From: Nibribacter ruber
GTDB lineage: Bacteria; Bacteroidota; Bacteroidia; Cytophagales; Hymenobacteraceae
Length of the DNA stretch: 64,000 nt
Assembly: GCF_009913235.1 (NCBI RefSeq)
Contig: NZ_CP047897.1
Location: 2,913,001 to 2,977,000, forward strand
Direction: 5' to 3'
Under the pieces are notes generated by a model. That model saw nothing but the letters and a program-made list of their open reading frames with translations. It searched no databases and was not told where the DNA came from. How positions within the stretch are numbered: position 1 is the stretch's first letter; each line of letters starts with the position of its first letter. The position numbers and the translations under genes are program-made. Positions 1-64,000 of the stretch are shown in pieces.

Positions 1-150
1 ATGGCCGACCGTATCTTTGTCATGCACCAGGGCAAGATAGTTGAGCAAGGCACGGCAGAGCAGATTTTTGAAAACCCACAGCATGGCTACACCAAAACGC
101 TCCTGCAGTCTGTACCCGGTGCAAGTGTTCATGATTTTTTAACACCCTGA
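1..150 (+). CDS. Peptide-type ABC transporter ATP-binding protein, C-terminal end (partial)
   Basis: Only the last 49 codons are inside the window; the frame runs in from the left edge and stops with TGA at 148-150. The residues read DRIFVMHQGKIVEQGT and then ENPQHGYTKTLL. That is the D-loop-distal strand and the typical ending of Dpp/Opp/YejF-type ATPases, whose family signature is ENPxHPYTxxLL. By family it energises import of oligopeptides or related solutes at the inner membrane. The catalytic half lies outside the window, so substrate and full length cannot be judged. The first ATG is only an internal methionine. Confidence 0.85.
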   Translation: MADRIFVMHQGKIVEQGTAEQIFENPQHGYTKTLLQSVPGASVHDFLTP

Positions 151-190
151 GAGAAACGAAAAGCGCTGAAAGCAAGTATAGATGAATAGA

Positions 191-198
191 TATATTTG
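191..198 (+). promoter_or_regulatory. Possible -7 promoter element upstream of rnr
   Basis: TATATTTG matches the Bacteroidota -7 consensus TAnnTTTG exactly. I do not see a good -33 TTG at the usual distance. If used, the rnr leader would be about 180 nt and would contain the palindrome. Confidence 0.3.
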
Positions 199-217
199 CA
201 AAGCGTTCTCCCGCTTC

Positions 218-255
218 CGTTTTTGGCCTCTTTTGCAGGAATTAAGCCAAAAACG
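218..255. repeat. 38-nt dispersed palindrome, copy 1
   Basis: The copy has arms CGTTTTTGGCC and AGCCAAAAACG around a TTTTGCAGGAAT centre. It lies between the ABC ATPase end and rnr. Confidence 0.9.
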
Positions 256-387
256 ACTCATCAACCATACTTCTGGCAGCAACCAACATCAATTTTGCCC
301 GAGTATCACTGGCAGTAGAAGTACGGCCGGCAATGGCAGAGATCATAAAAGTCGTGTTCCTGCCAGACACAAATTGTAATTTTTAGA

Positions 388-2727
388 ATGGAAAGAAAAA
401 GAAGAGACCGTAACGAAAAAGGGGAATCTGCCCCACGGTCCGAAAGATCAAGAAACAGCAGAGGCTCGGCCTCAAAAGATAAAAGAGGTTCTGGAAAGAA
501 AGGCGGACCAAACGTGGGCCAGATTTCGGCGGGCGTGTTGATTAACATCTTCAGCCAGAACCCAGAGAAAGTATTCACCTATCGCCAACTGCACCGCCGC
601 CTAGGCATCAATGATCAGCGCGGCCGCGAAGAGGTGTTCGGCATCCTTAAACAATTGCGCAAAACCGGAGAGTTGGTGCATTTGCAGAACGACGCCTATG
701 TCTTCAACCCAGACTTTAAAGGCGAGCGCACACGCAGTCCTAAACGCGAAGATGCCGGTGACCGCGGTGAAAGACGCACTACGTCTACCCGTTTCAGCGG
801 ACGTGGCAGTGAGACGCTTATTGGCAAGGTAGACTTGGCCAACGGACGTTTTGCTTATGTCATCTGCGAGGATTCTGAGCAGGACGTGCGCGTCCCTACA
901 GACAAGCTCATGTTTGCCATGACCGGTGACACCGTGCGCGTAGCCGTAAGACGCGGTCGCAAGCCGAGTGACCGTCCAGAAGGTGAAGTGGTGGAAGTAC
1001 TCAAGCGCGAGCGCGAAGAAGTGGTGGGCCGTCTGCAAATGGGCAAGGGCTTCGGCTTCTTGGTGCCAGACCAGAAACGCATGTACTTTGACGTGTTTGT
1101 GGGCGAGCGCAACCTGGCAGACGCTAAAGACGGCGACAAGGTATTGGTGAAAGTAACTGAGTGGCCAGAAGACCCTAAAAAAAGCCCGACGGGTGAAATC
1201 ATCAGGGTATTCGGTCCGGCCGGTGAACACAACGCCGAGATTCACGCGATTATGGCCGAATTCGGACTTCCGTTTGAATTCCCGGAGAGCGTGGAAAAAG
1301 AAGCGGATGCCATCCCTGAGGGAATCACCAAGGAGGAAATTGCCAAGCGCCGTGACTTTAGGGACGTGACCACCTTTACCATTGACCCCGCAGACGCCAA
1401 GGACTTTGATGATGCCTTGAGCATGCGTCAACTGGAGAACGGTAACTGGGAGATTGGCGTGCACATTGCAGATGTAACGCACTATGTTCAGCCCAACACC
1501 AAACTAGAGAAGGAAGCCTACCGAAGAGCCACGTCTGTGTACCTGGTAGACCGTACCATCCCTATGTTGCCAGAGCGTTTGTCTAATGGCCTTTGCTCGC
1601 TAAGACCCAATGAAGACAAACTCACGTTCTCTGTGGTGTTTGAGATGGATGACAACGCCAAAATCCATGACTATTGGATTGGACGCACCATCATCCACTC
1701 AGACCGTCGTTTTGCTTATGAAGACGCCCAAGAGGTGATTGAAACCGGTGAAGGCGACTACAAAGACGAGATTCTGAAGCTGAACGAACTCGCCAAGAAA
1801 TTCAAGGACAAGCGCTTTAAAAACGGTGCTGTGAACTTTGAAACCATTGAGGTGAAGTTCAAACTGGATGAGAACGGCAAGCCTTTGTCTTTGTACATCA
1901 AGGAACGCAAGGACGCGCACAAACTGATTGAGGAATTCATGCTATTGGCCAACAAGTATGTAGCTGAGCATGTGTACCACATCAAAAAGGGCAAGAACAA
2001 ACTGACCATGGTGTACCGTACTCACGGCGCGCCAGACCCAGAGAAACTCTTGAACTTCTCCATGTTTGCGCGCAAGTTTGGCTATAATTTGAATCTAGCC
2101 GAAGGCCGTGACATCTCTAAGGAGTTGAACAGCCTGGCAGACCAAACCGAAGGCAAGCCTGAGCAGAACGTGCTTCAGAGCCTGGCCATCAGAACGATGG
2201 CGAAGGCCAAGTATTCCACAGAGCCAGAAGGGCACTTTGGGCTGGCATTTGCGCACTACTCGCACTTTACGTCGCCTATCAGAAGGTACCCAGACATGAT
2301 GGCGCACCGCCTCATTGACCGGTATACCCATGGACAGGACAGTGCAGATGTGGAAGAGTTTGAAGAGCGTTGCTTGCATTCTTCAGACATGGAGAAACGC
2401 GCCGCAGACGCAGAACGGGCCTCTATCAAGTTCAAGCAGGTGGAGTTTATCAACAACTTCATTGGTGAGCAGTTCAAAGGAATTGTCTCTGGCTTGACCG
2501 AGTGGGGCATGTATGTGGAGATAGAAGAGAACAAGTGCGAAGGCATGATTCGTCTGGCAGACCTGCAGGACGACTTCTACGAACTTGACTCGGCTAACTA
2601 CCGCATCATTGGCCGTAGCAACAAGCGCATGATTTCCTTCGGGGATGAGGTGATTGTAGAGGTGAAGGCCGCCAACATTCTGGACCGTACCATTGACCTG
2701 GAGTTGATAGACACGGTTAAGAAATAA
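388..2727 (+). CDS. rnr: Ribonuclease R (3'-5' exoribonuclease, RNB family)
   Basis: This hydrolytic 3'-5' exoribonuclease degrades structured RNA and helps in rRNA and tmRNA quality control in the cytoplasm. The 779-residue protein starts with about 45 basic, low-complexity residues. A winged-helix segment follows (about 48-100), then cold-shock domains (GRLQMGKGFGFLVPD at about 212-226). The RNB domain carries the metal-binding run DPADAKDFDDA starting at D333, and a C-terminal S1 domain begins near residue 693 (GIVSGLTEWGMYVEI). Length and domain order match RNase R rather than RNase II. The ATG at 388 gives the usual basic N-terminus. A palindrome copy lies 20 nt after the stop. Confidence 0.97.
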   Translation: MERKRRDRNEKGESAPRSERSRNSRGSASKDKRGSGKKGGPNVGQISAGVLINIFSQNPEKVFTYRQLHRRLGINDQRGREEVFGILKQLRKTGELVHLQNDAYVFNPDFKGERTRSPKREDAGDRGERRTTSTRFSGRGSETLIGKVDLANGRFAYVICEDSEQDVRVPTDKLMFAMTGDTVRVAVRRGRKPSDRPEGEVVEVLKREREEVVGRLQMGKGFGFLVPDQKRMYFDVFVGERNLADAKDGDKVLVKVTEWPEDPKKSPTGEIIRVFGPAGEHNAEIHAIMAEFGLPFEFPESVEKEADAIPEGITKEEIAKRRDFRDVTTFTIDPADAKDFDDALSMRQLENGNWEIGVHIADVTHYVQPNTKLEKEAYRRATSVYLVDRTIPMLPERLSNGLCSLRPNEDKLTFSVVFEMDDNAKIHDYWIGRTIIHSDRRFAYEDAQEVIETGEGDYKDEILKLNELAKKFKDKRFKNGAVNFETIEVKFKLDENGKPLSLYIKERKDAHKLIEEFMLLANKYVAEHVYHIKKGKNKLTMVYRTHGAPDPEKLLNFSMFARKFGYNLNLAEGRDISKELNSLADQTEGKPEQNVLQSLAIRTMAKAKYSTEPEGHFGLAFAHYSHFTSPIRRYPDMMAHRLIDRYTHGQDSADVEEFEERCLHSSDMEKRAADAERASIKFKQVEFINNFIGEQFKGIVSGLTEWGMYVEIEENKCEGMIRLADLQDDFYELDSANYRIIGRSNKRMISFGDEVIVEVKAANILDRTIDLELIDTVKK

Positions 2728-2742
2728 GCAACTCTAAACGGT

Positions 2743-2790
2743 AAAAGCGTTTTTGGCTTCTTTTCCAGGAAAGAGGCTAAAAACGCTTTT
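2743..2790. repeat. 38-nt dispersed palindrome, copy 2, with extended stem
   Basis: The core is 2748-2785. Flanking AAAAG and CTTTT extend the symmetry to 48 nt, and a T-rich run follows. It lies 20 nt after the rnr stop and could terminate transcription. Confidence 0.9.
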
Positions 2791-2834
2791 TTCTTGTTAG
2801 CTTAAACAAAACAACCTCTTTCCTTATTTTACTG

Positions 2835-2842
2835 TAGCTTTG
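2835..2842 (+). promoter_or_regulatory. Candidate -7 promoter element for the polyprenyl synthetase gene
   Basis: TAGCTTTG is an exact TAnnTTTG match 39 nt before the TTG start at 2881, which fits a short leader. No convincing -33 element was found. Confidence 0.4.
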
Positions 2843-2880
2843 ACTTTAGACAGTGAATAGCACTCCTTTCAGCTACTTTT

Positions 2881-3870
2881 TTGACAACACAATTAATCAA
2901 TACCACTGTGGATATCTCCCAATTCTCCGAGAGAATCAACCAAACCCTTTCCACGCTCCAGTATGGTGATAAACCGAAGGAGTTGTATGAGCCCATCCAG
3001 TATATTATGGCTTTGGGCGGCAAACGCATCCGTCCGTTGCTCACGTTATTGGGCGCGTATCTGTTTGAGGATGACGTAGAAAAAGCGGTGATGCCAGCCA
3101 TTGGGGTAGAGGTTTTCCACAACTTCACGCTCATGCATGATGATATCATGGACCAAGCACCCATAAGAAGAGGACAGGCCACAGTGCATGAGAAATGGAA
3201 CACCAACGTCGCCATTCTTTCTGGCGACGTAATGCTGGTACGCGCCTATGAATACTTCTTAGGCATTGAACCCACCAAACTGCCAACCGCCTTGCAACTG
3301 TTTAGTACGTGCGCCGCTCAAGTCTGCGAAGGCCAGCAACTGGACATGCTCTTTGAAACCCGCCAAGACGTAACTATTGACGAGTACCTGGAGATGATTA
3401 AATTGAAGACGGCCGTTTTGCTAGGCTTCTGCTTAGAACTAGGTGCGCTTTTAAACAACGCAGATCCTGAGGACGCCAAACATTTAAAGGAGTTCGGGAT
3501 CAATATGGGCTTGGCGTTTCAATTGCGAGATGATTTGCTGGACGTTTATGGCGAGCAGGCCAAGTTTGGCAAGCGCGTAGGTGGAGACATTGTCTCTGAT
3601 AAGAAAACCTATCTGCTGTTAACCGCTTTAGAACGCGCCTCGGCTACGGAACAGAAGGAATTGCTAAGCTGGCAAGGCAAAATGGATGTGGATAAAGTAG
3701 AAGCCGTGAAAGCCATTTATGACCGCTTGAACATTCAGGACATCACCCAGGGCCAGGTCAATCATTATTTCCAGAGAGCCCTACAGCACCTGCAGGAAGT
3801 AAATGCCTTGAATAATAAAAAGGATTTGCTCAGAACGCTGGCCATTCAATTGATTGAGCGCGATAGTTAA
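2881..3870 (+). CDS. Polyprenyl synthetase (trans-isoprenyl diphosphate synthase)
   Basis: This enzyme condenses isopentenyl diphosphate onto an allylic diphosphate to make the long prenyl chain of menaquinone or a related lipid. The 329-residue protein has GGKRIRP near residue 49. The first Asp-rich motif is DDIMD at 87-91 and the second is DDLLD at 217-221, both binding Mg-diphosphate. I chose the TTG at 2881 because the next in-frame ATG would remove the conserved N-terminal helix before GGKRIRP. An exact -7 promoter motif sits 39 nt upstream. Chain length cannot be told reliably by eye; octaprenyl- or heptaprenyl-type synthases are the nearest fits. It is transcribed alone between palindromes. 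Confidence 0.93.
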   Translation: MTTQLINTTVDISQFSERINQTLSTLQYGDKPKELYEPIQYIMALGGKRIRPLLTLLGAYLFEDDVEKAVMPAIGVEVFHNFTLMHDDIMDQAPIRRGQATVHEKWNTNVAILSGDVMLVRAYEYFLGIEPTKLPTALQLFSTCAAQVCEGQQLDMLFETRQDVTIDEYLEMIKLKTAVLLGFCLELGALLNNADPEDAKHLKEFGINMGLAFQLRDDLLDVYGEQAKFGKRVGGDIVSDKKTYLLLTALERASATEQKELLSWQGKMDVDKVEAVKAIYDRLNIQDITQGQVNHYFQRALQHLQEVNALNNKKDLLRTLAIQLIERDS

Positions 3871-3872
3871 AC

Positions 3873-3914
3873 AGATGTGAAGGTTTGAAAATGTGAAGAT
3901 GTGAAAATTGAATT
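3873..3914. repeat. Fragment of a GATTTGAAAATGTGAA-type repeat
   Basis: This stretch repeats (GATGTGAAG)-like units and contains TTTGAAAATGTGAA. The same string lies within the long inverted repeat at 57555-57685. It directly follows the polyprenyl synthetase stop. Confidence 0.5.
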
Positions 3915-3916
3915 AC

Positions 3917-3953
3917 CGTTTTGAGCTGTTTTACAGGAAATAGGCCAAAAACG
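3917..3953. repeat. 38-nt dispersed palindrome, copy 3
   Basis: The left arm is CGTTTTGAGC, one T shorter than usual, and the right arm is GGCCAAAAACG. It lies 46 nt after the polyprenyl synthetase stop. Confidence 0.85.
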
Positions 3954-4156
3954 AGAGCAAGACAATTCTTCTGCATTTTCAGATAGAGGTAATCCTTTGT
4001 GCTTGCCCTTCACAGTAGTTGCCTTTTCCAGCTTAAGAAAGTCAAAATAGTATCTTTCGCTATCGTTGGTGGTATCACCAACAATCTAAGTAGGTAGCTT
4101 TCTTAGCAGATAGTTTATCATTTGAAGACATCCATTTAAATACAAGGTCATCTGTT

Positions 4157-4864
4157 ATGCATAGAAAACTACTGGTAGCATCACTTGCTTTCTTGTCTCT
4201 TGCTTGCACCCCTAACCGTGAATCTGTTAAGCAAGAGCCCTTAGAAGCTTCAGTAGTGGAAAAGCCTCCAGTTATTTCAGGAAGGAAGGAGAAATTACGT
4301 CCTACTTCAGGAATGCAGCAGGCATTACGTCAACAAAAGGCCATAATTGATTCACTTTTTGAGGTTGAACTTAAGGATACCCTGCTTACCTCCAGGAGAA
4401 AGAAATTTCAAGTCTGGGTTAAGCACCCTGAAACCGGAGAACTTACCCAAGTAGTAAATAACAAGTGGCCTGAGGAGGTAGAGACAACCTTCAACTTTTT
4501 CATGGACGACCAAGGCCGTATCATTAGAATATCAGAGATGCCTTATAGCGAGAGTGGCGATTGGGATATGATGTTCAGTCATTACTTCACCGCTGAGGGC
4601 ACAACCTTTGCCTTTGAAAAGCAAGTGAGCGCCTTTAACACATATTGTCCAAATGATGAATACCCAGATGGTATAACCAGAGAAAAGGCCATTCATTTAT
4701 ATTCGCCTTCCTTTACTCTGATAGACAGTACTTATAAAATGACAGATGATGAGGACAAAGACATCACTACCAGAAAATGTGAGTTAGAAGTTGATAGTGA
4801 GACACAGGTCTATAGAAATCTGTCCTCATATCTTGCTGCTGCAAAGCTTAAATTTAATAAGTAG
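4157..4864 (+). CDS. Hypothetical lipoprotein
   Basis: I do not recognise a family. The 235-residue product starts MHRKLLVASLAFLSLACTP, a signal peptide with lipobox LSLAC, so it should be lipidated at Cys17 and anchored in the outer or inner membrane. The mature part is mostly hydrophilic with mixed charge and no internal membrane segment. Local base composition is more AT-rich than most neighbours. It is flanked by a polyprenyl synthetase and a rhomboid protease, with no sign of shared function. The coding call rests on the clean signal peptide and the long open frame. Confidence 0.8.
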   Translation: MHRKLLVASLAFLSLACTPNRESVKQEPLEASVVEKPPVISGRKEKLRPTSGMQQALRQQKAIIDSLFEVELKDTLLTSRRKKFQVWVKHPETGELTQVVNNKWPEEVETTFNFFMDDQGRIIRISEMPYSESGDWDMMFSHYFTAEGTTFAFEKQVSAFNTYCPNDEYPDGITREKAIHLYSPSFTLIDSTYKMTDDEDKDITTRKCELEVDSETQVYRNLSSYLAAAKLKFNK

Positions 4865-4937
4865 GGATTTGCGCTGTAAATGCCCAGAGCAATATGATGC
4901 GCTCATGTCTCTTAACATCTAACAATACTCACCAACC

Positions 4938-5564
4938 ATGCCTTTCCCCATTAGCATCACCATACTTCTTATCATTATCACCGTGGCCATTTCTATGTAT
5001 GCCTGGCGCAACCAGAACCTCATGGAGAACTGGGTGCATCATCCGCAGAGCGTGGCGCAGCACAATGAATGGTGGCGGTTGTTGACGTCAGGGTTTCTGC
5101 ACGCAGACTTTGGCCACTTGTTCTTCAATATGTTCTCGTTCTATATGTTCGGGAGGGTGGTGGAGCAGTACTTTATGGCCATTTTCGGGCCCACCATGGG
5201 CATTGTGCTGTACTTGGTCCTGTATTTAGGTGCCATCATCTTGTCAGATCTGCCTACGTATTTTAAGCATAGGAACGACAGAGGGTATTACTCCCTGGGA
5301 GCATCGGGTGGGGTGGCGGCCATCATCTTCTCCAGCATTTACTTTAATCCGCAGTCTGAACTCATCATTTTCCCTATTCCATTTCATATCAAGGGCTATA
5401 TTTTTGGGGCCTTGTACTTGATATACTCGTATTATCAGGCCAGACGTGCCGGAGACGGTATTAACCACAGCGCCCACTTTTATGGTGCCTTGTTTGGCGT
5501 GGTGTTCACCATTGGACTGGTGCCAGAATACTTCCCAAGATTTCTAGAGTTGATTCTTGAATAG
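4938..5564 (+). CDS. Rhomboid family intramembrane serine protease
   Basis: The protein should cleave transmembrane substrates inside the inner membrane with a Ser-His dyad. It has 208 residues with about six hydrophobic segments. The HADFGHLFFNMFSFY motif (about 54-68) supplies the His/Asn oxyanion region. GASGG carries the nucleophile Ser123, and HFYGALFG carries the general base His180. No soluble N-terminal domain is present, so this is the minimal form. The ATG at 4938 gives a hydrophobic first helix directly. Substrates cannot be inferred from the context. Confidence 0.93.
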   Translation: MPFPISITILLIIITVAISMYAWRNQNLMENWVHHPQSVAQHNEWWRLLTSGFLHADFGHLFFNMFSFYMFGRVVEQYFMAIFGPTMGIVLYLVLYLGAIILSDLPTYFKHRNDRGYYSLGASGGVAAIIFSSIYFNPQSELIIFPIPFHIKGYIFGALYLIYSYYQARRAGDGINHSAHFYGALFGVVFTIGLVPEYFPRFLELILE

Positions 5565-5648
5565 TATTTGTACTTTTCTTGTAATGAACGGCTAATCTTA
5601 TTCTTATGAGTCTGCGTATATAGTACATATACAGACAGAAAGAAGAAG

Positions 5649-6167
5649 ATGGGCGTGGCAGGTAAATTGGGTATTTTAAAGGCGATGTTTCTGCTTTGCA
5701 TTCTGGTAGCGCTACCGGGTGCTAGCGAGGCACAGGTCGCGACGGCCAGCACCGCTGTAGTGACCAAGGCGCCCTTACCTACATTAGCCGAAGGCGTGCT
5801 CAGCAGCCATCAGGGGTTATTGGTGGAACTGGTTACCAAAGCCGGGCTCATGCCCACTTTATCCAGTGCGGGTGCGTACACCTTCTTCGTGCCCTCTGAA
5901 GAAGGCCTGACCAAGCTTCAAACCCAATCTCCCGACGATCTCAAAAGCATCCTTTCCCAGCATATTGTGCCTGGAGTAGTCTTGATGAAAGATATGCGGG
6001 ACGGGGCTACCTTGAAAACAATGGGCGGAGGCACCTTACGGATTCTCAAGAAGAAAGACGCCATTCTCATTGACGGAATAAGAATCACCTCAGGTGACCA
6101 GGCGTTTTCCAACGGCGTCTGGCACCAACTGAAGGGTGTTTTGCATGCCCCAGTTTCTCTGTTATAA
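5649..6167 (+). CDS. Secreted fasciclin (FAS1) domain protein
   Basis: The 172-residue protein has a signal peptide of about 30 residues ending near GASEAQ. One FAS1 domain follows, with TLAEGVL, the motif YTFFVPSEEGLTKL, SILSQHIVPGVV and a closing VLHAP. FAS1 domains mediate adhesion or matrix contacts and are common as small secreted proteins in Bacteroidota. No lipobox or anchor is visible, so it is probably periplasmic or extracellular. It starts 85 nt after the rhomboid gene and may be co-transcribed with it. A hairpin terminator follows the stop. Confidence 0.9.
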   Translation: MGVAGKLGILKAMFLLCILVALPGASEAQVATASTAVVTKAPLPTLAEGVLSSHQGLLVELVTKAGLMPTLSSAGAYTFFVPSEEGLTKLQTQSPDDLKSILSQHIVPGVVLMKDMRDGATLKTMGGGTLRILKKKDAILIDGIRITSGDQAFSNGVWHQLKGVLHAPVSLL

Positions 6168-6200
6168 TCTACTCAGCTTCCTGTTGTCAACACATGTAAG

Positions 6201-6227
6201 AGCGGCCATTCCCCCAGGGCCGCTCTT
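6201..6227 (+). terminator. Hairpin terminator after the fasciclin gene
   Basis: AGAGCGGCC and GGCCGCTCT form a perfect 9-bp GC-rich stem with a C-rich loop. The following T-run belongs to the palindrome at 6230. Confidence 0.7.
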
Positions 6228-6229
6228 AC

Positions 6230-6267
6230 TGTTTTTGGCCTCTTTCCTCAAAAATAGCCTAAAAACG
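6230..6267. repeat. 38-nt dispersed palindrome, copy 4
   Basis: The arms are TGTTTTTGGCC and AGCCTAAAAACG. The copy directly abuts the hairpin terminator of the fasciclin gene. Confidence 0.85.
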
Positions 6268-6484
6268 GTTGGTTAGCCATCCTTTGTCATTGCGCGTAAC
6301 ATGGGCCCTCCAACTAGATAGAATGCAGTTCTATCAGATGAGATGGTAGAAAAGTCAGGCCCCTGGGAGCGGAAGTACGTTTGGTGTAGAGGTGGGCCTA
6401 AAGAGAAATTGTAAATTAATTACAGGAAGCAAGCAACCCTTTGCCTGCCGGCTACATCTTTAGCATGAACCTTACCCTAAGACT

Positions 6485-7213
6485 ATGAAAAGACATTCTT
6501 TACTCACTGCCCTTTTATTGCTGATAGTAGCCAGCGCGCTTGCCTCTTTTACTTTTTCCGCCACTGCGCTTCTTGATCAGGAAGACAGGTCCATTGGGGC
6601 TTTTACCATGATAGGCCTCGCTTTTCCGGCTCATGTAGAAGTACGCAAGGGAAGCACCCACAGCGTGAAAGTTGAAGGAGACGCCAAAGACCTGAAAGAA
6701 CTGATCACCGAGGTAAAAGACGGTAAACTGCTCATCAAGCGCAAAGACTCTGACAACTGGATTAGCTGGGGTTCAAATGACTCAAAGCCAGTGAGAGTAT
6801 ACGTGACCACGCCCACGCTAGAGGCGGTTTCTGTAAGCGGCTCTGGCAAGTTGGTGGCCCAGGACACATTTAAAGGCGCTTCTATGAGTTTGGCGGTGAG
6901 CGGCTCGGGCTCCATTACCATGTCTACAGATGTGGATAAACTCACCAGCAAGATTTCTGGCTCAGGCACCATTCACCTAAAAGGCGAAGGCAAAAGCACT
7001 TCCGCTTCCATCAGCGGGTCTGGTTCATTGAAAGGCTATGACTTTGAAACGGAGACGGCCAGCGTGAGCATTTCTGGTTCGGGCTCTTGTGAAATCAACG
7101 CGAAGGCTACCCTCAAGTCTATCATCAGCGGCAGCGGCCGGGTGTACTACAGCGGTTCTCCCAGCGTAGACAGCCGCGTCAGCGGATCTGGTTCTGTGAA
7201 ACGCCGTGGCTAA
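6485..7213 (+). CDS. DUF2807 (GIN domain) secreted adhesin-head-like protein
   Basis: The 242-residue protein has an N-terminal signal segment (to about residue 30) followed by a repetitive beta-helix-like region. The motif SGSG recurs about nine times between residues 117 and 240, as in VSGSGK, ISGSGT and VSGSGS, which is typical of the putative autotransporter adhesin head (GIN) family. It should be exported. Its role, adhesion or envelope stress, is not established. It stands alone between terminators. A degenerate palindrome begins 3 nt after the stop. Confidence 0.9.
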   Translation: MKRHSLLTALLLLIVASALASFTFSATALLDQEDRSIGAFTMIGLAFPAHVEVRKGSTHSVKVEGDAKDLKELITEVKDGKLLIKRKDSDNWISWGSNDSKPVRVYVTTPTLEAVSVSGSGKLVAQDTFKGASMSLAVSGSGSITMSTDVDKLTSKISGSGTIHLKGEGKSTSASISGSGSLKGYDFETETASVSISGSGSCEINAKATLKSIISGSGRVYYSGSPSVDSRVSGSGSVKRRG

Positions 7214-7216
7214 TCC

Positions 7217-7254
7217 TATTTTCGGCCTGATTTCTGGAAAACAGCCCAAAATCG
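7217..7254. repeat. 38-nt dispersed palindrome, copy 5 (degenerate)
   Basis: The arms are TATTTTCGGCC and AGCCCAAAATCG. Spacing is preserved although both outer ends have changed. Confidence 0.75.
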
Positions 7255-7265
7255 CCTAGGCCTTG

Positions 7266-7312
7266 CGCCCATCTGCTCAGGTTCAGCCTCTGACGGATGG
7301 GCGTTTTCTTTT
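7266..7312 (+). terminator. Hairpin terminator after the DUF2807 gene
   Basis: CGCCCATC pairs with GATGGGCG across a 22-nt loop, and TTTTCTTTT follows. Confidence 0.65.
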
Positions 7313-7545
7313 ACAACATCTCTGTGGATAACTGCAGCTACTCGTTCAACTAACGTGAGCAAATTATTCCTTTTCAGCGTCTAGCAAAGCTTACTCAAGC
7401 AATTAGTAAGAAAATTAGACTCATCTATCCTCATGAGTCTATCTAAGACTTATTTCCTCAATTTAAAATATCAACCTATAGTAATGAAGATTACCCTGGA
7501 GTTGAATGAGAGCCACAGCCATAGCGTCAGAAAGAAACAGACTGG

Positions 7546-7583
7546 CGTTTTTGGGCTGTTTTCCAGAAATAAGGCCAAAAACG
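7546..7583. repeat. 38-nt dispersed palindrome, copy 6
   Basis: The arms are CGTTTTTGGGC and GGCCAAAAACG. The copy lies 26 nt beyond the stop of the minus-strand patatin gene. Confidence 0.9.
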
Positions 7584-7609
7584 ATGCATTGCCTTACATG
7601 AGTTCTTAC

Positions 7610-9931
7610 TTATTGCAAAGACCTGGCTCTGTACAACAACAAGCCCACATGCCCAAACACTGACCATCTGTGCGCCTTGTTGTCATAATGGATGACATGA
7701 AGCGCCGCCGGCCCAATGGGTAGTTGTAGGATAACGCCGGTACTGGCGGTCAGGTACGGCCTGCTGAACCCCGGTTTCCTGATGGCCATTTGCTCTGGGC
7801 CTTCTTTCCAGGGACTGTGGATAACGTGGGTAAAGGCCTCGGTGCGCCACTCAAATTTAGTGAGGAAGTTCCTGGAGAAGCGCAAACCCAAAGCGCCGTA
7901 GCGGGTGGCGCGGTAATTGTCCAGAAACAGCGTACGGGAGTCTGGGAGGGGTAGAAACGAGGGCGCGCTAGTCAACGAAGAACGATAGTTGGAAAAGTTG
8001 CCCTGGGTGCTGATCATGCCTTCGGCGAAGTAGCCCCAACTGCTTTTGCCGTTCTTTGCCTCATAAAAACCTTCATAGATGGCAGAGAACTGCGCCCACT
8101 TGTGGTTATCTTCATGAGTGTCTGTCATGAGAGAGGTAGAACCTGGCCGATAGAGTTCAGTGGCTTGCACCAGGCGCAGTCCCAGCACGGCGCGGTGGCC
8201 TTTGGTGGAGTACATTTTTCTGTTGAGGGAATTGCGCTCAAACCGGAAGGCGGTGGTGAGGCCGGTCAAATCCGTTTCGTCTAGCTTGTCATCAGAAGAA
8301 ACGTCTTCAATGTTGGCGTATTCATCTTCATTGGCAAAATAGGCGCCGTCTACCACAAACCTACCCCTAAAGTTATGGCTCAAACCCACCTGCATGCCTA
8401 CTTTGAAATCGCGCTGGCGTACTTGCGTGCTGGCAGCCTCCCGGTCAAAGATGGAGTTGGTGTTCTGGTAGTTCAGGCTGCTGTACATCACAGAAGGCTC
8501 TAGATAAAAAGGCAGCCTGGAGGGTACGTTCACCCTAAATCCAAACTGACCCGCTGTGTAAAACCTACCCAAATTGGCATTAATGCCTACCGTGTAAAGC
8601 AACTTGGTGAGTACCCGGTACTCCAGTCCAACGAACAGGTTATCCACAGGGCGGGTGCTGAAAAGGGCCCCCACTTCAGCGGTGGCCTTGTTGCTCTGCT
8701 GGGCGTCTATGCTCAATACATAGCCGTTGGCGGCAGGGTCAAACTGAATGCGCGGGTAAATGCCCCTGAAGAATTCATTGGCCGCCAGGCGGTAGTAGCC
8801 TTCCTGAATCTCCTCAATGGTGTAATGGTCTCCCTTCCGCCGGAAGAACTTGCGCACGTATTCGTTCTGGTTTTCTTTGAGGCCCTGCACCCGCACGCGG
8901 TCAAACTTAACAGGCGGGGCCTTCTGCTGGAATTGGGCTCTTCGTTTAACCAATTGTACCGTGTCTGCCTTCCGGGCAATGCGCTGCTGCATGAGGTCTA
9001 CTTTGGCTTGGGCGGCCTGGCTCCCCAATTCAATGAGTTCCTTTACCTTGTCAAAGTCAGTGGTGCCATAGCCTTCCAGGTCTGGTTGAATGAAAATGCC
9101 GTTTTTGCCCACGGCCAAGGTATCTGCCACGTCAAAACTCAGGAATATGAGCGAACTGCCCAGCAACTCATCGTCTTTCTCCTTGGGGTATTTTTTATAA
9201 GAGACGTCTCCCACGTTCACGCCTATGATCACGTCTGGCTTAAACTCTGAGCGCATCACGTCTGTGGGAAAGTTATTGAAAAGACCGCCGTCAAAGAAGT
9301 AGCGGCCGTCTGGCTGCCGGATGGGCCTGAACGCCAGGGGCACTGCCATGGAGTTGCGCACCGCATCGGCCAGAGATCCCTTGCGTTGCACAATCTGCTG
9401 CCTTGTGAAAATCTCTGCCGCTAAGGCCCTGAATGGCACAAACAGGTTATCAAAGTCATAATTAGAGATGGCTCCGCCGGCCGCCAGCGTAGTGGCCAAG
9501 GCATAGTTGAGGTTCACGTCATTGATGAGCCCGCCGGCCACTGGCCGTACTTGTATGCTGGACTTGAACGTGATGGGTAGCCTCAGCGCCGCCGGAGAAG
9601 GGTCCAGGCTGAAAAAGTTGAACGCATGGTCCTCCAGCTGTCTTCCAGACACCCAGTACTGGAACTCTGGGGAGAGCATGAGGTCTTCAATGTCCTGCGG
9701 AGAATAGCCCGCCGAGTACAGTGAACCTACCACCGCGCCCATGCTGGTGCCCACAATGTAGTCAATGGGAATCCGGTTTTTCTCCAGCACCTTTAGAACG
9801 CCCACGTGAGCCAGTCCCTTTGCACCGCCTCCGCTTAAAACCAGCCCAACTTTCTGGGCAGAACTATTTTGTAGTCCCGCCCCCAGCCACAGGAGAAGCA
9901 ACAGGCAAGAAAAGTAATAAGAACGATGCAT
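7610..9931 (-). CDS. Patatin-like phospholipase with C-terminal BamA-type barrel
   Basis: The 773-residue protein combines a lipolytic acyl hydrolase with an outer-membrane beta-barrel domain. From the chosen ATG at 9931 it has a signal peptide ending near NSSAQ. The oxyanion loop GGGAKG is at 34-39, the nucleophile elbow GTSMG is at 61-65 (Ser63), and DGG places the catalytic Asp at 214. A POTRA-like segment follows (about 380-450), then a long beta-rich region ending in aromatic-polar strands to the C-terminus. This resembles PlpD-type type Vd proteins, although the domain may stay tethered. The longer frame to 10099 adds 56 residues before the signal peptide and is rejected. Confidence 0.93.
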   Translation of the reverse strand: MHRSYYFSCLLLLLWLGAGLQNSSAQKVGLVLSGGGAKGLAHVGVLKVLEKNRIPIDYIVGTSMGAVVGSLYSAGYSPQDIEDLMLSPEFQYWVSGRQLEDHAFNFFSLDPSPAALRLPITFKSSIQVRPVAGGLINDVNLNYALATTLAAGGAISNYDFDNLFVPFRALAAEIFTRQQIVQRKGSLADAVRNSMAVPLAFRPIRQPDGRYFFDGGLFNNFPTDVMRSEFKPDVIIGVNVGDVSYKKYPKEKDDELLGSSLIFLSFDVADTLAVGKNGIFIQPDLEGYGTTDFDKVKELIELGSQAAQAKVDLMQQRIARKADTVQLVKRRAQFQQKAPPVKFDRVRVQGLKENQNEYVRKFFRRKGDHYTIEEIQEGYYRLAANEFFRGIYPRIQFDPAANGYVLSIDAQQSNKATAEVGALFSTRPVDNLFVGLEYRVLTKLLYTVGINANLGRFYTAGQFGFRVNVPSRLPFYLEPSVMYSSLNYQNTNSIFDREAASTQVRQRDFKVGMQVGLSHNFRGRFVVDGAYFANEDEYANIEDVSSDDKLDETDLTGLTTAFRFERNSLNRKMYSTKGHRAVLGLRLVQATELYRPGSTSLMTDTHEDNHKWAQFSAIYEGFYEAKNGKSSWGYFAEGMISTQGNFSNYRSSLTSAPSFLPLPDSRTLFLDNYRATRYGALGLRFSRNFLTKFEWRTEAFTHVIHSPWKEGPEQMAIRKPGFSRPYLTASTGVILQLPIGPAALHVIHYDNKAHRWSVFGHVGLLLYRARSLQ

Positions 9932-10155
9932 AAATATGTTTCTATAGCGTAGGAGCGAGGTTTTAGAAAAGAAAATTCTGCGGTGAAGGCAAACAACCCG
10001 CCGGGCCAATAACCAAAGACGCAAGGAGTTGTTGCCAGCAAAGTGTATATTCATAAACCAACATATTTTGGTAAAGGTTACACCTCTCATTGCCACCAAC
10101 CCTGTCTATACGGCATGGGCCTTAAAACAAACAGCCTGATATGAACACGATAAGT

Positions 10156-10193
10156 TGTTTTTGGCCTGTTTTCTGGAAATTAGGCTAAAAACG
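10156..10193. repeat. 38-nt dispersed palindrome, copy 7
   Basis: The arms are TGTTTTTGGCC and GGCTAAAAACG. The copy is not close to any stop codon. Confidence 0.85.
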
Positions 10194-10445
10194 AAATAGT
10201 TGAGCAATGCGCGTGAGGCAAGGCAGTGCCGTTTTTTCTACAGCAATCCACGTAATCAGTTCCCCTATGAAGCCCCGGGATGATAACTCTTTTAGAAAAC
10301 TCAGATGAAGAATGAACGCGGTGGTTTCGCGGTGCCCGTGAGGGTAGCCTGGAGATACCCGGCATTCTTAAGCCACCCGTCTGAAGACGTGCGCCGGTTA
10401 AAAGAAGAAAAGGCTTTCTGTTGGGGAGGGCTTAGGAAGAGACAT

Positions 10446-10483
10446 CGTTTTTAGCTCCTTTTCCAGGAAACAGGCCAAAAACG
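10446..10483. repeat. 38-nt dispersed palindrome, copy 8
   Basis: The arms are CGTTTTTAGCT and GGCCAAAAACG. The copy sits 7 nt from a separate perfect terminator. Confidence 0.9.
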
Positions 10484-10490
10484 GTTATAA

Positions 10491-10522
10491 AAAAAGCCCC
10501 TTTCTGCAGAAAGGGGCTTTTT
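10491..10522 (-). terminator. Perfect 32-nt palindromic terminator of the M28 gene
   Basis: AAAAAGCCCCTTTC pairs with GAAAGGGGCTTTTT, so it can work on either strand. It lies 8 nt past the stop of the M28 gene. Confidence 0.85.
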
Positions 10523-10529
10523 GGTGAGG

Positions 10530-11912
10530 TTATCTGATAGGCTTCGGCATGACGGGGAGACTTTCATGGCCCTCTGCGTCAACGGCCTGCACGGCAAAGA
10601 AATAGTTGTCTTTGGAGTAGGGCAGGAGCGTGGTAGTGGTGGTGCCGCCGTCTAGGTAGATTTTCTTTTCCCACATGGGAGAAGACGTCTCCCGCATGAG
10701 AATGTAATACCCGGCGGGTCGCTCACCTTTGGCAGGGGCTTCCCATTTCAGTTCGGTCTTGTTGGTGAGGTTGCTGGTCACCACGCCCACGTTCTCTGGA
10801 GAATAAGGCGCCAGGGCCAGGTTAGCCAGGGTGGCCAGGTTCATGGCGGTGTTTTTGCGCATGTACTCGTAGTCCACGTGTTCAGGGAAATCGCCGTAGG
10901 CAATGCCGTTTTCTGTGCGCACGTTCTGGTGCTGGTACTGGTAGTTCTCGTTCATCTCACAGACCCGTATGGCCGTGAAGCCCAATTGGCTGAAGGGGGT
11001 ATGGTCGCCGCCGCGCAGAAAACGGTCTGTGCGGTAGTTGAGCACTACGTCTAGCTGCGGCACGTAACGGTTGGTCATCTCTTTCATGTAGCGGGCCAGT
11101 TGGCGGCTGCGGCTGTCGTTCTCGCCGCCGGTGCTTTTGCGCATGGCCGTCATCTCTGGGGTTTCAAAGGCCGGAACGCCTTCAGAGAAAATACGCACGC
11201 GGGTATTGTCTTTGAGGCCGGTTTCATCTGAGAACGAGTTCCCGATCATGTCATTGTTGAGCATGGCCACCAGGTTCCAGTTCTCCTTCTTGGCGCGCTC
11301 GGCTAAGTGGCGGGCACCAATAAGGCCTTGTTCTTCGCCCTGCACGCACACAAAGATGATGGTGGCCGGAAAAGGTTGTTTGGCCATGACGCGGGCCAGC
11401 TCAATCACCGCCGAGGTCCCGGAGCCGTCATCATTGGCACCGGGCGCCTTGCCTTTCACGTCCATCACGTCTGTGTTGCGGGAGTCTATGTGGCCGCTCA
11501 CAATGAACACGCGGTCATCGTTGGGGTCGGTGCCTTTGAGGGTGGCCATGACGTTGGCAAACTCCGTGTCTTCCTTTACGCGGCGTCCGTCTGCCTTGAC
11601 CACGTATTTGTCCTGGGTGACAGTCATGCGTCCTCCAGAGGTGGCGGCGGCTTTCTGGAGCTCGGCCTCTGCCCAGTTACGGGCGGCGCCAATGCCTTTC
11701 TTTTTGTCTTTGACCGTGCTAAGCGAGTGGCGGGTCTCAAAGCTGACCAGGCCGCGCACCAGGCGCTCCAGCTCCTGGGCAGAGACTTCCTCGGTCATTT
11801 TTTTGATGACAGGGTCTGCCTTGACAATGGTTTGGGCCCGGGCAGCAGGAGCGCTCAACAGCACCCCCAGCGCCGAAGCGCCCGCCAAGGCAATCGTGGA
11901 AAATTTAAACAT
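10530..11912 (-). CDS. M28 family zinc aminopeptidase, secreted
   Basis: This is a di-zinc exopeptidase predicted to remove N-terminal residues from peptides outside the cytoplasm. The 460-residue protein has a signal peptide ending APAARAQ (about 27). Zinc-site motifs are GHIDSR (His141), GANDDGSG (Asp161), EEQGL (Glu193/194), NNDMIGN and the late His in DHTPFSQ. After about residue 370 comes a fibronectin-type-III-like tail (WEAPAKGERPAGYYIL), common in secreted Bacteroidota peptidases. There is no typical type IX sorting domain. The ATG at 11912 begins the signal peptide. Confidence 0.94.
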   Translation of the reverse strand: MFKFSTIALAGASALGVLLSAPAARAQTIVKADPVIKKMTEEVSAQELERLVRGLVSFETRHSLSTVKDKKKGIGAARNWAEAELQKAAATSGGRMTVTQDKYVVKADGRRVKEDTEFANVMATLKGTDPNDDRVFIVSGHIDSRNTDVMDVKGKAPGANDDGSGTSAVIELARVMAKQPFPATIIFVCVQGEEQGLIGARHLAERAKKENWNLVAMLNNDMIGNSFSDETGLKDNTRVRIFSEGVPAFETPEMTAMRKSTGGENDSRSRQLARYMKEMTNRYVPQLDVVLNYRTDRFLRGGDHTPFSQLGFTAIRVCEMNENYQYQHQNVRTENGIAYGDFPEHVDYEYMRKNTAMNLATLANLALAPYSPENVGVVTSNLTNKTELKWEAPAKGERPAGYYILMRETSSPMWEKKIYLDGGTTTTTLLPYSKDNYFFAVQAVDAEGHESLPVMPKPIR

Positions 11913-12257
11913 GGTTGTTTGTGTAGTAGTGTGGTATGGGTTTTTAAAGCTGTACCTACGGAGTTACTAACTTAACGGGACGTTGCCGCCTTTCAACGCT
12001 CACATAGTTCAGCCTGGTAATTTCTGGATTATTCTGCAGAAACTCAATCTTTGCAAAATGCCATGCCTCCTGCTTCGGTCGTTTTTCGCCTCTTTTCCAG
12101 GAAATAAGACAAAAACGACACCCGGTCTCAGAGTAAAGTCTGGCCTCTAGTGTTTAGCATCTAATATCTCTTCTGATGTTCTCCGTGGAACATTTTGAGG
12201 TCAAGCAACGCTCCTACAACTAAGTACGTTCTACCTAGGTCACCAACCTTGAAAACT
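11913..12257. other. Divergent intergenic region between M28 and glutamate dehydrogenase
   Basis: This region must hold the promoters of both flanking genes. I see a degenerate palindrome at 12080-12117 but no exact TAnnTTTG motif on either strand. Confidence 0.55.
12080..12117. repeat. 38-nt dispersed palindrome, copy 9 (degenerate)
   Basis: The arms are CGTTTTTCGCC and AGACAAAAACG. It is one of two copies lying between divergently transcribed genes. Confidence 0.8.
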
Positions 12258-13682
12258 ATGAGCACTACTATTTCACCCGGACGGGAATTCTTAGACAGTG
12301 TCCACTACTACTATGACCAGGCGGCCCAGCACTCCAAGCTCAACCCCGGTATCTTAGAACAGATAAGGACATGCAACAGTGTGTACAAAGTGAAGTTTCC
12401 GGTGGAAATAGACGGGCAGATACAGGTTTTTGAGGGAATCAGGGCGCAGCACAGCCATCATAAGCTGCCCACCAAGGGCGGCATCCGGTACAGCATGCAC
12501 GTAGACGAGGATGAAGTAGTGGCCCTGGCCACGCTCATGACCTTTAAGTGCGCCGTGGTAGACGTGCCGTTTGGCGGGGCCAAGGGCGGCGTAAAGATAA
12601 ACCCCAGAACTTCTTCGGTGGAGCTGCTGGAGAAAGTGACCCGCCGGTTTGCCAGTGAACTCATCAAGAAAAACTTGATTGGCCCGGCCATGGACGTGCC
12701 CGCCCCAGACTATGGGACCGGTGCCCGTGAAATGGCCTGGATAGCCGATACCTACCATACCTTCAAATACGGTGAGACCAACGCCCTGGGCTGCGTAACC
12801 GGCAAGCCTGTGGGCCAGGGCGGAATCAGGGGCCGGACCGAGGCCACCGGCATGGGTGTTTTCTTCGGGCTGCGCGAAGCCTTGCATGATGCAGACCTGC
12901 TCAAACCGCTGGGCCTTTCTGCGGGCATTGAAGGTAAACGCATCATTGTGCAGGGATTGGGCAACGTGGGCTACCACGCGGCTATTTTCTGCCAACGGGC
13001 CGGCGCTGTCATCACGGGTATTGCCGAGCGCGAAGGCGGCATCTTCAACCCAGACGGGCTAGATGTAGATGAAGTCTTCCAGTTCAGGCAGAAGAACGGC
13101 ACCATTAAAGGTTTCCATGGATGCGTTTTCTTAGAAGACTCCAGCCAGCTTCTGGAACATGAGTGCGACGTGCTCTTGCCAGCGGCCCTGGAGAACGTCA
13201 TTCACCAGGACAACGCTGAGCGCATCCAGGCCAAAATCATTGCCGAAGGTGCCAACGGCCCGGTTACCCAGGAAGCTGAGCGCATTCTGCACGGTAGAGG
13301 TGTGGTGATTCTGCCAGACTTGTACCTAAATGCCGGCGGCGTGACGGTGTCTTACTTTGAGTGGCTCAAGAACCTGTCTAACGTGCGCTTCGGGCGCATG
13401 GGCAAACGCGCCGAGGAAGCCAGCCTGCGGCGCCTGGTGACAACCATTGAGAAAAACACCGGTAAAAGCCTTTCCGCCGAAGAAAAAGAACTCATCATCC
13501 ACGGCGCCGATGAGCGTGACTTAGTTTATTCTGGCCTGGAGGACACCATGATCACCGCCTACCATGAAATACGCGAAGTCATGCACCAGAACGCCAACAT
13601 CACCGACCTCCGCACCGCCGCCTTCTACAGCGCCATTGAGAAGATAGGCGTGAGTTACCAGTCACTGGGTATTTTTCCGTAA
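12258..13682 (+). CDS. Glu/Leu/Phe/Val dehydrogenase (glutamate dehydrogenase)
   Basis: The enzyme catalyses NAD(P)-dependent oxidative deamination of an amino acid, most likely glutamate, linking nitrogen and carbon metabolism. The 474-residue protein has PTKGGIR near 71-77. The substrate and catalytic lysine region is TFKCAVVDVPFGGAKGG (Lys97 and Lys109). The Rossmann motif VQGLGNVG is near 232, and the C-terminal domain contains AEGANGPVT. I chose ATG 12258; the frame extends to 12195 but those 21 residues are unlike the family N-terminus. It is monocistronic, with a palindrome 3 nt after the stop and a hairpin terminator behind that. Cofactor preference cannot be assigned by eye. Confidence 0.95.
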   Translation: MSTTISPGREFLDSVHYYYDQAAQHSKLNPGILEQIRTCNSVYKVKFPVEIDGQIQVFEGIRAQHSHHKLPTKGGIRYSMHVDEDEVVALATLMTFKCAVVDVPFGGAKGGVKINPRTSSVELLEKVTRRFASELIKKNLIGPAMDVPAPDYGTGAREMAWIADTYHTFKYGETNALGCVTGKPVGQGGIRGRTEATGMGVFFGLREALHDADLLKPLGLSAGIEGKRIIVQGLGNVGYHAAIFCQRAGAVITGIAEREGGIFNPDGLDVDEVFQFRQKNGTIKGFHGCVFLEDSSQLLEHECDVLLPAALENVIHQDNAERIQAKIIAEGANGPVTQEAERILHGRGVVILPDLYLNAGGVTVSYFEWLKNLSNVRFGRMGKRAEEASLRRLVTTIEKNTGKSLSAEEKELIIHGADERDLVYSGLEDTMITAYHEIREVMHQNANITDLRTAAFYSAIEKIGVSYQSLGIFP

Positions 13683-13685
13683 GGA

Positions 13686-13723
13686 CGTTTTTGGCTTGTT
13701 TTTCAGGAAACTGCCCAAAAACG
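13686..13723. repeat. 38-nt dispersed palindrome, copy 10
   Basis: The arms are CGTTTTTGGCT and TGCCCAAAAACG. It starts 3 nt after the glutamate dehydrogenase stop. Confidence 0.9.
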
Positions 13724-13726
13724 GAA

Positions 13727-13756
13727 AAGCCTCAGCAGGTGTGCCTGCTGAGGCTT
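13727..13756 (+). terminator. Hairpin terminator after glutamate dehydrogenase
   Basis: AAGCCTCAGCAGG and CCTGCTGAGGCTT form a perfect 13-bp stem with a 4-nt loop, directly behind a palindrome copy. Confidence 0.8.
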
Positions 13757-13839
13757 CTTTATGTGGATAAGTGGAGAGTTTTTGTGTTGGATTGGTTTAT
13801 AAAGGGTTAATGAAGAGATAAGGATAGTGGGCGCCTTTC

Positions 13840-14480
13840 CTTTTGCTACGATGGCCTTCTATAGTCCTTTATGGCACGTATTTACTTCCGTGACTATCTG
13901 GACACTGGTTCAGTGTATGCAATTGGCTGCTCTGTGACCTTCTCTTTTTGGTTGGTGCACTTCCCGTTGGCCTTTCCCTGGCAGTGCCGCCTCTGCCGGT
14001 GCGCACTACCTTTCTTGTTTCATTGTGTCTGGTAAGCGCTCACGGCCGCGGGGCCCCGTCCCGTCCCTTCGCACTGCTGTTGTTTGTGGGACTCTGTCCC
14101 TGCCGCCGCTGGCCGCGGCGCACAAACACCAGAGGCGCTCAGGACCAGGACTGGTTTTGGTTCCAATCCTGCTGTGGCTGCAGGGTCTTCTAGCTGGTTG
14201 CAGGTGATGGCTTTGGCTGTTGTTGCAGAGTCATGCGTGCTGCGCACGGCTTTTCTATCTGCTTTCCCGCGTCTGGTTCAAGTTTATGACTTGGACCCAC
14301 TGTGGCGGGCAGTCTGAGACTGCCCTGAGGCATCAGCCTCCCACCTCTTCCGGTGGGGAACCGGTGCATCCTTTACCAAGTGCGGATTCCCCCCTTGAGG
14401 GGGGCGAAGGGGGGTGTTGACACCTTTAGACGAAAAGCTCCCCTCCTAATTTGAGAGGGACCGAGGTGGTAACTGAAATG
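13840..14480 (+). repeat. Dispersed element, copy A
   Basis: Several blocks match, in inverted orientation, the region 44330-44780. The best are 14034-14060, GC-rich with GCGGCCGCGGGGCCCC-type sequence (one difference in 27 nt), and 14385-14417, the CCCCCCTTGAGGGGGG hairpin (about three differences in 33). Order is conserved between the two regions. No transposase or long open frame is present, so the nature of the element is unknown. Its ends are approximate. Confidence 0.7.
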
Positions 14481-14539
14481 TGCATAAAGACAAGCCGCGA
14501 CGTGCAACTACTTCCTCTGTCACTTTTAATCAAAACCTT

Positions 14540-14577
14540 CGTTTTTAGCTCCTTTCTCAGAAAACAGGCCAAAAACG
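14540..14577. repeat. 38-nt dispersed palindrome, copy 11
   Basis: The arms are CGTTTTTAGCT and GGCCAAAAACG. It closes the right side of dispersed element copy A. Confidence 0.88.
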
Positions 14578-14606
14578 AGATGTGTCAGTAAACCTGCTGG
14601 GCTGGC

Positions 14607-14634
14607 TTGGCTATTACTTTCACATATATATCTG
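14607..14634 (+). promoter_or_regulatory. Candidate promoter of the sigma factor gene
   Basis: A TTG at 14607-14609 and TATATCTG at 14627-14634 (one mismatch to TAnnTTTG) are 17 nt apart, about 60 nt before the GTG start. Confidence 0.35.
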
Positions 14635-14694
14635 GGAGAAACTGTAATTTACCAGAGTGTTCGGCTACTTATAGGGGAAACCAGAAAAGGAACG

Positions 14695-15213
14695 GTGGAG
14701 AATCCGGCGCTTCGCGAAGAATTTGTTAGGCTCATTGCCCAGGATCAGGCTTTAATTCATAAGGTCTGTAGCATGTATTGCCGTGACCCAGAGGAACGCA
14801 AGGATCTGTTCCAGGAGATAGTGCTGCAACTCTGGCGGTCCTATCCCTCGTTTAAACACGAATCTAAGGTAAGCACCTGGATGTACCGCGTGGCCTTGAA
14901 CACGGCTGTCTCTAGCTTCAGGAAGGAAAGCCGAAGGCCGCACCACGGCTCGCTCTCTGACCTGGACCTGCAGATACCTTCTGCCCCAGACACCTCCGCT
15001 GAATACGAATTAAAAATCAAGTATCTCTACACCGCTATTGACCAGTTGTCTCAGGTGGAAAAAGCCATTGTCATGTTGTATTTAGAAGACCGCACGTATG
15101 AGGAGATCGCCGAGATCATAGGTATCACCAAAAGCAACGTGGGCGTGAAACTAAACCGCATCAAAGCCAAGCTGGAGAAACTGCTAACCCCTGTGTACGA
15201 TGAAATTAGATAG
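14695..15213 (+). CDS. ECF-type RNA polymerase sigma factor
   Basis: This alternative sigma factor of 172 residues should direct RNA polymerase to a small regulon. Region 2 spans about 5-80 and includes RDPEERKDLFQEIVLQLWRS and the STWMYRVALN promoter-melting stretch. Region 4 spans about 110-165 and includes the helix-turn-helix YEEIAEIIGITKSNVGVKL. The start is GTG at 14695, preceded by a purine-rich AAAAGGAAC ribosome site. Its last 14 nt overlap the next gene, which implies translational coupling. The partner membrane protein could serve as its anti-sigma factor. Confidence 0.94.
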   Translation: MENPALREEFVRLIAQDQALIHKVCSMYCRDPEERKDLFQEIVLQLWRSYPSFKHESKVSTWMYRVALNTAVSSFRKESRRPHHGSLSDLDLQIPSAPDTSAEYELKIKYLYTAIDQLSQVEKAIVMLYLEDRTYEEIAEIIGITKSNVGVKLNRIKAKLEKLLTPVYDEIR

Positions 15214-15835
15214 CCTCAAAGACGCCTGGCAACACTATGCTGCCCAGGCCGCGGCGGTCCACCGGGTAACGGAAGACCAGATCAGCGGCCTGCTGAAAAC
15301 CAGAACGGAAAACGCGGTGACCAAGCTCAAAAGGAACATTTACTTTGAGTTGGGCATGCTATTGTTTACGGTCCTTTACTTTGGCGTGAACGTGGTCATG
15401 GTCCAGGATGACCCGGCGTTTAAGATCCTATGCATGGTGATTGTGGTCATCTGCCTGCCGTTTCTGGGCTATTTCTGGGGCCGTTTGCAGTACCTGCGTC
15501 GTTTGAACGTGACCACTGAGAACCTGCGGGGCACGCTGAGTAATCTCACCGAGATGCTTACCGGCCTGACCAAGCTGTACTTCTGGAGCAACGTGCTGTT
15601 TGCGCCTATAGGGCTGGCGGCCGGACAATTGATTTACTTGAAACTGGGTGAGGGCATCAACATCTCGCACCTTCCCTGGGAGCAGTTATCGCTGCGCCTC
15701 CTCATTGGTTTTGTGATTGGCGGGGTGTTTGGGTATTTCTTCCTGCGCTGGTACATCCGCCAGATGTTCGGGAATCATTTAACCAACCTGAAGGGCGCCC
15801 TGCATGAATTGGAGAGCCTGGAGATGGCTGCATAA
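15200..15835 (+). CDS. Membrane protein coupled to the ECF sigma factor (possible anti-sigma factor)
   Basis: I do not recognise a named family. The 211-residue protein has about 50 cytoplasmic-looking N-terminal residues, then four hydrophobic segments in two pairs (about 50-70, 78-95, 135-155 and 175-192) and a charged C-terminus. The start codon lies inside the sigma factor gene (14-nt overlap), so the two are made together. Overlap with an ECF sigma factor plus a soluble N-terminal helix before membrane segments makes an anti-sigma role plausible, but no zinc-anti-sigma HxxxCxxC motif is present. The role is inference only. Confidence 0.8.
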   Translation: MKLDSLKDAWQHYAAQAAAVHRVTEDQISGLLKTRTENAVTKLKRNIYFELGMLLFTVLYFGVNVVMVQDDPAFKILCMVIVVICLPFLGYFWGRLQYLRRLNVTTENLRGTLSNLTEMLTGLTKLYFWSNVLFAPIGLAAGQLIYLKLGEGINISHLPWEQLSLRLLIGFVIGGVFGYFFLRWYIRQMFGNHLTNLKGALHELESLEMAA

Positions 15836-15962
15836 GGCTACCTTCAGCGTATATAGGGTAATTTCTATCTTTAAGGAAAGAATTTAGGCAAGGCTTGTAA
15901 TATTTTGGTAAGTTAAAGGACTAATATCCTAAACGCTCTCATACCAAACTAACCACCTGCTT

Positions 15963-17450
15963 ATGCTTTCACTTCTTCTTTCACACCAATGGAAAGAAAC
16001 CACCCGGTCTTCTGTCTGGCAGAAAAACCTGGCGGTAAACTTGGTGCTGGGCTTCTTCATGCTCCTCATGCTCCTGTATGTGGTGATGCTGGGTTTCTTC
16101 CTGGACAAGATCCTCAATTACATGTTTCCGGGCAAAGAGACGCTGGCCATGATCAATGGCGGTCTCTTGTTTTATTTCATGATTGACCTGGCTCTGCGCT
16201 TCTTCATGCAGGAACTGCCCGTGCTGGGCATACAGCCGTACCTGCACCTGCCGGTGGGCAAATCTAAGCTGGTCAACTTCGTTCTCTGGAAGTCTGTTAC
16301 CAGCCTCTTCAACTTCCTGCCGCTGTTCCTGTTCATTCCCTTCGCGGTAAAGACGCTGCCGGCGGTGTATGGCACCACCGGTACCTGTATGTGGGTGCTG
16401 GGCGTGTTCCTGCTCACACTGGTGAATAACTTTATCACCATGTACGTGAAGCGCCAGTTGGTGGAAAAACCCTTGGTGACGTTTGGATTTCTGGCGGCGG
16501 TGATCGGCCTGGCCGTGGCAGACTATTTCAATCTTATTTCGCTTAGCACCGCTTCTCGCTATTTCTTCAATGCCCTAGGTACGCAACCAGTTTGGGTGTT
16601 GGTGCCGCTAGTGCTGTTGGTGGCGGTGTATGTTCTAAACTTCAATTTCTTGATTTCGCATACCTATCCAGAAGAGATGCGAGTGAACAAGGCCTCTAAG
16701 GTGGGGGACAGCGCAGAGATTGGCTTTCTGCAGCGGTTTGGTGAACTGGGTACCTTGATTGGTCTGGAACTGCGCCTGATTCAACGGCACAAGCGGCCCA
16801 GGTCTGTGGTGATCATGTCCATCTTCTTTCTGGCGTACGGCTTTGTCTTCTACATGAACAAGGTGTACACAGATGGTTTTGCGATGATGATCTTCCCGGG
16901 TATTTTCATGACGGGTTTTATGATGATGAGCTACGGGCAGTTTGTACCGGGCTGGCAAAGCGCCCACTTTGACGCCTTGCTTACCAAGCGTCTTAGCCCT
17001 TATACCTTCTTCCTCGCTAAGTACTGGCTGTTTGTTCCGGCTAGCGTTGTGGCTTATCTGGTTACCTTGCTTTATGGCCTGTTACCAGAAGTAGGTGGTA
17101 AGATCATGTTGATAAATACGGCCTGCTTCCTATACAATATTGGCATTAACACATTTGTGGTGCTTTTTATGAGTACGTTCAACAAGAAACGCATTGACCT
17201 GAGCAAGAGTGCCTCATTCAACTGGCAAGGGGTAGGTGCCTCACAGTTTATCCTGATGTTGCCAATTCTGCTAGGGCCTATCCTAATTTACCTGCCCTTC
17301 AATCTTTTGGGTCAGCCTTACTGGGGCGTAGCTGCCTTGGGCGTCTTGGGTATCTTAGGCTTCATCTTCCATAAGCAATTGCTGGGCTTGGTGGTAAAGC
17401 GCTTTAACGCCCAGAAGTATGAGATTGCCGCCGGTTTCAGACAAGCCTAA
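15963..17450 (+). CDS. DUF5687 family ABC transporter permease
   Basis: The 495-residue protein is strongly hydrophobic, with about a dozen membrane segments and two large soluble loops. It reads as the DUF5687 family of Bacteroidota, membrane partners of ABC-2-like ATPases. The next gene, 108 nt downstream on the same strand, is such an ATPase, so the pair should form one exporter or membrane-remodelling complex. The substrate is unknown. The ATG at 15963 begins the conserved N-terminal LLSHQWKETTRSSVW segment. A TTATCCACA box (minus strand) follows the stop at 17456-17464. Confidence 0.88.
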   Translation: MLSLLLSHQWKETTRSSVWQKNLAVNLVLGFFMLLMLLYVVMLGFFLDKILNYMFPGKETLAMINGGLLFYFMIDLALRFFMQELPVLGIQPYLHLPVGKSKLVNFVLWKSVTSLFNFLPLFLFIPFAVKTLPAVYGTTGTCMWVLGVFLLTLVNNFITMYVKRQLVEKPLVTFGFLAAVIGLAVADYFNLISLSTASRYFFNALGTQPVWVLVPLVLLVAVYVLNFNFLISHTYPEEMRVNKASKVGDSAEIGFLQRFGELGTLIGLELRLIQRHKRPRSVVIMSIFFLAYGFVFYMNKVYTDGFAMMIFPGIFMTGFMMMSYGQFVPGWQSAHFDALLTKRLSPYTFFLAKYWLFVPASVVAYLVTLLYGLLPEVGGKIMLINTACFLYNIGINTFVVLFMSTFNKKRIDLSKSASFNWQGVGASQFILMLPILLGPILIYLPFNLLGQPYWGVAALGVLGILGFIFHKQLLGLVVKRFNAQKYEIAAGFRQA

Positions 17451-17558
17451 CCCTCTGTGGATAACTTGTAGCTGTTTAAAGCAGATTAAAGTATAATAAA
17501 CTGAAAATAAGTAATTTACTGCATAAGGACTTGGCGCTTGTGTTTAAAATATAAAGAT

Positions 17559-18251
17559 ATGATAGAAGTACGCAACCTTCAGAAAAGATACAATGGCGTG
17601 ACCGTGGTAGATATTCCGGCACTGGCCATCAACAAAGGCGAAACCATTGGCCTGGTAGGCAACAACGGCGCTGGCAAGACCACCTTCTTCCGGATGATCC
17701 TGGACTTGATACGCCCGTCTGGCGGCGAGGTCCTGAGCAAAGACACCAATGTGCGCTCCTCTGAAGACTGGAAACAGTACACCGGCTCTCACCTGGACGA
17801 AGGCTTTTTGATTGACTACCTCACGCCAGAGGAGTACTTTAACTTCATTGGTAAGCTCAACGGTCTCACTCCCGGCGATGTGCAGGCGTTTCTGGAGCGG
17901 TTCCAGGATTTTTTCAATGGGGAGATTCTGGCGCAGCGCAAATATATCAGAGACTTCTCCAAAGGAAACCAGAAGAAGGTAGGCGTGGCTGCCGCCGTCA
18001 TGTCAGACCCAGAGCTGCTGATTCTGGATGAGCCCTTCGCTAACCTGGACCCTAGCTCACAGATACGCCTCAAGAACCTTTTGAAAGACCTTAAGCGCCA
18101 AGGCATCACCATGCTCATCTCCAGCCACGACCTAAGCCACGTGATTGAAGTCTGCGACCGCATTGTGCTGCTAGAAAAAGGCAAAGTGGTGGAAGACATG
18201 AAGACCAATGAAACTACCCTGCAGCAGCTGGAAAGCTATTTCACAGTATAG
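17559..18251 (+). CDS. ABC transporter ATP-binding protein, partner of the DUF5687 permease
   Basis: The 230-residue ATPase has Walker A GNNGAGKT at 34-41, Walker B LLILDEPFANLD at about 151-162 and the switch His in ISSHDLSH. The signature motif, normally LSGGQ, here reads FSKGNQKK. That variant occurs in ABC-2-type ATPases such as CcmA/YhaQ-like proteins, so it does not imply inactivity. Start ATG 17559 is preferred over the TTG 21 nt upstream because the family begins MIEVRNLxK. It couples ATP hydrolysis to the adjacent permease. Confidence 0.93.
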   Translation: MIEVRNLQKRYNGVTVVDIPALAINKGETIGLVGNNGAGKTTFFRMILDLIRPSGGEVLSKDTNVRSSEDWKQYTGSHLDEGFLIDYLTPEEYFNFIGKLNGLTPGDVQAFLERFQDFFNGEILAQRKYIRDFSKGNQKKVGVAAAVMSDPELLILDEPFANLDPSSQIRLKNLLKDLKRQGITMLISSHDLSHVIEVCDRIVLLEKGKVVEDMKTNETTLQQLESYFTV

Positions 18252-18327
18252 TTATCCACAGGTGATTGGTTGGCTCATGGCCAAGCGGATGCCTAGATGT
18301 AGAAACAAAAACTATTAGAAGGAAAGG

Positions 18328-18365
18328 CGTTTTTGGGCTGATTTACAGGAATTAGCCCAAAAACG
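18328..18365. repeat. 38-nt dispersed palindrome, copy 12, extended stem
   Basis: The arms are CGTTTTTGGGC and AGCCCAAAAACG. Flanking AAAGG and CCTTT extend the pairing to 18323-18370. A TTATCCACA box lies upstream at 18252-18260. Confidence 0.9.
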
Positions 18366-18395
18366 CCTTTCTGTTTACCTATAACCCAGAAGACT

Positions 18396-19754
18396 TTGAC
18401 TAAGAGATTTAAGAAAATGGTAGTGGCTTTCCTGTTGCTATCCTTCCCCTTTGCGGGTGTGGCTCAAAAGAAGCAGCCCTTCAACAAACAGAAAATGGAT
18501 AGCCTGCTCTCGGTTCTTGAAAGTAAGGACAAGCTCATGGGCGCAGTGGCCATTTACCAAGAGGGCAAACCTGTGTATAACCGTTCCATTGGCTACGCTA
18601 TGGTAGACGGCAATGCAAAGGAAAAGGCCACCACGGCTACGCGCTACAGGATCGGTTCCATTTCCAAGACTTTTACAGCCACGCTTATCCTGCAGTTGAT
18701 AGAAGAGAAAAAATTGGCCTTGAACACTCCGCTTTCTACTTTTTTTCCGGAATTTGAAAACGCATCTGCCATCACCGTTGAGCATCTGCTAAACCAGCAC
18801 AGCGGCCTGATGAGCTTTACCTCTGTGCCCACCTATGGTTTGTACATGACGCAACCCAAAACCCAGGCAGACATGCTGGCCATCATGGCCTCGCTGAAAC
18901 CCATTGCCGAACCAGGAGCCAAGTATGACTACAGCAACACCAACTACGTGCTGCTAGGGTATATTGTAGAACGCGTTACCAAGAAGCCGTATGCGCAGGT
19001 TCTACAAGAAAAGATTGTGGATAAGCTTAAGTTGAAAGATACGTATTACGGCGGAAAGATTGACAGAACCAAAAAGGAGGCGGCTTCTTTCAAATTTATC
19101 AACAACCAGTGGAGTCTAGCGCCAGAGACAGACATGAGCATTCCGCACGGGGCAGGGGCTATTGTTTCCACTACCAAAGACTTGGCCGTGTTCATTAATG
19201 GGTTGTTTGCCGGCAAGCTTATTTCCATGGCTTCCTTGGAGCAAATGAAAACGATCAAGGACGGTTATGGTCTGGGATTGGTCACCCTAAAGTTTGACAA
19301 CCAGGTTTCTTACGGGCATGGCGGCATTATTGACGGGTTCAACTCCATGATTAGCTACTTTCCAGAGCAGAAACTGACCATGGCAACTACCTTCAATGGC
19401 CTCAACATCAACCCGAGCGATGCCCATGTAGGGATTCTGAGCATAGCGTTTAACAAGCCGTACAAAGTACCCACTTATGCGGCGCCCAAGAACCTGAATC
19501 TGGACCTGACCAAATACGAGGGCACGTTTGTCTCTCAGCAGTTTCCTTTAAAGATTACCATGCGCAAAGAGGGAGAATTGCTTATGTCACAGGCACAGGG
19601 ACAGTCTGCCTTTGCCCTGGAGCCTAGATCGTCGCAGAACTTTGTGTTTGAGCCGGCCCAGATTGAGATTGAGTTTAAGGCCAATGAGGCAGGAGTCTTT
19701 GACCAGTTTACCTTGACGCAGGGGGCTGGCAAATACCACTTCACCAAAGAGTAG
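18396..19754 (+). CDS. Serine hydrolase of the class C beta-lactamase / DD-peptidase fold
   Basis: The 452-residue exported protein has a signal peptide ending GVAQ (about 24). Its penicillin-binding fold carries SxxK as S88-I-S-K91, YSN at 179-181 and a late HGG near residue 310. The family includes esterases, D-aminopeptidases and beta-lactamase-like proteins, and this copy cannot be assigned to one. After about residue 360 comes a small beta-rich tail like those of other Bacteroidota serine hydrolases. I chose TTG 18396 because it gives the basic n-region TKRFKK before the hydrophobic core; ATG 18417 would remove it. Confidence 0.9.
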   Translation: MTKRFKKMVVAFLLLSFPFAGVAQKKQPFNKQKMDSLLSVLESKDKLMGAVAIYQEGKPVYNRSIGYAMVDGNAKEKATTATRYRIGSISKTFTATLILQLIEEKKLALNTPLSTFFPEFENASAITVEHLLNQHSGLMSFTSVPTYGLYMTQPKTQADMLAIMASLKPIAEPGAKYDYSNTNYVLLGYIVERVTKKPYAQVLQEKIVDKLKLKDTYYGGKIDRTKKEAASFKFINNQWSLAPETDMSIPHGAGAIVSTTKDLAVFINGLFAGKLISMASLEQMKTIKDGYGLGLVTLKFDNQVSYGHGGIIDGFNSMISYFPEQKLTMATTFNGLNINPSDAHVGILSIAFNKPYKVPTYAAPKNLNLDLTKYEGTFVSQQFPLKITMRKEGELLMSQAQGQSAFALEPRSSQNFVFEPAQIEIEFKANEAGVFDQFTLTQGAGKYHFTKE

Positions 19755-19776
19755 GAAAGTAAATACTGGCTACGTT

Positions 19777-19814
19777 CGTTTTTGGCCTGTTTTACCCAAA
19801 ACTGACCAAAAACG
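19777..19814. repeat. 38-nt dispersed palindrome, copy 13
   Basis: The arms are CGTTTTTGGCC and TGACCAAAAACG, with an altered centre. It lies 22 nt after the serine hydrolase stop. Confidence 0.88.
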
Positions 19815-19818
19815 CCGT

Positions 19819-19849
19819 TTTGATTATAGGCGTATAGCCAAGACATTTG
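19819..19849 (+). promoter_or_regulatory. Candidate promoter for the membrane hydrolase gene
   Basis: TTTG at 19819-19822 and GACATTTG at 19842-19849 (one mismatch to TAnnTTTG) are 19 nt apart, the usual spacing. Transcription would begin almost at the ATG, giving a very short leader. Confidence 0.35.
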
Positions 19850-19856
19850 CAAACGT

Positions 19857-20894
19857 ATGGATTCATTGACGCACGCCGCCATTGGGGCCTGTATAGGAGA
19901 AATTGTGCTTGGGAGAAAGCTGGGCAGGCACGCGCTCTGGCTGGGGGCCCTGGCACAGAACCTGCCAGATGTGGACGTGGCGACAGCACTGTGGCTGCCG
20001 TTCTCTCAGAATCTGTTGGTGCACCGGGGCATTACCCATTCCTTTCTCTTCGGGGGGCTGGTGGCGTTGGTTCTGGCGCTGGCTCTATCCCGGTGGAAAC
20101 CGACAAAGAAGGTGGGTCTGTTGCCGCTGCTGCTCTTCTTTTTAGGCCAGATTTTTCTGCATGACCTGCTAGACACCTGCAACGCTTACGGTACCGGACT
20201 GCTACTGCCCTTTAGTGAGACACGGTTCTCCTGGCATTTGCTGTACGTGGCTGACCCGCTGTTCACGCTGTGGCCTGTGCTGGCGGTAGTGGGCCTATTG
20301 TCCCTGAAAAAGCTTACGTTGCAGCGCCGGAAAATCTGGCCACTCCTAGGCTTGCTTTTGCCGATCGCCTACCTGGGCTACGCCTTCCAGAATAAGCAAA
20401 CCGTGGAGCAAGGCATACAGGCTTCATTGGCTCAACAAAAGCTGCAGGTGCAAGATCACTTTAGTACGCCCACGCCTTTCAACAACTGGCTTTGGTACGT
20501 GGTGGCTGCGTCAGATAGTGGGTATTACATTGGCTATAGATCTGTGTTTGAAGACCCGGCGGCACTTACCGCGTTTGAGTTCTTTCCCAGAAACAGCCAC
20601 TTATTAACATCCTACCCAGACCAACAGGAAGTGCAGGACCTGAAGCAGTTTGCCGCTGGCTATTACCTAGCAGAGCAACGGCAAGACACGCTGCTTTTTC
20701 AGGTGCTTCGGTTTGGGCAGGTACTGGGTTGGCGCGACAAGAATGCTACATTTGCCTTTCATTATTACCTCCAGCCCAAATTAGACAATACGCTGGCAGT
20801 TCAACGCGGAAGGTTCCAGGGTTGGGACGCGGCCACCATGCGGCAACTTTTCCACAGAATCTTTCAGCCCGCAAGTACTCAAACAACCAAATAA
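19857..20894 (+). CDS. Membrane-bound metal-dependent hydrolase (YdjM/DUF457-like)
   Basis: The 345-residue protein begins MDSLTHAAIGACIGE, the hallmark N-terminus of this family. The metal-ligand-like sites are the DSLTH His, D40/D42 in LPDVDV and HRGITHS, with four to five membrane segments up to about residue 180. The C-terminal 150 residues are soluble and beta-rich. The family is annotated as metal-dependent hydrolase with unproven substrates. A candidate promoter is immediately upstream. The next gene begins 39 nt downstream and may be co-transcribed. Confidence 0.88.
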   Translation: MDSLTHAAIGACIGEIVLGRKLGRHALWLGALAQNLPDVDVATALWLPFSQNLLVHRGITHSFLFGGLVALVLALALSRWKPTKKVGLLPLLLFFLGQIFLHDLLDTCNAYGTGLLLPFSETRFSWHLLYVADPLFTLWPVLAVVGLLSLKKLTLQRRKIWPLLGLLLPIAYLGYAFQNKQTVEQGIQASLAQQKLQVQDHFSTPTPFNNWLWYVVAASDSGYYIGYRSVFEDPAALTAFEFFPRNSHLLTSYPDQQEVQDLKQFAAGYYLAEQRQDTLLFQVLRFGQVLGWRDKNATFAFHYYLQPKLDNTLAVQRGRFQGWDAATMRQLFHRIFQPASTQTTK

Positions 20895-20932
20895 TCATTG
20901 CCCTTCGGCAGATTAAAAACTGCCTTCTACCC

Positions 20933-21487
20933 ATGCAAAAACTGGTGCACCTTTTCATTTTCTGTATACAGGCTAGCCTTACGGCCGTGATTCTGGTTTG
21001 TCTGTACCTGCTTTTCGCGGTCTTGGATTATGAAGGCGGTTTCCCTGGATTCATGGGTCTGGTGTTGTTTCAGCCGCTGATGGCGCTTCTGTGTGCTGTG
21101 GTTACCGTGGGCGCGGTCTTTTTAATGGGTTTGCCCATACGGGTCAGCAGGCGCCTGCATCATTGGTGGCGGAAACACTTCTATCTGGCCATTTTGCTCG
21201 CGGTGCTTGGGGTTCTCTTCTGTTTGGTATCTCTTGTGCCCTCGTTCATGAAAGAAGTCACGTATCAAGAAGGAGGCGCAACAATAAGGAAGACCATTCC
21301 CAATGTCGCTCTCTTCCTCTGGGGTTGGGGTACGCTGGCTTTTGGCACCCTGCACCTTTTTCCGCCTTTGGGCATAGAGGCAAGAATAAAACAACTGGTA
21401 GCGAAGATGCTGAAGCTTGGCGTAGAAAGGCTGGATGTGAAAAGCAGTAAACGTCTTTTAGATAGTGATTTACATCCAAAAGGTTGA
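20933..21487 (+). CDS. Hypothetical four-helix inner-membrane protein
   Basis: I recognise no family. The 184-residue product has four hydrophobic segments (about 5-27, 36-62, 79-101 and 120-142) and a basic cytoplasmic tail. The open frame extends back to 20729, but that part overlaps the preceding gene in another frame. The ATG at 20933 starts the first helix directly and leaves a 39-nt gap. It sits between the YdjM-like protein and cardiolipin synthase. Confidence 0.75.
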   Translation: MQKLVHLFIFCIQASLTAVILVCLYLLFAVLDYEGGFPGFMGLVLFQPLMALLCAVVTVGAVFLMGLPIRVSRRLHHWWRKHFYLAILLAVLGVLFCLVSLVPSFMKEVTYQEGGATIRKTIPNVALFLWGWGTLAFGTLHLFPPLGIEARIKQLVAKMLKLGVERLDVKSSKRLLDSDLHPKG

Positions 21488-21521
21488 CTTTCTTAGATAG
21501 ATTTATCCACAGTGAAACAAC

Positions 21522-23033
21522 ATGATTGAGAAGCTCAGGCTGTTTCTGGAGAATTCCCCTCTGGATTTTCTATTAGACCAGAAGAACTGGGTGCTTCTGG
21601 GCAACATCTTGTACACCGCAGTGCTGGTATTGGTCTGCCTGCGCATTGTATATGATACCCGTTCTACGTCCAAGACGCTGGCCTATCTGCTCATTGCCAT
21701 CTTTGTGCCGTTCCTGGGCATGGTGGTGTACTTTTCCTTCGGGATTAATTATAAGAAGCGGCGCATCTACACTAAGAAGCTCATAGAGGACGAAGTCTTT
21801 ATTACTGCGCTGGAGCACCGCGTGACGGCGTACTCAGAAAGGAACCTGAAGAGCAGTAGCCCAGAAGTACAAGCCAACAAAGAACTGGTCAAACTCCTGC
21901 TGCGGGACAGTATGAGTCCGCTTACGGTGGGCAACAAGGTGAAGATATTGCTCAACGGCGAAGAAACGTTCCCCGCAATATTAGAAGCGCTGCGCCAGGC
22001 CCGGCATCATATCCACATAGAATATTATATCATAGATGATGACACGGTAGGCAACCAAATCAAGGACGTGCTCATTCAAAAGGCGAGGGAAGGCGTGCAG
22101 GTGCGCTTGATTTATGACGACTACGGCAGCCGGTCCATCAGGGGGAAGTACCTGGCAGAACTGCTGGCGGCAGGCGTAGAGGCCCATCCGTTTCATAAAG
22201 TGCACTTCTGGCTGCTGGCCAACCGGCTCAACTATAGAAACCACCGCAAGATCATCATCATAGACGCTAAGACGGCGTTTGTGGGCGGCATCAACATAGC
22301 AGACCGCTACATCAACTCACCTGAGGCCAAGAAAAGCCTCTACTGGCGCGACACTCATTTGCGCATAGACGGTCCCGGCATTTACTATCTGCAGTACCTG
22401 TTCTTCTGCGACTGGAACTTCTGCTCTAGCCAGCAACTTGCTCCAGAGGAGCATTACTTCATCACAGACCCTATAGAAGGCCAGCATTGCCACGTGCAAA
22501 TAGCGGCCAGCGGACCAGATTCCCCTACGGCCACTATTCTGTTTTCCTTGCTTCAGTCCATCTACCTGGCTCAAGAGGAAGTGTTGATAACTACGCCTTA
22601 TTTCATACCCGGTGAAAGCATTTTAAACGCCTTGTGCGTGGCTGCCATGGGGGGCGTGTCTGTTAAGTTGTTGGTGCCGGGCATTGCAGATTCTGGCTTG
22701 GTGAACGCTGCGGCCTGGTCTTACTATGATGATCTGCTGTTAGCGGGTGTGGAAATCTACCTGTACCAGAAAGGCTTCATGCACGCCAAGACCATGGTCA
22801 TAGACGGCAACATGGCCATGGTGGGCACCGCCAACATGGACAACCGAAGCTTCGAGCTCAACTTTGAGGTGAACGCGGTGGTCTATGATCAGGAAATCTC
22901 CCAGCAACTGCGCTCTGTCTTTTACCAAGACCTAGAGCAATCCAAGAGAATAAACCCAGAAGAATGGCGCAACCGCTCCAAAGTGAAACAGCTCTTTGAG
23001 AAACTGGCTAGGTTGCTGTCACCGTTGCTATAA
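21522..23033 (+). CDS. cls: Cardiolipin synthase (phospholipase D family)
   Basis: The enzyme makes cardiolipin from two phosphatidylglycerol molecules at the inner membrane. The 503-residue protein has two N-terminal membrane helices (about 24-42 and 51-72). Two PLD HKD motifs follow: NHRKIIIIDAKTAFVGG near 240 and HAKTMVIDGNMAMVGTAN near 421. Length and topology match bacterial ClsA. A TTATCCACA box lies at 21503-21511 just before the start. The gene converges on the thioesterase gene with a palindrome between them. Confidence 0.95.
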   Translation: MIEKLRLFLENSPLDFLLDQKNWVLLGNILYTAVLVLVCLRIVYDTRSTSKTLAYLLIAIFVPFLGMVVYFSFGINYKKRRIYTKKLIEDEVFITALEHRVTAYSERNLKSSSPEVQANKELVKLLLRDSMSPLTVGNKVKILLNGEETFPAILEALRQARHHIHIEYYIIDDDTVGNQIKDVLIQKAREGVQVRLIYDDYGSRSIRGKYLAELLAAGVEAHPFHKVHFWLLANRLNYRNHRKIIIIDAKTAFVGGINIADRYINSPEAKKSLYWRDTHLRIDGPGIYYLQYLFFCDWNFCSSQQLAPEEHYFITDPIEGQHCHVQIAASGPDSPTATILFSLLQSIYLAQEEVLITTPYFIPGESILNALCVAAMGGVSVKLLVPGIADSGLVNAAAWSYYDDLLLAGVEIYLYQKGFMHAKTMVIDGNMAMVGTANMDNRSFELNFEVNAVVYDQEISQQLRSVFYQDLEQSKRINPEEWRNRSKVKQLFEKLARLLSPLL

Positions 23034-23045
23034 AGGGAAAAATGC

Positions 23046-23083
23046 CGTTTTTGACCTGTGTTCTAAAAAATAGGCCAAAAACG
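23046..23083. repeat. 38-nt dispersed palindrome, copy 14
   Basis: The arms are CGTTTTTGACC and GGCCAAAAACG. It sits centrally between two converging stop codons, 12 nt from each, and a TTATCCACA box (minus strand, 23086-23094) follows. Confidence 0.9.
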
Positions 23084-23095
23084 CCTGTGGATAAC

Positions 23096-23671
23096 TTATA
23101 AGCTGAACGCCATCTGGCAGCGCTGACCATCCAGGGTAGGCAAGTGCTGTTGCAGTTCTAGATGCGTCTTAATCTCTTTGAACTCCTGCTCTGACCGGGC
23201 TTTGATTTCTTTGCGTTGCAAGGCTTCAATAAAGCGACGAGCGTCATCTGGGGTTTCCAGGGTGAGGCCGGGTACTAGCGCGGGTTTGTCGTCTTCGCCT
23301 TTGGCCACCATGGTAAAGTAAGAAGTGTTGGTGTGCTTGACAGAGCCGCTCTTTACATTCTCGGCAATCACTTTAATGCCCACCAGCAAAGAGGTTTTGC
23401 CCACGTAGTTGACAGAAGCCATCAAACTCACTAGTTCACCCACTTCTACGGGTTGTAGAAAATGCACGCCGTCTACGGTCACCGTCACGCAGTAATTGCC
23501 CGCATGCTTGGCGGCGCAGGCATACGCTACTTTGTCCATTAAAGAGAGTAGAATGCCGCCGTGAATCTTCCCCCCGAAGTTAGCATAGCTGGGAATCATC
23601 AATTCTGTGAGCGTGGTGCGTGAATGGGAGACGGGTCTAAAGAAGTCTTGTTCTGGCGTAGAGGTAGGCAT
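23096..23671 (-). CDS. Acyl-CoA thioesterase, hotdog fold (YciA-like)
   Basis: The protein should hydrolyse acyl-CoA to free acid and CoA. The 191-residue product has one hotdog domain: GGKIHGGILLSLMDKVAYACAA includes the helix with the catalytic Asp, and HFLQPVEVGELVSLMASV is the following strand region. The last 50 residues are charged and probably helical. It lies in a minus-strand run with DUF1003, with a palindrome separating the two genes. Chain-length preference is not visible. Confidence 0.92.
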   Translation of the reverse strand: MPTSTPEQDFFRPVSHSRTTLTELMIPSYANFGGKIHGGILLSLMDKVAYACAAKHAGNYCVTVTVDGVHFLQPVEVGELVSLMASVNYVGKTSLLVGIKVIAENVKSGSVKHTNTSYFTMVAKGEDDKPALVPGLTLETPDDARRFIEALQRKEIKARSEQEFKEIKTHLELQQHLPTLDGQRCQMAFSL

Positions 23672-23673
23672 TC

Positions 23674-23711
23674 CGTTTTTAGGCTGTTTTCCTAAAAGTA
23701 AGGCAAAAACG
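23674..23711. repeat. 38-nt dispersed palindrome, copy 15
   Basis: The arms are CGTTTTTAGGC and AGGCAAAAACG. It lies 10 nt past the DUF1003 stop and 3 nt before the thioesterase start, so it occupies the whole spacer. Confidence 0.88.
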
Positions 23712-23721
23712 GCAAAAGTGT

Positions 23722-24450
23722 CTACGCGTCTTTTTGCAAACTGCGGTTGATTTCATTGAGCAGCTCTATCTGTATCTGCTGTATCTGGAACATTCTATGG
23801 CCCTGTTGCATGAGCAGGTGGTCAATCTTCTCATGCAGTTGGCGTATCTCTAGTTCGGCTTTTAGGTTGATCTGGTAATCATGCTCGGCACGCAGGCGGT
23901 CTTTCTCTTCCTGGCGGTTCTGGCTCATCATGATGACGGGCGCTTGCAGAGCGGCAATGGAAGAAAGGATGAGGTTGAGCAGGATGAAGGGGAAAGGGTC
24001 AAACGGCTGCCCCAGCAGGTGAATAATGTTGATGATCATCCAGAGGGCCAGAAAAGCCAGAAAGCTGAGGATAAAGCGCCAACTGCCCCCAAAATCAGCG
24101 ATCTTGTCAGAGACCCGCTCTCCAAAGGTGAGCTGCTCTTCGTACGTTGTCTCGGTGTTCTTTGAAAGCAGCTCATTCTGCGAGATGCTGCTCACCACTT
24201 CTTTCTCTAGTTTGGTTAGCTGACCAAATTCCTCTTGTAATAAGGATTCTACAAATGCAGTCCGGTACTTGTTCAGTTCATCCAGAGAGACATAACCAGA
24301 CCGGTCCCAGTGCGGATGGTCCTTGAGAATGAGCGCCACCAGCGGCTCACGCACGGCATTGGCGGGCATCAATTGGTTAAGCGGCAGAGTTTTGCCGGTG
24401 ATTTGGCATTTTCCAGCCAGCGGCAGGTCTTTCAAGGTAGACATACGCAT
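23722..24450 (-). CDS. DUF1003 membrane protein
   Basis: The 242-residue protein carries the DUF1003 core: DKIADFGGSWRFILSF, a membrane pair (about 130-150 and 158-180), NLILSSIAALQAPVIMMSQN and a long charged coiled-coil tail (about 185-240). An N-terminal extension of about 95 residues precedes this. The function of the family is unknown; it is sometimes described as a cyclic-nucleotide-related membrane protein without proof. ATG 24450 or 24444 are both possible starts. Confidence 0.9.
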   Translation of the reverse strand: MRMSTLKDLPLAGKCQITGKTLPLNQLMPANAVREPLVALILKDHPHWDRSGYVSLDELNKYRTAFVESLLQEEFGQLTKLEKEVVSSISQNELLSKNTETTYEEQLTFGERVSDKIADFGGSWRFILSFLAFLALWMIINIIHLLGQPFDPFPFILLNLILSSIAALQAPVIMMSQNRQEEKDRLRAEHDYQINLKAELEIRQLHEKIDHLLMQQGHRMFQIQQIQIELLNEINRSLQKDA

Positions 24451-24523
24451 AGGACTTTACATGAGGTTTAAGGACATTCCCTTAACCTTCCTTCAAGTAC
24501 GTATATCAGCGCGGCAAGAGTAA

Positions 24524-24850
24524 CTACAAGAACACTACGTCGTCAATCACAGATTCGCCCACCTCAGCGTTGATGAGGGTAAGGACTTTGGCCTTGGCCA
24601 TGTTGAGTTCGTGCTTGAGCGGGGCAGAGGTGAGGCGCACAAACAGCTTGCGGTTGCGCACAAAGACTTCCTGCGTTTTCATGGCGATGGCTTTGCCCAT
24701 GATCTTCTCCCAAGAAGCGATTAACTGCACTTCGCTCAGTTTGCCGTTGAGTTTGTACGCCCGCAGCATGGCCTCAATGCTGTCTTTCAAAGAGATGGTA
24801 TCTGCTTTGCGCATGAAGGGGCTTCTGGGGTTCAACGGGCGTAATGACAT
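24524..24850 (-). CDS. DUF721 protein (DciA-like)
   Basis: This 108-residue basic protein contains the DUF721 fold (ASWEKIMGKAIAMKT and FVRLTSAPLKHELNMAKAK). Members of this family near recF or dnaA include DciA, a loader of the replicative helicase DnaB. Its position downstream of recF on the same strand fits a role in replication or repair, but helicase loading here is inferred. A GNAT gene has come between the two. Confidence 0.88.
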   Translation of the reverse strand: MSLRPLNPRSPFMRKADTISLKDSIEAMLRAYKLNGKLSEVQLIASWEKIMGKAIAMKTQEVFVRNRKLFVRLTSAPLKHELNMAKAKVLTLINAEVGESVIDDVVFL

Positions 24851-24980
24851 AGTTTTTGCAGGTAAGGATTTGCGGGTTCTGGACTGCTAAGGTAGCCGTT
24901 TAAAACGCCCCTAAATCCTTTTACGGCAGATGAATTTATCCACCCGGTTATCCCCAGAAATACGCTAAGTTCTGCACCTT

Positions 24981-25018
24981 CGTTTTCAGCCTGATTTCCA
25001 GAAAGTAAGCCAAAAACG
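24981..25018. repeat. 38-nt dispersed palindrome, copy 16
   Basis: The arms are CGTTTTCAGCC and AGCCAAAAACG. It lies 11 nt past the GNAT gene stop. Confidence 0.88.
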
Positions 25019-25029
25019 AGGTTATGGTT

Positions 25030-25584
25030 TTAAGAATGCGTCTCAGAAATTATCTTTTGGTAGTCTTTTCTGGTGAGTTTCCAGCGGTTGACTTCCTGCT
25101 CAAAGTTGAGAGAGCCCGGAATGGTGACATACCGTTTCTCAAACGTAAAGCCCACTTTCTCCAAGGTCTTGTTGGGTGCGGCATTGAGCGCGTACGGCTC
25201 ACTGTACAACTCTTGCAGTTGCAGGTTGTCAAAGAAGTAAGGCAATGACTTTATAACCAACTCCTTACCCATACCACGCTGCCGGGTCTCAGGCTGCCAC
25301 AAGTGCAAATGCATGAAGGCACTCTGACCGAATTCAATCCCGTTCACATTGCAATGGCCCACCGGTTTGCCGTCTACCAGCCAAATTAGCGCATAGGCCA
25401 TCTTTTCTGACATAGGTGTTTTTAGCTGTGACGTAAGCATGTTGGTAAGGCCTTCGCGCGAAGGGAGTTTTTGCAAATCCACGCCCATGCTCACCAGAAA
25501 GTCTGGGTCAGAGGTCAGCCAGTAATCTGCGATGAGGGAAATGTCATCTGCCTGCAGTTCTCTTACTTCTAAAGATGCTTCCAT
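25030..25584 (-). CDS. GNAT family N-acetyltransferase
   Basis: The 184-residue protein has the GNAT acetyl-CoA fold. VGHCNVNGIEFGQSAFMHLH provides the core strands, and RQRGMGKELV is the pyrophosphate-binding R/Q-x-x-G-x-G/A loop. It should transfer an acetyl group from acetyl-CoA to an unknown amine. It lies between recF (39 nt away) and the DUF721 gene in the same direction and is probably co-transcribed with recF. Confidence 0.9.
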   Translation of the reverse strand: MEASLEVRELQADDISLIADYWLTSDPDFLVSMGVDLQKLPSREGLTNMLTSQLKTPMSEKMAYALIWLVDGKPVGHCNVNGIEFGQSAFMHLHLWQPETRQRGMGKELVIKSLPYFFDNLQLQELYSEPYALNAAPNKTLEKVGFTFEKRYVTIPGSLNFEQEVNRWKLTRKDYQKIISETHS

Positions 25585-25623
25585 GGGAGTGGGGTTTTAG
25601 AACTCAAGCTTACGCATTTTCAA

Positions 25624-26742
25624 TTACAACTCCTCATCCTCAATGGTCTCTGCCTTTCCTTCAGAAATTCTGAACCGCCTGATGTTGTTGGAAAGCGGCT
25701 GGAGAATCTTGTCCGTTCTGTCCAAGTGCGTGTCCGTTAGGAAAATCTGCCCGAAGGTGTTGTTGGCCACCAGTTGCATGAGGTGCGTGATGCGTTTCTC
25801 GTCCAGACGGTCAAAGATGTCATCTAATAACAGCAATGGCTTGTTGTCGTTTTTCTGGGCTAAGACCTCAAATTGCGCTAGCTTGAGGGCGATGACGTAG
25901 CTCTTCTGCTGGCCCTGGGACCCGTAGTTCTTTACGCTTTTCTCAGCCATCAAGAACACAAAATCGTCTTTGTGCGGACCCACGGTGGTGCGTTGCAACA
26001 ATAGGTCTTTGCGTTGACTTTGATCTAACAGATACGCGTAGTTCTGCCGAATGAGTTGGCTTTGGTAGCCCAGCGTGACCAACTCAGAAGAACCGGACAA
26101 ATGCTGGTAATGACGCTGAAAAACCGGTTCAAAGGTTTCTAGAAACGAAGCGCGACGAATGCTCAGTTCAGTGCCTAGTGGCATGAGCTGCTCGTCCAGA
26201 ATCTGCAGGTACTCTTTGTCTATGTAGTTTTTCTCCGCGAACTGCTTTAACAGGGAGTTGCGCTGTTTGAGTACGTAGTTGTATTGAATGAGCAAATCTA
26301 GGTAAGAATGGTCCAGCTGCGCCATGAGGCTGTCAAAGAATTTGCGCCGGTCCTCACTTCCTTCTCTAATCAAATCTGTGTCATACGGCGAAATTAAGAC
26401 CACCGGAAACTGGCCCACGTGCTCGCTCACGCGCTCATAGGGTGTTTTGTTGAGCGTGATGATTTTCTTTTGGCCGGCCTTCAAATAGCACTGCACGGCG
26501 CTCACCTTTTCATTAGAGACAAAGCGTCCGCGCACTATAAAGTAGTCTTCGCCGTCCTTTATGTTTTGCAGGTCTGTGCCCGTAAAGGCGCTTTTGGTAA
26601 GGGACAGGTAATGAATGGCGTCCAGCAGGTTAGTCTTACCACTGCCGTTGTCGCCAATAAAGCAGTTGATGTGCGTGGAAAAGGGTAGCGTGGCTTCCTC
26701 GTAATTCTTAAAGTGGAGCAGGTGTAGATTTTCGAGGACCAT
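25624..26742 (-). CDS. recF: DNA replication/repair protein RecF
   Basis: RecF is an SMC-like ATPase that, with RecO and RecR, loads RecA at single-strand gaps. The 372-residue protein has Walker A GDNGSGKT at 30-37, the ABC-type signature region YGSQGQQKSYVIALKLA, and Walker B LLLLDDIFDRLD. Length is typical. It starts at ATG 26742 and diverges from pdhA. No dnaA or dnaN lies nearby, so this is not the classic origin arrangement. Confidence 0.96.
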   Translation of the reverse strand: MVLENLHLLHFKNYEEATLPFSTHINCFIGDNGSGKTNLLDAIHYLSLTKSAFTGTDLQNIKDGEDYFIVRGRFVSNEKVSAVQCYLKAGQKKIITLNKTPYERVSEHVGQFPVVLISPYDTDLIREGSEDRRKFFDSLMAQLDHSYLDLLIQYNYVLKQRNSLLKQFAEKNYIDKEYLQILDEQLMPLGTELSIRRASFLETFEPVFQRHYQHLSGSSELVTLGYQSQLIRQNYAYLLDQSQRKDLLLQRTTVGPHKDDFVFLMAEKSVKNYGSQGQQKSYVIALKLAQFEVLAQKNDNKPLLLLDDIFDRLDEKRITHLMQLVANNTFGQIFLTDTHLDRTDKILQPLSNNIRRFRISEGKAETIEDEEL

Positions 26743-26745
26743 TAA

Positions 26746-26773
26746 TTTGTTTCCGGTATTTTTCTTAATTTCG
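26746..26773 (+). promoter_or_regulatory. Weak promoter candidate for pdhA
   Basis: TTTG at 26746-26749 and TAATTTCG at 26766-26773 (one mismatch to TAnnTTTG) are 16 nt apart, slightly short. They lie in the recF/pdhA divergent spacer. Confidence 0.3.
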
Positions 26774-26877
26774 CATGTTTAACACTTTTCGGAACATAGC
26801 CAGTAGCAGATCTTTAAGAGAAAACTACCCTATATTCCGGCCCCTGACTTAACTAGTACGCACAACAGACATAAAGT

Positions 26878-27915
26878 ATGGCGGAGACGAAAGACACGAA
26901 AGCGAAGAAAGCAAAGGTAAACGCTGCCCCTGCATTTTCAAAAGAGACCTACATGCGCTGGTATGAGATGATGCAACTCATGCGCAAATTTGAAGAAAAA
27001 GCCGGCCAATTATACGGTCAGCAGAAAATCAAAGGTTTCTGTCACTTATACATCGGGCAGGAAGCATGCGCCGCCGGTGCCATCACCGCCCTTACCAAAG
27101 ATGACAAATGGATCACCGCGTATCGTGACCACGCGCATCCGCTAGGATTGGGCACTTCGCCAAACGCCGTTATGGCCGAGCTGTACGCCAAGGCAACTGG
27201 TTGCTCTAAAGGCAAAGGCGGGTCTATGCACATCTTTGACAAAGAGGTAAACTTTGTGGGCGGTCACGGGATTGTAGGCGCGCAGGTGCCTATGGGTGCT
27301 GGTCTGGCCTTCGCCGAGAAATATAACAAGACGGGCAATCTGTGCATTACCTATATGGGTGATGGTGCGGTGCGTCAAGGTGCTTTGCACGAGGCCTTTA
27401 ACATGGCCATGCTCTGGAAACTGCCGGTTATCTTTGTAGTAGAGAACAACGGCTACGCCATGGGTACCTCGGTGCAGCGTACTTCAAACGTAACCGAACT
27501 CTACAAACTGGGTCTTTCGTATGACATGCCTTCTGAGCCGGTAAACGCCATGCGCTGCGAAGACGTGCATGCCGCGGTGGCCCGTGCTGCTGAGCGTGCT
27601 CGCGGCGGTGAAGGCCCAACGTTCCTGGAGTTTAGAACCTACCGCTACAAAGGTCACTCCATGTCTGACCCGGCTAAATACCGTACCAAAGAAGAATTAG
27701 AGAGCTATCGTAATCAAGATCCAATTGAGAGCGTTCGTTTTACTATCTTGGAGAACAAATTTGCCACAGAGCAGGAGTTAGAAGAGATAGACAACAAGGT
27801 GAAGGCGCAGGTGCAGGAGTCAGTAGAATTTGCTGAGAACTCACCCTACCCAGATCCAAAAGAGTTGTACACAGACATTTACGTAGAGGCAGACTATCCT
27901 TACTTAATGGACTAA
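26878..27915 (+). CDS. pdhA: Pyruvate dehydrogenase E1 component subunit alpha
   Basis: With an E1-beta subunit this protein decarboxylates pyruvate on thiamine diphosphate and acetylates lipoyl-E2, feeding acetyl-CoA to the TCA cycle. The 345-residue protein has GHGIVGAQVPMGAG near 122-135 and the ThDP motif GDGA at 161-164 closed by ENN at 189-191. The phosphorylation-loop region is RYKGHSMSDPAKYR. The beta subunit is not adjacent, so the complex is encoded at more than one locus. Confidence 0.95.
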   Translation: MAETKDTKAKKAKVNAAPAFSKETYMRWYEMMQLMRKFEEKAGQLYGQQKIKGFCHLYIGQEACAAGAITALTKDDKWITAYRDHAHPLGLGTSPNAVMAELYAKATGCSKGKGGSMHIFDKEVNFVGGHGIVGAQVPMGAGLAFAEKYNKTGNLCITYMGDGAVRQGALHEAFNMAMLWKLPVIFVVENNGYAMGTSVQRTSNVTELYKLGLSYDMPSEPVNAMRCEDVHAAVARAAERARGGEGPTFLEFRTYRYKGHSMSDPAKYRTKEELESYRNQDPIESVRFTILENKFATEQELEEIDNKVKAQVQESVEFAENSPYPDPKELYTDIYVEADYPYLMD

Positions 27916-28009
27916 ACCTTGGCGCTGCGGGAACGGTCTGGGTAAACAGATGGTTCTTGGGGCTAACAAGGCAAACAGAAAGCATAAAACTTATTATCTT
28001 ATATTACTG

Positions 28010-28720
28010 ATGTCAAAGAACACAATGAAGCAAGAAAGCGAATTCGAGCTAGTGGAAAACCCAGATGCCCTGGCCAATCGCCTTGTAGGCGGGTCCGAAG
28101 ATTTTGTGAACCGTCACAAGAACTTGCTGATTGGAATTTTTGTGGCCATTGCCGCCGCCGTGGTAGGAGGGTTCCTGTATTACCAGAACCAGCAGACCAA
28201 AAACGCCGAGGCGCAGGCTGCCATGTTCCAGGCAGAGTATTATTTAGAGGCCGACTCTCTGAACAAAGCCATCAACGGTGACGGTCAGTACGACGGTTTC
28301 AAGAAAGTAGCCGATGAGTACGGCAGCACCAAAGCCGGTAACCTGGCCAACTTCTACGCTGGTGTTGCCCTTTTGAAAGACGGCAAATTCCAGGATGCCT
28401 TAAACTACCTAGAGGATTTCAAGTCGGATGACCTGTTGTTGCAAGCCCGTGCCTACAGCCTGCAAGGCGATGCCAACCTGGAATTAGGCAAAAAGGAGGA
28501 GGCCGCTGAGCTGTACAAGAAAGCCGCTGACCACAAAGCCAACGACTTCTTCTCGCCGCAGTATCTGATGAAAGCAGGGGTTGCCCTTGAGTCTGCCAAC
28601 CAGTATTCTGAGGCTGCCGAGGTGTACAATCGCATCATCACAGACTACCCGGCTGCCCCAGAGGTAAACGACGCCAAGAAATACAAGGCCCGCAATGAGG
28701 CTCTGGCCGCCACCAAATAA
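28010..28720 (+). CDS. Membrane-anchored tetratricopeptide protein (YfgM-like)
   Basis: The 236-residue protein has a short cytoplasmic N-terminus, a single membrane helix at about 44-63 (LLIGIFVAIAAAVVGGFLYY) and at least three TPR-like helical pairs (about 80-230). The arrangement resembles YfgM, an ancillary SecYEG/periplasmic chaperone protein, so a role in envelope protein biogenesis is plausible. ATG 28010 is preferred over 27950 because the upstream residues lack family character; ATG 28025 is also possible. A clear terminator follows. Confidence 0.87.
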   Translation: MSKNTMKQESEFELVENPDALANRLVGGSEDFVNRHKNLLIGIFVAIAAAVVGGFLYYQNQQTKNAEAQAAMFQAEYYLEADSLNKAINGDGQYDGFKKVADEYGSTKAGNLANFYAGVALLKDGKFQDALNYLEDFKSDDLLLQARAYSLQGDANLELGKKEEAAELYKKAADHKANDFFSPQYLMKAGVALESANQYSEAAEVYNRIITDYPAAPEVNDAKKYKARNEALAATK

Positions 28721-28740
28721 GGTTCTTTCCTAAAAGACAG

Positions 28741-28785
28741 AACGGTTCGCTGTAAGAGATTTCTCTCTGGCGAACCGTTTTTTTA
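28741..28785 (+). terminator. Intrinsic terminator after the TPR gene
   Basis: AACGGTTCGC (28741-28750) pairs perfectly with GCGAACCGTT (28770-28779), and a run of Ts follows. Confidence 0.9.
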
Positions 28786-28787
28786 TG

Positions 28788-28795
28788 CATTTTTG
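28788..28795 (+). promoter_or_regulatory. Weak -7 promoter candidate for ribH
   Basis: CATTTTTG differs by one base from TAnnTTTG and continues as GCG, like the exact elements at 30327 and 42454. If used, palindrome copy 17 would lie in the ribH leader. Confidence 0.3.
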
Positions 28796-28803
28796 CGTAC
28801 AAT

Positions 28804-28841
28804 CGATTTTGGCCTCTTTTCTGGAAAATACCCCAAAAACG
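28804..28841. repeat. 38-nt dispersed palindrome, copy 17
   Basis: The arms are CGATTTTGGCC and ACCCCAAAAACG. It lies 43 nt before the ribH start. Confidence 0.85.
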
Positions 28842-28884
28842 GCCCTTTCAATTGATTTCTACCATTCCTTAATCAGAAGATCGC

Positions 28885-29367
28885 ATGGCCACCAGCCTGA
28901 AAAACTTAAGTGACTATAACTCAGACCAACTACCAGACATTTCAGGGAAACGCTTTGGCATAGTGGTAGCCGAGTGGAACAAAACCATTACAGATGCTCT
29001 CTGCAAAGGGGCCTATGAAACCTTGTTAACGCACGGCGCCAAGCCAGAAAATATTCACCGCAACACCGTTCCCGGCAGTTTTGAGTTGACCCTGGGCTCT
29101 CAGTACATGGCCATGAGCAATGAGATAGATGCCGTCATTGCCTTAGGCGTGGTCATTAAAGGCGAGACCAAGCATGATGATTACATCTGCCACGCCGTGG
29201 CCAAAGGACTGACAGACGTGGCCCTTAAATTCAACAAACCAGTCATCTTTGGTCTGGTCACCACCAATGACGAGCAGCAGGCCCTGGACCGCGCCGGCGG
29301 AAAGCACGGCAACAAAGGCGTAGAAGCCGCCGTGACGGCCATTCAAATGCTGGCGTTACACAGCTAA
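28885..29367 (+). CDS. ribH: 6,7-dimethyl-8-ribityllumazine synthase
   Basis: The enzyme condenses a ribitylamino-uracil with dihydroxybutanone phosphate, the penultimate step of riboflavin synthesis. The 160-residue protein has VVAEWNKTITDAL, the loop TVPGSFELTLG, the phosphate-site run GVVIKGETKHDDYI and the C-terminal GGKHGNKGVEAA helix. Size and motifs are standard for the icosahedral or pentameric enzyme. No other rib gene and no FMN riboswitch are adjacent. It is followed by a very strong hairpin. Confidence 0.96.
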   Translation: MATSLKNLSDYNSDQLPDISGKRFGIVVAEWNKTITDALCKGAYETLLTHGAKPENIHRNTVPGSFELTLGSQYMAMSNEIDAVIALGVVIKGETKHDDYICHAVAKGLTDVALKFNKPVIFGLVTTNDEQQALDRAGGKHGNKGVEAAVTAIQMLALHS

Positions 29368-29385
29368 TAGTACTTCCATTAAAGC

Positions 29386-29435
29386 CCACCAACAGAAAGG
29401 CCCGCAAAGATGTCTGCGGGCCTTTCTGTTGGTGG
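29386..29435. terminator. Long perfect terminator hairpin after ribH
   Basis: The arms CCACCAACAGAAAGGCCCGC and GCGGGCCTTTCTGTTGGTGG pair over at least 20 bp with a 10-nt loop. Symmetry suits both converging genes. Confidence 0.85.
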
Positions 29436-29449
29436 AACACCGTATTTGT

Positions 29450-29487
29450 CGTTTTTGGGCTCTTTTCATGAAAAGAGCCCAAAAACG
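29450..29487. repeat. 38-nt dispersed palindrome, copy 18 (perfect)
   Basis: This copy is a perfect 38-nt palindrome, symmetrical through the centre (CTTTTCATGAAAAG). It lies 14 nt beyond the ribH terminator hairpin and 21 nt from the stop of the converging gene. Confidence 0.95.
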
Positions 29488-29508
29488 GATTATAAGGGAA
29501 AGAGGTCT

Positions 29509-30042
29509 CTAGAATTTAAAGCCAAGTGCCACGCCGGCTCTTGGCAGCCATCCGTTGTAGGCGGCTTCTTCAATGTCTTCCTTGTTGCCGTATTCTGCCT
29601 TGGCGTTGCTAACAGTGTATTCTGGCCCAAGAAAAATGTCAAAAGAAACTTTCTGCTTGAATATCCACTGGCGGCCAGCTATTAATCCGCCACCAAAGTT
29701 GGTCGTTTTTCCTTTGTAGCCAAAGCCATCATTCCCGTTATCTACTTTGAATTTCATGAAACCCAGAAAGGGCGCCACATAGAACCCGTCCGGCGCGGGG
29801 GTGTCTGACAAGTAGACTCTATATTCTGGGGTGATTCCATAGCCAGACAGATCATCTAATTTGGTGAAAAAGACCCCCAGTTGAAGGCTTTTGTCTCCTT
29901 TGATGACATGTTCAAAGTAAAAAGATCCTGTTTGCAAGAGAGGAGAGAGGAGGTTGGCTTTCAATAGATTACCCTGGGCCTGCACTGGTTTGGCGGCCAC
30001 GGCAAAGGCGAATGCCAGCGCAAAGAAGAATAGTTTTTTCAT
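29509..30042 (-). CDS. Outer membrane beta-barrel protein, small
   Basis: The 177-residue protein has a clear signal peptide (MKKLFFFALAFAFAVAAK, cut near VQAQ). Alternating hydrophobic and polar strands such as GSFYFEHVIKGDKSLQLGVF follow, and the protein ends in aromatic GVALGFKF, as expected of an eight-stranded outer-membrane barrel. I cannot assign a precise family; DUF3575-like proteins are the closest in feel. It is transcribed alone, converging on ribH. Confidence 0.83.
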   Translation of the reverse strand: MKKLFFFALAFAFAVAAKPVQAQGNLLKANLLSPLLQTGSFYFEHVIKGDKSLQLGVFFTKLDDLSGYGITPEYRVYLSDTPAPDGFYVAPFLGFMKFKVDNGNDGFGYKGKTTNFGGGLIAGRQWIFKQKVSFDIFLGPEYTVSNAKAEYGNKEDIEEAAYNGWLPRAGVALGFKF

Positions 30043-30180
30043 GGGTCTTTAGGGTTTAGGATAGGAGGTTGTATAGGTGGGACAGGCTCTTACAAGCAGA
30101 CCCCTATAGGTTGGAAAGATTGTTTCTTGCTCCTTTTGAGCACTTGTGCAGTAAAAATTGCCTCTAGCATTTACCATTTC

Positions 30181-30217
30181 CGTTTTTGGGGTATTATGGA
30201 GAAAACAGCCCAAAAAC
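30181..30217. repeat. 38-nt dispersed palindrome, copy 19
   Basis: The arms are CGTTTTTGGGG and AGCCCAAAAAC. It is one of two copies between divergent genes. Confidence 0.82.
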
Positions 30218-30326
30218 AACAGAAAAAGAAAGCAGCCCACCGGCAAATAGGACCAATAACAGAAAAGGATTTGTAAAATAAGGCTATCAATTTGAACTAC
30301 TGCATAGTTTTCAGAAATAATAGCTG

Positions 30327-30334
30327 TATTTTTG
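30327..30334 (+). promoter_or_regulatory. -7 promoter element for the TraR/DksA operon
   Basis: TATTTTTG is an exact TAnnTTTG match and continues GCGC, as does the motif before recJ. The -33 region is weak. Start of transcription would be near 30341. Confidence 0.5.
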
Positions 30335-30341
30335 CGCAAAA

Positions 30342-30403
30342 TTGTAACTAGCCCCATCTCTGCCTTTTACAAAATAAAAGACTAGGCGGGGCAGGAGTTA
30401 CAA
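30342..30403 (+). promoter_or_regulatory. Possible stem-loop at the 5' end of the TraR/DksA mRNA
   Basis: TTGTAACT (30342-30349) pairs with AGTTACAA (30396-30403), and GCCCC (30351-30355) pairs inside with GGGGC (30388-30392). The stem starts where transcription from the -7 element would begin. Confidence 0.4.
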
Positions 30404-30518
30404 AGGAAAGCCGGCCCCTGAGCACAACACATACGCCCCGTTGCCGTAACCTAGCCCAACCGCTGAAAAGCGCACATACCAACAAACTATAGCAAAACCG
30501 TTACCAACCTGTATAGCC

Positions 30519-30902
30519 ATGAGTGAAGAAAAACTTCGGTATTCCCGTGAGGAGTTGAACGAATTTGAAGAGATTATCCTTGAGAAATTAAATAATGCGC
30601 GCAAAGAGGTAACTTTTATCAAAGAAACCTTGAGCCGCCGCAATGATGAGGGTACTGACAACACCGCCAACACCTCTAAAGTGCTGGAAGACGGCGCAGA
30701 CACCCAGGAAAAGGAAAGCCTGAACCAGTTAGCCTCCAGACAGCTGAAATTCATCCAGCAGTTGGAGAACGCCCTCATCCGGATTAAGAACGGAAGCTAC
30801 GGCGTCTGCATCAAGACGGGTAAGCTAATCCCCAAAGAGCGCCTGAAGGCAGTGCCGCACACGCAGCACACCATAGAGGCCAAAATGAACCGCAACGACT
30901 AA
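30519..30902 (+). CDS. TraR/DksA-family transcriptional regulator lacking the zinc cysteines
   Basis: The 127-residue protein has a long N-terminal helical pair (about 8-85) as in DksA, including the coiled-coil tip region with DGADTQEKE. The finger region follows: YGVCIKTGKLIPKERLKAVP. In DksA this region carries four zinc cysteines; here only the first remains, so zinc cannot bind in the usual way. This cysteine-poor form is common in Bacteroidota. By family it should act on RNA polymerase through the secondary channel. It is followed 16 nt later by scpB. Confidence 0.9.
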   Translation: MSEEKLRYSREELNEFEEIILEKLNNARKEVTFIKETLSRRNDEGTDNTANTSKVLEDGADTQEKESLNQLASRQLKFIQQLENALIRIKNGSYGVCIKTGKLIPKERLKAVPHTQHTIEAKMNRND

Positions 30903-30918
30903 GAAGGAGTATCTGACT

Positions 30919-31482
30919 TTGAATCTGTTACTGAATCACCTACAGGCACTTATTTTCTGTGCCACCTCGCCAGTGTCTATTGAAGAGCTGCAGAAATGCC
31001 TCTCAGAAGCCCTGGTCATGGAGGTGAGTGTAAGCGACGTGCTGGAGGGAATTGAGCAGCTCAATGCTCAATTTTCTACAGACGCGTTCTCTTTCCAGAT
31101 CTATGCCATTGGCGGGGGCTACCAGTTCCTGACCAAACCGGCCTATCAGGACTCAGTGAGTATTCTCTTAAAGCACAAGTCCAAGAAGAAGCTCTCTGCG
31201 TCTGCGCTGGAGACCCTGGCCATCATTGCCTACAAACAACCCATCACCCGCACCCAGTTAGAACAGATAAGAGGCGTAAGCTGTGACTACGCCATCCAGC
31301 GCCTGCTGGAGAAAGACCTTGTAGAAATAAAAGGCAAGGCCAACACCATTGGGCGGCCCGTGCTGTACGGCACCAGCCAGAAGTTCATGGAATACTTTGG
31401 CATCAACCACCTCAGAGACCTCCCACAGCTCAGAGACCTGGCCCCAGAAGAGAACACCATTGGTGAAATCTCTGAATCATAA
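30919..31482 (+). CDS. scpB: Segregation and condensation protein B
   Basis: ScpB is the winged-helix partner of the SMC-ScpA condensin complex in chromosome organisation and segregation. The 187-residue protein has two winged-helix domains and the signature LSASALETLAIIAYKQPITR (about 92-111), followed by IRGVSCDYAIQRLLEKDLVE. The TTG start at 30919 is supported by AAGAAGGAG at 30901-30909. ScpA is not adjacent. It is probably co-transcribed with the TraR/DksA gene (16-nt gap). Confidence 0.94.
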   Translation: MNLLLNHLQALIFCATSPVSIEELQKCLSEALVMEVSVSDVLEGIEQLNAQFSTDAFSFQIYAIGGGYQFLTKPAYQDSVSILLKHKSKKKLSASALETLAIIAYKQPITRTQLEQIRGVSCDYAIQRLLEKDLVEIKGKANTIGRPVLYGTSQKFMEYFGINHLRDLPQLRDLAPEENTIGEISES

Positions 31483-31536
31483 GCGCATTACACATCCTTT
31501 CATACAGTAGCGATACTGCAATTTTTTACTTAGAAC

Positions 31537-33339
31537 ATGGCTAGAAGAGAAGACACGCCCCAAGAAGGCAGAGACAGAGACCGTAACGCAGGGAACGGTG
31601 AAAGAAAAGTATTTGGCCGTGGCACCCGCTTTGACCGCCCAGCCGGCGGTGACAGAGACAGAGGTCCGCGCAGAGATAATAATGACAGCCGCTCTTCAGA
31701 CAGAGGAGACCGCGCTGAACGCCCCCAAAGAGAACACAAAGACGACTATAGCGGCTATGAGGCCAGCTCTAGAAGAGATGACAGAGAAAGAGCGCCGCGC
31801 CGCGAGAATGATCGCCGGGGCGGTGACTTCCGTCCGGTAGAACGCAACAACGACCGCCGCTCAGAAAGACCATCTTTCAGTGGAGACCGTGACCGCGCTC
31901 CAAGACGCGAAGAGGACAGAGGCGGGTTCAAACGCCCTGGCTCATCAGACAGAAACGAAAGAGGTGGCTACGCAAGAGGCGGGGAAGACCGTAACCGCGA
32001 GGGCGGCTTCCGGAAACCTGGTTCCTCCTTTGGCGGCGACAGAGACAATCGTTCTTCCAGAGGCGGTGATGAAAGACGCAGCTTCGGCAGCTCTGAAGGC
32101 AGAGATGACAGAAGAGGCGGCTTTAGACCAACCACCGGCGATGACCGTAGAGGCGGTGGTGACAGAGACAACCGTGGCTTCAACCGCGGCGGTGACCGCA
32201 ACCGTGAAGGTGGCTTTACCCCCACTGAAGGCAAGAAAAGATACGCCCCTAACCCTCACCCAAGCAGAGGAGCAGAAGGCCGGGAAGACCGTCCAGGCAG
32301 AAGCGCAGAAGGTAGAGAGGAGCGTCCGCGCAGAAACGAAGACAGACCGCAGCGCGATGACAGCAGACCAAAGCGTGCATTTGAGATAGACAATCCAGAC
32401 CGCGCGTCTAAATTCTCTCGTTCAGACAGAGGCGACAGGCCTTCTTTCTCCAGAGGGGGTGACCGTCCTTCGTTCCAGAAGCGTGATGACCGCAGGAGCA
32501 ATGACCGCAATGATAAACCCCGCACCGCTAGTCGCTATGACCGCAGCAATGAAGAAGTGCAGGACGCGCCGTCTTACAACCTAAAGCACTACGAAGACCG
32601 CAAAAAGCGCAAGCAGCAGGACACAGAGGATGACGGCATCCGCTTGAACCGCTACATCGCCAATGCGGGCATCTGCTCTCGCAGAGAGGCAGATGAGCTT
32701 ATTGCGGCCGGTGAAATCAAAGTAAACGGTGAAGTGGTGATAGAGATGGGCTACAAAGTGGCGCCTACAGACACCGTGCAATACGGCCGCAAGACCTTGA
32801 ACCGCGAAAAAACGGTATACGTGCTGTTGAACAAGCCAAAAGACTTCATCACTACCACAGAAGATCCAGAAGGCCGCAAAACGGTGATGGACCTGGTGAA
32901 GAATGCGTCAAAAGAGCGCTTGTTCCCAGTGGGTAGACTAGACAGAAACACCACCGGCCTGTTGCTGTTCACCAATGACGGAGAACTGGCGCAGAAACTT
33001 ACGCACCCGTCACACAAAGTCACTAAAATCTACCAGGTAGAACTGGACAAGCCCATCACCAAGGATGACCTGGCCAAGATAGCCGATGGCTTAGAACTGG
33101 AAGACGGCAAAGCCGATGTGGATGATGTGGCCTTGCTGGGCGACTCTAACAAGTTCCTGGGCATTGAGATTCATATTGGCCGCAACCGCATTGTGCGCCG
33201 TATTTTTGAACACCTGGGCTATGAGGTAGTGTCTCTGGACCGCGTACAATATGCCGGCCTTACCAAGAAAGACCTGCCAAGAGGCGACTGGAGATTCCTT
33301 TCAGAAAAAGAAGTAGTGCGCTTGAAATACTTTATGTAA
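31537..33339 (+). CDS. Pseudouridine synthase (RsuA/RluB family) with long R/G/D-rich N-terminal tail
   Basis: The enzyme isomerises a uridine in rRNA, probably 23S as in RluB. Of 600 residues, the first 360 or so are a low-complexity tail rich in Arg, Gly, Asp and Ser with recurring DRRGG and SFGGDRDNR units. The S4 RNA-binding domain starts near 367 (LNRYIANAGICSRREADELI). The catalytic domain has GRLDRNTTGLLL with the nucleophilic Asp469. The core is about 240 residues, the normal size. The tail resembles disordered RNA-binding RGG regions of helicases and is found in Bacteroidota relatives. Confidence 0.93.
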   Translation: MARREDTPQEGRDRDRNAGNGERKVFGRGTRFDRPAGGDRDRGPRRDNNDSRSSDRGDRAERPQREHKDDYSGYEASSRRDDRERAPRRENDRRGGDFRPVERNNDRRSERPSFSGDRDRAPRREEDRGGFKRPGSSDRNERGGYARGGEDRNREGGFRKPGSSFGGDRDNRSSRGGDERRSFGSSEGRDDRRGGFRPTTGDDRRGGGDRDNRGFNRGGDRNREGGFTPTEGKKRYAPNPHPSRGAEGREDRPGRSAEGREERPRRNEDRPQRDDSRPKRAFEIDNPDRASKFSRSDRGDRPSFSRGGDRPSFQKRDDRRSNDRNDKPRTASRYDRSNEEVQDAPSYNLKHYEDRKKRKQQDTEDDGIRLNRYIANAGICSRREADELIAAGEIKVNGEVVIEMGYKVAPTDTVQYGRKTLNREKTVYVLLNKPKDFITTTEDPEGRKTVMDLVKNASKERLFPVGRLDRNTTGLLLFTNDGELAQKLTHPSHKVTKIYQVELDKPITKDDLAKIADGLELEDGKADVDDVALLGDSNKFLGIEIHIGRNRIVRRIFEHLGYEVVSLDRVQYAGLTKKDLPRGDWRFLSEKEVVRLKYFM

Positions 33340-33354
33340 TCAGTCGTTCACTGG

Positions 33355-34071
33355 ATGTTGAATCTAGCCATTGACATGGGAAACTCCCGCATCAAAGTCG
33401 GCTTTTTTGAAAGCGGTTCTTTGGTGCGGGAGTCCATTTTTTCTGATCTCCCTGAAATTGGCGAGGCTGTGAAAGGGCAAGAGGTGCAGCACGTTATTGT
33501 CTCTTCGGTGCGCAAGACGCCCGAGAAGCTGAGCGCCGTGGTGCCGTTAACTGGTAAGCAGATCCAGTTTTCTAGTCAGACGCCGGTGCCTTTGCAGAAC
33601 GCGTACGCCACGCCTCATACGCTGGGCGTAGACCGTTTAGCCGCGGCGGTAGGGGCCAGTTATCTGTTTCCGGGCCAGAACTGCCTGGTCATAGACGCCG
33701 GCACCTGCATTACCTATGATCTGGTAGAGGCCGCAGGAATCTACCAGGGAGGCAACATTTCTCCGGGGCTGAACATGCGCTACCAGGCCATGCATACGTT
33801 TACGGGTAAACTGCCGCTTCTCTCTGGCACAAAACTGCCGCTCAGGCCAGGTAAAACCACTGAGCAGGCCATGCAAGGCGGGGTGCTGTACGGACTGGTG
33901 GCAGAAGTAGAAGGCATCATTCAACATTATGAGCGTCAATACAAATCATTGACCGTAGTTCTTTGCGGCGGCGATGCCCCGTTTTTTGAAAGTACAGTAA
34001 AAGCACGCATCTTTGTCATTCCCGAATTGGTTTTAATCGGGCTAAACCGAATTTTAGAGTATAATGTATAA
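33355..34071 (+). CDS. coaX: Type III pantothenate kinase
   Basis: This enzyme phosphorylates pantothenate, the first step of coenzyme A synthesis. The 238-residue protein has the ASKHA phosphate-1 motif LAIDMGNSRIKVG (Asp7), GVDRLAA, the central VIDAGTCITYDLV and GGNISPGLNMRYQAMH. The start is 15 nt after the pseudouridine synthase, and its end overlaps the next gene by 8 nt, so it sits inside an operon. The panC gene at the other end of the window belongs to the same pathway. Confidence 0.95.
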   Translation: MLNLAIDMGNSRIKVGFFESGSLVRESIFSDLPEIGEAVKGQEVQHVIVSSVRKTPEKLSAVVPLTGKQIQFSSQTPVPLQNAYATPHTLGVDRLAAAVGASYLFPGQNCLVIDAGTCITYDLVEAAGIYQGGNISPGLNMRYQAMHTFTGKLPLLSGTKLPLRPGKTTEQAMQGGVLYGLVAEVEGIIQHYERQYKSLTVVLCGGDAPFFESTVKARIFVIPELVLIGLNRILEYNV

Positions 34072-35395
34072 GCCTTTCCGCGCACTGCTTCTCCTTTCTG
34101 GTCTTGTTATTGGGTCGCATGTACAGGCGCAGCAACTCGCCAACTCTCCGTACTCACGGTTTGGGGTGGGTGATGTAGTACAGGGCACCGGCGGTGTTCG
34201 TAACTTTGGCATGGGCAACGTGGGAGTGGCTACGGCCAACCTGAGCACCATCAATGACATAAACCCGGCGCTGTTGTATTACAACAACACGGTTACGTTT
34301 GAGGCCGCCGTTATCTCTGAGCTTAAAAAGCTGGAAGACAGAACAGCGTCACAGGTAGACGGTAAAACCAACCTCAACTACCTGGCGCTGTCCATTCCCG
34401 TTTCCAGAAGATGGACCATGGCCGTGGGCCTTAAGCCTTACAGCCGCGTTAACTACTCTACTATCTTCATTTCTCCCGTGCTGGACCCTTCTACCGGTAA
34501 CCGGGTGGCACAATCGTACACAGAATACAGAGGCAGCGGCGGTTTGAACGAAGTACACTTCTCGCATGGCGTTTCTCTGGCGCCCGGCTTCACCATTGGT
34601 GCGGCGGGTTCTTACATTTTTGGTACCACAGAAAGAGACGCATCTACTATTCTGGTAGAGGAAGGTGAGACAGACATTACCGCCGTGCAGAAAGCGCTGG
34701 TACATAACGCCACCAAATACACGGGCTTCATGTTCAAAGGCGGAACGCATTTCCGCAGAAAACTGACCGGTGACTGGAATCTGGGTGCCGGTGCCACGTA
34801 CACCTTGCAATCTGTGCTAGACGCAGACAGACAAGTAAGCCAGGAACGTAGAAGGGTAGATGAGTCTATTGTCTCTCAGGTGTTCACAGACAGCCTGGGC
34901 GGGTACACTACCCTGCCGCAGAGCTACCAGATAGGCCTGGCCCTTGACAATGCTAAGAACTTTGTGCTGGGTCTGGACTTTTCTTCTTACCAGGGCTCTG
35001 ATTTTAGAGGATTCAGCAGTGAGCGCAACGGTGGCCGCCAGGAACTAGGCAATGGCTACAGAATTGGCCTGGGCGGAGAACTAACGCCAGACGGTGGTTC
35101 TGTGACCTCTTACCTGAAGCGCGTGACCTACCGGTTAGGAGGTTATTACAGCAAAAACGAGGTGATAGCCACTAGCGGTCCAGACGAAGTAAAAGACATG
35201 GGCCTTACCTGGGGTTTCACCCTGCCCTTGGGCAGAGGGGTGCGTCCGCCAGACTATACCCAGGCCTTGATCAATACCAGCTTTGCCGTAGGCCGCTTAG
35301 AAGGTCAGAAAGCAGAGTTGGAAGAGATGTACTTTAGAGTGAACCTGGGCATCAACTTCAACAGCCGCTGGTTCATTAAACGTAAATTTGACTAA
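34064..35395 (+). CDS. Outer membrane beta-barrel protein (FadL/OmpP1-like)
   Basis: The 443-residue protein has a signal peptide cut near HVQAQ (about 22). NSPYSRFGVGDV and GMGNVGVATANLSTINDINP follow, an N-terminus typical of FadL/OmpP1-like Bacteroidota proteins. Long amphipathic strands run to a C-terminal aromatic strand, FNSRWFIKRKFD. It should form a large outer-membrane channel; its cargo is unknown. It overlaps coaX by 8 nt, and lptC follows within 45 nt. Confidence 0.85.
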   Translation: MYKPFRALLLLSGLVIGSHVQAQQLANSPYSRFGVGDVVQGTGGVRNFGMGNVGVATANLSTINDINPALLYYNNTVTFEAAVISELKKLEDRTASQVDGKTNLNYLALSIPVSRRWTMAVGLKPYSRVNYSTIFISPVLDPSTGNRVAQSYTEYRGSGGLNEVHFSHGVSLAPGFTIGAAGSYIFGTTERDASTILVEEGETDITAVQKALVHNATKYTGFMFKGGTHFRRKLTGDWNLGAGATYTLQSVLDADRQVSQERRRVDESIVSQVFTDSLGGYTTLPQSYQIGLALDNAKNFVLGLDFSSYQGSDFRGFSSERNGGRQELGNGYRIGLGGELTPDGGSVTSYLKRVTYRLGGYYSKNEVIATSGPDEVKDMGLTWGFTLPLGRGVRPPDYTQALINTSFAVGRLEGQKAELEEMYFRVNLGINFNSRWFIKRKFD

Positions 35396-35438
35396 GCCGC
35401 GCTTAGCCGTGCTTTCACGCAACCCAAGCAAGTCCTAC

Positions 35439-35969
35439 ATGAAGGTGTATTCTGTATACATAGGGGTGTTGTTGGCGCTGGCAGGTGCAAGCTGCTCTGG
35501 CTCTGATGACGAGGCGGCCAAGATGGTGCAGTACAAAGGACCGGAGGCCGTCACCAAGGACCTGGTTACCATCTACAGTGACTCAGCCAAGACCGTCTTG
35601 AAGATGACCTCGCCGCTAGAGCAGAAAATGCAGAACGGTGACATTCTCTATCCCAAAGGCCTGTTCATCACTTTCTATGAAGAAGGCAAGCCCTCCAGCA
35701 TGGTTTCTTCTAAGTACGGCAAGTATGACCAGTCCAAAGATCAGTACTTTGTGCGTAACAACGTAGTGGTCAAGAACATCATCAAAAAAGAGAAGCTCAA
35801 CACAGAAGAACTCTACTGGGACAAGAAGAAGCGCATCATCTTCACAGATAAGTTTGTGCGCATTACCAGTGAGAAGGAAGTGGCCACCGGGCACGGACTC
35901 ACCGCCAACGAAGACTTCTCAGACTACCAGATCAAAAACTTCTCAGGCAGCTTTACCCTTCAGCAATGA
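35439..35969 (+). CDS. lptC: LPS export protein LptC (lipoprotein type)
   Basis: LptC passes lipopolysaccharide from the LptBFG transporter to the periplasmic LptA bridge. The 176-residue protein begins MKVYSVYIGVLLALAGASCS with a lipobox Cys19, then carries the beta-jellyroll segment (LYPKGLFITFYEEGKPSS and YWDKKKRIIFTDKFVRI). The open frame runs back to a TTG at 35388, but the ATG at 35439 gives the proper signal peptide. Its stop overlaps the next small gene as ATGA. lptB lies separately at 49.8 kb. Confidence 0.92.
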   Translation: MKVYSVYIGVLLALAGASCSGSDDEAAKMVQYKGPEAVTKDLVTIYSDSAKTVLKMTSPLEQKMQNGDILYPKGLFITFYEEGKPSSMVSSKYGKYDQSKDQYFVRNNVVVKNIIKKEKLNTEELYWDKKKRIIFTDKFVRITSEKEVATGHGLTANEDFSDYQIKNFSGSFTLQQ

Positions 35970-36121
35970 CGCTTAAACAAACAATTTACCTGGCCCTGGC
36001 TACGGCGGCCCTGGTCATTGGCATTCACCGCGCTACTCAGGACGGCATTCTGGAGAGCTACTGGATTTTCATGGTGGCGGTGATCTTTCTGTTCCTTTTC
36101 CGTATGAACAAAGGAAAATAA
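35966..36121 (+). CDS. Small 51-residue membrane protein between lptC and the CNNM gene
   Basis: The frame starts at ATG 35966 overlapping the lptC stop (ATGA), ends TAA at 36119-36121, and is followed 17 nt later by the CNNM gene. It codes 51 residues with two hydrophobic segments (about 5-20 and 32-46) around a polar HRATQDGILES loop, ending RMNKGK. Four-base overlap and tight spacing on both sides support a translated gene. I do not recognise a family. It could be an accessory subunit of LptC or the CNNM protein. Confidence 0.78.
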   Translation: MTLKQTIYLALATAALVIGIHRATQDGILESYWIFMVAVIFLFLFRMNKGK

Positions 36122-36138
36122 GCCGTTCCTTTCACTGA

Positions 36139-37413
36139 ATGGATCCAGACATACCCTATACATTTCTTAGCCTGGGAGCGGTGCTGCTCCTGTTCTTAAG
36201 CACGGCAGAGGTGGCGTTGCGGCACCTTGGGTCGGTGGTGGCTCAGTTGGAGGCGGCAGAGCAGAAAAGCCTCACTGGCTTCTTGCTGCGCCGGCAGTCT
36301 CTGACCTTTCTTACCATTCAGGTGGGCCTGGGCCTGGGGCTGCTCTTGTTCGGGGCCGGGCTGTACCAAACGCTGTACCAGGTCCTGCTCACCAAAACCG
36401 CCCTCATGCACAGCCTGGTTGTGGTGCTGGCCGCAGGCATCGCCGTCCTGGCCGCCTGGCTGCTCTTGTTAGGCGTGGGCATGGCAGCCTCTCTGGCCGC
36501 CAATGGCAAAATGCTCAGAGTGTTGTCTGCCCCTTTGGCCTTTCTGTTGGTGGTATTCTATCCCATCACCGCTACCGTCAATGCCGTTTTTAGCCTGTTT
36601 TCTGGGAATGAGCCCCAAAACGAAGAAGAGCTCCTCAGCAACGCGCTGGCGTTTGAGCCCTTCGCCACCAAGCTGCCCACCGCAGAAGAATCCACCCTGG
36701 CGTTGCTGGCCGCCGAAGAGGTTGACACCAAGATTTTTCACAACGCCCTAGAGTTCAAAAACGTGAAGGTGCGCGAGTGCATGGTGCCCCGCACAGAGAT
36801 TGACGCCATTGAGCTGGAAGACGGGGTAGAGTCTTTGCGGCAGGCCTTCATTGAGACCGGCCATTCCAAGATCCTCATCTACCAAGACTCGCTGGACCAT
36901 ATTCTAGGCTACTGCCACCAGTTTAGCCTGTTTAAGCAGCCCAGCCGCTTAGAGGATATTCTCATGCCCATGGAGGCCGTGCCGGAAAACATGCTGGCGC
37001 GGGAGCTTTTTGTCAAGTTCATCACAGACCACCGCAGCATTGTGCTGGTAGTGGATGAGTTTGGCGGCACCTCTGGCATTGTCACCCTGGAAGACGTGAT
37101 GGAAGAAATCTTCGGCGACATCAATGACGAGTATGACGAGGAGGACCTGCTGGAGCAGACCCTGCCCGAACCCAACACTTACCTGTTCAGCGCCCGCCAG
37201 GAGATTGACTACCTCAATGAGGAATATGAACTGAATCTGCCCGTGGGCGACTATGAAACCTTGGGCGGTTTTATTTTATCTGTGCTGGAAGAAATACCCT
37301 CTGCCGGAGACGTAATCACGGTCCCACCCTTTGAAATACGCATTCTTTCCATGAATGAGCACCGCATCAACACGGTACACCTGTCTGTCAAGAACCCGTC
37401 TCCAGAAGAATAA
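36139..37413 (+). CDS. CNNM/HlyC-CorC family transporter (GldE-like)
   Basis: The 424-residue protein has a CNNM membrane domain with about four helices (to about 148). A CBS pair follows (about 210-330, with MVPRTEIDAIELEDGVESL, VDEFGGTSGIVTLEDVMEEI), then a C-terminal CorC_HlyC domain ending RINTVHLSV. Relatives are Mg2+/Co2+ efflux proteins; in Bacteroidota GldE supports gliding and lipoprotein GldD. Residues 149-161 (AVFSLFSGNEPQN), in the linker after the last membrane helix, are encoded by a 32/38 match to the dispersed palindrome. It lies in the lptC operon. Confidence 0.92.
   Translation: MDPDIPYTFLSLGAVLLLFLSTAEVALRHLGSVVAQLEAAEQKSLTGFLLRRQSLTFLTIQVGLGLGLLLFGAGLYQTLYQVLLTKTALMHSLVVVLAAGIAVLAAWLLLLGVGMAASLAANGKMLRVLSAPLAFLLVVFYPITATVNAVFSLFSGNEPQNEEELLSNALAFEPFATKLPTAEESTLALLAAEEVDTKIFHNALEFKNVKVRECMVPRTEIDAIELEDGVESLRQAFIETGHSKILIYQDSLDHILGYCHQFSLFKQPSRLEDILMPMEAVPENMLARELFVKFITDHRSIVLVVDEFGGTSGIVTLEDVMEEIFGDINDEYDEEDLLEQTLPEPNTYLFSARQEIDYLNEEYELNLPVGDYETLGGFILSVLEEIPSAGDVITVPPFEIRILSMNEHRINTVHLSVKNPSPEE
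36585..36622. repeat. 38-nt dispersed palindrome, copy 20, inside the CNNM coding region
   Basis: CGTTTTTAGCC and the right arm AGCCCCAAAACG match the 38-nt consensus at 32 positions, and the length is exactly 38. It is read in frame as the CNNM linker. Confidence 0.75.
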
Positions 37414-37435
37414 CCTGCTCACTAGGCACTTATAT

Positions 37436-37466
37436 TTTGATTTTATCACTTATTCAGATTATTTTG
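37436..37466 (+). promoter_or_regulatory. Candidate promoter of the peptidyl-prolyl isomerase gene
   Basis: TTTG at 37436-37439 and TTATTTTG at 37459-37466 (one mismatch) are 19 nt apart, ending 30 nt before the start codon. Confidence 0.45.
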
Positions 37467-37496
37467 CATAACGCATAAAATACGTCAATTACTTAC

Positions 37497-39599
37497 ATGG
37501 CATTAATTAACAAGATTCGGGAGAAGTCAGGCTTTGCGGTAGGCGCAATTGCCGTTGGCTTGCTCATTTTCATTGTGTTGGGAGACCTGCTGGGACCTAA
37601 TTCCCGGTTGTTCGGCAACAAGATGGTGGTAGGGGAGATTGCAGGACATGAAGTGTCTGCGCAAGACTTTGAGCTCATGGTGGAAGACGCCAAGAACAAC
37701 TACGCACAACAGTACGGTCGTCAGCCCGGCGACAACGAGATGGCGGCTTTGCGTGAGCAGACCTGGAACCAGCTGGTATTCAAATACGCCTTTGCCGAGG
37801 AGTTTGAGAAACTGGGCTTAGGCGTTTCTGATGATGAGATGTATGACATGGTGCAGGGCAAGAACATTCACCCGGCCATCAAGCAGTTGTTCACCAACCA
37901 GCAGACCGGTCAGTTTGATGTAAACCTGGTGCGCCAGACCTTGCAGAACCTGAAGAACATGGACCCCGCCCAGCGCGAGTCTTGGTACAAATATGAGGCA
38001 GAACTAGCCACAGACCGTCTTCGCAACAAATACTACAACCTGTTCACGCTGTCTAACTACGTAACCACTGAAGAAGTAAAACGCTTCAACGCAGAGCAGA
38101 ACAGCCGTGCCAGCATGAAATACCTGTTCATTCCGTACTTCACCATTGCAGACTCTGCCGTGAAAGTAACCGATGACCAGCTGTCTGACTACCTGAACAA
38201 GAACAAGAAGAAGTTTGAAGTAGAAGAAGGACGCTCTATCTCTTATGTGACCGTTCCGGTGGCGGCCTCTAAAGAAGACAGCCTGGAGTACCAGAAAGAG
38301 ACGTCTGAACTGGCTGCTGAGTTTGCCAACACCCAGAACGATTCTCTGTTTGTGAAAGCCGAGTCTGACACCCCGTACAGCGGCGCCTACGTTTCTGTGA
38401 GCGAACTGCCAGCGGCTTTGAGAACCCAGACCCTGGAAGAAGGCAAACTGTACGGTCCATTCGTGGAGAACGGTACGTTCAGCCTGATCAAGGTAACCGA
38501 TGTGAAAGACGGTGGTACGCCTTCTGCGCGCGCCAGCCACATCTTGATCAAGCCAGAGAGTGACACCCCAGAAGCCAAAGCCGCCGCCAAAGCCAAGGCC
38601 CAAGGCATCTACAACCAAATCAAAGGCGGTGCTGACTTTGCCATGATGGCCGCCCAGCACGGCACAGACGGAACTGCCTCTCAAGGTGGTGACCTGGGTT
38701 GGTTTACTCAGGGCCGTATGGTACCTGCCTTTGAGAAAGCCGTTTTTGGCGCCACTTCTACTGGTCTGTTGCCAAACCTGGTAGAGACTGAGTACGGTTA
38801 CCACATTGTGAAGGTAACAGCTCCTAAGTCTAGCAAATCTTACCAACTGGCACAGGTTACCCGTAACATCACCGCCAGCGACGCCTCTAGAGAAGACGCC
38901 TTCAGAAGGGCAAGCGTACTGGCCTCAGAAAGCACCAACGCAGAACAGTTTGAGAAAGCCATCGCCAAGGAGAAAGGCCTGGTAAAAGCAGAAGCCAAGA
39001 ACATCACCGCGGCAGACAGAGGCGTCAACAACCTGCAGAACGCCCGTGAACTGGTGCGTTGGGCCTTTGACAAAGACACCAAAGTAGGCGAGGTTTCTCC
39101 GGTAATGACCATTGACGACCAATACGTGGTAGCCGTGTTAACCGGCCAGCGTGAAAAAGGAACTGCCAAGGTAGAAGACGTAAAAGAAGAACTGACCGCC
39201 GCCGTACGCAATGAGCTAAAGGCTAAGCAGATCATGGACAAACTGGGCAAAGTGACCAACATTGACCAGGCTGCCGCCAAATATGGTCCAAATGCAGTAG
39301 TACGTTCTGTAACAGACATAACATTAGGTACCGCCAACGCACAAGGCTTAGGCTATGAGCCGGTGGCCATTGGAACCGCCTTCGGGTTGAAGCCAGGACA
39401 GCGCACGCAGCCTATCCAGGGCGAAGCCGGTGTGATTGTCATGGAGATGGGAAGCGTAACGCCAGCTCCTCCGGTAACAGACGTAGCCACCATGAAGCAA
39501 CAACTGGCAGGCCAGCGCGCCGGTCGTGTGCAGGGTGCCATCTACGAAGCCGTTAAGAAAAACGCCAACGTAGAAGACAACCGCGTACGCTTCTTTTAA
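37497..39599 (+). CDS. Membrane-anchored peptidyl-prolyl isomerase (SurA/PpiD type)
   Basis: The protein assists folding of secreted and outer-membrane proteins. It has 700 residues, one N-terminal membrane helix (about 13-31) and a SurA/PpiD N-terminal chaperone region (about 45-250). A parvulin domain starts near 340 (ARASHILIKP, GADFAMMAAQHG, GGDLGWFTQGRMVPAFEKAV, YGYHIVKV). A second, degenerate rotamase-like region lies near 500-620. The topology matches PpiD. It has its own promoter candidate, and a strong terminator plus palindrome follows. Confidence 0.93.
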   Translation: MALINKIREKSGFAVGAIAVGLLIFIVLGDLLGPNSRLFGNKMVVGEIAGHEVSAQDFELMVEDAKNNYAQQYGRQPGDNEMAALREQTWNQLVFKYAFAEEFEKLGLGVSDDEMYDMVQGKNIHPAIKQLFTNQQTGQFDVNLVRQTLQNLKNMDPAQRESWYKYEAELATDRLRNKYYNLFTLSNYVTTEEVKRFNAEQNSRASMKYLFIPYFTIADSAVKVTDDQLSDYLNKNKKKFEVEEGRSISYVTVPVAASKEDSLEYQKETSELAAEFANTQNDSLFVKAESDTPYSGAYVSVSELPAALRTQTLEEGKLYGPFVENGTFSLIKVTDVKDGGTPSARASHILIKPESDTPEAKAAAKAKAQGIYNQIKGGADFAMMAAQHGTDGTASQGGDLGWFTQGRMVPAFEKAVFGATSTGLLPNLVETEYGYHIVKVTAPKSSKSYQLAQVTRNITASDASREDAFRRASVLASESTNAEQFEKAIAKEKGLVKAEAKNITAADRGVNNLQNARELVRWAFDKDTKVGEVSPVMTIDDQYVVAVLTGQREKGTAKVEDVKEELTAAVRNELKAKQIMDKLGKVTNIDQAAAKYGPNAVVRSVTDITLGTANAQGLGYEPVAIGTAFGLKPGQRTQPIQGEAGVIVMEMGSVTPAPPVTDVATMKQQLAGQRAGRVQGAIYEAVKKNANVEDNRVRFF

Positions 39600-39617
39600 G
39601 CTGTAACCAATTGTCTA

Positions 39618-39652
39618 ACAAGAAAGCCGCACCCACCGTGCGGCTTTCTTGT
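39618..39652 (+). terminator. Perfect intrinsic terminator after the isomerase gene
   Basis: ACAAGAAAGCCGCAC pairs with GTGCGGCTTTCTTGT (15 bp) around a 5-nt loop. A palindrome follows 14 nt later. Confidence 0.9.
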
Positions 39653-39665
39653 TTTCTGCCAATGC

Positions 39666-39703
39666 CGTTTTTGGCTTCTTTTCTGGAAAACAGCCCAAAA
39701 ACG
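39666..39703. repeat. 38-nt dispersed palindrome, copy 21
   Basis: The arms are CGTTTTTGGCT and AGCCCAAAAACG, downstream of the isomerase terminator. Confidence 0.9.
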
Positions 39704-39812
39704 TTATCTTGGTAAAGAAAAAGAAGCATGCCCAGCAATCCTCATCAAGGGCTAATAATACGTATATGCACTTCTACATCGTTTAAAGAACAACGTGTTA
39801 GCGAAGATTCAC

Positions 39813-41636
39813 ATGAGCAAGCAGAAGGGGTTGGTGGGGGTACTCCTGTGTTGGTGCCTGTGCGCTAGTCCGCTGGTGGGGGTGGGCCAGACCCAGGGCG
39901 TACCAGAGCAGATGGCGCTGGCCAAGGAATACCTGCGCAAAAGTGAATTCCAGAAGGCCGAGGCCTTGTTCAGCCAACTCATTGAGCAAGAAGTGCAGTT
40001 TGGCCTGGTGTACGCAGACTACCTGAAAACCCTGTTGGCGCTACGTAACTACAAGGAGGCGGAGAAGCTGGTGAAGCGGGCTCAGAAGAAATACCCGGGC
40101 GTGGCCAACTATGCCGTAGACGAAGGCCGCGTGCTGCAGGCCGCAGGCAACACCGCTGGTGCCGAGAAGCAATGGGCCGAAGTGGTGCAGTCCGTTACGC
40201 CAGAAAACGTGTACAGCGTGGCCGGAGCGTTCCAGCAGGCTGAACTCTTTGACCACATGGAGCAGACCTACCTCCGCGCCAGAAAGATCAGCGGCAATGA
40301 AAAAGCCTTCGCGCCACAGTTATTGCAAATCTATTCTTACCAGCGCAAGAGTGAACAACTCATCAACGAAGTGCTGCAGCAGGTCAAAACCAATGCCGTG
40401 CCGGTGAACTTCGCGCAGAACATGCTGCAGAACACCCTTCGGGATGAAGAGTCCCTGAACCTGCTGGAGGCCAAACTGATGCAGGCCGTGCAAGTGGAGC
40501 CTGACGCCACGCCTCTGCAGGAACTGCTCATCTGGGCCCTGGTGCAACGCAAAGACTTCGGGCCAGCGCTTATGCAAGCCCGGGCCCTGGACCGACGTAC
40601 CCAAGGCGGCGGTGACCGCGTGCTCTCATTGGCAGACATCAGCTTGCGCAACAAAGACTACGGCACCGCCATTGACGGCTACACCTACCTCATGCAGCAA
40701 TACAAAGGCACCGAGGTCTACCCATTGGCCCGGCAACGCGCCATCAGGGCCAGAGAAGAGCAAGTAAAGAACACGTTTCCGGTAGACAAAGAGAAAATCA
40801 AGCTGCTGGCCCAGGAATATGAGGCGCTGTTGCTGGAACTGGGCAGAACCGGCCGCACCGCCGAGATCATCAAAGACCTGGGCGAACTGCAGGCCTTCTA
40901 CCTGGACCAACCCGAACTAGCCATCAAGCATCTGCAGGAGGTCATTGCCCTGCCCGGCGCGCACCCCAACGTGGTGGCAGAAGCCAAACTGGTGCTGGCA
41001 GACGTGTATTTGCTTCGGGGAGAGCCTTGGGAAAGCACCTTGTTATACAGCCAGGTGGAGAAAAGCCATAAAGAGCAGCCCCTGGGCTACGAGGCCAAAC
41101 TGCGCAACGCCCGCCTCAGCTACTACAAAGGAGATTTTGAACTTGCCCAAAGCCACCTGGACATTCTAAAACTGGCCACCAGCCGTGAGATTGCCAATGA
41201 CGCCCTAGACCTGAGCCTGCTCATTGTGGACAACACCGGCATGGACACCAGTGCCCTTGCCCTGAAAGAATACGCCGCCATTGACTTCCTGGTCTTTCAG
41301 CATAAAACAGCTGAGGCCTTAAAAGCGCTGGACGGTCTACTGGCCAAATACCCCGGCCACAGCCTCACCGATGAAATCTATTACCAGAAAGCCCAATTGC
41401 TCTACCAGACGGGTCAGTTTGAGGAAGCGGCCCAGAACCTGCAGCGCATCATAGAAAATCCCAAGTATGACATCCTCTCAGACGATGCCCTATTCTTGCT
41501 AGCCAAAATCAACGAGGAGAACCTGAAACAGCCCGCCAAGGCCCAGGAGTTGTACAACCAGTTGCTGGTCAAATACCCTGGCAGCGTGTTTGTAGCCGAA
41601 GCCCGCAAACGGTTCAAGGCGTTGAGAGGGAGTTGA
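39813..41636 (+). CDS. Secreted tetratricopeptide repeat protein
   Basis: The 607-residue protein has a signal peptide (MSKQKGLVGVLLCWCLCASP, cut near VGQ) and helical TPR pairs through most of its length. Examples are EYLRKSEFQKAEALFSQLI near the start and YQTGQFEEAAQNLQRIIE near the end. It probably acts in the periplasm as a scaffold; TPR proteins of this shape accompany outer-membrane assembly factors. The partner is unknown. ATG 39813 starts the signal peptide; a GTG 18 nt upstream is less likely. Confidence 0.87.
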   Translation: MSKQKGLVGVLLCWCLCASPLVGVGQTQGVPEQMALAKEYLRKSEFQKAEALFSQLIEQEVQFGLVYADYLKTLLALRNYKEAEKLVKRAQKKYPGVANYAVDEGRVLQAAGNTAGAEKQWAEVVQSVTPENVYSVAGAFQQAELFDHMEQTYLRARKISGNEKAFAPQLLQIYSYQRKSEQLINEVLQQVKTNAVPVNFAQNMLQNTLRDEESLNLLEAKLMQAVQVEPDATPLQELLIWALVQRKDFGPALMQARALDRRTQGGGDRVLSLADISLRNKDYGTAIDGYTYLMQQYKGTEVYPLARQRAIRAREEQVKNTFPVDKEKIKLLAQEYEALLLELGRTGRTAEIIKDLGELQAFYLDQPELAIKHLQEVIALPGAHPNVVAEAKLVLADVYLLRGEPWESTLLYSQVEKSHKEQPLGYEAKLRNARLSYYKGDFELAQSHLDILKLATSREIANDALDLSLLIVDNTGMDTSALALKEYAAIDFLVFQHKTAEALKALDGLLAKYPGHSLTDEIYYQKAQLLYQTGQFEEAAQNLQRIIENPKYDILSDDALFLLAKINEENLKQPAKAQELYNQLLVKYPGSVFVAEARKRFKALRGS

Positions 41637-41645
41637 GCAGTGCTT

Positions 41646-41683
41646 CGTTTTTAGGCTATTTTCTGAGAAACAGGCCAAAAACG
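41646..41683. repeat. 38-nt dispersed palindrome, copy 22
   Basis: The arms are CGTTTTTAGGC and GGCCAAAAACG. It starts 9 nt after the TPR gene stop, between converging genes. Confidence 0.9.
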
Positions 41684-41721
41684 GCAAGCCGATATTATTT
41701 AATGATTAGAAAGCGAGAAGC

Positions 41722-42159
41722 TTACTTTAGCTGTATGCTGGGATTTACCTGCTGGAGCGACTGTATGAACGCTTCTTTCTTCTTAGGTGACAGGTAAATC
41801 TCATCCCATTTATGGTAATGCAGCACCAGGCCATCCAGCCCCAGCGCTGGGCGTAGGCCAGCCCATAAGCGGTCTTTCTGCCTGACAACTCTAATGTCTT
41901 GAATGGGAATCCTGCCATGCCAAGGGCCGCAACGGTAATACAGATGCTGGCCCACAATCTGGTAGTAAGTGCCAAACCACGTCCAGAGCAAGAGCCCCAC
42001 CAAAAGGAAGGAAAAGACGCCCAAAGCCAGCTTGGCGGCCAGAGAGGCTTCTGATAAAAGCTGCTGACCGAACGCTACGCCCAACAGCAGACACGCTCCC
42101 CAGAGCACCAGGCCCACGAACCAGTTTTTAGAGGAGGTAAACGTCTGCGTGCTGCACAT
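41722..42159 (-). CDS. Small membrane protein with PH-like domain
   Basis: The 145-residue protein has two membrane helices (about 13-32 and 43-62) followed by a roughly 80-residue beta-rich region: WFGTYYQIVGQHLYYRCGPW, IPIQDIRVVRQ and SPKKKEAFIQSLQQVNP. That pattern fits bacterial PH-like (YyaB/DUF1200-type) proteins. Function is unknown; membrane association is clear. It converges on the TPR gene. Confidence 0.78.
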   Translation of the reverse strand: MCSTQTFTSSKNWFVGLVLWGACLLLGVAFGQQLLSEASLAAKLALGVFSFLLVGLLLWTWFGTYYQIVGQHLYYRCGPWHGRIPIQDIRVVRQKDRLWAGLRPALGLDGLVLHYHKWDEIYLSPKKKEAFIQSLQQVNPSIQLK

Positions 42160-42215
42160 ACGGGAAGATACACCATTCTACCCTTCCTTGCCAAGCGCAC
42201 AAAAAGGCTAGGTTT

Positions 42216-42253
42216 CGTTTTTAGCTTGTTTTCTGGGAAATAGGCCAAAAACG
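42216..42253. repeat. 38-nt dispersed palindrome, copy 23
   Basis: The arms are CGTTTTTAGCT and GGCCAAAAACG. It lies 11 nt past the stop of the 37-residue minus-strand gene. Confidence 0.9.
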
Positions 42254-42264
42254 GGGCTTCCCTT

Positions 42265-42378
42265 CTATGCGAAGAACAGGAACAGCAGGCCCAAGAACAG
42301 GAAAAACGAGAGGTACATGAGGGCGTCCACCAGCCCGTAGTCTTTGTACTTGAGGTAAAAATCTTTCAGCTTTTTCAC
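42265..42378 (-). CDS. Small 37-residue membrane protein
   Basis: On the minus strand a GTG at 42378 opens a frame of 37 codons ending TAG at 42267-42265. The product begins with a basic amphipathic part (MKKLKDFYLKYKDYG) and ends with one highly hydrophobic helix (FFLFLGLLFLFFA). An in-frame TAA lies shortly upstream, so the gene cannot extend far. A palindrome after the stop, as for other genes here, supports a real gene end. I do not recognise a family. It diverges from recJ. Confidence 0.6.
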   Translation of the reverse strand: MKKLKDFYLKYKDYGLVDALMYLSFFLFLGLLFLFFA

Positions 42379-42453
42379 GGAGGTCAGGAATTAAAAAGGG
42401 TGTTTCAGGATTTCTAACAGCGGGCAAGGCGCAACAGTGCCAGATGAATTCGT

Positions 42454-42461
42454 TATTTTTG
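42454..42461 (+). promoter_or_regulatory. -7 promoter element of recJ
   Basis: TATTTTTG is an exact TAnnTTTG match followed by GCGC. Transcription would start near 42468, which supports ATG 42504 rather than 42444 as the recJ start. Confidence 0.5.
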
Positions 42462-42503
42462 CGCCCGCTTGTCAAATACATTAAACGCCGCAGCAACACA
42501 CCA

Positions 42504-44216
42504 ATGCAGAAGAGATGGGTAGTTAAGGAGGTGCCGGACGCCGCAAAAGTACAGAATTTGAGTGATAGCCTGAACATTGGACTGCCCTTGGCGGCCATCC
42601 TCTGCCAGCGCAACATTTGTACCTTTGAGGAAGCCCGCGCTTTTTTCAGACCCTCGCTGGAAGAGCTGCATGACCCGTTCCTGCTCAAAGACATGGACAA
42701 GGCCGTCAACCGGCTAGTAGACGCTTTGCACCGCCAGGAACGCATCCTCATCTACGGCGACTATGACGTGGACGGCACCACCTCGGTGGCCCTGGTCTTC
42801 AGCTTTCTGCAGGACTTCTTCCGGGACAACATCCAATACTACATTCCAGACCGCTACGCCGAGGGCTACGGGATCTCGTTCCAGGGCATTGACTGGGCGC
42901 AGGAAAACGGTTTTAGTTTGATTATCTCCCTGGATTGCGGCGTCAAGTCCATTGACAAGATCGCCTACGCCAATGAGAAAGGCATTGACTTCATCATCTG
43001 TGACCACCATTTGCCAGATGACATGCTCCCTGAGGCGGTGGCCGTCCTGGATGCCAAACGCCTGGACTGCCCGTACCCCTACAAAGAGCTGGCCGGTTGC
43101 GGCGTGGGCTTCAAGTTCATGCAGGCCTTCTGTTTGCAGCAGGGCCTTGACCCAGAGCCTTTGTACCAACTTCTGGACCTGGTGGTAGTGAGCATTGCCG
43201 CAGATATTGTGCCCATCACGGGAGAGAATAGAATACTGGCCTACCATGGCCTGCAACGCATGAACAGCCGGGGGCCTTTGCGCCCGGGCCTGGAAGCCCT
43301 GAAAGACCTGGCCGGTTTACGCAATGAGCTGGACATTACGCAGATAGTGTTTGGGTTTGCGCCGCGCATCAACGCCGCCGGCCGCATGGGCGATGCCAAG
43401 CGCTCAGTAGCCATGCTGCTGGCCAGAACCAAGGAAGAAGCCTTTGACATGGCGGCCAACATCAACGTCTCCAACTCTGAGCGGCGCGGGCATGACACCA
43501 GCATCACCAAAGAGGCTCTGCAGATGATTGAGGACGATGACTTTCTGCGCAACGCCCGCTCTACCGTCTTGTTCAAAGAAAACTGGCACAAAGGCGTGGT
43601 GGGCATTGTGGCCTCCAGATGCATTGAGAAATACTACCGCCCCACCATCATCCTCACTGAATCTCATGGCAAAGCCACCGGTTCAGCCCGTTCGGTACAC
43701 GGCTTTGACGTGCACCAGGCCATCCTTGCCTGTTCTGACCTCTTAGACCAGTTTGGGGGGCACATGTACGCCGCCGGCTTAACCATGCCCGTGGAGAATG
43801 TTCCGGCCTTTAGAGAGCGCTTTGAAGAGATTGTAGCCAATACCATCCTTGACGAGCAGTTAGTGCCCATGGTAGAGATTGACCTGCCGCTAGAGTTCCA
43901 CCAGATAAAGCCCAACTTCTTTAGAGTGCTCAAGCAGATGGAGCCGTTTGGGCCGGGTAACATGTCACCAGTGTTTATGAGTACCTGCGTGTATGACACC
44001 GGCTCGGTGCGCGTGGTAGGAGACACCCACCTCAAACTGCGCCTCACCCAGGACGGCGATGTCTCCTTTGATGCCATCGCCTTCGGTATGGCTCCCTATT
44101 ACCCGCTCATCCAGAAAGGCATTCCGTTCGATGTCTGCTACAGCATAGAGGAAAACGAATTCAGGGGCAACGTCACGCTGCAACTTCGCATCAAAGACAT
44201 CCGGTTCTCTTCTTAA
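42504..44216 (+). CDS. recJ: Single-stranded-DNA-specific exonuclease RecJ
   Basis: RecJ is a 5'-3' single-strand exonuclease of the DHH family acting in recombination and mismatch repair. The 570-residue protein has the metal motif DYDVDG at 86-91, SLDCG near 142, DHH at 167-169, and the DHHA1 domain with GGHMYAAGLTM near 413. A C-terminal OB-like domain follows (FGPGNMSPVF, LRLTQDGDV). ATG 42504 is chosen because an exact promoter element lies just upstream of it and downstream of the alternative start 42444. Confidence 0.96.
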   Translation: MQKRWVVKEVPDAAKVQNLSDSLNIGLPLAAILCQRNICTFEEARAFFRPSLEELHDPFLLKDMDKAVNRLVDALHRQERILIYGDYDVDGTTSVALVFSFLQDFFRDNIQYYIPDRYAEGYGISFQGIDWAQENGFSLIISLDCGVKSIDKIAYANEKGIDFIICDHHLPDDMLPEAVAVLDAKRLDCPYPYKELAGCGVGFKFMQAFCLQQGLDPEPLYQLLDLVVVSIAADIVPITGENRILAYHGLQRMNSRGPLRPGLEALKDLAGLRNELDITQIVFGFAPRINAAGRMGDAKRSVAMLLARTKEEAFDMAANINVSNSERRGHDTSITKEALQMIEDDDFLRNARSTVLFKENWHKGVVGIVASRCIEKYYRPTIILTESHGKATGSARSVHGFDVHQAILACSDLLDQFGGHMYAAGLTMPVENVPAFRERFEEIVANTILDEQLVPMVEIDLPLEFHQIKPNFFRVLKQMEPFGPGNMSPVFMSTCVYDTGSVRVVGDTHLKLRLTQDGDVSFDAIAFGMAPYYPLIQKGIPFDVCYSIEENEFRGNVTLQLRIKDIRFSS

Positions 44217-44217
44217 G

Positions 44218-44274
44218 CAATTCTCCCGTTTTTGGCCCATTTTCTGGGAAACAAGCCAAAAACGGGAGAATTGC
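44218..44274. repeat. 38-nt dispersed palindrome, copy 24, very long stem
   Basis: The core 44227-44264 is extended on both sides by GCAATTCTC and GAGAATTGC to 57 nt in all. It begins inside 2 nt of the recJ stop. Confidence 0.93.
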
Positions 44275-44329
44275 TGGTTGTTGATTGTCAATTGTTGATT
44301 GCCGGTGGATTCATCTACCCGTGTAAACA

Positions 44330-44780
44330 CCCCTCTACTGAGCTACACTCGCTGCCTCAAACACCCCCCCTCGCCCCCCTCAAGGGGGGAATCTAATTAG
44401 TAATAGCCTCTGCTACGGGCACCTGTTCCAGTTACGACCTACAAAGGCTTCTACTAAACGCACCGATTCCAGTCTTTCTGACGAGCGCCTAAGCAGGTTG
44501 CCGCCTCAGGCTAGAACGGCGATCACTACAAGGCAGAAGCAGCTTGACCACCAAAGGAGCATCCACGCAGAAGAGGCAAGCTGGTACAGCGCGAGGCGGG
44601 AAGACGGGGCCCCGCGGCCGCGAGCGCTTAGCGGAAACGATGCAACAAGGCATAAGGGCACCGGATGAAAGAGCCTGCTCAGGAAAAGCCAACGGAAGTG
44701 CTTCCATACAATAGAAGTGGGTCACTGATGTAACCTCTACGCCATTGAAGCAAAGGAAAGAAGGCGGCAATAGATTGAGT
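44330..44780 (-). repeat. Dispersed element, copy B (inverted relative of 13840-14480)
   Basis: Read on the minus strand, this region matches copy A in the same order: a GCACTTCC-GTTGGC block near 44690, the GCGGCCGCGGGGCCCC block (44603-44629) and the CCCCCCTCGCCCCCCTCAAG hairpin block (44361-44393). It is shorter than copy A. Ends are approximate and its origin is unknown. Confidence 0.7.
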
Positions 44781-44823
44781 TGCTGACCATCATCCAACAT
44801 TTAACAACCATCAATCAAACACT

Positions 44824-44861
44824 CGTTTTTCGCCTAATTCCTGCAAAACAAGCCAAAAACA
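44824..44861. repeat. 38-nt dispersed palindrome, copy 25
   Basis: The arms are CGTTTTTCGCC and AGCCAAAAACA. It lies upstream of the S9 peptidase gene and next to dispersed element copy B. Confidence 0.82.
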
Positions 44862-44958
44862 ACGCTTGCCTATCTTCCCTCTGTGGATAACTTTATTTCT
44901 ACCGGCAAAAGCGGTATCTTTCTCCTTTCCCAACCTTTATCATCCACAAACAAACCTT

Positions 44959-47886
44959 ATGAAACTACCTTCTCTCATTATAGGGCTGGTGTTAGGGGCA
45001 GGTGCGGTGTCTGTACAAGCACAGTCCGTCGTCAAAAAGCCTTTAACCCATGACGTCTATGACAGTTGGAAAGCCATTGCAGACGACTCCCTCTCGGCAG
45101 ATGGCAAGTTCTTGTTGTATGGCATCAACCCGCAGGAAGGCGACGGCGTGCTGCATTTGCGCGACCTGACCCAGGCCAGCGCGGCCAAACAGTTTGCCCG
45201 AGGCTACCGCAGCGCCTTCACCACAGACAGCCGCTTTGCCATTTTCCAGATAAAGCCCGCCTTTGCCACCGTGCGCCAGGCCAAGCTCAAAAAGAAGAAG
45301 CCTGAGGAAATGCCCAAAGACTCTCTGGCCATTCATGACCTGAGCAAAGGTAGTACCCAGTACGTGGCCCGCGTGAAGACCTACAAACTGCCCAAGCAGA
45401 ACGGCGAATGGCTGGCCTATCACCTGGAAGCACCCTTGGCAACCAAAGCATCCAAAGACACTACCAAAGGCAAAGCCCCGGCCAAACCTGCCGCTAAACC
45501 AGCGCCTAAACCTGCTACAGGCGCCAGTAAGCAAGACCCCACCGAGCTGGTATTGCGCCACCTGCCTACCGGCCAGGAGTTCCGCTTTGACCGCGTGACC
45601 GACTACCTGTTCTCCAGCAAAGGCAGTACGCTCTTCTTCGTGAAGGCTGAAACCGATTCTCTGCACAAAGCTGGCGTACATGCCTTCAACACCGCTACCC
45701 GCAAAGCAATGCCAGTAGACACGGGCCGTGTGAGCTATAAGAACCTCGCGACGGATGCCACTGGTCAGCAACTGGCTTTTGTAGCCAGCAAGGACAGCGC
45801 CGGCAAAGACCTGCGCTACTTCCATCTCATGCACTGGACCCAGAAAGATAACCGCACCAAAATACTAGCAGACACTGCGTACAAAGGCATGCCGGCCAAA
45901 TGGATGGTAAGCGAGCACGCGCAGCTGGGCTTTGATGACAAGGGCGAGCGCCTTTTCTTCGGGACGTTCCCGCGGCCTATGCAGTACGAGAAAGACACCA
46001 CCAAGCTAGAAGAAGATAAAGTAAGCCTGGACATCTGGACGTACAAAGATCCCCTCATTCAGCCAATGCAGCTCAAAAACCTAGAGCGGGAGCAAAAGCG
46101 GTCTTTTTTGGCGGTATATGACCTGAAGGCTAAGAAAATGATTCAGCTGGCTACTTTGGAGATTCCAGAGGTAGCCTTAAACCCGGGCCGTACCTCTGAT
46201 TATGCGGTAGGGATCAGTAACGTGAACTACCTGTTGAGCGTGGGCTATGATTCGCCTTCTAAACAAGATGCCTGGTTAATCAACCTCAAAGACGGAAGCC
46301 GCCGACTTGTCTCCAAAGCCACCAGAGGGAATCCAAGACTATCGCCGGCTGGCAAATATCTGTACTGGTATGAGCCCGCCGACAGCTCCTGGAAAGCCAT
46401 GAGCGTGAAGGCCAACGCGCCTATCAACCTGACCCGCGCCCTTAAAACGCCTTTCTACGACGTACAACATGACATGCCTACCCTGCCAGAGGAGTACGGT
46501 TTGGCCGGTTGGACCAAGGAAGATGAGCATTTGCTAGTGTATGACCAGTTTGACATCTGGCGCTTAGACCCAAGCGGAAAAGACAATGCTGTGAACGTGA
46601 CAGATGGCTTTGGCCGGAAGAACAATTTGCAGTTCAGATACCTAAGCTTGAACCCTTCGCAGCGCACCATTCCGGCTGAGGACAAGCTCTTGTTGAGAAC
46701 CTTCGATTGGAAAACCAAAGGCAGCGGTTTCTACACAGACTACGTGACCAAAGCAGGAGCCCCGCAGAAGGTCTTAATGGAACCGTACTCTTTCACGGGG
46801 GTGCAGAAAGCCAAGAACGCTGACCGCCTCATCTTTAGAAGAGGCAGTTACACTATGTTCCCAGATGTTTGGGTGACCACTACCAGCTTTGCAACTCCGC
46901 AGAAAGTAAGCGATGCCAACCCGCAACAGAGCCAGTACGCTTGGGGTACCGTGGATCTGGTAAACTGGCGCTCCAATGACAACATTCCGCTGGAAGGCCT
47001 CTTGTTCAAGCCAGACAATTTTGACCCGAATAAGAAGTACCCCATGCTGGTATATTTCTATGAGCGCAACGCCGAGACCCTGCACAACTACCGCACGCCG
47101 GCCCCAAGCGCCTCAACTATCAACATTCCATTGTTCGTGAGCCAGGGCTACCTGGTGTTTGTGCCAGACATTGTGTACAAAGACGGCTATCCAGGCGAAA
47201 GCGCCTACAATTCCATCATTCCGGGTGTGCAGAGCCTAGTAGCCAAAGGATTTGTAGACGAGAAGAACATGGCCTTGCAAGGCCAGAGCTGGGGCGGCTA
47301 CCAGATTGCGTATCTGGTGACGCGTACCAACCTGTTCAAAGCCGCCATGGCCGGCGCGCCGGTGAGCAACATGACCAGCGCCTATGGCGGAATACGTTGG
47401 GAAAGCGGTATGAGCCGTCAGTTCCAGTATGAGCGCACGCAGAGCCGGATTGGTGGAACCCTCTGGGAGAAACCGATGCAGTACATTGAGAACTCCCCGC
47501 TGTTCTTCGCCCCCAAGGTAGAAACGCCTTTGATGATTATGAGTAATGACAATGACGGCGCTGTTCCGTGGTACCAGGGCATTGAGTTCTTCATGGCCTT
47601 GCGCCGTCTGGAGAAGCCGGTGTGGATGCTGGTCTACAACGGCGAGGCCCACAACTTGATGCAACGCAAGAACCGCAAAGACTTGTCCGTACGCCTGTCG
47701 CAGTTCTTCGACCATTACCTGAAAGGCGCGCCAGAACCAGCCTGGATGAAGAAAGGCGTGCCCACGCTGGTGAAAGGCAAGGAATACGGACTGGAGCTGA
47801 TTGAAGAGCCGGCCATCACCACGCCAACGCCCGGTCAGCCGCCTGCCACTACCGCCACCGCCGTACCAGTGAATGCCGGTAAATAA
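44959..47886 (+). CDS. S9 family peptidase (prolyl oligopeptidase/DPP-like), secreted
   Basis: This serine peptidase is expected to cleave oligopeptides in the periplasm or outside. The 975-residue protein has a signal peptide (cut near SVQAQ, about 22) and a long beta-propeller-like region (about 30-680) with a Lys/Ala/Pro-rich insertion near 170-195 (AKPAAKPAPKPA). The C-terminal hydrolase has nucleophile GQSWGG, Asp in SNDNDGAVPW and His in EAHNLM. The ATG at 44959 begins the signal peptide; the frame extends to 44866 without family support. The C-terminus is Pro/Thr-rich. Confidence 0.93.
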   Translation: MKLPSLIIGLVLGAGAVSVQAQSVVKKPLTHDVYDSWKAIADDSLSADGKFLLYGINPQEGDGVLHLRDLTQASAAKQFARGYRSAFTTDSRFAIFQIKPAFATVRQAKLKKKKPEEMPKDSLAIHDLSKGSTQYVARVKTYKLPKQNGEWLAYHLEAPLATKASKDTTKGKAPAKPAAKPAPKPATGASKQDPTELVLRHLPTGQEFRFDRVTDYLFSSKGSTLFFVKAETDSLHKAGVHAFNTATRKAMPVDTGRVSYKNLATDATGQQLAFVASKDSAGKDLRYFHLMHWTQKDNRTKILADTAYKGMPAKWMVSEHAQLGFDDKGERLFFGTFPRPMQYEKDTTKLEEDKVSLDIWTYKDPLIQPMQLKNLEREQKRSFLAVYDLKAKKMIQLATLEIPEVALNPGRTSDYAVGISNVNYLLSVGYDSPSKQDAWLINLKDGSRRLVSKATRGNPRLSPAGKYLYWYEPADSSWKAMSVKANAPINLTRALKTPFYDVQHDMPTLPEEYGLAGWTKEDEHLLVYDQFDIWRLDPSGKDNAVNVTDGFGRKNNLQFRYLSLNPSQRTIPAEDKLLLRTFDWKTKGSGFYTDYVTKAGAPQKVLMEPYSFTGVQKAKNADRLIFRRGSYTMFPDVWVTTTSFATPQKVSDANPQQSQYAWGTVDLVNWRSNDNIPLEGLLFKPDNFDPNKKYPMLVYFYERNAETLHNYRTPAPSASTINIPLFVSQGYLVFVPDIVYKDGYPGESAYNSIIPGVQSLVAKGFVDEKNMALQGQSWGGYQIAYLVTRTNLFKAAMAGAPVSNMTSAYGGIRWESGMSRQFQYERTQSRIGGTLWEKPMQYIENSPLFFAPKVETPLMIMSNDNDGAVPWYQGIEFFMALRRLEKPVWMLVYNGEAHNLMQRKNRKDLSVRLSQFFDHYLKGAPEPAWMKKGVPTLVKGKEYGLELIEEPAITTPTPGQPPATTATAVPVNAGK

Positions 47887-47888
47887 AT

Positions 47889-47926
47889 CGTTTTTAGGCT
47901 AATTCCCGGAAAACAAGCCAAAAACG
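47889..47926. repeat. 38-nt dispersed palindrome, copy 26
   Basis: The arms are CGTTTTTAGGC and AGCCAAAAACG. It starts 2 nt after the S9 peptidase stop, and its right arm is shared with the following terminator. Confidence 0.9.
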
Positions 47927-47955
47927 CCCAGCTACTCAAAAGTGGCTGGGCGTTT
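47922..47955 (+). terminator. Terminator after the S9 peptidase, overlapping a palindrome arm
   Basis: AAACGCCCAGC pairs with GCTGGGCGTTT. Its 5' arm reuses the last bases of palindrome copy 26, so the two stems compete. Confidence 0.75.
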
Positions 47956-47995
47956 CCTGTTTAAACTGACTATCTTCCATCAAACGCAAAACCAC

Positions 47996-48803
47996 ATGAA
48001 CACCGCCACTACCAACATCACCGCCGTCCTGCTGGGCAAACTCGGCGAAGCCGTACAAAGCATCTTTCAACAGAAGCCGTACAAAGCATCTTTCAACAAA
48101 AGCCCCTCACGGGAGTAGAAATGCACCACGACCTGAATTGGGTGGAACCCCTAGATGAAAGTTCTCAGCATCAAAAAGAAGAAGTACTGCTCTTGGTAGC
48201 CGAGGCCGAAGCGCTTACTCCAGACATGCTTTCAAGGCTGGGAAAGAGGCCTCCCACCATGTTTACCATTGCATAACTGTGGCTCCAACGGACCACGTGA
48301 AAGTCTCTACGGGGAAGCATCAAGAGGTTCTGGCAACTGTAGACTCCATGATTGTGTTACCATTGTCAGGAGACGTTCCGGCTTTTCAGGACCCAGCCTT
48401 GTTAGCAGCCATCAAGCAAACCATGACGTACCTGATTGCGCTTATTCAAGAAGCGTTGCAGGGTGGGGTGAATGTAGACTTTGCAGATGTGAAGACCGTG
48501 ATTAGAAGCAAAAGACCGTCTTCAGTAAGTGTGGCCAAGGCCAGCGGAAAGGATCGGGTAGCCCTGGTCACCGAGCAGCTTTTTTCTTCGCCGTACATGG
48601 TGCCTGGCCAGGCCAAGGATGCAGCAAGAGTCTTACTGCAAATTTTGTCAAGTGCCAAGGCAGAACTAGAGATGGATGAACTAAACGACATCACAGACGC
48701 CATTCAAGAGGCCTGCGGCGAGGAGAGTGAAGTCATCTTTGGTCACTCACTGGAGAATAGTCTGGACCATGAGTTGGAAGTGTTTCTGCTGGCGTCTTAC
48801 TAA
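47996..48803 (+). pseudogene. Divergent FtsZ/tubulin-like gene, disrupted by a 26-bp tandem duplication
   Basis: An ATG at 47996 opens a frame that ends early (TAG 48116-48118) because a 26-nt unit is present twice, exactly, at 48047-48072 and 48073-48098. Removing one unit restores the frame up to a TAA at 48274; one base added near 48272 then joins the open frame running to 48803, which could also start at GTG 48279. The joined product of about 261 residues resembles FtsZ throughout: GVE after the first helix, VDSMIVLP, the T7-loop-like NVDFADVKTVI, ARVLLQI, EMDELNDITDAIQEA, VIFGHSLENSL and a final VFLLAS. The tubulin G-box GGGTGTG is absent (AEAEALT is in its place). It is probably a decayed, non-GTPase FtsZ paralogue; the C-terminal part alone may still be made. 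Confidence 0.75.
48047..48098 (+). repeat. Perfect 26-bp tandem duplication (two units)
   Basis: Units 48047-48072 and 48073-48098 are identical and start GAAGCCGTACAAAG. Twenty-six is not a multiple of three, so the duplication shifts the reading frame of the FtsZ-like gene. Confidence 0.97.
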
Positions 48804-48815
48804 ACCCGCGCGACG

Positions 48816-48853
48816 CGTTTTTGGGCTGTTTTTCAGGAAATAGCCTTAAAACG
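48816..48853. repeat. 38-nt dispersed palindrome, copy 27, overlapping a stop codon
   Basis: The arms are CGTTTTTGGGC and AGCCTTAAAACG. TTA at 48846-48848 in the right arm is the stop codon of the minus-strand GH25 gene. Confidence 0.85.
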
Positions 48854-49610
48854 CAGGTTCGGTTTGCGCAAGTGCAGAGGAAGAAGCCGCTGCCGGAGCC
48901 ACAGACGGTTGTGGCAGGCAGTGGGTGTTGAGGGCGTTGATGTCGCCGTAGAACCAGTTCACGTCTACGGGGGTTTTAATGCCCTTTACCGTGCCTTTTT
49001 CTGAATACTGCCAGAAGGCCATCTGGTCATTGGGGTGCGTAGAGGGCTCCTCGTTTTTGTAGCGGGCAATCCAGAACTTATAGCCGGCAAAGTGGCCTCT
49101 CAGCTTTTTGTCATAGAAACCCTGGTAGGTGTAGATGATGGGCTTGATGCCGTAATGATCTTCAATGCCCACCAGCCAGCGCTTGATGTCAATGCGCATC
49201 TGGGCGTCTGAGATGTCTCTGGCGAAGGTCTCTAAATCCAGTACTGGTGCTAAATCTCCCGGCTGCAGGTCTACGGTCTTCTTGAACAGTTCTATCTGCT
49301 GGTCTACGTTTACCCAAGGCAGGTAGAAATGGTAGGCGCCGCGTTTAATGCCGTGCTGGCGGCTAAGTTCCCAGTTGCGTTTAAAGTAAGGATCGCGCAG
49401 AAAATCGCCTTCGGTGGCTTTCATGAACGCGAAGCTGATGTTAGATTCCTTCACGTGCTCCCAGTTCACCTCGGCCTGGTATCTGGACACGTCAATGCCG
49501 TGCAGAAAGTTAGACGAGTTGGTATTGGCTCCCATCAAAGTGATACTGCCCGCCAAAAGAACGGTAGCAGTGAAGGTTCGCCAGCCAGCTGTAGTAAAAA
49601 AGGAAGCCAT
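48846..49610 (-). CDS. GH25 family lysozyme, secreted
   Basis: The enzyme should cleave the N-acetylmuramyl linkage of peptidoglycan. The 254-residue protein has an N-terminal signal segment (about 1-30). The GH25 barrel follows: GIDVSRYQ with the first acidic residue, AFMKATEGD, GAYHFYLP, the catalytic DLE in APVLDLETF, and FWQYSEKGTVKGI near the end. The last 15 or so residues are Ala/Pro/Ser-rich, and the stop codon itself lies in a dispersed palindrome, so the C-terminal tail may have been altered by it. Confidence 0.94.
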   Translation of the reverse strand: MASFFTTAGWRTFTATVLLAGSITLMGANTNSSNFLHGIDVSRYQAEVNWEHVKESNISFAFMKATEGDFLRDPYFKRNWELSRQHGIKRGAYHFYLPWVNVDQQIELFKKTVDLQPGDLAPVLDLETFARDISDAQMRIDIKRWLVGIEDHYGIKPIIYTYQGFYDKKLRGHFAGYKFWIARYKNEEPSTHPNDQMAFWQYSEKGTVKGIKTPVDVNWFYGDINALNTHCLPQPSVAPAAASSSALAQTEPAF

Positions 49611-49805
49611 GAGTGATAAGCGCTTGTACTAAAAGGTATTGTAAATTAGAAAGAAGAATAAAGCCAATCAAACATTCCCTGAATTATAAAACAAACTCCC
49701 TTATAAAGTGCAATTATCAGTGAAACATTCATGTTTTATATGCGTACCGGAGGCACTTATGCGTTAGAGTATCACATCTGCGGTTTATTGACTATTTTTA
49801 GCCCA

Positions 49806-50537
49806 ATGATTTTAAGAGCCGAACATCTATTCAAAAAATATAAGTCGCGCACGGTGGTGAACGACGTGAGTGTGGAAGTGAACCAAGGCGAGATTGTGGG
49901 ACTGCTGGGGCCTAATGGCGCGGGAAAGACTACTTCGTTCTACATGATTGTGGGCTTGGTGAAACCCAATTCTGGAAAGATTTTTCTGGACCAGGAGGAC
50001 ATTACGCAGCTGCCCATGTACCGCCGGGCCAAGAAAGGAGTGGGGTATCTGGCGCAAGAGGCCTCGGTGTTCAGAGACCTTACGGTAGAAGAAAACATCC
50101 TGTCGGTGCTGGAGATGACGGGCCGGCCCAAGCAGGAGCAGAAGGAGAAAGTAGAAGAGCTCTTAGAAGAGTTCTCCCTTACCCATGTACGTAAAAACAA
50201 GGGTGTGGTACTGTCTGGCGGTGAGCGCCGCCGTACCGAGATTGCCCGTGCCCTGGCCGTGGACCCGAGCTTCGTGCTGTTGGATGAGCCCTTTGCAGGC
50301 GTTGACCCCATTGCGGTAGAGGAGATTCAGAGCATTGTGTCTAAGCTCAAGACCAAGAACATAGGCATTCTCATCACCGACCACAACGTGAACGAGACCC
50401 TTTCCATCGTGGACCGCGCCTACCTGCTCTTTGAAGGCAAAATCCTCAAATCCGGCACCGCCGAAGATCTCGCCGCCGATGAGCAGGTGAGACGCGTGTA
50501 TCTGGGTAAGCACTTTGAATTGAAACGGAAAGTGTAG
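49806..50537 (+). CDS. lptB: LPS export ABC transporter ATP-binding protein LptB
   Basis: LptB powers extraction of lipopolysaccharide from the inner membrane with LptFG and LptC. The 243-residue ATPase has Walker A GPNGAGKT at 35-42, signature [16 protein letters not shown], Walker [14 protein letters not shown] and switch His in LITDHNV. The Q-loop stretch [20 protein letters not shown] is typical of LptB. ATG 49806 is chosen; 25 upstream residues of the longer frame lack family character. lptC lies at 35.4 kb, so the Lpt genes are dispersed. Confidence 0.96.
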
Positions 50538-50542
50538 AACAA

Positions 50543-50728
50543 TTATCAGTTAGCAGTAATAAGTAAACAGTTTCTCAGTTAACAATTAACAGTTAGTAGT
50601 AAACAGTTTTATCGTTTTGCTTCCAACCGTTAGTATTGTCAATGAGCTAAAGCATGGTATGACTGTTTACTAATTTCTGCTCCCTATTTACTGGAAACCC
50701 CTGTTTACTCATTACTGCTCACTGATAA
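50543..50728. repeat. 28-bp inverted repeat upstream of the four-helix-bundle gene
   Basis: 50543-50570 (TTATCAGTTAGCAGTAATAA...) and the reverse complement of 50701-50728 agree at 26 of 28 positions. Inner parts also carry partial matches with AGTAAACAGT. The loop is 130 nt. Confidence 0.85.
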
Positions 50729-50736
50729 CTGAAAAG

Positions 50737-51093
50737 ATGTTGGAGAATAATCTGTACAAGAAGAGTTATGCCTTTGCTGTGGAGATGGTGCGATTATATC
50801 AGCAGATTAGCGGTGAGAAAAGGGAATATGTTCTTTCTAAGCAGTTGCTAAGAAGTGGCACTTCTATTGGTGCAAATGTAGCTGAAGCGAATGGTGCCAT
50901 TTCTACAGCTGATTTCTCCTCTAAAATTTCCTTGGCCTATAAAGAGACCCTAGAAACGAAATATTGGTTGAACCTACTAAGGGATACGGAGTATATTGAA
51001 CCTATTTTAGTGGATAGACTACTCAAGGATGCAGATGAACTCAGCCGGATCATGTTTAGCATCCTCAAGAAGACCAGAATCACACCGAAATAG
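50737..51093 (+). CDS. Four-helix-bundle protein (S23/IVP family, Avd-like)
   Basis: The 118-residue protein fits the family of small proteins first seen in intervening sequences of 23S rRNA and related to Avd of diversity-generating retroelements. Visible signatures are YAFAVEMVRLYQQ, LSKQLLRSGTSIGANVAEAN, SKISLAYKETLETKYWLNLL and a final helix DELSRIMFSILKK, four helices in all. Function is not known; Avd binds nucleic acid. The gene is enclosed by TTACTGATAACTG-type repeats on both sides, as is often seen for this family, and looks like an independent cassette between lptB and the GH3 gene. Confidence 0.92.
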   Translation: MLENNLYKKSYAFAVEMVRLYQQISGEKREYVLSKQLLRSGTSIGANVAEANGAISTADFSSKISLAYKETLETKYWLNLLRDTEYIEPILVDRLLKDADELSRIMFSILKKTRITPK

Positions 51094-51149
51094 GTAATTC
51101 TGTCAGAATAAACTGGTTGCTAATTCCTGGTTATTGATAACTAAAATCA

Positions 51150-51180
51150 CTGTTTACTTATTACTGATAACTGTTTACTG
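51150..51180. repeat. Repeat downstream of the four-helix-bundle gene
   Basis: CTGTTTACTTATTACTG followed by ATAACTGTTTACTG closely matches the unit at 50701-50732 in direct orientation, so the gene is bracketed by related sequences. Confidence 0.8.
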
Positions 51181-51185
51181 TTTTC

Positions 51186-52706
51186 ATGGAAATCATCAAT
51201 TCAATTGTGACGTGGGTAATGAAGAAGCGGGTCCACCAGATAGACCTGTTTAGAAAATACCCGCATGACGTCCAAAGCGAATTGTTTTCCAACCTGATTA
51301 ACACCGCTAAAAACACCGAGTGGGGAAAGCAGTACGGCTATTCAGATAAGCTGAGCGTGCGTGAGTTTCAGGAGCGGGTGCCCATTTGCACGTATGAAGA
51401 CTTGTATCCGCACATTGAGCGCATCATGCGCGGGGAGCAGAACGTGCTGTGGCCGTCTAAGATTGAGTGGTTCGCTAAGTCTTCGGGCACTACCAATGCG
51501 CGCAGTAAGTTCATTCCCGTAAGTCCCGAGGCTCTGGAAGATTGCCATTACAAGGGCGGCAAGGACATGCTCTCCATCTACGTCAACAACTACCCAGACA
51601 CTAAAGTCTTCTCAGGGAAGGGGCTGTCTATTGGCGGTACGCACCATCCCAATGAGTTCAACTCTGATACCCGCTGCGGCGACGTGTCTGCGGTCATCAT
51701 GCAGAACCTGCCGCTGTGGGCCGAGGCCATACGCACGCCCCCGCTCAAGGTGGCGCTCATGGACAAGTGGGAAGAGAAGATTGCCAAGATGGTGGAAATC
51801 TGCGTGAAGGAGAACGTGACCAGCATCTCGGGCGTGCCTACCTGGACGTACGTACTCTTGAACAGGATTCTGGAAGAGACAGGAGCCAAGGACATTACCG
51901 AAGTATGGCCGAACCTGGAATTGTTCGCGCATGGAGCGGTAGCCTTTGGGCCGTACAGAGAGCTCTTCCGGCAGATCATCCCCACGGACAAGATGAACTA
52001 CCTGGAGATTTACAATGCCTCTGAAGGCTTCTTCGGGATACAGGATGAGCCTAGCCTAAAGGACGAGATGCTCCTGATGCTGGACTACGGCGTGTTCTAT
52101 GAGTTCATCCCTATGGAAGAGGAAGACAAAGAACACCCCAAGGTGCTCACGCTAGACCAGGTGGAACTGGGCCAGAACTACGCCTTGCTAATCTCTACCA
52201 ACGCCGGCCTCTGGCGCTACAAGATTGGCGATACGGTTAAATTCACCTCGCTTTCTCCCTACCGCATCAAAATCTCGGGGAGGACTAAGCACTTCATCAA
52301 CGCTTTCGGCGAGGAGGTAGTAGTGGAGAACGCGGAAACCGCCATCACCAAGGCCTGCGATGCTACTGGTGCTACCATCACCAACTTCACGGCGGCGCCT
52401 ATCTATTTTGAAGGGAAGAGCAAAGGTGGTCACCAGTGGATTATAGAGTTCTCTAAGCAGCCTTCTAGTATTGAACAGTTTACAGATGTCTTAGATGCAA
52501 CGCTGCGTCAAATCAACTCAGATTATGACGCTAAGCGCTACAAAGACATGGCCTTGCAAGCGCCTTTGATTACCGTAGCCCCAAAAGGCGCTTTCTTGAA
52601 CTGGCTGGAACACAAAGGCAAAATGGGTGGTCAGCACAAGGTCCCCAGACTGGCTAACAACCGCGACTATCTGGAAGAGATTCTGGAGGTGAATAACTTG
52701 GTGTAA
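51186..52706 (+). CDS. GH3 auxin-responsive promoter family protein (acyl-adenylate type)
   Basis: GH3 proteins are adenylating acyl-amido synthetases of the ANL fold; plant members join amino acids to auxin or jasmonate. The 506-residue bacterial form has the phosphate loop SSGTTNARSKFIPVS (about 98-112). EIYNASEGFFGIQDE is the adenine and acid-binding motif and YKIGDTVKF is the ATP-ribose-binding motif. The substrate in bacteria is unknown. ATG 51186 directly follows the repeat cassette. A palindrome and terminator follow the stop. Confidence 0.92.
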   Translation: MEIINSIVTWVMKKRVHQIDLFRKYPHDVQSELFSNLINTAKNTEWGKQYGYSDKLSVREFQERVPICTYEDLYPHIERIMRGEQNVLWPSKIEWFAKSSGTTNARSKFIPVSPEALEDCHYKGGKDMLSIYVNNYPDTKVFSGKGLSIGGTHHPNEFNSDTRCGDVSAVIMQNLPLWAEAIRTPPLKVALMDKWEEKIAKMVEICVKENVTSISGVPTWTYVLLNRILEETGAKDITEVWPNLELFAHGAVAFGPYRELFRQIIPTDKMNYLEIYNASEGFFGIQDEPSLKDEMLLMLDYGVFYEFIPMEEEDKEHPKVLTLDQVELGQNYALLISTNAGLWRYKIGDTVKFTSLSPYRIKISGRTKHFINAFGEEVVVENAETAITKACDATGATITNFTAAPIYFEGKSKGGHQWIIEFSKQPSSIEQFTDVLDATLRQINSDYDAKRYKDMALQAPLITVAPKGAFLNWLEHKGKMGGQHKVPRLANNRDYLEEILEVNNLV

Positions 52707-52712
52707 GCCATT

Positions 52713-52750
52713 CGTTTTTGGCCTGTTTTCGTGAAAAGAGGCCAAAAACG
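52713..52750. repeat. 38-nt dispersed palindrome, copy 28
   Basis: The arms are CGTTTTTGGCC and GGCCAAAAACG, and the centre TTTTCGTGAAAAG is almost symmetrical. It starts 6 nt after the GH3 stop. Confidence 0.93.
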
Positions 52751-52761
52751 GAGGTAACAGA

Positions 52762-52787
52762 AAATGCCCGGCGTGAACCGGGCATTT
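52762..52787. terminator. Bidirectional terminator between the GH3 and AIM24 genes
   Basis: AAATGCCCGG pairs perfectly with CCGGGCATTT over a 6-nt loop, with A and T tracts on either side. Confidence 0.85.
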
Positions 52788-52810
52788 GTCTTTTCATAGA
52801 AAGGGAGTTG

Positions 52811-53572
52811 CTATTCCATAAAACTGCTCAACAGGCCGCCTTCTTTGGTGGCGTTTCCGCCGTGCGGCATCAAGGCCTGGATAAGTTTCTTGATAGGCAT
52901 GGACTGAATCCAAACTCTACCGGTTCCGCGCAGGGTAGCCAAGAACAAGCCTTCGCCGCCAAACACCATAGACTTCAAACCGCCAGTTTGCTGAATATCA
53001 AAGTCGATGCCGGCTTCATAGGCTACCACGCACCCTGTATCCACGCGCAGGGTCTCATTGTGCAGATGACGCTCTACCACGGTTCCGCCGGCATGAATGA
53101 AGGCCAGGCCATCGCCGGTGAGTTTTTGCATGATGAAGCCCTCGCCGCCAAAGAAGCCCGCGCCTAGGCGCTGGTTCAGGTGCATGGCAATCTTGGTGCC
53201 CATGGCCGCGGCCAGGAAACCGTCTTTCTGCACGATCAATCCCTGCGGAAACTCCGCCAGATTGATGGGCATGATAGTACCAGGGTAGGGAGCCGAGAAA
53301 GCTACCTTGGCCTTGCTGTACCCGCGGTGCGTGAAGTGCGTCATGAACAGAGATTCACCCGTGATCAATCGGCTACCGGCAGAGACCAACTTCCCGAAGA
53401 ATCCTTGGCTAGGATTGGAGCCGTCGCCCATCTTGGTTTCAAACTGGATGCCGTCTTCCATAAAGACCATGGCGCCGGCCTCGGCAATGACGGTTTCCTG
53501 CGGGTCTAGTTCTACTTCCAGCACCTGAATGTCAGAGCCATGGATGCGGTAATCAATCTCGTGTGATCTCAT
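52811..53572 (-). CDS. AIM24 / TIGR00266 family protein
   Basis: The 253-residue protein is a beta-rich, glycine-rich product with the family patterns [40 protein letters not shown] and [19 protein letters not shown]24-like proteins form a trimeric beta-prism fold. Bacterial function is unknown, while the yeast homologue affects mitochondrial membrane organisation. It starts 6 nt after the small charged protein gene, so the two form an operon. Confidence 0.92.
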
Positions 53573-53578
53573 ATAGTT

Positions 53579-53947
53579 TTATTTTTTCTTAGGCTTCTTG
53601 TCATCCGCCGGAGGGTCTTTTAGCTCTTTGCCCAAATCGGCCTCGTCTTCTTCAGACAATTTAGCCTTTCCCTTAAAGAAATCCTCCTCGTTTTCCTCCC
53701 CATCGGCGGTTTCTTCAATCGGGAACTCTTCTTCCTCTTCTCCAGGGCGCTTCTTGCCTTGGTCGCCTACCAGTTTCTTGTCGCGCACGTTGCGGTCCAG
53801 GAAGTCGTTGAGCTGGTCTATGTTAAAGTTAGAGGTAATGTCGCCCAGTGGATTTATCTTAATCTCGAAGCCTTCCAGCTCAGGGTGCACCTTCGCTTTT
53901 TTCTCCGGCTTGTTCTCCTTCTTCTTTTCTGGTTTTTTCTTAGCCAT
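53579..53947 (-). CDS. Highly charged hypothetical protein
   Basis: The 122-residue product starts and ends with lysine-rich tails (KKKPEKKKENKPEKK and DDKKPKKK). Between them lies a central acidic run (PGEEEEEFPIEE) and one ordered-looking stretch, GFEIKINPLGDITSNFNIDQ. No membrane segment or signal is present. It is tightly followed by the AIM24 gene. I recognise no family beyond its similarity in style to small Bacteroidota proteins. Codon-level coherence and operon spacing support the gene. Confidence 0.78.
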   Translation of the reverse strand: MAKKKPEKKKENKPEKKAKVHPELEGFEIKINPLGDITSNFNIDQLNDFLDRNVRDKKLVGDQGKKRPGEEEEEFPIEETADGEENEEDFFKGKAKLSEEDEADLGKELKDPPADDKKPKKK

Positions 53948-54100
53948 GGCAGTAGGATTAGGGGTGAACCAGACCTTTCGGACTGGTAAGTCAATGCTAC
54001 TACAAACGGGAAAAATCCTAAGAAGGATTAGGCGAATTAAGAAGAAACCATCGGCTTACGCAAGCGTCTCTGTGAATTGAATTGTTTTTGCTGAAACGAA

Positions 54101-54148
54101 GAAGCCGTTTTTGGGCTGTTTTCTAGAAAACAGCCCAAAAACGGCTTC
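54101..54148. repeat. 38-nt dispersed palindrome, copy 29, perfect 48-nt stem
   Basis: The core is 54106-54143. GAAGC and GCTTC extend it to 48 nt, nearly perfectly symmetrical through TTTTCTAGAAAA. It lies 29 nt past the gltX stop. Confidence 0.95.
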
Positions 54149-54172
54149 AAAGAATTTGTATGTAGTGCTTAC

Positions 54173-55717
54173 TTAAACTGCGTACTGGCTCAATTTAGAG
54201 ATGGCGGCGTCAATGCGCTGTTGCGTCTCTTCCTTACCAATGATCTCAATGATGGCCATCAGGTCTGGACCAGCCTCAACGCCCGTCACGGCAATTCTAA
54301 GCGCCTGCATCACTTGGCCAATCTTAAGACCGTTGCGCTCCAGAATCTGCAACAACAAAGCTTTTACAGAGTCTGCGTTGAAGTCCTCCAGCGTGCTCAG
54401 TTCATTTCTGAACTGCACAAAGGCGGCGGCTCCGGCGGCGTTCCATTTCTTGGCGGCCACCTGCTCATTGTATTGCGTTGGGGCAGAGAAGAAGTAGGTA
54501 GCCTCCTTGGCGAAGTCCTGAGGGAAGGTCACGCGCTCTTTCATCAAGCTCACAATCTTCACGGCGCGGTCTTCTGAACACTCAATGTTCTGTTCTTTCA
54601 AAGACGCTAACAGGTACTGGGCTAACTCAGTATCAGGCTTCGCACGAAGGTATTGCTCATTGTACCAACGGGCTTTCTGGATGTCAAAACGGGTGCCGGA
54701 CTTGCCAATGCGCTCAATGCTGAAGGCCTCAATTAGTTCATCCATGGTAAACAGCTCCTGTTGCGTACCAGGGTTCCAGCCTAGGAAGGCCAGGAAGTTG
54801 ATGAACGCCTCGGGCAGATAGCCGCTCTCGCGGTAGCCGCTGGCGGTCTCACCGGTGTTAGGGTCTTGCCAGAACAACGGGAACACCGGGAAGCCCAATT
54901 TATCACCGTCGCGCTTGCTTAGTTTGCCGTTACCATCAGGCTTCAATAACAAAGGCAAGTGAGCAAATTCTGGCATGGTGTCTTCCCAGCCAAAATAGCG
55001 GTACAACAACACGTGTAAAGGCGCGCTTGGCAACCACTCTTCGCCGCGTATTACGTGGGTGATTTCCATTAAATGGTCATCCACGATGTTGGCCAAGTGG
55101 TAGGTAGGCATGCCGTCCGACTTCATCAAGACCTTGTCATCAATAGCCGAGGAGTGTACCATCACCCAGCCTCTGATCATGTCTTTGAGTCTAATTTCTT
55201 CTTTGCGGGGTACTTTCAAACGGATCACGTACGGATCGCCGCTTTCCAGTCTGCGCTTCACCTCATCCTCTGGCAGGGTGAGGGAGTTCTTCATGGTGGC
55301 GCGCGTAATGGCGTTGTATTGCGGGGTGGCTACCTTGGCGGCTTTCAGGCGCTCGCGCATGGCTTCCAGTTCCTCAGAGGTATCAAAGGCATAGTAGGCG
55401 TGGCCGGCGTTTACCAGTTGCAAGGCGTAGTCCATGTACATGGGCTTGCGCTCAGACTGGCGGTAGGGTGCATGCGGACCACCGTGTACGGGGCTTTCGT
55501 CCAACTTGATGCCACACCATTCCAGGCTGTCAAAGATGTACTGCTCGGCGCCGGGCACAAAGCGATTTTGGTCTGTATCTTCAATGCGCAGCAACATCTT
55601 GCCGCCCATCTTCTTCGCGAAAAGGTAATTATATAGGGCTGTGCGTACCCCGCCAATGTGCAAGGCACCGGTTGGGCTAGGGGCAAAGCGTACACGTACT
55701 TCTCTTTCCATGGTCAT
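54173..55717 (-). CDS. gltX: Glutamate--tRNA ligase
   Basis: The enzyme charges tRNA-Glu (and possibly tRNA-Gln, for later amidation). The 514-residue class I synthetase has the HIGH motif as HIGG at 20-23 within FAPSPTGALHIGG. The KMSKS loop is KLSKR at 265-269, and a helical anticodon-binding domain lies C-terminal (about 335-510). An exact -7 promoter motif lies 19 nt upstream on the minus strand. Starts at 55717 and 55711 are both possible. Confidence 0.96.
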   Translation of the reverse strand: MTMEREVRVRFAPSPTGALHIGGVRTALYNYLFAKKMGGKMLLRIEDTDQNRFVPGAEQYIFDSLEWCGIKLDESPVHGGPHAPYRQSERKPMYMDYALQLVNAGHAYYAFDTSEELEAMRERLKAAKVATPQYNAITRATMKNSLTLPEDEVKRRLESGDPYVIRLKVPRKEEIRLKDMIRGWVMVHSSAIDDKVLMKSDGMPTYHLANIVDDHLMEITHVIRGEEWLPSAPLHVLLYRYFGWEDTMPEFAHLPLLLKPDGNGKLSKRDGDKLGFPVFPLFWQDPNTGETASGYRESGYLPEAFINFLAFLGWNPGTQQELFTMDELIEAFSIERIGKSGTRFDIQKARWYNEQYLRAKPDTELAQYLLASLKEQNIECSEDRAVKIVSLMKERVTFPQDFAKEATYFFSAPTQYNEQVAAKKWNAAGAAAFVQFRNELSTLEDFNADSVKALLLQILERNGLKIGQVMQALRIAVTGVEAGPDLMAIIEIIGKEETQQRIDAAISKLSQYAV

Positions 55718-55735
55718 CCTTTGTTAAACAGGGTG

Positions 55736-55743
55736 CAAAAGTA
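55736..55743 (-). promoter_or_regulatory. -7 promoter element of gltX
   Basis: On the minus strand this reads TACTTTTG, an exact TAnnTTTG match, 19 nt before the ATG. No clear -33 was found. Confidence 0.42.
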
Positions 55744-55900
55744 CGCTATTTCAAGTCTTTCCTAAACTTTTATGTGCAAAACCTTGCTGCGCCGTGGGTT
55801 ATGGCTTGGTAACCGTGCAAGGCAGGCGTGGCAGAAAGAGTTTGGGGGCCATTCTAAAACCTAAATGCTGTGTTGCGTATGTAGGTGGAAACCTTGGTTC

Positions 55901-56899
55901 ATGTTCAAGAAGATTTTTGTGGAAGGCTGGTGCATCATCAAGGAGGTCTGGTTTGACTTCCTGGACAACAACTCGTTCCAGAAAGGAGCGGCGCTGGCCT
56001 ATTACACCATTTTCGCGCTGCCGCCTATTCTCATCATCATGATCAACACCGCCGGGGCCGTTTTTGGGCGCGAGGCAGTGCAGGGAGAAGTGTATACCCA
56101 GCTGCGGGATCTTTTAGGGAGCAAGAGCGCGGCCAGCATCCAGGAGATGGTGGAAAGCATCCACCAATCCGCCGACTTTAACTTGGCCACGATGATTGGG
56201 GTGACCACATTGCTGGTGGGAGCCACGGGCGTATTTATTTCCTTGCAGGAGTCTCTGAACCAAATCTGGGGCGTAAAGCCGAAGCCCAAGAACGAGTATC
56301 TGAAGATTCTGGTGGATCGGTTGTTGTCCTTCGCCATGATTCTGGGGATTGTCTTCCTGCTGCTGGTGAGTTTGATTGTGAACGCCATCTTGGTGGTAAT
56401 CACCTCTTACCTGGCTAAAAAAGTGGATCCTTCGCTCTTGCAACTCACGCAGGCTACTAATTTTCTGGTGTCTACCGCCGTGGTCACGTTTCTGTTTGCC
56501 CTTATTTACAAGTTTCTGCCAGATGCCAAAATCAAGTGGAAGGACGTGTGGGTAGGCTCTTTGGTAACAGCACTTCTCTTTGCGTTGGGTAAATCCTTGA
56601 TTGGGTTGTATCTGGGCAACAGTGACTTCTCCAGTATCTATGGGGCGGCGGGGTCTGTGATTGTGGTGCTGGTGTGGGTGTTTTATACCTCGCAGATCAT
56701 CTTTCTAGGCGCACAGTTCACGTTGGTGTATGCCCGCCGTTATGGTGCCAACATTTACCCGTCTACCTATGCGGTGCGGGTAGAAAACAAGGAAGTAGAA
56801 ATAGGCAAAGCCCCGCTTAACGCAGAGCCCGGCCCCAATGAGGCCAAAGCCAAAGGGGAAGAAGACCCCGAAGAAGAGGAGCAAGCGAAAAACAAGTAG
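55901..56899 (+). CDS. YihY/virulence factor BrkB family membrane protein
   Basis: The 332-residue protein has about six membrane helices and the family patterns DNNSFQKGAALAYYTIFALP, TGVFISLQESLNQIWGV, LPDAKIKWKDVWVGSLVTAL and SSIYGAAGSVIVVLVWVFYT. It ends in a long acidic, Glu-rich cytoplasmic tail. Function is unknown despite the old RNase BN label. ATG 55901 is chosen because it starts the conserved FKKIFVEGWCIIKE stretch; the frame extends to 55865. Confidence 0.93.
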   Translation: MFKKIFVEGWCIIKEVWFDFLDNNSFQKGAALAYYTIFALPPILIIMINTAGAVFGREAVQGEVYTQLRDLLGSKSAASIQEMVESIHQSADFNLATMIGVTTLLVGATGVFISLQESLNQIWGVKPKPKNEYLKILVDRLLSFAMILGIVFLLLVSLIVNAILVVITSYLAKKVDPSLLQLTQATNFLVSTAVVTFLFALIYKFLPDAKIKWKDVWVGSLVTALLFALGKSLIGLYLGNSDFSSIYGAAGSVIVVLVWVFYTSQIIFLGAQFTLVYARRYGANIYPSTYAVRVENKEVEIGKAPLNAEPGPNEAKAKGEEDPEEEEQAKNK

Positions 56900-56901
56900 C
56901 C

Positions 56902-56939
56902 CGTTTTTGGCTTGTTTTCTGAGAAACAGGCCAAAAACG
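56902..56939. repeat. 38-nt dispersed palindrome, copy 30
   Basis: The arms are CGTTTTTGGCT and GGCCAAAAACG. It starts 2 nt after the YihY stop and lies 6 nt from the converging nitroreductase stop. Confidence 0.92.
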
Positions 56940-56945
56940 AAGGGT

Positions 56946-57545
56946 CTAAGTCAATTCTTGATAACCACCTTTCCAAGTACCCATATGCACGGTTTCCTGT
57001 AATGGCTTGCGGGTAGACTTGGTCTGTTCACGGGTTTGCAATTCTTGCGTTGGCAATAGGGTAAAGGGAGCCGGGTGTCCAACTACTGCCATGGCAATGG
57101 GTTGGTATTCACTTGGCACCTGTAACGCCTCATTAGCCTTGTCCATGGCAAATCCGCCCATCTGGTGCACCTGTAGCCCCATGGCCGTTGCCTGCAGACA
57201 GAATTGCCCCATCGCTAATCCCGTGTCATACAAGTGACCCGGATGTAGCTTACCATTGTCTCTTTCGGTTTTAGAAAACACTACCATCAGGAAAGGCGCG
57301 TTCTTTGCCCAGATTGCATTGCCTTCATCCAAAAGACTCACTAATCGCTGAAAATCCTTTTGCTGATCACTAGTGGCATAGACAAACCGCCATGGTTGTC
57401 CGTTGCCGGAAGAAGCCGCCCACCGCGCCGCCTGAAATAGGCTTTCTATTTGCTCTTGGGTAAGCAATTCAGAGGAGAAGCTTCTGGGGCTCCAACGCGC
57501 CTGCATGAGCTCATGGATGTTGTGCTGTTCTTCGCGGTGTTGCAT
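56946..57545 (-). CDS. Nitroreductase family protein
   Basis: This FMN-dependent NAD(P)H oxidoreductase reduces nitro compounds, quinones or similar acceptors. The 199-residue protein has RWSPRSFSSELLTQEQIESL at the N-terminus with FMN-phosphate contacts and AARWAASSGNGQPWRFVYAT. A central helix follows (DTGLAMGQFCLQATAMGLQV), then VGHPAPFTLLP. Size is typical. The natural substrate is not evident. Confidence 0.93.
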   Translation of the reverse strand: MQHREEQHNIHELMQARWSPRSFSSELLTQEQIESLFQAARWAASSGNGQPWRFVYATSDQQKDFQRLVSLLDEGNAIWAKNAPFLMVVFSKTERDNGKLHPGHLYDTGLAMGQFCLQATAMGLQVHQMGGFAMDKANEALQVPSEYQPIAMAVVGHPAPFTLLPTQELQTREQTKSTRKPLQETVHMGTWKGGYQELT

Positions 57546-57554
57546 GGGTTTATT

Positions 57555-57685
57555 GAGTGAATGAGAGATTGAATGAAGGAGAGAATGGGCGATTTGAAAA
57601 TGTGAAAATTAGCTCATCAGGATCATCTCCAACTCTGCAAATCTTCAAATCAAGAACATTCTCTCACTCATTCAATCCTTCAATC
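57555..57685. repeat. Long imperfect inverted repeat between nitroreductase and RidA
   Basis: The left arm GATTGAATGAAGGAGAGAAT (57568 on) matches the reverse complement of the right arm near 57657-57680 with about two differences in 21. GATTTGAA (57591 on) pairs with TTCAAATC further in. The TTTGAAAATGTGAA motif also occurs at 3884-3897. No gene is present. Confidence 0.65.
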
Positions 57686-57690
57686 TATCA

Positions 57691-58074
57691 TTAAAATTTA
57701 ACCGCGATGCAGGAGATTTCCACGTTCACGTCTTTGGGTAGGCGGCTCACTTCCACGGTTTCGCGGGCGGGCTCATTGCTGGAGAAATAGCTGCCGTAGG
57801 TTTCATTGATGGCGCCAAAGTTGCCCAGGTCCTTCACAAAAATAGAGCACTTTACCACATTGCTGAAGTTCATGCCCGCCTCTTCTAAGATGTACTGCAG
57901 GTTTTTCATGACTTGGTGCGTCTCGGCTTGGATGTCTCCCTGTACCAACTGGCCAGTGGCCTGGTCCAAAGGAATCTGGCCCGATACGTACAAGGTGTTG
58001 CCTGCCATCACGGCCTGGCTGTAAGGTCCAATGGGGGCCGGAGCGGCTTTGCTTTCTATGATAGTAGTTGCCAT
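57691..58074 (-). CDS. RidA family protein (YjgF/UK114)
   Basis: RidA hydrolyses reactive enamine/imine intermediates from PLP enzymes to keto acids and ammonia. The 127-residue protein has IGPYSQAVMAGNTLYVSGQI, NLQYILEEAGMNFSNVVKC and the signature RETVEVSRLPKDVNVEISCI with the conserved Arg. It matches the family at normal length. It diverges from the 3-hydroxyacyl-CoA dehydrogenase-like gene. Confidence 0.95.
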   Translation of the reverse strand: MATTIIESKAAPAPIGPYSQAVMAGNTLYVSGQIPLDQATGQLVQGDIQAETHQVMKNLQYILEEAGMNFSNVVKCSIFVKDLGNFGAINETYGSYFSSNEPARETVEVSRLPKDVNVEISCIAVKF

Positions 58075-58094
58075 AACAAGAATAGTTAAATCAG

Positions 58095-58102
58095 TATCTT
58101 TG
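58095..58102 (+). promoter_or_regulatory. -7 promoter element before the HAD-like gene
   Basis: TATCTTTG matches TAnnTTTG exactly, 21 nt before the ATG at 58124. A TTG at 58068-58070 is 24 nt further up, a little far. Confidence 0.5.
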
Positions 58103-58123
58103 TGTGCTTAAAGGTACAGATTT

Positions 58124-58801
58124 ATGAAGACAATGGTTTTGGCCTCTCCTGAATTGGAGCAAGAATACAGTTTGAAGTTTCCTAACAGAGCATACCTCTA
58201 CTTGCAGGACCCGGCAGAACTTGGCTTATGGCTCAATCAGGTAGAAGTAGTCTTTGACTTGCTGCTGCATGAACAGCCAGAACGCCTGGCGCAGTATGCC
58301 AAAGCTGAAAAAGGCGAAGATTTGGTGATTTTCTGCAACGCTCCCAAACTGCAGCTAGCCAGCCTCGCCAAAGAACATGGTCCTTTCCCTTTTCATTTAT
58401 GCGGCGTAAACGCGCTGCCTTCGCTCTTCAACAGAGAAGTGCTAGAGGTAAGTGTGCTGAAACCAGAATCTGAAAAGGAAGTGGCCCGCGTCATGGAGGT
58501 CTTGGGCACCGGTTATGAGTTGGTAGCTGATAGAGTGGGCATGGTGACGCCGCGCGTGCTCTGCATGATCATCAATGAAGCCTGCTACACCCTGCAGGAA
58601 GGCACCGCTACTAAAGAAGACATTGACCTGGGCATGAAGCTGGGTACCAACTATCCCTTCGGGCCGTTTGAGTGGGCGAATAAGATAGGCGTAGCAAATG
58701 TCTATGATTTGCTGGAAGCCGTCTATGCAGACACTAAGGACGAGCGCTATAAGATTTGTCCCTTGTTGAAAACCGCCTATCTAAAAGGAGAGGAGCTATA
58801 G
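58124..58801 (+). CDS. 3-hydroxyacyl-CoA dehydrogenase-like protein with reduced NAD domain
   Basis: The 225-residue protein ends with a full 3-hydroxyacyl-CoA dehydrogenase C-terminal domain (about 132-220). That domain contains GMVTPRVLCMIINEACYTL, ATKEDIDLGMKLGTNYPFGP and EWANKIG. The N-terminal 130 residues take the place of the Rossmann domain but lack the GxGxxG motif and are about 60 residues shorter than usual. NAD binding is therefore doubtful, and the protein may have a structural or new role. Such short forms are annotated in other Cytophagales. It is monocistronic with its own promoter and terminator. Confidence 0.85.
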   Translation: MKTMVLASPELEQEYSLKFPNRAYLYLQDPAELGLWLNQVEVVFDLLLHEQPERLAQYAKAEKGEDLVIFCNAPKLQLASLAKEHGPFPFHLCGVNALPSLFNREVLEVSVLKPESEKEVARVMEVLGTGYELVADRVGMVTPRVLCMIINEACYTLQEGTATKEDIDLGMKLGTNYPFGPFEWANKIGVANVYDLLEAVYADTKDERYKICPLLKTAYLKGEEL

Positions 58802-58811
58802 GTCTTGCATC

Positions 58812-58849
58812 CGTTTTTGGTCTGTTTTCTGGGAAAAGGGCCAAAAACG
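58812..58849. repeat. 38-nt dispersed palindrome, copy 31
   Basis: The arms are CGTTTTTGGTC and GGCCAAAAACG. It lies 10 nt after the HAD-like stop and directly before a perfect terminator. Confidence 0.92.
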
Positions 58850-58850
58850 G

Positions 58851-58894
58851 ATAAAAGAAAAGGGCCACCTGCTTAGGTGGCCCTTTTCTTTTAT
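58851..58894. terminator. Perfect 44-nt bidirectional terminator between the HAD-like gene and glmS
   Basis: ATAAAAGAAAAGGGCCACCT and AGGTGGCCCTTTTCTTTTAT pair over 20 bp with a 4-nt loop and serve both converging genes. Confidence 0.92.
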
Positions 58895-58909
58895 CTATGA
58901 ATCTGGTGA

Positions 58910-60748
58910 TTACTCAACGGTCACAGACTTGGCTAAGTTTCTAGGCTGGTCTACGTTACAACCGCGCATTACGGCAATGTGGTAGCTCAACAACTGCAAC
59001 GGAATCACTGAAAGTAGAGGAACTAAGACCTCGTGCGTTTCAGGCACCTCAATTACAAACTCCGCCATCTCTGGGATGACCGTGTCTCCTTCGGTTACAA
59101 TGGCAATTACACGGCCTTTACGGGCTCTTACCTCTTGGATGTTAGATACTACCTTCTCATATGAGTTGTCCTTGGTCGCGATTACCACCACCGGCATGTT
59201 CTCATCAATCAAGGCAATAGGACCGTGCTTCATTTCTGCCGCCGGGTATCCTTCTGCGTGGATGTAAGAAATCTCCTTCAATTTCAAGGCGCCTTCCAAG
59301 GCTACCGGGAAGTTCAAGCCGCGGCCCAGGTATATGAAATTGCTGGAATCCTTGAAAATTTCGGCAATGGCCTGTATCTCTTTGTCCAACTGTAGCGCTT
59401 TCTCTACTTTGGCTGGTACCTGCTCCATCTCCATCATCAACTGATGCAAAGCAGATTTCTCTATGGTGCCGCGTTTCTCAGCTAGCATCATGGCAATAAG
59501 CGTAAGCACCGTTACCTGGGCCGTGAAAGCTTTGGTTGAGGCTACTCCAATCTCAGGGCCAGCGTGAGTATAAGCACCAGCGTCTGTAGCGCGGGCAATG
59601 GAAGAACCTACTACGTTACACACACCAAAGATGAGAGCACCTTTGGATTTAGCCAGTTCCAGCGCCGCCAAGGTATCTGCCGTTTCACCAGACTGGGAAA
59701 TAGCAATCACAATATCTCCTTCGGTGATAATGGGGTTTCTGTAGCGGAACTCAGAGGCATATTCCACTTCTACCGGGATGCGTGCCAACTCTTCAATCAT
59801 ATACTCCGCCACCAAACCTGCATGCCAAGAAGTACCGCAGGCTACAATGATGATGCGTTGGGCATTCTTAAAGCGATTCTCATACTCTCTGATGCTGGAC
59901 ATGGTCAACTGCGTGTTCTCAGCCACTAAACGGCCACGCATGCTGTCCATGATAGAGCGGGGCTGCTCAAAAATCTCCTTCAACATGAAGTGAGGGTAGC
60001 CGCCTTTCTCAATAGACTCCAACTCCAGCTCCAAAGTCTGGATGTAAGGTGTCTGTACAATATCCTCTTTAGTCCGGATGTCTAACACGCCATCCTTAAT
60101 CAACGCAATCTCAAAGTCATTCAGGTACACCACGTCTTTGGTGTATTCAATGATAGGAGTAGCGTCAGAAGCAAGAAAATACTCACCTTGTCCGATTCCA
60201 ATCACCAATGGGCTTCCTTTACGGGCCGCGATCAGCTCAGTAGGAGAATCATGGGAGATCACTACAATGGCATAGGCGCCTACTACCTCATGCAGAGCTA
60301 AACGCACCGCCTCAGCCAGGTTTACCTTGGTGGTTTCTCTGATGTCCTCAATCAGGTTGACAAATACTTCAGAGTCGGTGTCGCTGTGGAAGTCGTAGCC
60401 TTTGTTGATCAAGTGCTGCTTTAAGGCTGCGTAGTTTTCAATGATGCCATTATGGATGATGGCAATCTTTTTAGAGCTAGAGTAGTGCGGGTGCGCGTTG
60501 GCATCATTGGGCTCGCCGTGCGTTGCCCAGCGGGTGTGCCCAATACCAATATGGCTGGTAGTGTCCTGGTTACCAATAAATTCTTCCAGGTCGCTTACCT
60601 TTCCTTTTCTCTTGAAAACCTTTAACTCACCGTCATTTAACAAGGCCACGCCGGCGCTGTCATATCCACGATACTCTAATCTTTTTAAACCTTTAAGAAT
60701 GATTGGGCAAGCTTCGCGCTGCCCAACGTAGGCTACAATTCCACACAT
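58910..60748 (-). CDS. glmS: Glutamine--fructose-6-phosphate aminotransferase (isomerizing)
   Basis: The enzyme makes glucosamine 6-phosphate from fructose 6-phosphate and glutamine, opening UDP-GlcNAc synthesis for peptidoglycan and LPS. The 612-residue protein begins MCGIVAYVGQ, with Cys2 as the nucleophile of the class II glutaminase domain (to about 230). Two SIS domains follow (ACGTSWHAG and AISQSGETADT near 350; YLGRGLNFPVALEGALKLKE near 470) and the C-terminal PRNLAKSVTVE. I see no glmS ribozyme upstream. The DUF4270 gene lies upstream in the same direction. Confidence 0.97.
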   Translation of the reverse strand: MCGIVAYVGQREACPIILKGLKRLEYRGYDSAGVALLNDGELKVFKRKGKVSDLEEFIGNQDTTSHIGIGHTRWATHGEPNDANAHPHYSSSKKIAIIHNGIIENYAALKQHLINKGYDFHSDTDSEVFVNLIEDIRETTKVNLAEAVRLALHEVVGAYAIVVISHDSPTELIAARKGSPLVIGIGQGEYFLASDATPIIEYTKDVVYLNDFEIALIKDGVLDIRTKEDIVQTPYIQTLELELESIEKGGYPHFMLKEIFEQPRSIMDSMRGRLVAENTQLTMSSIREYENRFKNAQRIIIVACGTSWHAGLVAEYMIEELARIPVEVEYASEFRYRNPIITEGDIVIAISQSGETADTLAALELAKSKGALIFGVCNVVGSSIARATDAGAYTHAGPEIGVASTKAFTAQVTVLTLIAMMLAEKRGTIEKSALHQLMMEMEQVPAKVEKALQLDKEIQAIAEIFKDSSNFIYLGRGLNFPVALEGALKLKEISYIHAEGYPAAEMKHGPIALIDENMPVVVIATKDNSYEKVVSNIQEVRARKGRVIAIVTEGDTVIPEMAEFVIEVPETHEVLVPLLSVIPLQLLSYHIAVMRGCNVDQPRNLAKSVTVE

Positions 60749-60822
60749 AGTAAATGATCTTCTTTAAATTAACCGGCAAGTTTCTGGTCTGCAGCGGCTA
60801 ACAAATAAAATTGACGATAAGT

Positions 60823-62247
60823 TTATTGAACGGTTGAGTAAAAAATCCGCAGACGGGGGCGTCTGTTGGTGTTAGACTCAGAAGGGGAATACGGGTTAGC
60901 TTCTAATACTGCTCTGTTCACCTTTTGGCCATTGAAGGTTGGGGTGGAAACAGAGGCGCTTACATTAGAAGGTAAAAGAATAAGGCCATTGTTGCTTCTC
61001 TTTTTATACAAGACGCTTTGCACATAAGAGGTAACATTTACCACGTATGCTTTCTGCGCCCTGTCATACGTAAGCGTAGCCGGATCTGTTGTGCCTTCGG
61101 CTAATAAAATATTAGGGAATCCGTTGGTCTTGGCAATCAAGTTGTTAGAAGTGGCTTCCACTACTGTGATCACCGGAGGCAAGGCGTAAATGGAGGTATC
61201 TGGCAACGCAGAGGCAAGCACCGGGATCACCAGTTCGGCCTTGTTGACCACTAATTCCAAAGAGGAGCCAGTGGCCGTTTTTCTGAAGTTCTCCAGGTTA
61301 GGCAGGGTTAATTTGGTGACTAGGCCTGTGCCTGACTGTAAGAACGTAGCGCTGCCTGTCTGGCTAGATGGCTTCAACTGAGCATAGCTGGTGAAGCCGG
61401 CCAATGAGGTGCCAGAACGGTCTGCAGTGATCTGGTTGAAATAACGGTCAGAGAACCTGAATGTGTACTTCTTTGCCTTACCGTCTGTGTTCTTAAAATA
61501 GAGGGTAAAGGTAGAGTTGACAGAGGTTGGGTTAATGCCCAGGATGCTCTTGGTGTCTCCGGCAGGGACAATGGCAAGGCCCTTGAAGAAGGCGGCAAAG
61601 TCCTTCTGGGTTTTTAAGGTGCTGGTTTCTGCCTTGCTCAGAATGCTCTCTGCCAATGCCCGGCCCGCGGTCTGTTGGTCTAATCTAAACTTAGCCAGTA
61701 CCGGTGTGCCACCAGGAACGGTGTCATTGGGCATAGGTTGGAAAGTAGACGTGGCTAACAGGCTGTTGGCGTTGTAGCTCAAAGACGATGTGGTGAAGTA
61801 AGTGGTCTCGTCAATGAAGCCCTGCGTGAGCGGATACACGTTCCAGGTAATATTAGATCTAAGGGAAGCTTTCTCTTTGGGGTAAGAGGCGTCGCCGTAG
61901 GCATACGCATAGTCCAGGGCAAGCACCAGAGAGTCTAGCGTAGCGCCAGTCTTTATGGTGTCATTGCCGCCCACCAGGGTAATCTCTCCAAAGGTTTTGG
62001 CTGTTATTTCGCCAAATTTATCATCCTGTATCTGGCCTACCAGCGTGCTGGAGGCGCCAAGCGTAAAGATGGAATCATTTAAAAGAACAGTAGACGCCAG
62101 TACCGCGGTAGTGTCTGTATACTTGGTTCCTATTTGGCTCCCTGGCTCTTGCAGTTCTAAGCCTACGCCGGTAGGGTCTTCACAAGAGGCAAAAAACAAG
62201 GAAGAAAGAAAGAGGGCAGCGGTCGCTTTGTTAATTCGCCAGTTCAT
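60823..62247 (-). CDS. DUF4270 family lipoprotein
   Basis: The 474-residue Bacteroidota-specific protein begins with a lipoprotein signal (ALFLSSLFFASCEDPTGVGL; Cys at 22) and proceeds as a beta-rich secreted protein with DSLVLALDYAYAYGD and ITWNVYPLTQGF typical of DUF4270. Function is unknown; it should sit at the cell surface or outer membrane. Its start overlaps the end of the reduced GT5 gene by 17 nt, so they are co-transcribed, with glmS next in line. Confidence 0.92.
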   Translation of the reverse strand: MNWRINKATAALFLSSLFFASCEDPTGVGLELQEPGSQIGTKYTDTTAVLASTVLLNDSIFTLGASSTLVGQIQDDKFGEITAKTFGEITLVGGNDTIKTGATLDSLVLALDYAYAYGDASYPKEKASLRSNITWNVYPLTQGFIDETTYFTTSSLSYNANSLLATSTFQPMPNDTVPGGTPVLAKFRLDQQTAGRALAESILSKAETSTLKTQKDFAAFFKGLAIVPAGDTKSILGINPTSVNSTFTLYFKNTDGKAKKYTFRFSDRYFNQITADRSGTSLAGFTSYAQLKPSSQTGSATFLQSGTGLVTKLTLPNLENFRKTATGSSLELVVNKAELVIPVLASALPDTSIYALPPVITVVEATSNNLIAKTNGFPNILLAEGTTDPATLTYDRAQKAYVVNVTSYVQSVLYKKRSNNGLILLPSNVSASVSTPTFNGQKVNRAVLEANPYSPSESNTNRRPRLRIFYSTVQ

Positions 62248-63043
62248 TATATAAGTTGAAGTAAGAATCCATCACGTTGTCATCAGAGGCAATAGTGCTA
62301 ATGCGCTTGGTGCTGTTGTACTCGGTGAACATCGCGTTTAAGTTGTCACTGAAATCCTCGTTAGACTTAAGGACCATGTCAGCGTACTGCATGCCCATTT
62401 TGATGAACGCGCCAAAGTCGGCGGTCTTCAAATTGTTCAGCATGTCATCCTCAATGTCCAGCATTTTGGCCTTCTCTAGCAAGTCTCCCTCAAATTTATG
62501 CGCAAATTCGTTGTTGTACACGCTGAACACAGACTTTGACGTCTTAAAGATAGGGTCGTTCTTGTAAGTAGTCTTCAAATACAAAGGCATTAAGCTGGTC
62601 ATCCAGTCGTTGCAATGTACAATGTCTGGGGCCCAGCCTAGTTTTTTCACGGTTTCCAGGACGCCTTTGCAGAAGAAGATGGCACGCTCATCATTGTCTG
62701 CGTGGAATTTATTGTCTTTGTCCACCAAAACGGACTTGCGGTGGAAATAGTCTTCGTTGTCAATAAAATAAACCTGCAGTTTGGCATTAGGAATGGAGGC
62801 CACCTTGATAATCAAGGGTTTCTCTTCTTCGCCTACCGCAATGTTGATGCCCGAAAGGCGAACCACCTCATGCAAACGGTTTTTACGCTCATTGATCAAG
62901 CCAAAACGAGGAACGAAAATACGTACTTCCATTCCACGCTCCTGCATGGCCTGTGGCAACATCCTCAAAAATTCCGCTACTTTTGTGGTCTGCAGAAAAG
63001 GGTCAATCTCGGTGGCCGCGTATAAGATTCTCAATTTGGACAT
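62231..63043 (-). CDS. Reduced glycogen/starch synthase-like (GT5 N-terminal domain) protein
   Basis: The 270-residue protein covers only the N-terminal half of a GT-B starch synthase (full enzymes have about 470-500 residues). LRILYAATEIDPFL and GMEVRIFVPRFG match GT5 start motifs, and WAPDIVHCNDWMTSL matches the conserved HxHDW-type site. The ADP-glucose loop KxGGL is replaced by TTKVAEFLRML, and the nucleotide-binding C-terminal domain is missing, so glycogen synthesis is unlikely. ATG 63043 is preferred to 63076. A near-ideal promoter lies upstream. It diverges from panC and precedes DUF4270. Confidence 0.88.
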   Translation of the reverse strand: MSKLRILYAATEIDPFLQTTKVAEFLRMLPQAMQERGMEVRIFVPRFGLINERKNRLHEVVRLSGINIAVGEEEKPLIIKVASIPNAKLQVYFIDNEDYFHRKSVLVDKDNKFHADNDERAIFFCKGVLETVKKLGWAPDIVHCNDWMTSLMPLYLKTTYKNDPIFKTSKSVFSVYNNEFAHKFEGDLLEKAKMLDIEDDMLNNLKTADFGAFIKMGMQYADMVLKSNEDFSDNLNAMFTEYNSTKRISTIASDDNVMDSYFNLYNELAN

Positions 63044-63092
63044 AAGTTGGAAGGAAATAGATTTTAAATTAGGCAATACTAATCGCGAGGTG

Positions 63093-63123
63093 CAAAATTA
63101 CGCATTTCTTAGCTGATTTTCAA
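63093..63123 (-). promoter_or_regulatory. Promoter of the GT5-like / DUF4270 operon
   Basis: On the minus strand TTG (63123-63121) and TAATTTTG (63100-63093, exact TAnnTTTG) are 20 nt apart. Transcription would start near 63086, about 43 nt before the ATG. This is the best-formed promoter in the window. Confidence 0.65.
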
Positions 63124-63188
63124 TTTATTTGACGAAAACCCTACCTTTACCCCCTTTAACAAATCCTGCTTAAACTCAGTTCTCTGCC

Positions 63189-64000
63189 ATGTTGCAGCTT
63201 TCTTCTCTCTCAGACATCCGTCAACATTGTGAACAAGTACGCTGTCAAGGCCTCAGAATAGGGTTTGTGCCCACCATGGGCGCCCTGCATGAAGGCCACC
63301 TGTCTTTGTTGAGAGCAGCCAAGGCGCAGAATGACGTGGTGGTCTGCAGCGTGTTCGTGAATCCTACCCAGTTCAACAACGCAGAGGATTATAACCTGTA
63401 CCCGAGGCTAATTGTAGAGGATGCTGAGATGCTGGCCCAAGTGGGCTGCGACGTGCTCTTTGCGCCCAATGCCGCTGAGATGTACGCCCAGGCGGCCAGG
63501 CTCACGTTTGATTTTGGGATTCTGGAGCGCGTGATGGAGGGCGCGCACCGCCCCGGGCACTTTAACGGCGTGGCTACGGTGGTAAGCAAACTCTTCCATC
63601 TGGTTAGGCCGCACCAGGCGTTCTTTGGGCAGAAGGACCTGCAGCAGTTTGCCATAGTGCAGCAGTTGGTGCAAGACCTGAGCTTTGATCTGGAACTGGT
63701 ATGCTTTCCCATTATTAGAGAAGAAGACGGGCTGGCCATGTCCTCCAGAAACCGACGCCTTACGCCAGAACAGCGCCAAGTAGCCCCCAAACTGTACGAA
63801 GCCCTGCAACTCCTGAGCGAGCAGGCAAAGCACGTCCCAATAGAGGAGGCGAAGGCCGCAGCGGTGACTTTTCTAACCCAGTTTCCGGAACTGCGCCTGG
63901 AGTACCTGGAGGTGGTGGACGCTGCCACGCTGCAGCCTATAGCGCACGTGCAGGAAGTTCCCCGCGCGGCGGTGTGTCTGGCCGCTTTCTTAGGCGAGGT
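63189..64000 (+). CDS. panC: Pantothenate synthetase (partial, runs off the window)
   Basis: The enzyme joins beta-alanine and pantoate with ATP to make pantothenate. The first 270 codons are present, and the frame is still open at the right edge (usual length about 280). Motifs are VPTMGALHEGHLSLLRAA with the HIGH-like HEGH, VFVNPTQFN, HRPGHFNGVATVVSKLF, FGQKDLQQ and MSSRNRRLTPE. It starts at ATG 63189 and diverges from the GT5-like gene. With coaX at 33.4 kb it belongs to coenzyme A synthesis. Confidence 0.95.
   Translation, partial: MLQLSSLSDIRQHCEQVRCQGLRIGFVPTMGALHEGHLSLLRAAKAQNDVVVCSVFVNPTQFNNAEDYNLYPRLIVEDAEMLAQVGCDVLFAPNAAEMYAQAARLTFDFGILERVMEGAHRPGHFNGVATVVSKLFHLVRPHQAFFGQKDLQQFAIVQQLVQDLSFDLELVCFPIIREEDGLAMSSRNRRLTPEQRQVAPKLYEALQLLSEQAKHVPIEEAKAAAVTFLTQFPELRLEYLEVVDAATLQPIAHVQEVPRAAVCLAAFLGE

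Follow-up and report, generated by a model that had tools for sequence, protein, structure and literature searches.

The 64,000-nucleotide stretch of Nibribacter ruber DNA analyzed here (the window) holds a broken FtsZ-like gene whose relatives in the Hymenobacteraceae form a family tied to WYL regulators and nuclease-type genes. We refer to the FtsZ-derived proteins of these WYL/nuclease loci as FtsZL, a name coined here. By their domain content, FtsZL proteins keep the C-terminal domain of FtsZ, mostly with the acids of the synergy loop, and are missing either the GTP-binding box or the entire N-terminal half. A WYL regulator adjoins most short FtsZL, and nuclease-type genes (GmrSD, Mrr) also lie next to many of the WYL-linked ones. 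FtsZL is a real family, and it is strongly linked to WYL loci. That association is observed directly in the gene neighborhoods; what it means we put forward tentatively, with a little less than even confidence, namely, that the window stretch is the relic of a defense-linked FtsZ mimic and that FtsZL would act as bait for phage inhibitors of FtsZ.

The window gene lies on the + strand at 47996-48803 and is split over three frames, with the extent and the motifs that an earlier note on this DNA had read from it. Its 5' piece (47996..48118, +) runs from an ATG at 47996 to a stop at 48116-48118 and encodes 40 aa. The first frame break results from a direct tandem duplication of a 26-bp unit, of which two full copies can be read by eye at 48047..48098 (+); Tandem Repeats Finder places the 26-bp unit at 48047-48104 (96% matches, score 109). 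The middle piece (48121..48276, +; 51 aa) is in a different frame and is stop-terminated, and the second break is a frame change near 48270. The third piece (48279..48803, +) has 174 codons with 0 internal stops and encodes the FtsZ C-terminal domain, with the T7 (synergy) loop VNVDFADVKTVI kept, as had been claimed, along with the motifs AELEMDEL and SEVIFGHS.

For the family searches, the three pieces were taken separately and the frame breaks were left as they stand. The 174-aa piece matched Pfam FtsZ_C (PF12327) at 2.5e-9 and 37.8 bits, exceeding the gathering cutoff of 27, and NCBIfam TIGR00065 (ftsZ) at 9.9e-14 and 51.4 bits; since the latter is far under the equivalog cutoff of 295.2, we do not call the piece FtsZ. 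Against PDB sequences (E up to 0.001), it gave 47 distinct matches, 47/47 of them named FtsZ, with a best value of 1.1e-11. By these matches, its similarity to FtsZ is not due to chance, which upholds the homology proposed in the earlier note. The note had further described an alignment along the whole FtsZ fold; of this, the C-terminal part is borne out and the N-terminal part is not, because the 5' piece (in Pfam) and the middle piece (in Pfam or NCBIfam) match nothing significantly. It was right about the G-box: neither a GGGTGTG box nor a match to the Tubulin/GTPase domain (PF00091) was found in the three pieces. The predicted structure of the FtsZ-like protein, from a two-row alignment, was of poor quality (pLDDT, 53). 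The window gene thus shares with FtsZ (TIGR00065; PF12327) the C-terminal domain, the synergy loop, and motifs of the ELEMDEL and EVIFGHG types but differs in having no G-box or GTPase match and in the size of its recognizable part (174 aa versus ~500 aa). It is also a second gene besides a canonical ftsZ, found elsewhere in the same genome (a single contig of 4.35 Mb) by a match at G000:C1:1267014-1267304 within an open frame of 499 aa, and its relatives, unlike FtsZ, lie in or near defense-type loci.

The window copy is a decaying remnant or at most a half-length gene. That its 3' piece still works as a short gene made of the C-terminal domain only is unlikely, even though its 174 codons have no stop and all three motifs are present, and even though FtsZL that lack the N-terminal half and measure 172-193 aa do occur elsewhere (L077, L080, and L083). 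Against it stand the two frame breaks upstream, an earliest listed start codon that is merely a GTG at 48279, and the loss of its partners: the 3.8-kb site locus (L103) gave no tblastn match to the WYL or GmrSD proteins of the congener described below, and the sole WYL match in the window's genome is 118 kb from the remnant.

Among 59 related genomes, the best relative of the window gene was a 47%-identical frame in the congener G013, an intact orthologue of 266 aa (L033, 5909-6709). This protein matches FtsZ_C at 53.5 bits (cutoff, 27) and has no match to PF00091. Neither result that the earlier note named as fatal to its reading was obtained, since profile similarity to the FtsZ C-terminal domain is significant and intact orthologues exist. 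It is encoded last in a single-strand operon in the order exonuclease, GmrSD, GmrSD, WYL, FtsZL; the partners are an RNase_T exonuclease, two proteins with a GmrSD_N domain (87.4 and 80.8 bits; cutoff, 33.2), one of which also has GmrSD_C, and a WYL/WCX regulator. Going by the GmrSD_N domain, the operon fits GmrSD Type IV restriction, an activity that is predicted only. A second set, GmrSD, GmrSD, WYL, and FtsZL, is present on a 155-kb second contig of G013.

The orthologue and the window gene occupy the same chromosomal site. In both genomes, it is bordered on one side by GH25, LptB, GH3, and AIM24 genes and on the other by S9 peptidase and RecJ genes (names other than GH25 were given by eye); in the window, the S9-type peptidase at 44866..47886 (+) forms the left border and the GH25 glycosyl hydrolase at 48846..49610 (-; PF01183, 6e-47) forms the right border. 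The GH25 gene was found in 16/16 genomes of the genus and FtsZL at the site in 2/16, G013 and the window's own. The 3.7-3.8 kb at the site in the other 14 gave no FtsZL match (tblastn, E 1e-6, over 60 aa), and these 14 include the nearest relative by GH25 (G007, 87%). The two FtsZL are 47% identical and the six bordering genes 68-94% identical. The tree places L033 closest to the window copy by path, and no supported branch unites the two. A single insertion may have given rise to both copies, or a hot spot may have received two. Two things escaped the earlier note: a congener retains a complete operon at the site where the window has only a remnant, and the relatives are tied to WYL/GmrSD and other nuclease-type loci.

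Across the family, 37/204 genomes gave at least two matches to the L033 protein. A follow-up search of 36 of those 37 genomes, the window's own being excluded, located 37 noncanonical FtsZ places in 35 genomes; with the alignment as query, G106 no longer gave a second match. These places sort as 5 FtsZ inside the Septu ATPase PtuA, 5 paralogues of ~310 aa, and 27 others, mostly short FtsZL, several of them broken. With the window copy added and G061 left out (it was missing from the WYL gene count), 27 FtsZL entered a test of proximity to WYL genes. WYL genes are scarce, with 55 in 35 genomes, yet one lies within 6 kb of 18/27 FtsZL, whereas the number of WYL genes per genome predicts 0.099. 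The corresponding Poisson value, 1e-34, takes no account of shared ancestry, and several of the loci are near-copies (L038, L077, and L078). No WYL gene was found within 6 kb of canonical ftsZ (0/35), of PtuA-borne FtsZ (0/5), or of the ~310-aa paralogues (0/5), and none within that distance of 9/27 FtsZL, including the window copy.

GmrSD-type genes are also present in 11/18 WYL-linked loci (L033, L034, L038, L077-L083, and L099), as found by blastp against 18 references only, so that the E-values are small-database values. Two of the remaining seven loci (L088 and L100) encode a protein with an Mrr_cat domain, and the partners in L086, L087, L092, L094, and L095 are without a clear family; the partner in L095 has a PDDEXK_4 match at 0.048 only. 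Genes of ~240 aa that adjoin some FtsZL had suggested uracil-DNA glycosylase (UDG) by eye, a candidate that we rejected, leaving the genes unnamed: the L087 gene matches UDG under the cutoff (0.017) and nothing in the PDB, Pfam gave nothing at 0.05 for those of L086, L092, and L094, and that of L092 has no PDB match either. FtsZL is encoded last in L033, L034, and L082 and first in L038 and L086, and it occurs on both chromosome and plasmid; given the differing gene order, this is not one frozen operon. On plasmid NZ_CP094538.1 of Hymenobacter monticola, which is not independent of the 18 loci, the genes MTP16_RS25490 to RS25475 are annotated as hypothetical protein, sigma factor, WYL, and DUF262. 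Matching plasmid records numbered 32, of which 14 are labeled ftsZ, and three uncultured phage contigs were matched in the C-terminal part only, at 30-33% identity.

Many FtsZL are divergent. None of the ten divergent copies scanned with Pfam exceeded the FtsZ_C cutoff, and L038 (26.4) and L078 (26.2) fall just below the cutoff of 27; the kinship of copies under the cutoff is based on blastp and on the A1 profile (53-105 bits), which was built without the ten divergent copies. The paralogues of ~310 aa occur in genera g1 and g3 (L036, 5706-6611; L037, 6122-7063; L074, 5512-6462; L075, 5650-6579; L076, 5516-6445). Those of L074-L076 adjoin a 165-171-aa gene and a 338-339-aa gene (with a Hist_deacetyl match in L075), and no recognized defense gene was found near any of the five.

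Outside the family, at least two FtsZ matches were found in 7 genomes of a 390-genome sample of the order Cytophagales. Two loci from two other families of the order, L211 and L212, have FtsZ_C and WYL matches over the cutoffs within ~2 kb, L212 with GmrSD_N over its cutoff as well. In both, the WYL gene is on the strand opposite to FtsZL; the L212 copy has one internal stop and lies on the canonical side of the tree, and the L211 copy has a very long branch. Given these strands, the stop, and the tree positions, the two may be of separate origin. No WYL label was found near L208, L209, L210, or L213 (three genomes), and the extra matches in G312 and G379 were left out. Approached from the regulator, an alignment scan of the contig collection recovered 407 WYL relatives, the best 80 of which are mostly Bacteroidota by title. 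With flanks fetched for these best 80 of 407, FtsZL was found near 1/80, in L135 (an uncultured Pontibacter that is not independent of L082), and we therefore rejected the view that the WYL/GmrSD module always includes FtsZL. The WYL module has a wider spread than FtsZL, which has been added to it in a few lineages. In the wider module, a repeated-unit protein of 99-100 aa (L137, 3349-3648; L142, 1550-1849; L152, 5355-5654; L129, 3459-3761) precedes a gene resembling the L033 exonuclease.

In five further loci, FtsZ is carried whole within another protein. The first ~94 residues of PtuA precede the FtsZ insert; the remainder of PtuA and then PtuB come after it (L035, 5134-7506; L070, 5379-7751; L071, 5442-7781; L072, 4337-6721; and L073, which is broken). 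The Septu identity of L035 is given by its matches to PtuA (8e-139) and PtuB (8e-90), and the genes of L070-L073 were assigned through blastp to L035. The FtsZ borne by the L035 PtuA keeps its Tubulin/GTPase domain (164 bits). PtuB matches occur in 33/204 genomes and comprise the five FtsZ-insert loci (64-100% identical) and weaker ones. L035, L070, L071, and L072 resemble Septu in encoding PtuA and PtuB; they differ from it in the FtsZ insert, for which no match was obtained in the family's seven next-best PtuB loci (33-36% identical). In three of these seven, both parts of PtuA are close together, and in four, the N-terminal part of PtuA was unmatched.

The inserts do not share one history. 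In a tree of 26 FtsZ, in which L073 is a partial sequence and L071, L072, and L073 have long branches, a single clade for the five PtuA-borne FtsZ was rejected (p-AU, 0.0023) by an AU test run after a smaller tree had been seen. The canonical FtsZ of the L035 genome forms a group with the inserts of L035 and L070 (99/92), and the L073 insert falls inside the canonical FtsZ clade of its genus (100/100). The L072 insert lies outside the canonical clade of its genus and is ~61% identical to the canonical FtsZ compared; the L071 insert has no supported placement. The simplest reading is that three of the five inserts were acquired from host-genus FtsZ or underwent gene conversion with it. As far as domain architecture shows, PtuA-borne FtsZ is a second design, separate from short FtsZL.

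Both designs would suit a bait. In this mechanism, FtsZL or PtuA-borne FtsZ would also be bound by the phage division blockers that attach to the synergy-loop face of FtsZ, and capture of the inhibitor would switch on the nuclease, either directly or by ending repression by the WYL regulator. In the accessible text of PMC13423816, the binding site of T7 Gp0.4 on FtsZ is in the C-terminal, synergy-loop region, in a manner compared there with SulA and MciZ; Gp0.4 protects FtsZ segments 199-206, 262-270, and 292-303, and the Enterobacter protein CapRel-Ebc responds solely to the complex of Gp0.4 with FtsZ. The accessible text of PMC9122601 describes a WYL regulator that represses a defense island, with 48% of its homologues located with defense systems.

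The half of FtsZ retained by FtsZL is the half that carries the Gp0.4-binding face. Among 20 FtsZL (the conservation table omits L085 and L211, and also the near-copies L077 and L078), the acids at E. coli FtsZ positions 209 and 212 are canonical in 80% and 95%, and positions 232, 235, 261, 270-275, and 294-296 are also strongly conserved. Conservation is enriched in the Gp0.4-protected segments by permutation (p 0.027, or 0.008 including the rest of the T7 loop), yet a circular-shift control attains the same conservation value in 29/117 positions (20/117 including the rest of the T7 loop). The enrichment is modest and the shift control failed, and the argument from the face therefore rests on the surviving half rather than on fine conservation. 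The conserved acids could be structural. A bait that releases a nuclease upon inhibitor capture fits both the neighboring genes and the host-like inserts; host-likeness in 3/5 PtuA inserts only (not L072 or L071) speaks against it, as do the 9/27 FtsZL with no WYL gene within 6 kb, the ~310-aa paralogues with neither WYL nor a recognized defense gene nearby, and the 79/80 WYL loci whose fetched flanks lack FtsZL.

The same face would serve a different role if FtsZL were itself the effector, its synergy loop binding the nucleotide face of host FtsZ so as to cap filaments and halt division in infection or stress. This idea of the earlier note we regard as unlikely, although it would explain why acids 209 and 212 are kept at these frequencies with no GTPase domain in cis, and although the accessible text of Kaur et al. 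2020 (PMC7159879) lists rare FtsZ/tubulin domains among the effector domains of conflict systems. Many neighbors already supply nuclease-type effectors, and a poison would need neither the strong Tubulin/GTPase match of the L035 insert nor the closeness of three of the five PtuA inserts to the FtsZ of their genus. The neighboring genes point more to sensing than to filament poisoning.

Less probable again is a DNA-bound coregulator, in which the FtsZ domain would be an oligomerization or ligand module in transcription control together with WYL. This would account for the FtsK_gamma winged helix found over the Pfam cutoff at the C terminus of 5/10 divergent FtsZL, which joins an FtsZ C-terminal-like domain to FtsK_gamma in one small protein (L086, 5919-6731; L087, 5669-6469; L088, 5514-6269; L091, 5514-6350; L092, 5522-6415); the genomes of these five have only one other FtsK_gamma, in a ~1000-aa frame taken as FtsK. 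It would also accommodate a 107-aa gene between FtsZL and WYL (L038, 5330-5653; L077, 5685-6008; L083, 5710-6033), which is sigma-like in two loci (a Sigma70_r2 match of 23.8 against a cutoff of 24 in L038 and the annotation "sigma factor" in L083). However, FtsK_gamma is absent from the other five of the ten scanned and from L033, L034, L036, and L038, and the fusion to PtuA suggests no role in transcription.

That FtsZL are ordinary ftsZ duplicates decaying in variable defense islands, which gather accessory genes, and have no defense function is similarly improbable: several copies are broken or very short (the window copy, L079, L085, L097, and L098), FtsZL branches are long, and five long paralogues sit in other settings, but the excess of WYL neighbors (shared ancestry ignored), the differing gene orders on chromosome and plasmid, the recurrence in two other families (L211 and L212), the motifs conserved in intact copies, and the presence of FtsZ inside PtuA all argue against it.

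If bait is the right reading, it may extend to both designs. We consider it possible, and somewhat less probable than the bait role of FtsZL itself, that at least two unrelated defense designs use FtsZ copies as molecular bait: a stand-alone half-FtsZ by WYL-controlled nucleases and a whole FtsZ in a Septu ATPase, the latter at least twice drawn from the host genus or host-like.

Makarova and Koonin reportedly described FtsZl-1 and FtsZl-2 as tubulin-superfamily GTPase families in membrane-remodeling operons. Among the open-access matches listed, no title or abstract beginning reports a WYL/GmrSD or Septu locus with an FtsZ-derived gene. The nearest parallel is CapRel-Ebc: as given in the accessible text of PMC13423816, FtsZ is part of a defense trigger, as proposed for FtsZL, with its binding site in the synergy-loop region; CapRel differs in using the host's own FtsZ and an effector that modifies tRNAs, whereas FtsZL is a separate copy linked or fused to other defense genes. 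WYL-regulated GmrSD/DUF262 defense loci (for the BrxR family, see the accessible part of PMC9122601) share the WYL gene adjoining GmrSD-type genes, to which the relatives' operons add an FtsZ-derived gene; the window retains that gene alone. FtsZ/tubulin-superfamily domains have been reported in NTP-dependent conflict systems, but in the accessible part of PMC7159879, the FtsZ domains are rare effectors, with no mention there of WYL, GmrSD, Septu, or Hymenobacteraceae. Elsewhere, in the accessible parts of the sources, an FtsL-like toxin delocalizes FtsZ (PMC10440598), and FtsZ appears only as the target of the CbtA toxin (PMC12458937 and PMC5512222).

The window itself holds only a relic, yet it pointed to the FtsZL family. 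For many defense systems, the means of sensing a phage has yet to be found, and FtsZ copies would offer a testable trigger, the inhibition of FtsZ by phages. A search of defense operons for pieces of essential host proteins would be a way to other decoys. Should the bait reading be true, FtsZL and PtuA-borne FtsZ would play in bacteria the part that integrated decoys play in plant immune receptors; what they guard would be the division machinery, perhaps doubly in the FtsK_gamma-bearing FtsZL, through FtsZ and through FtsK.
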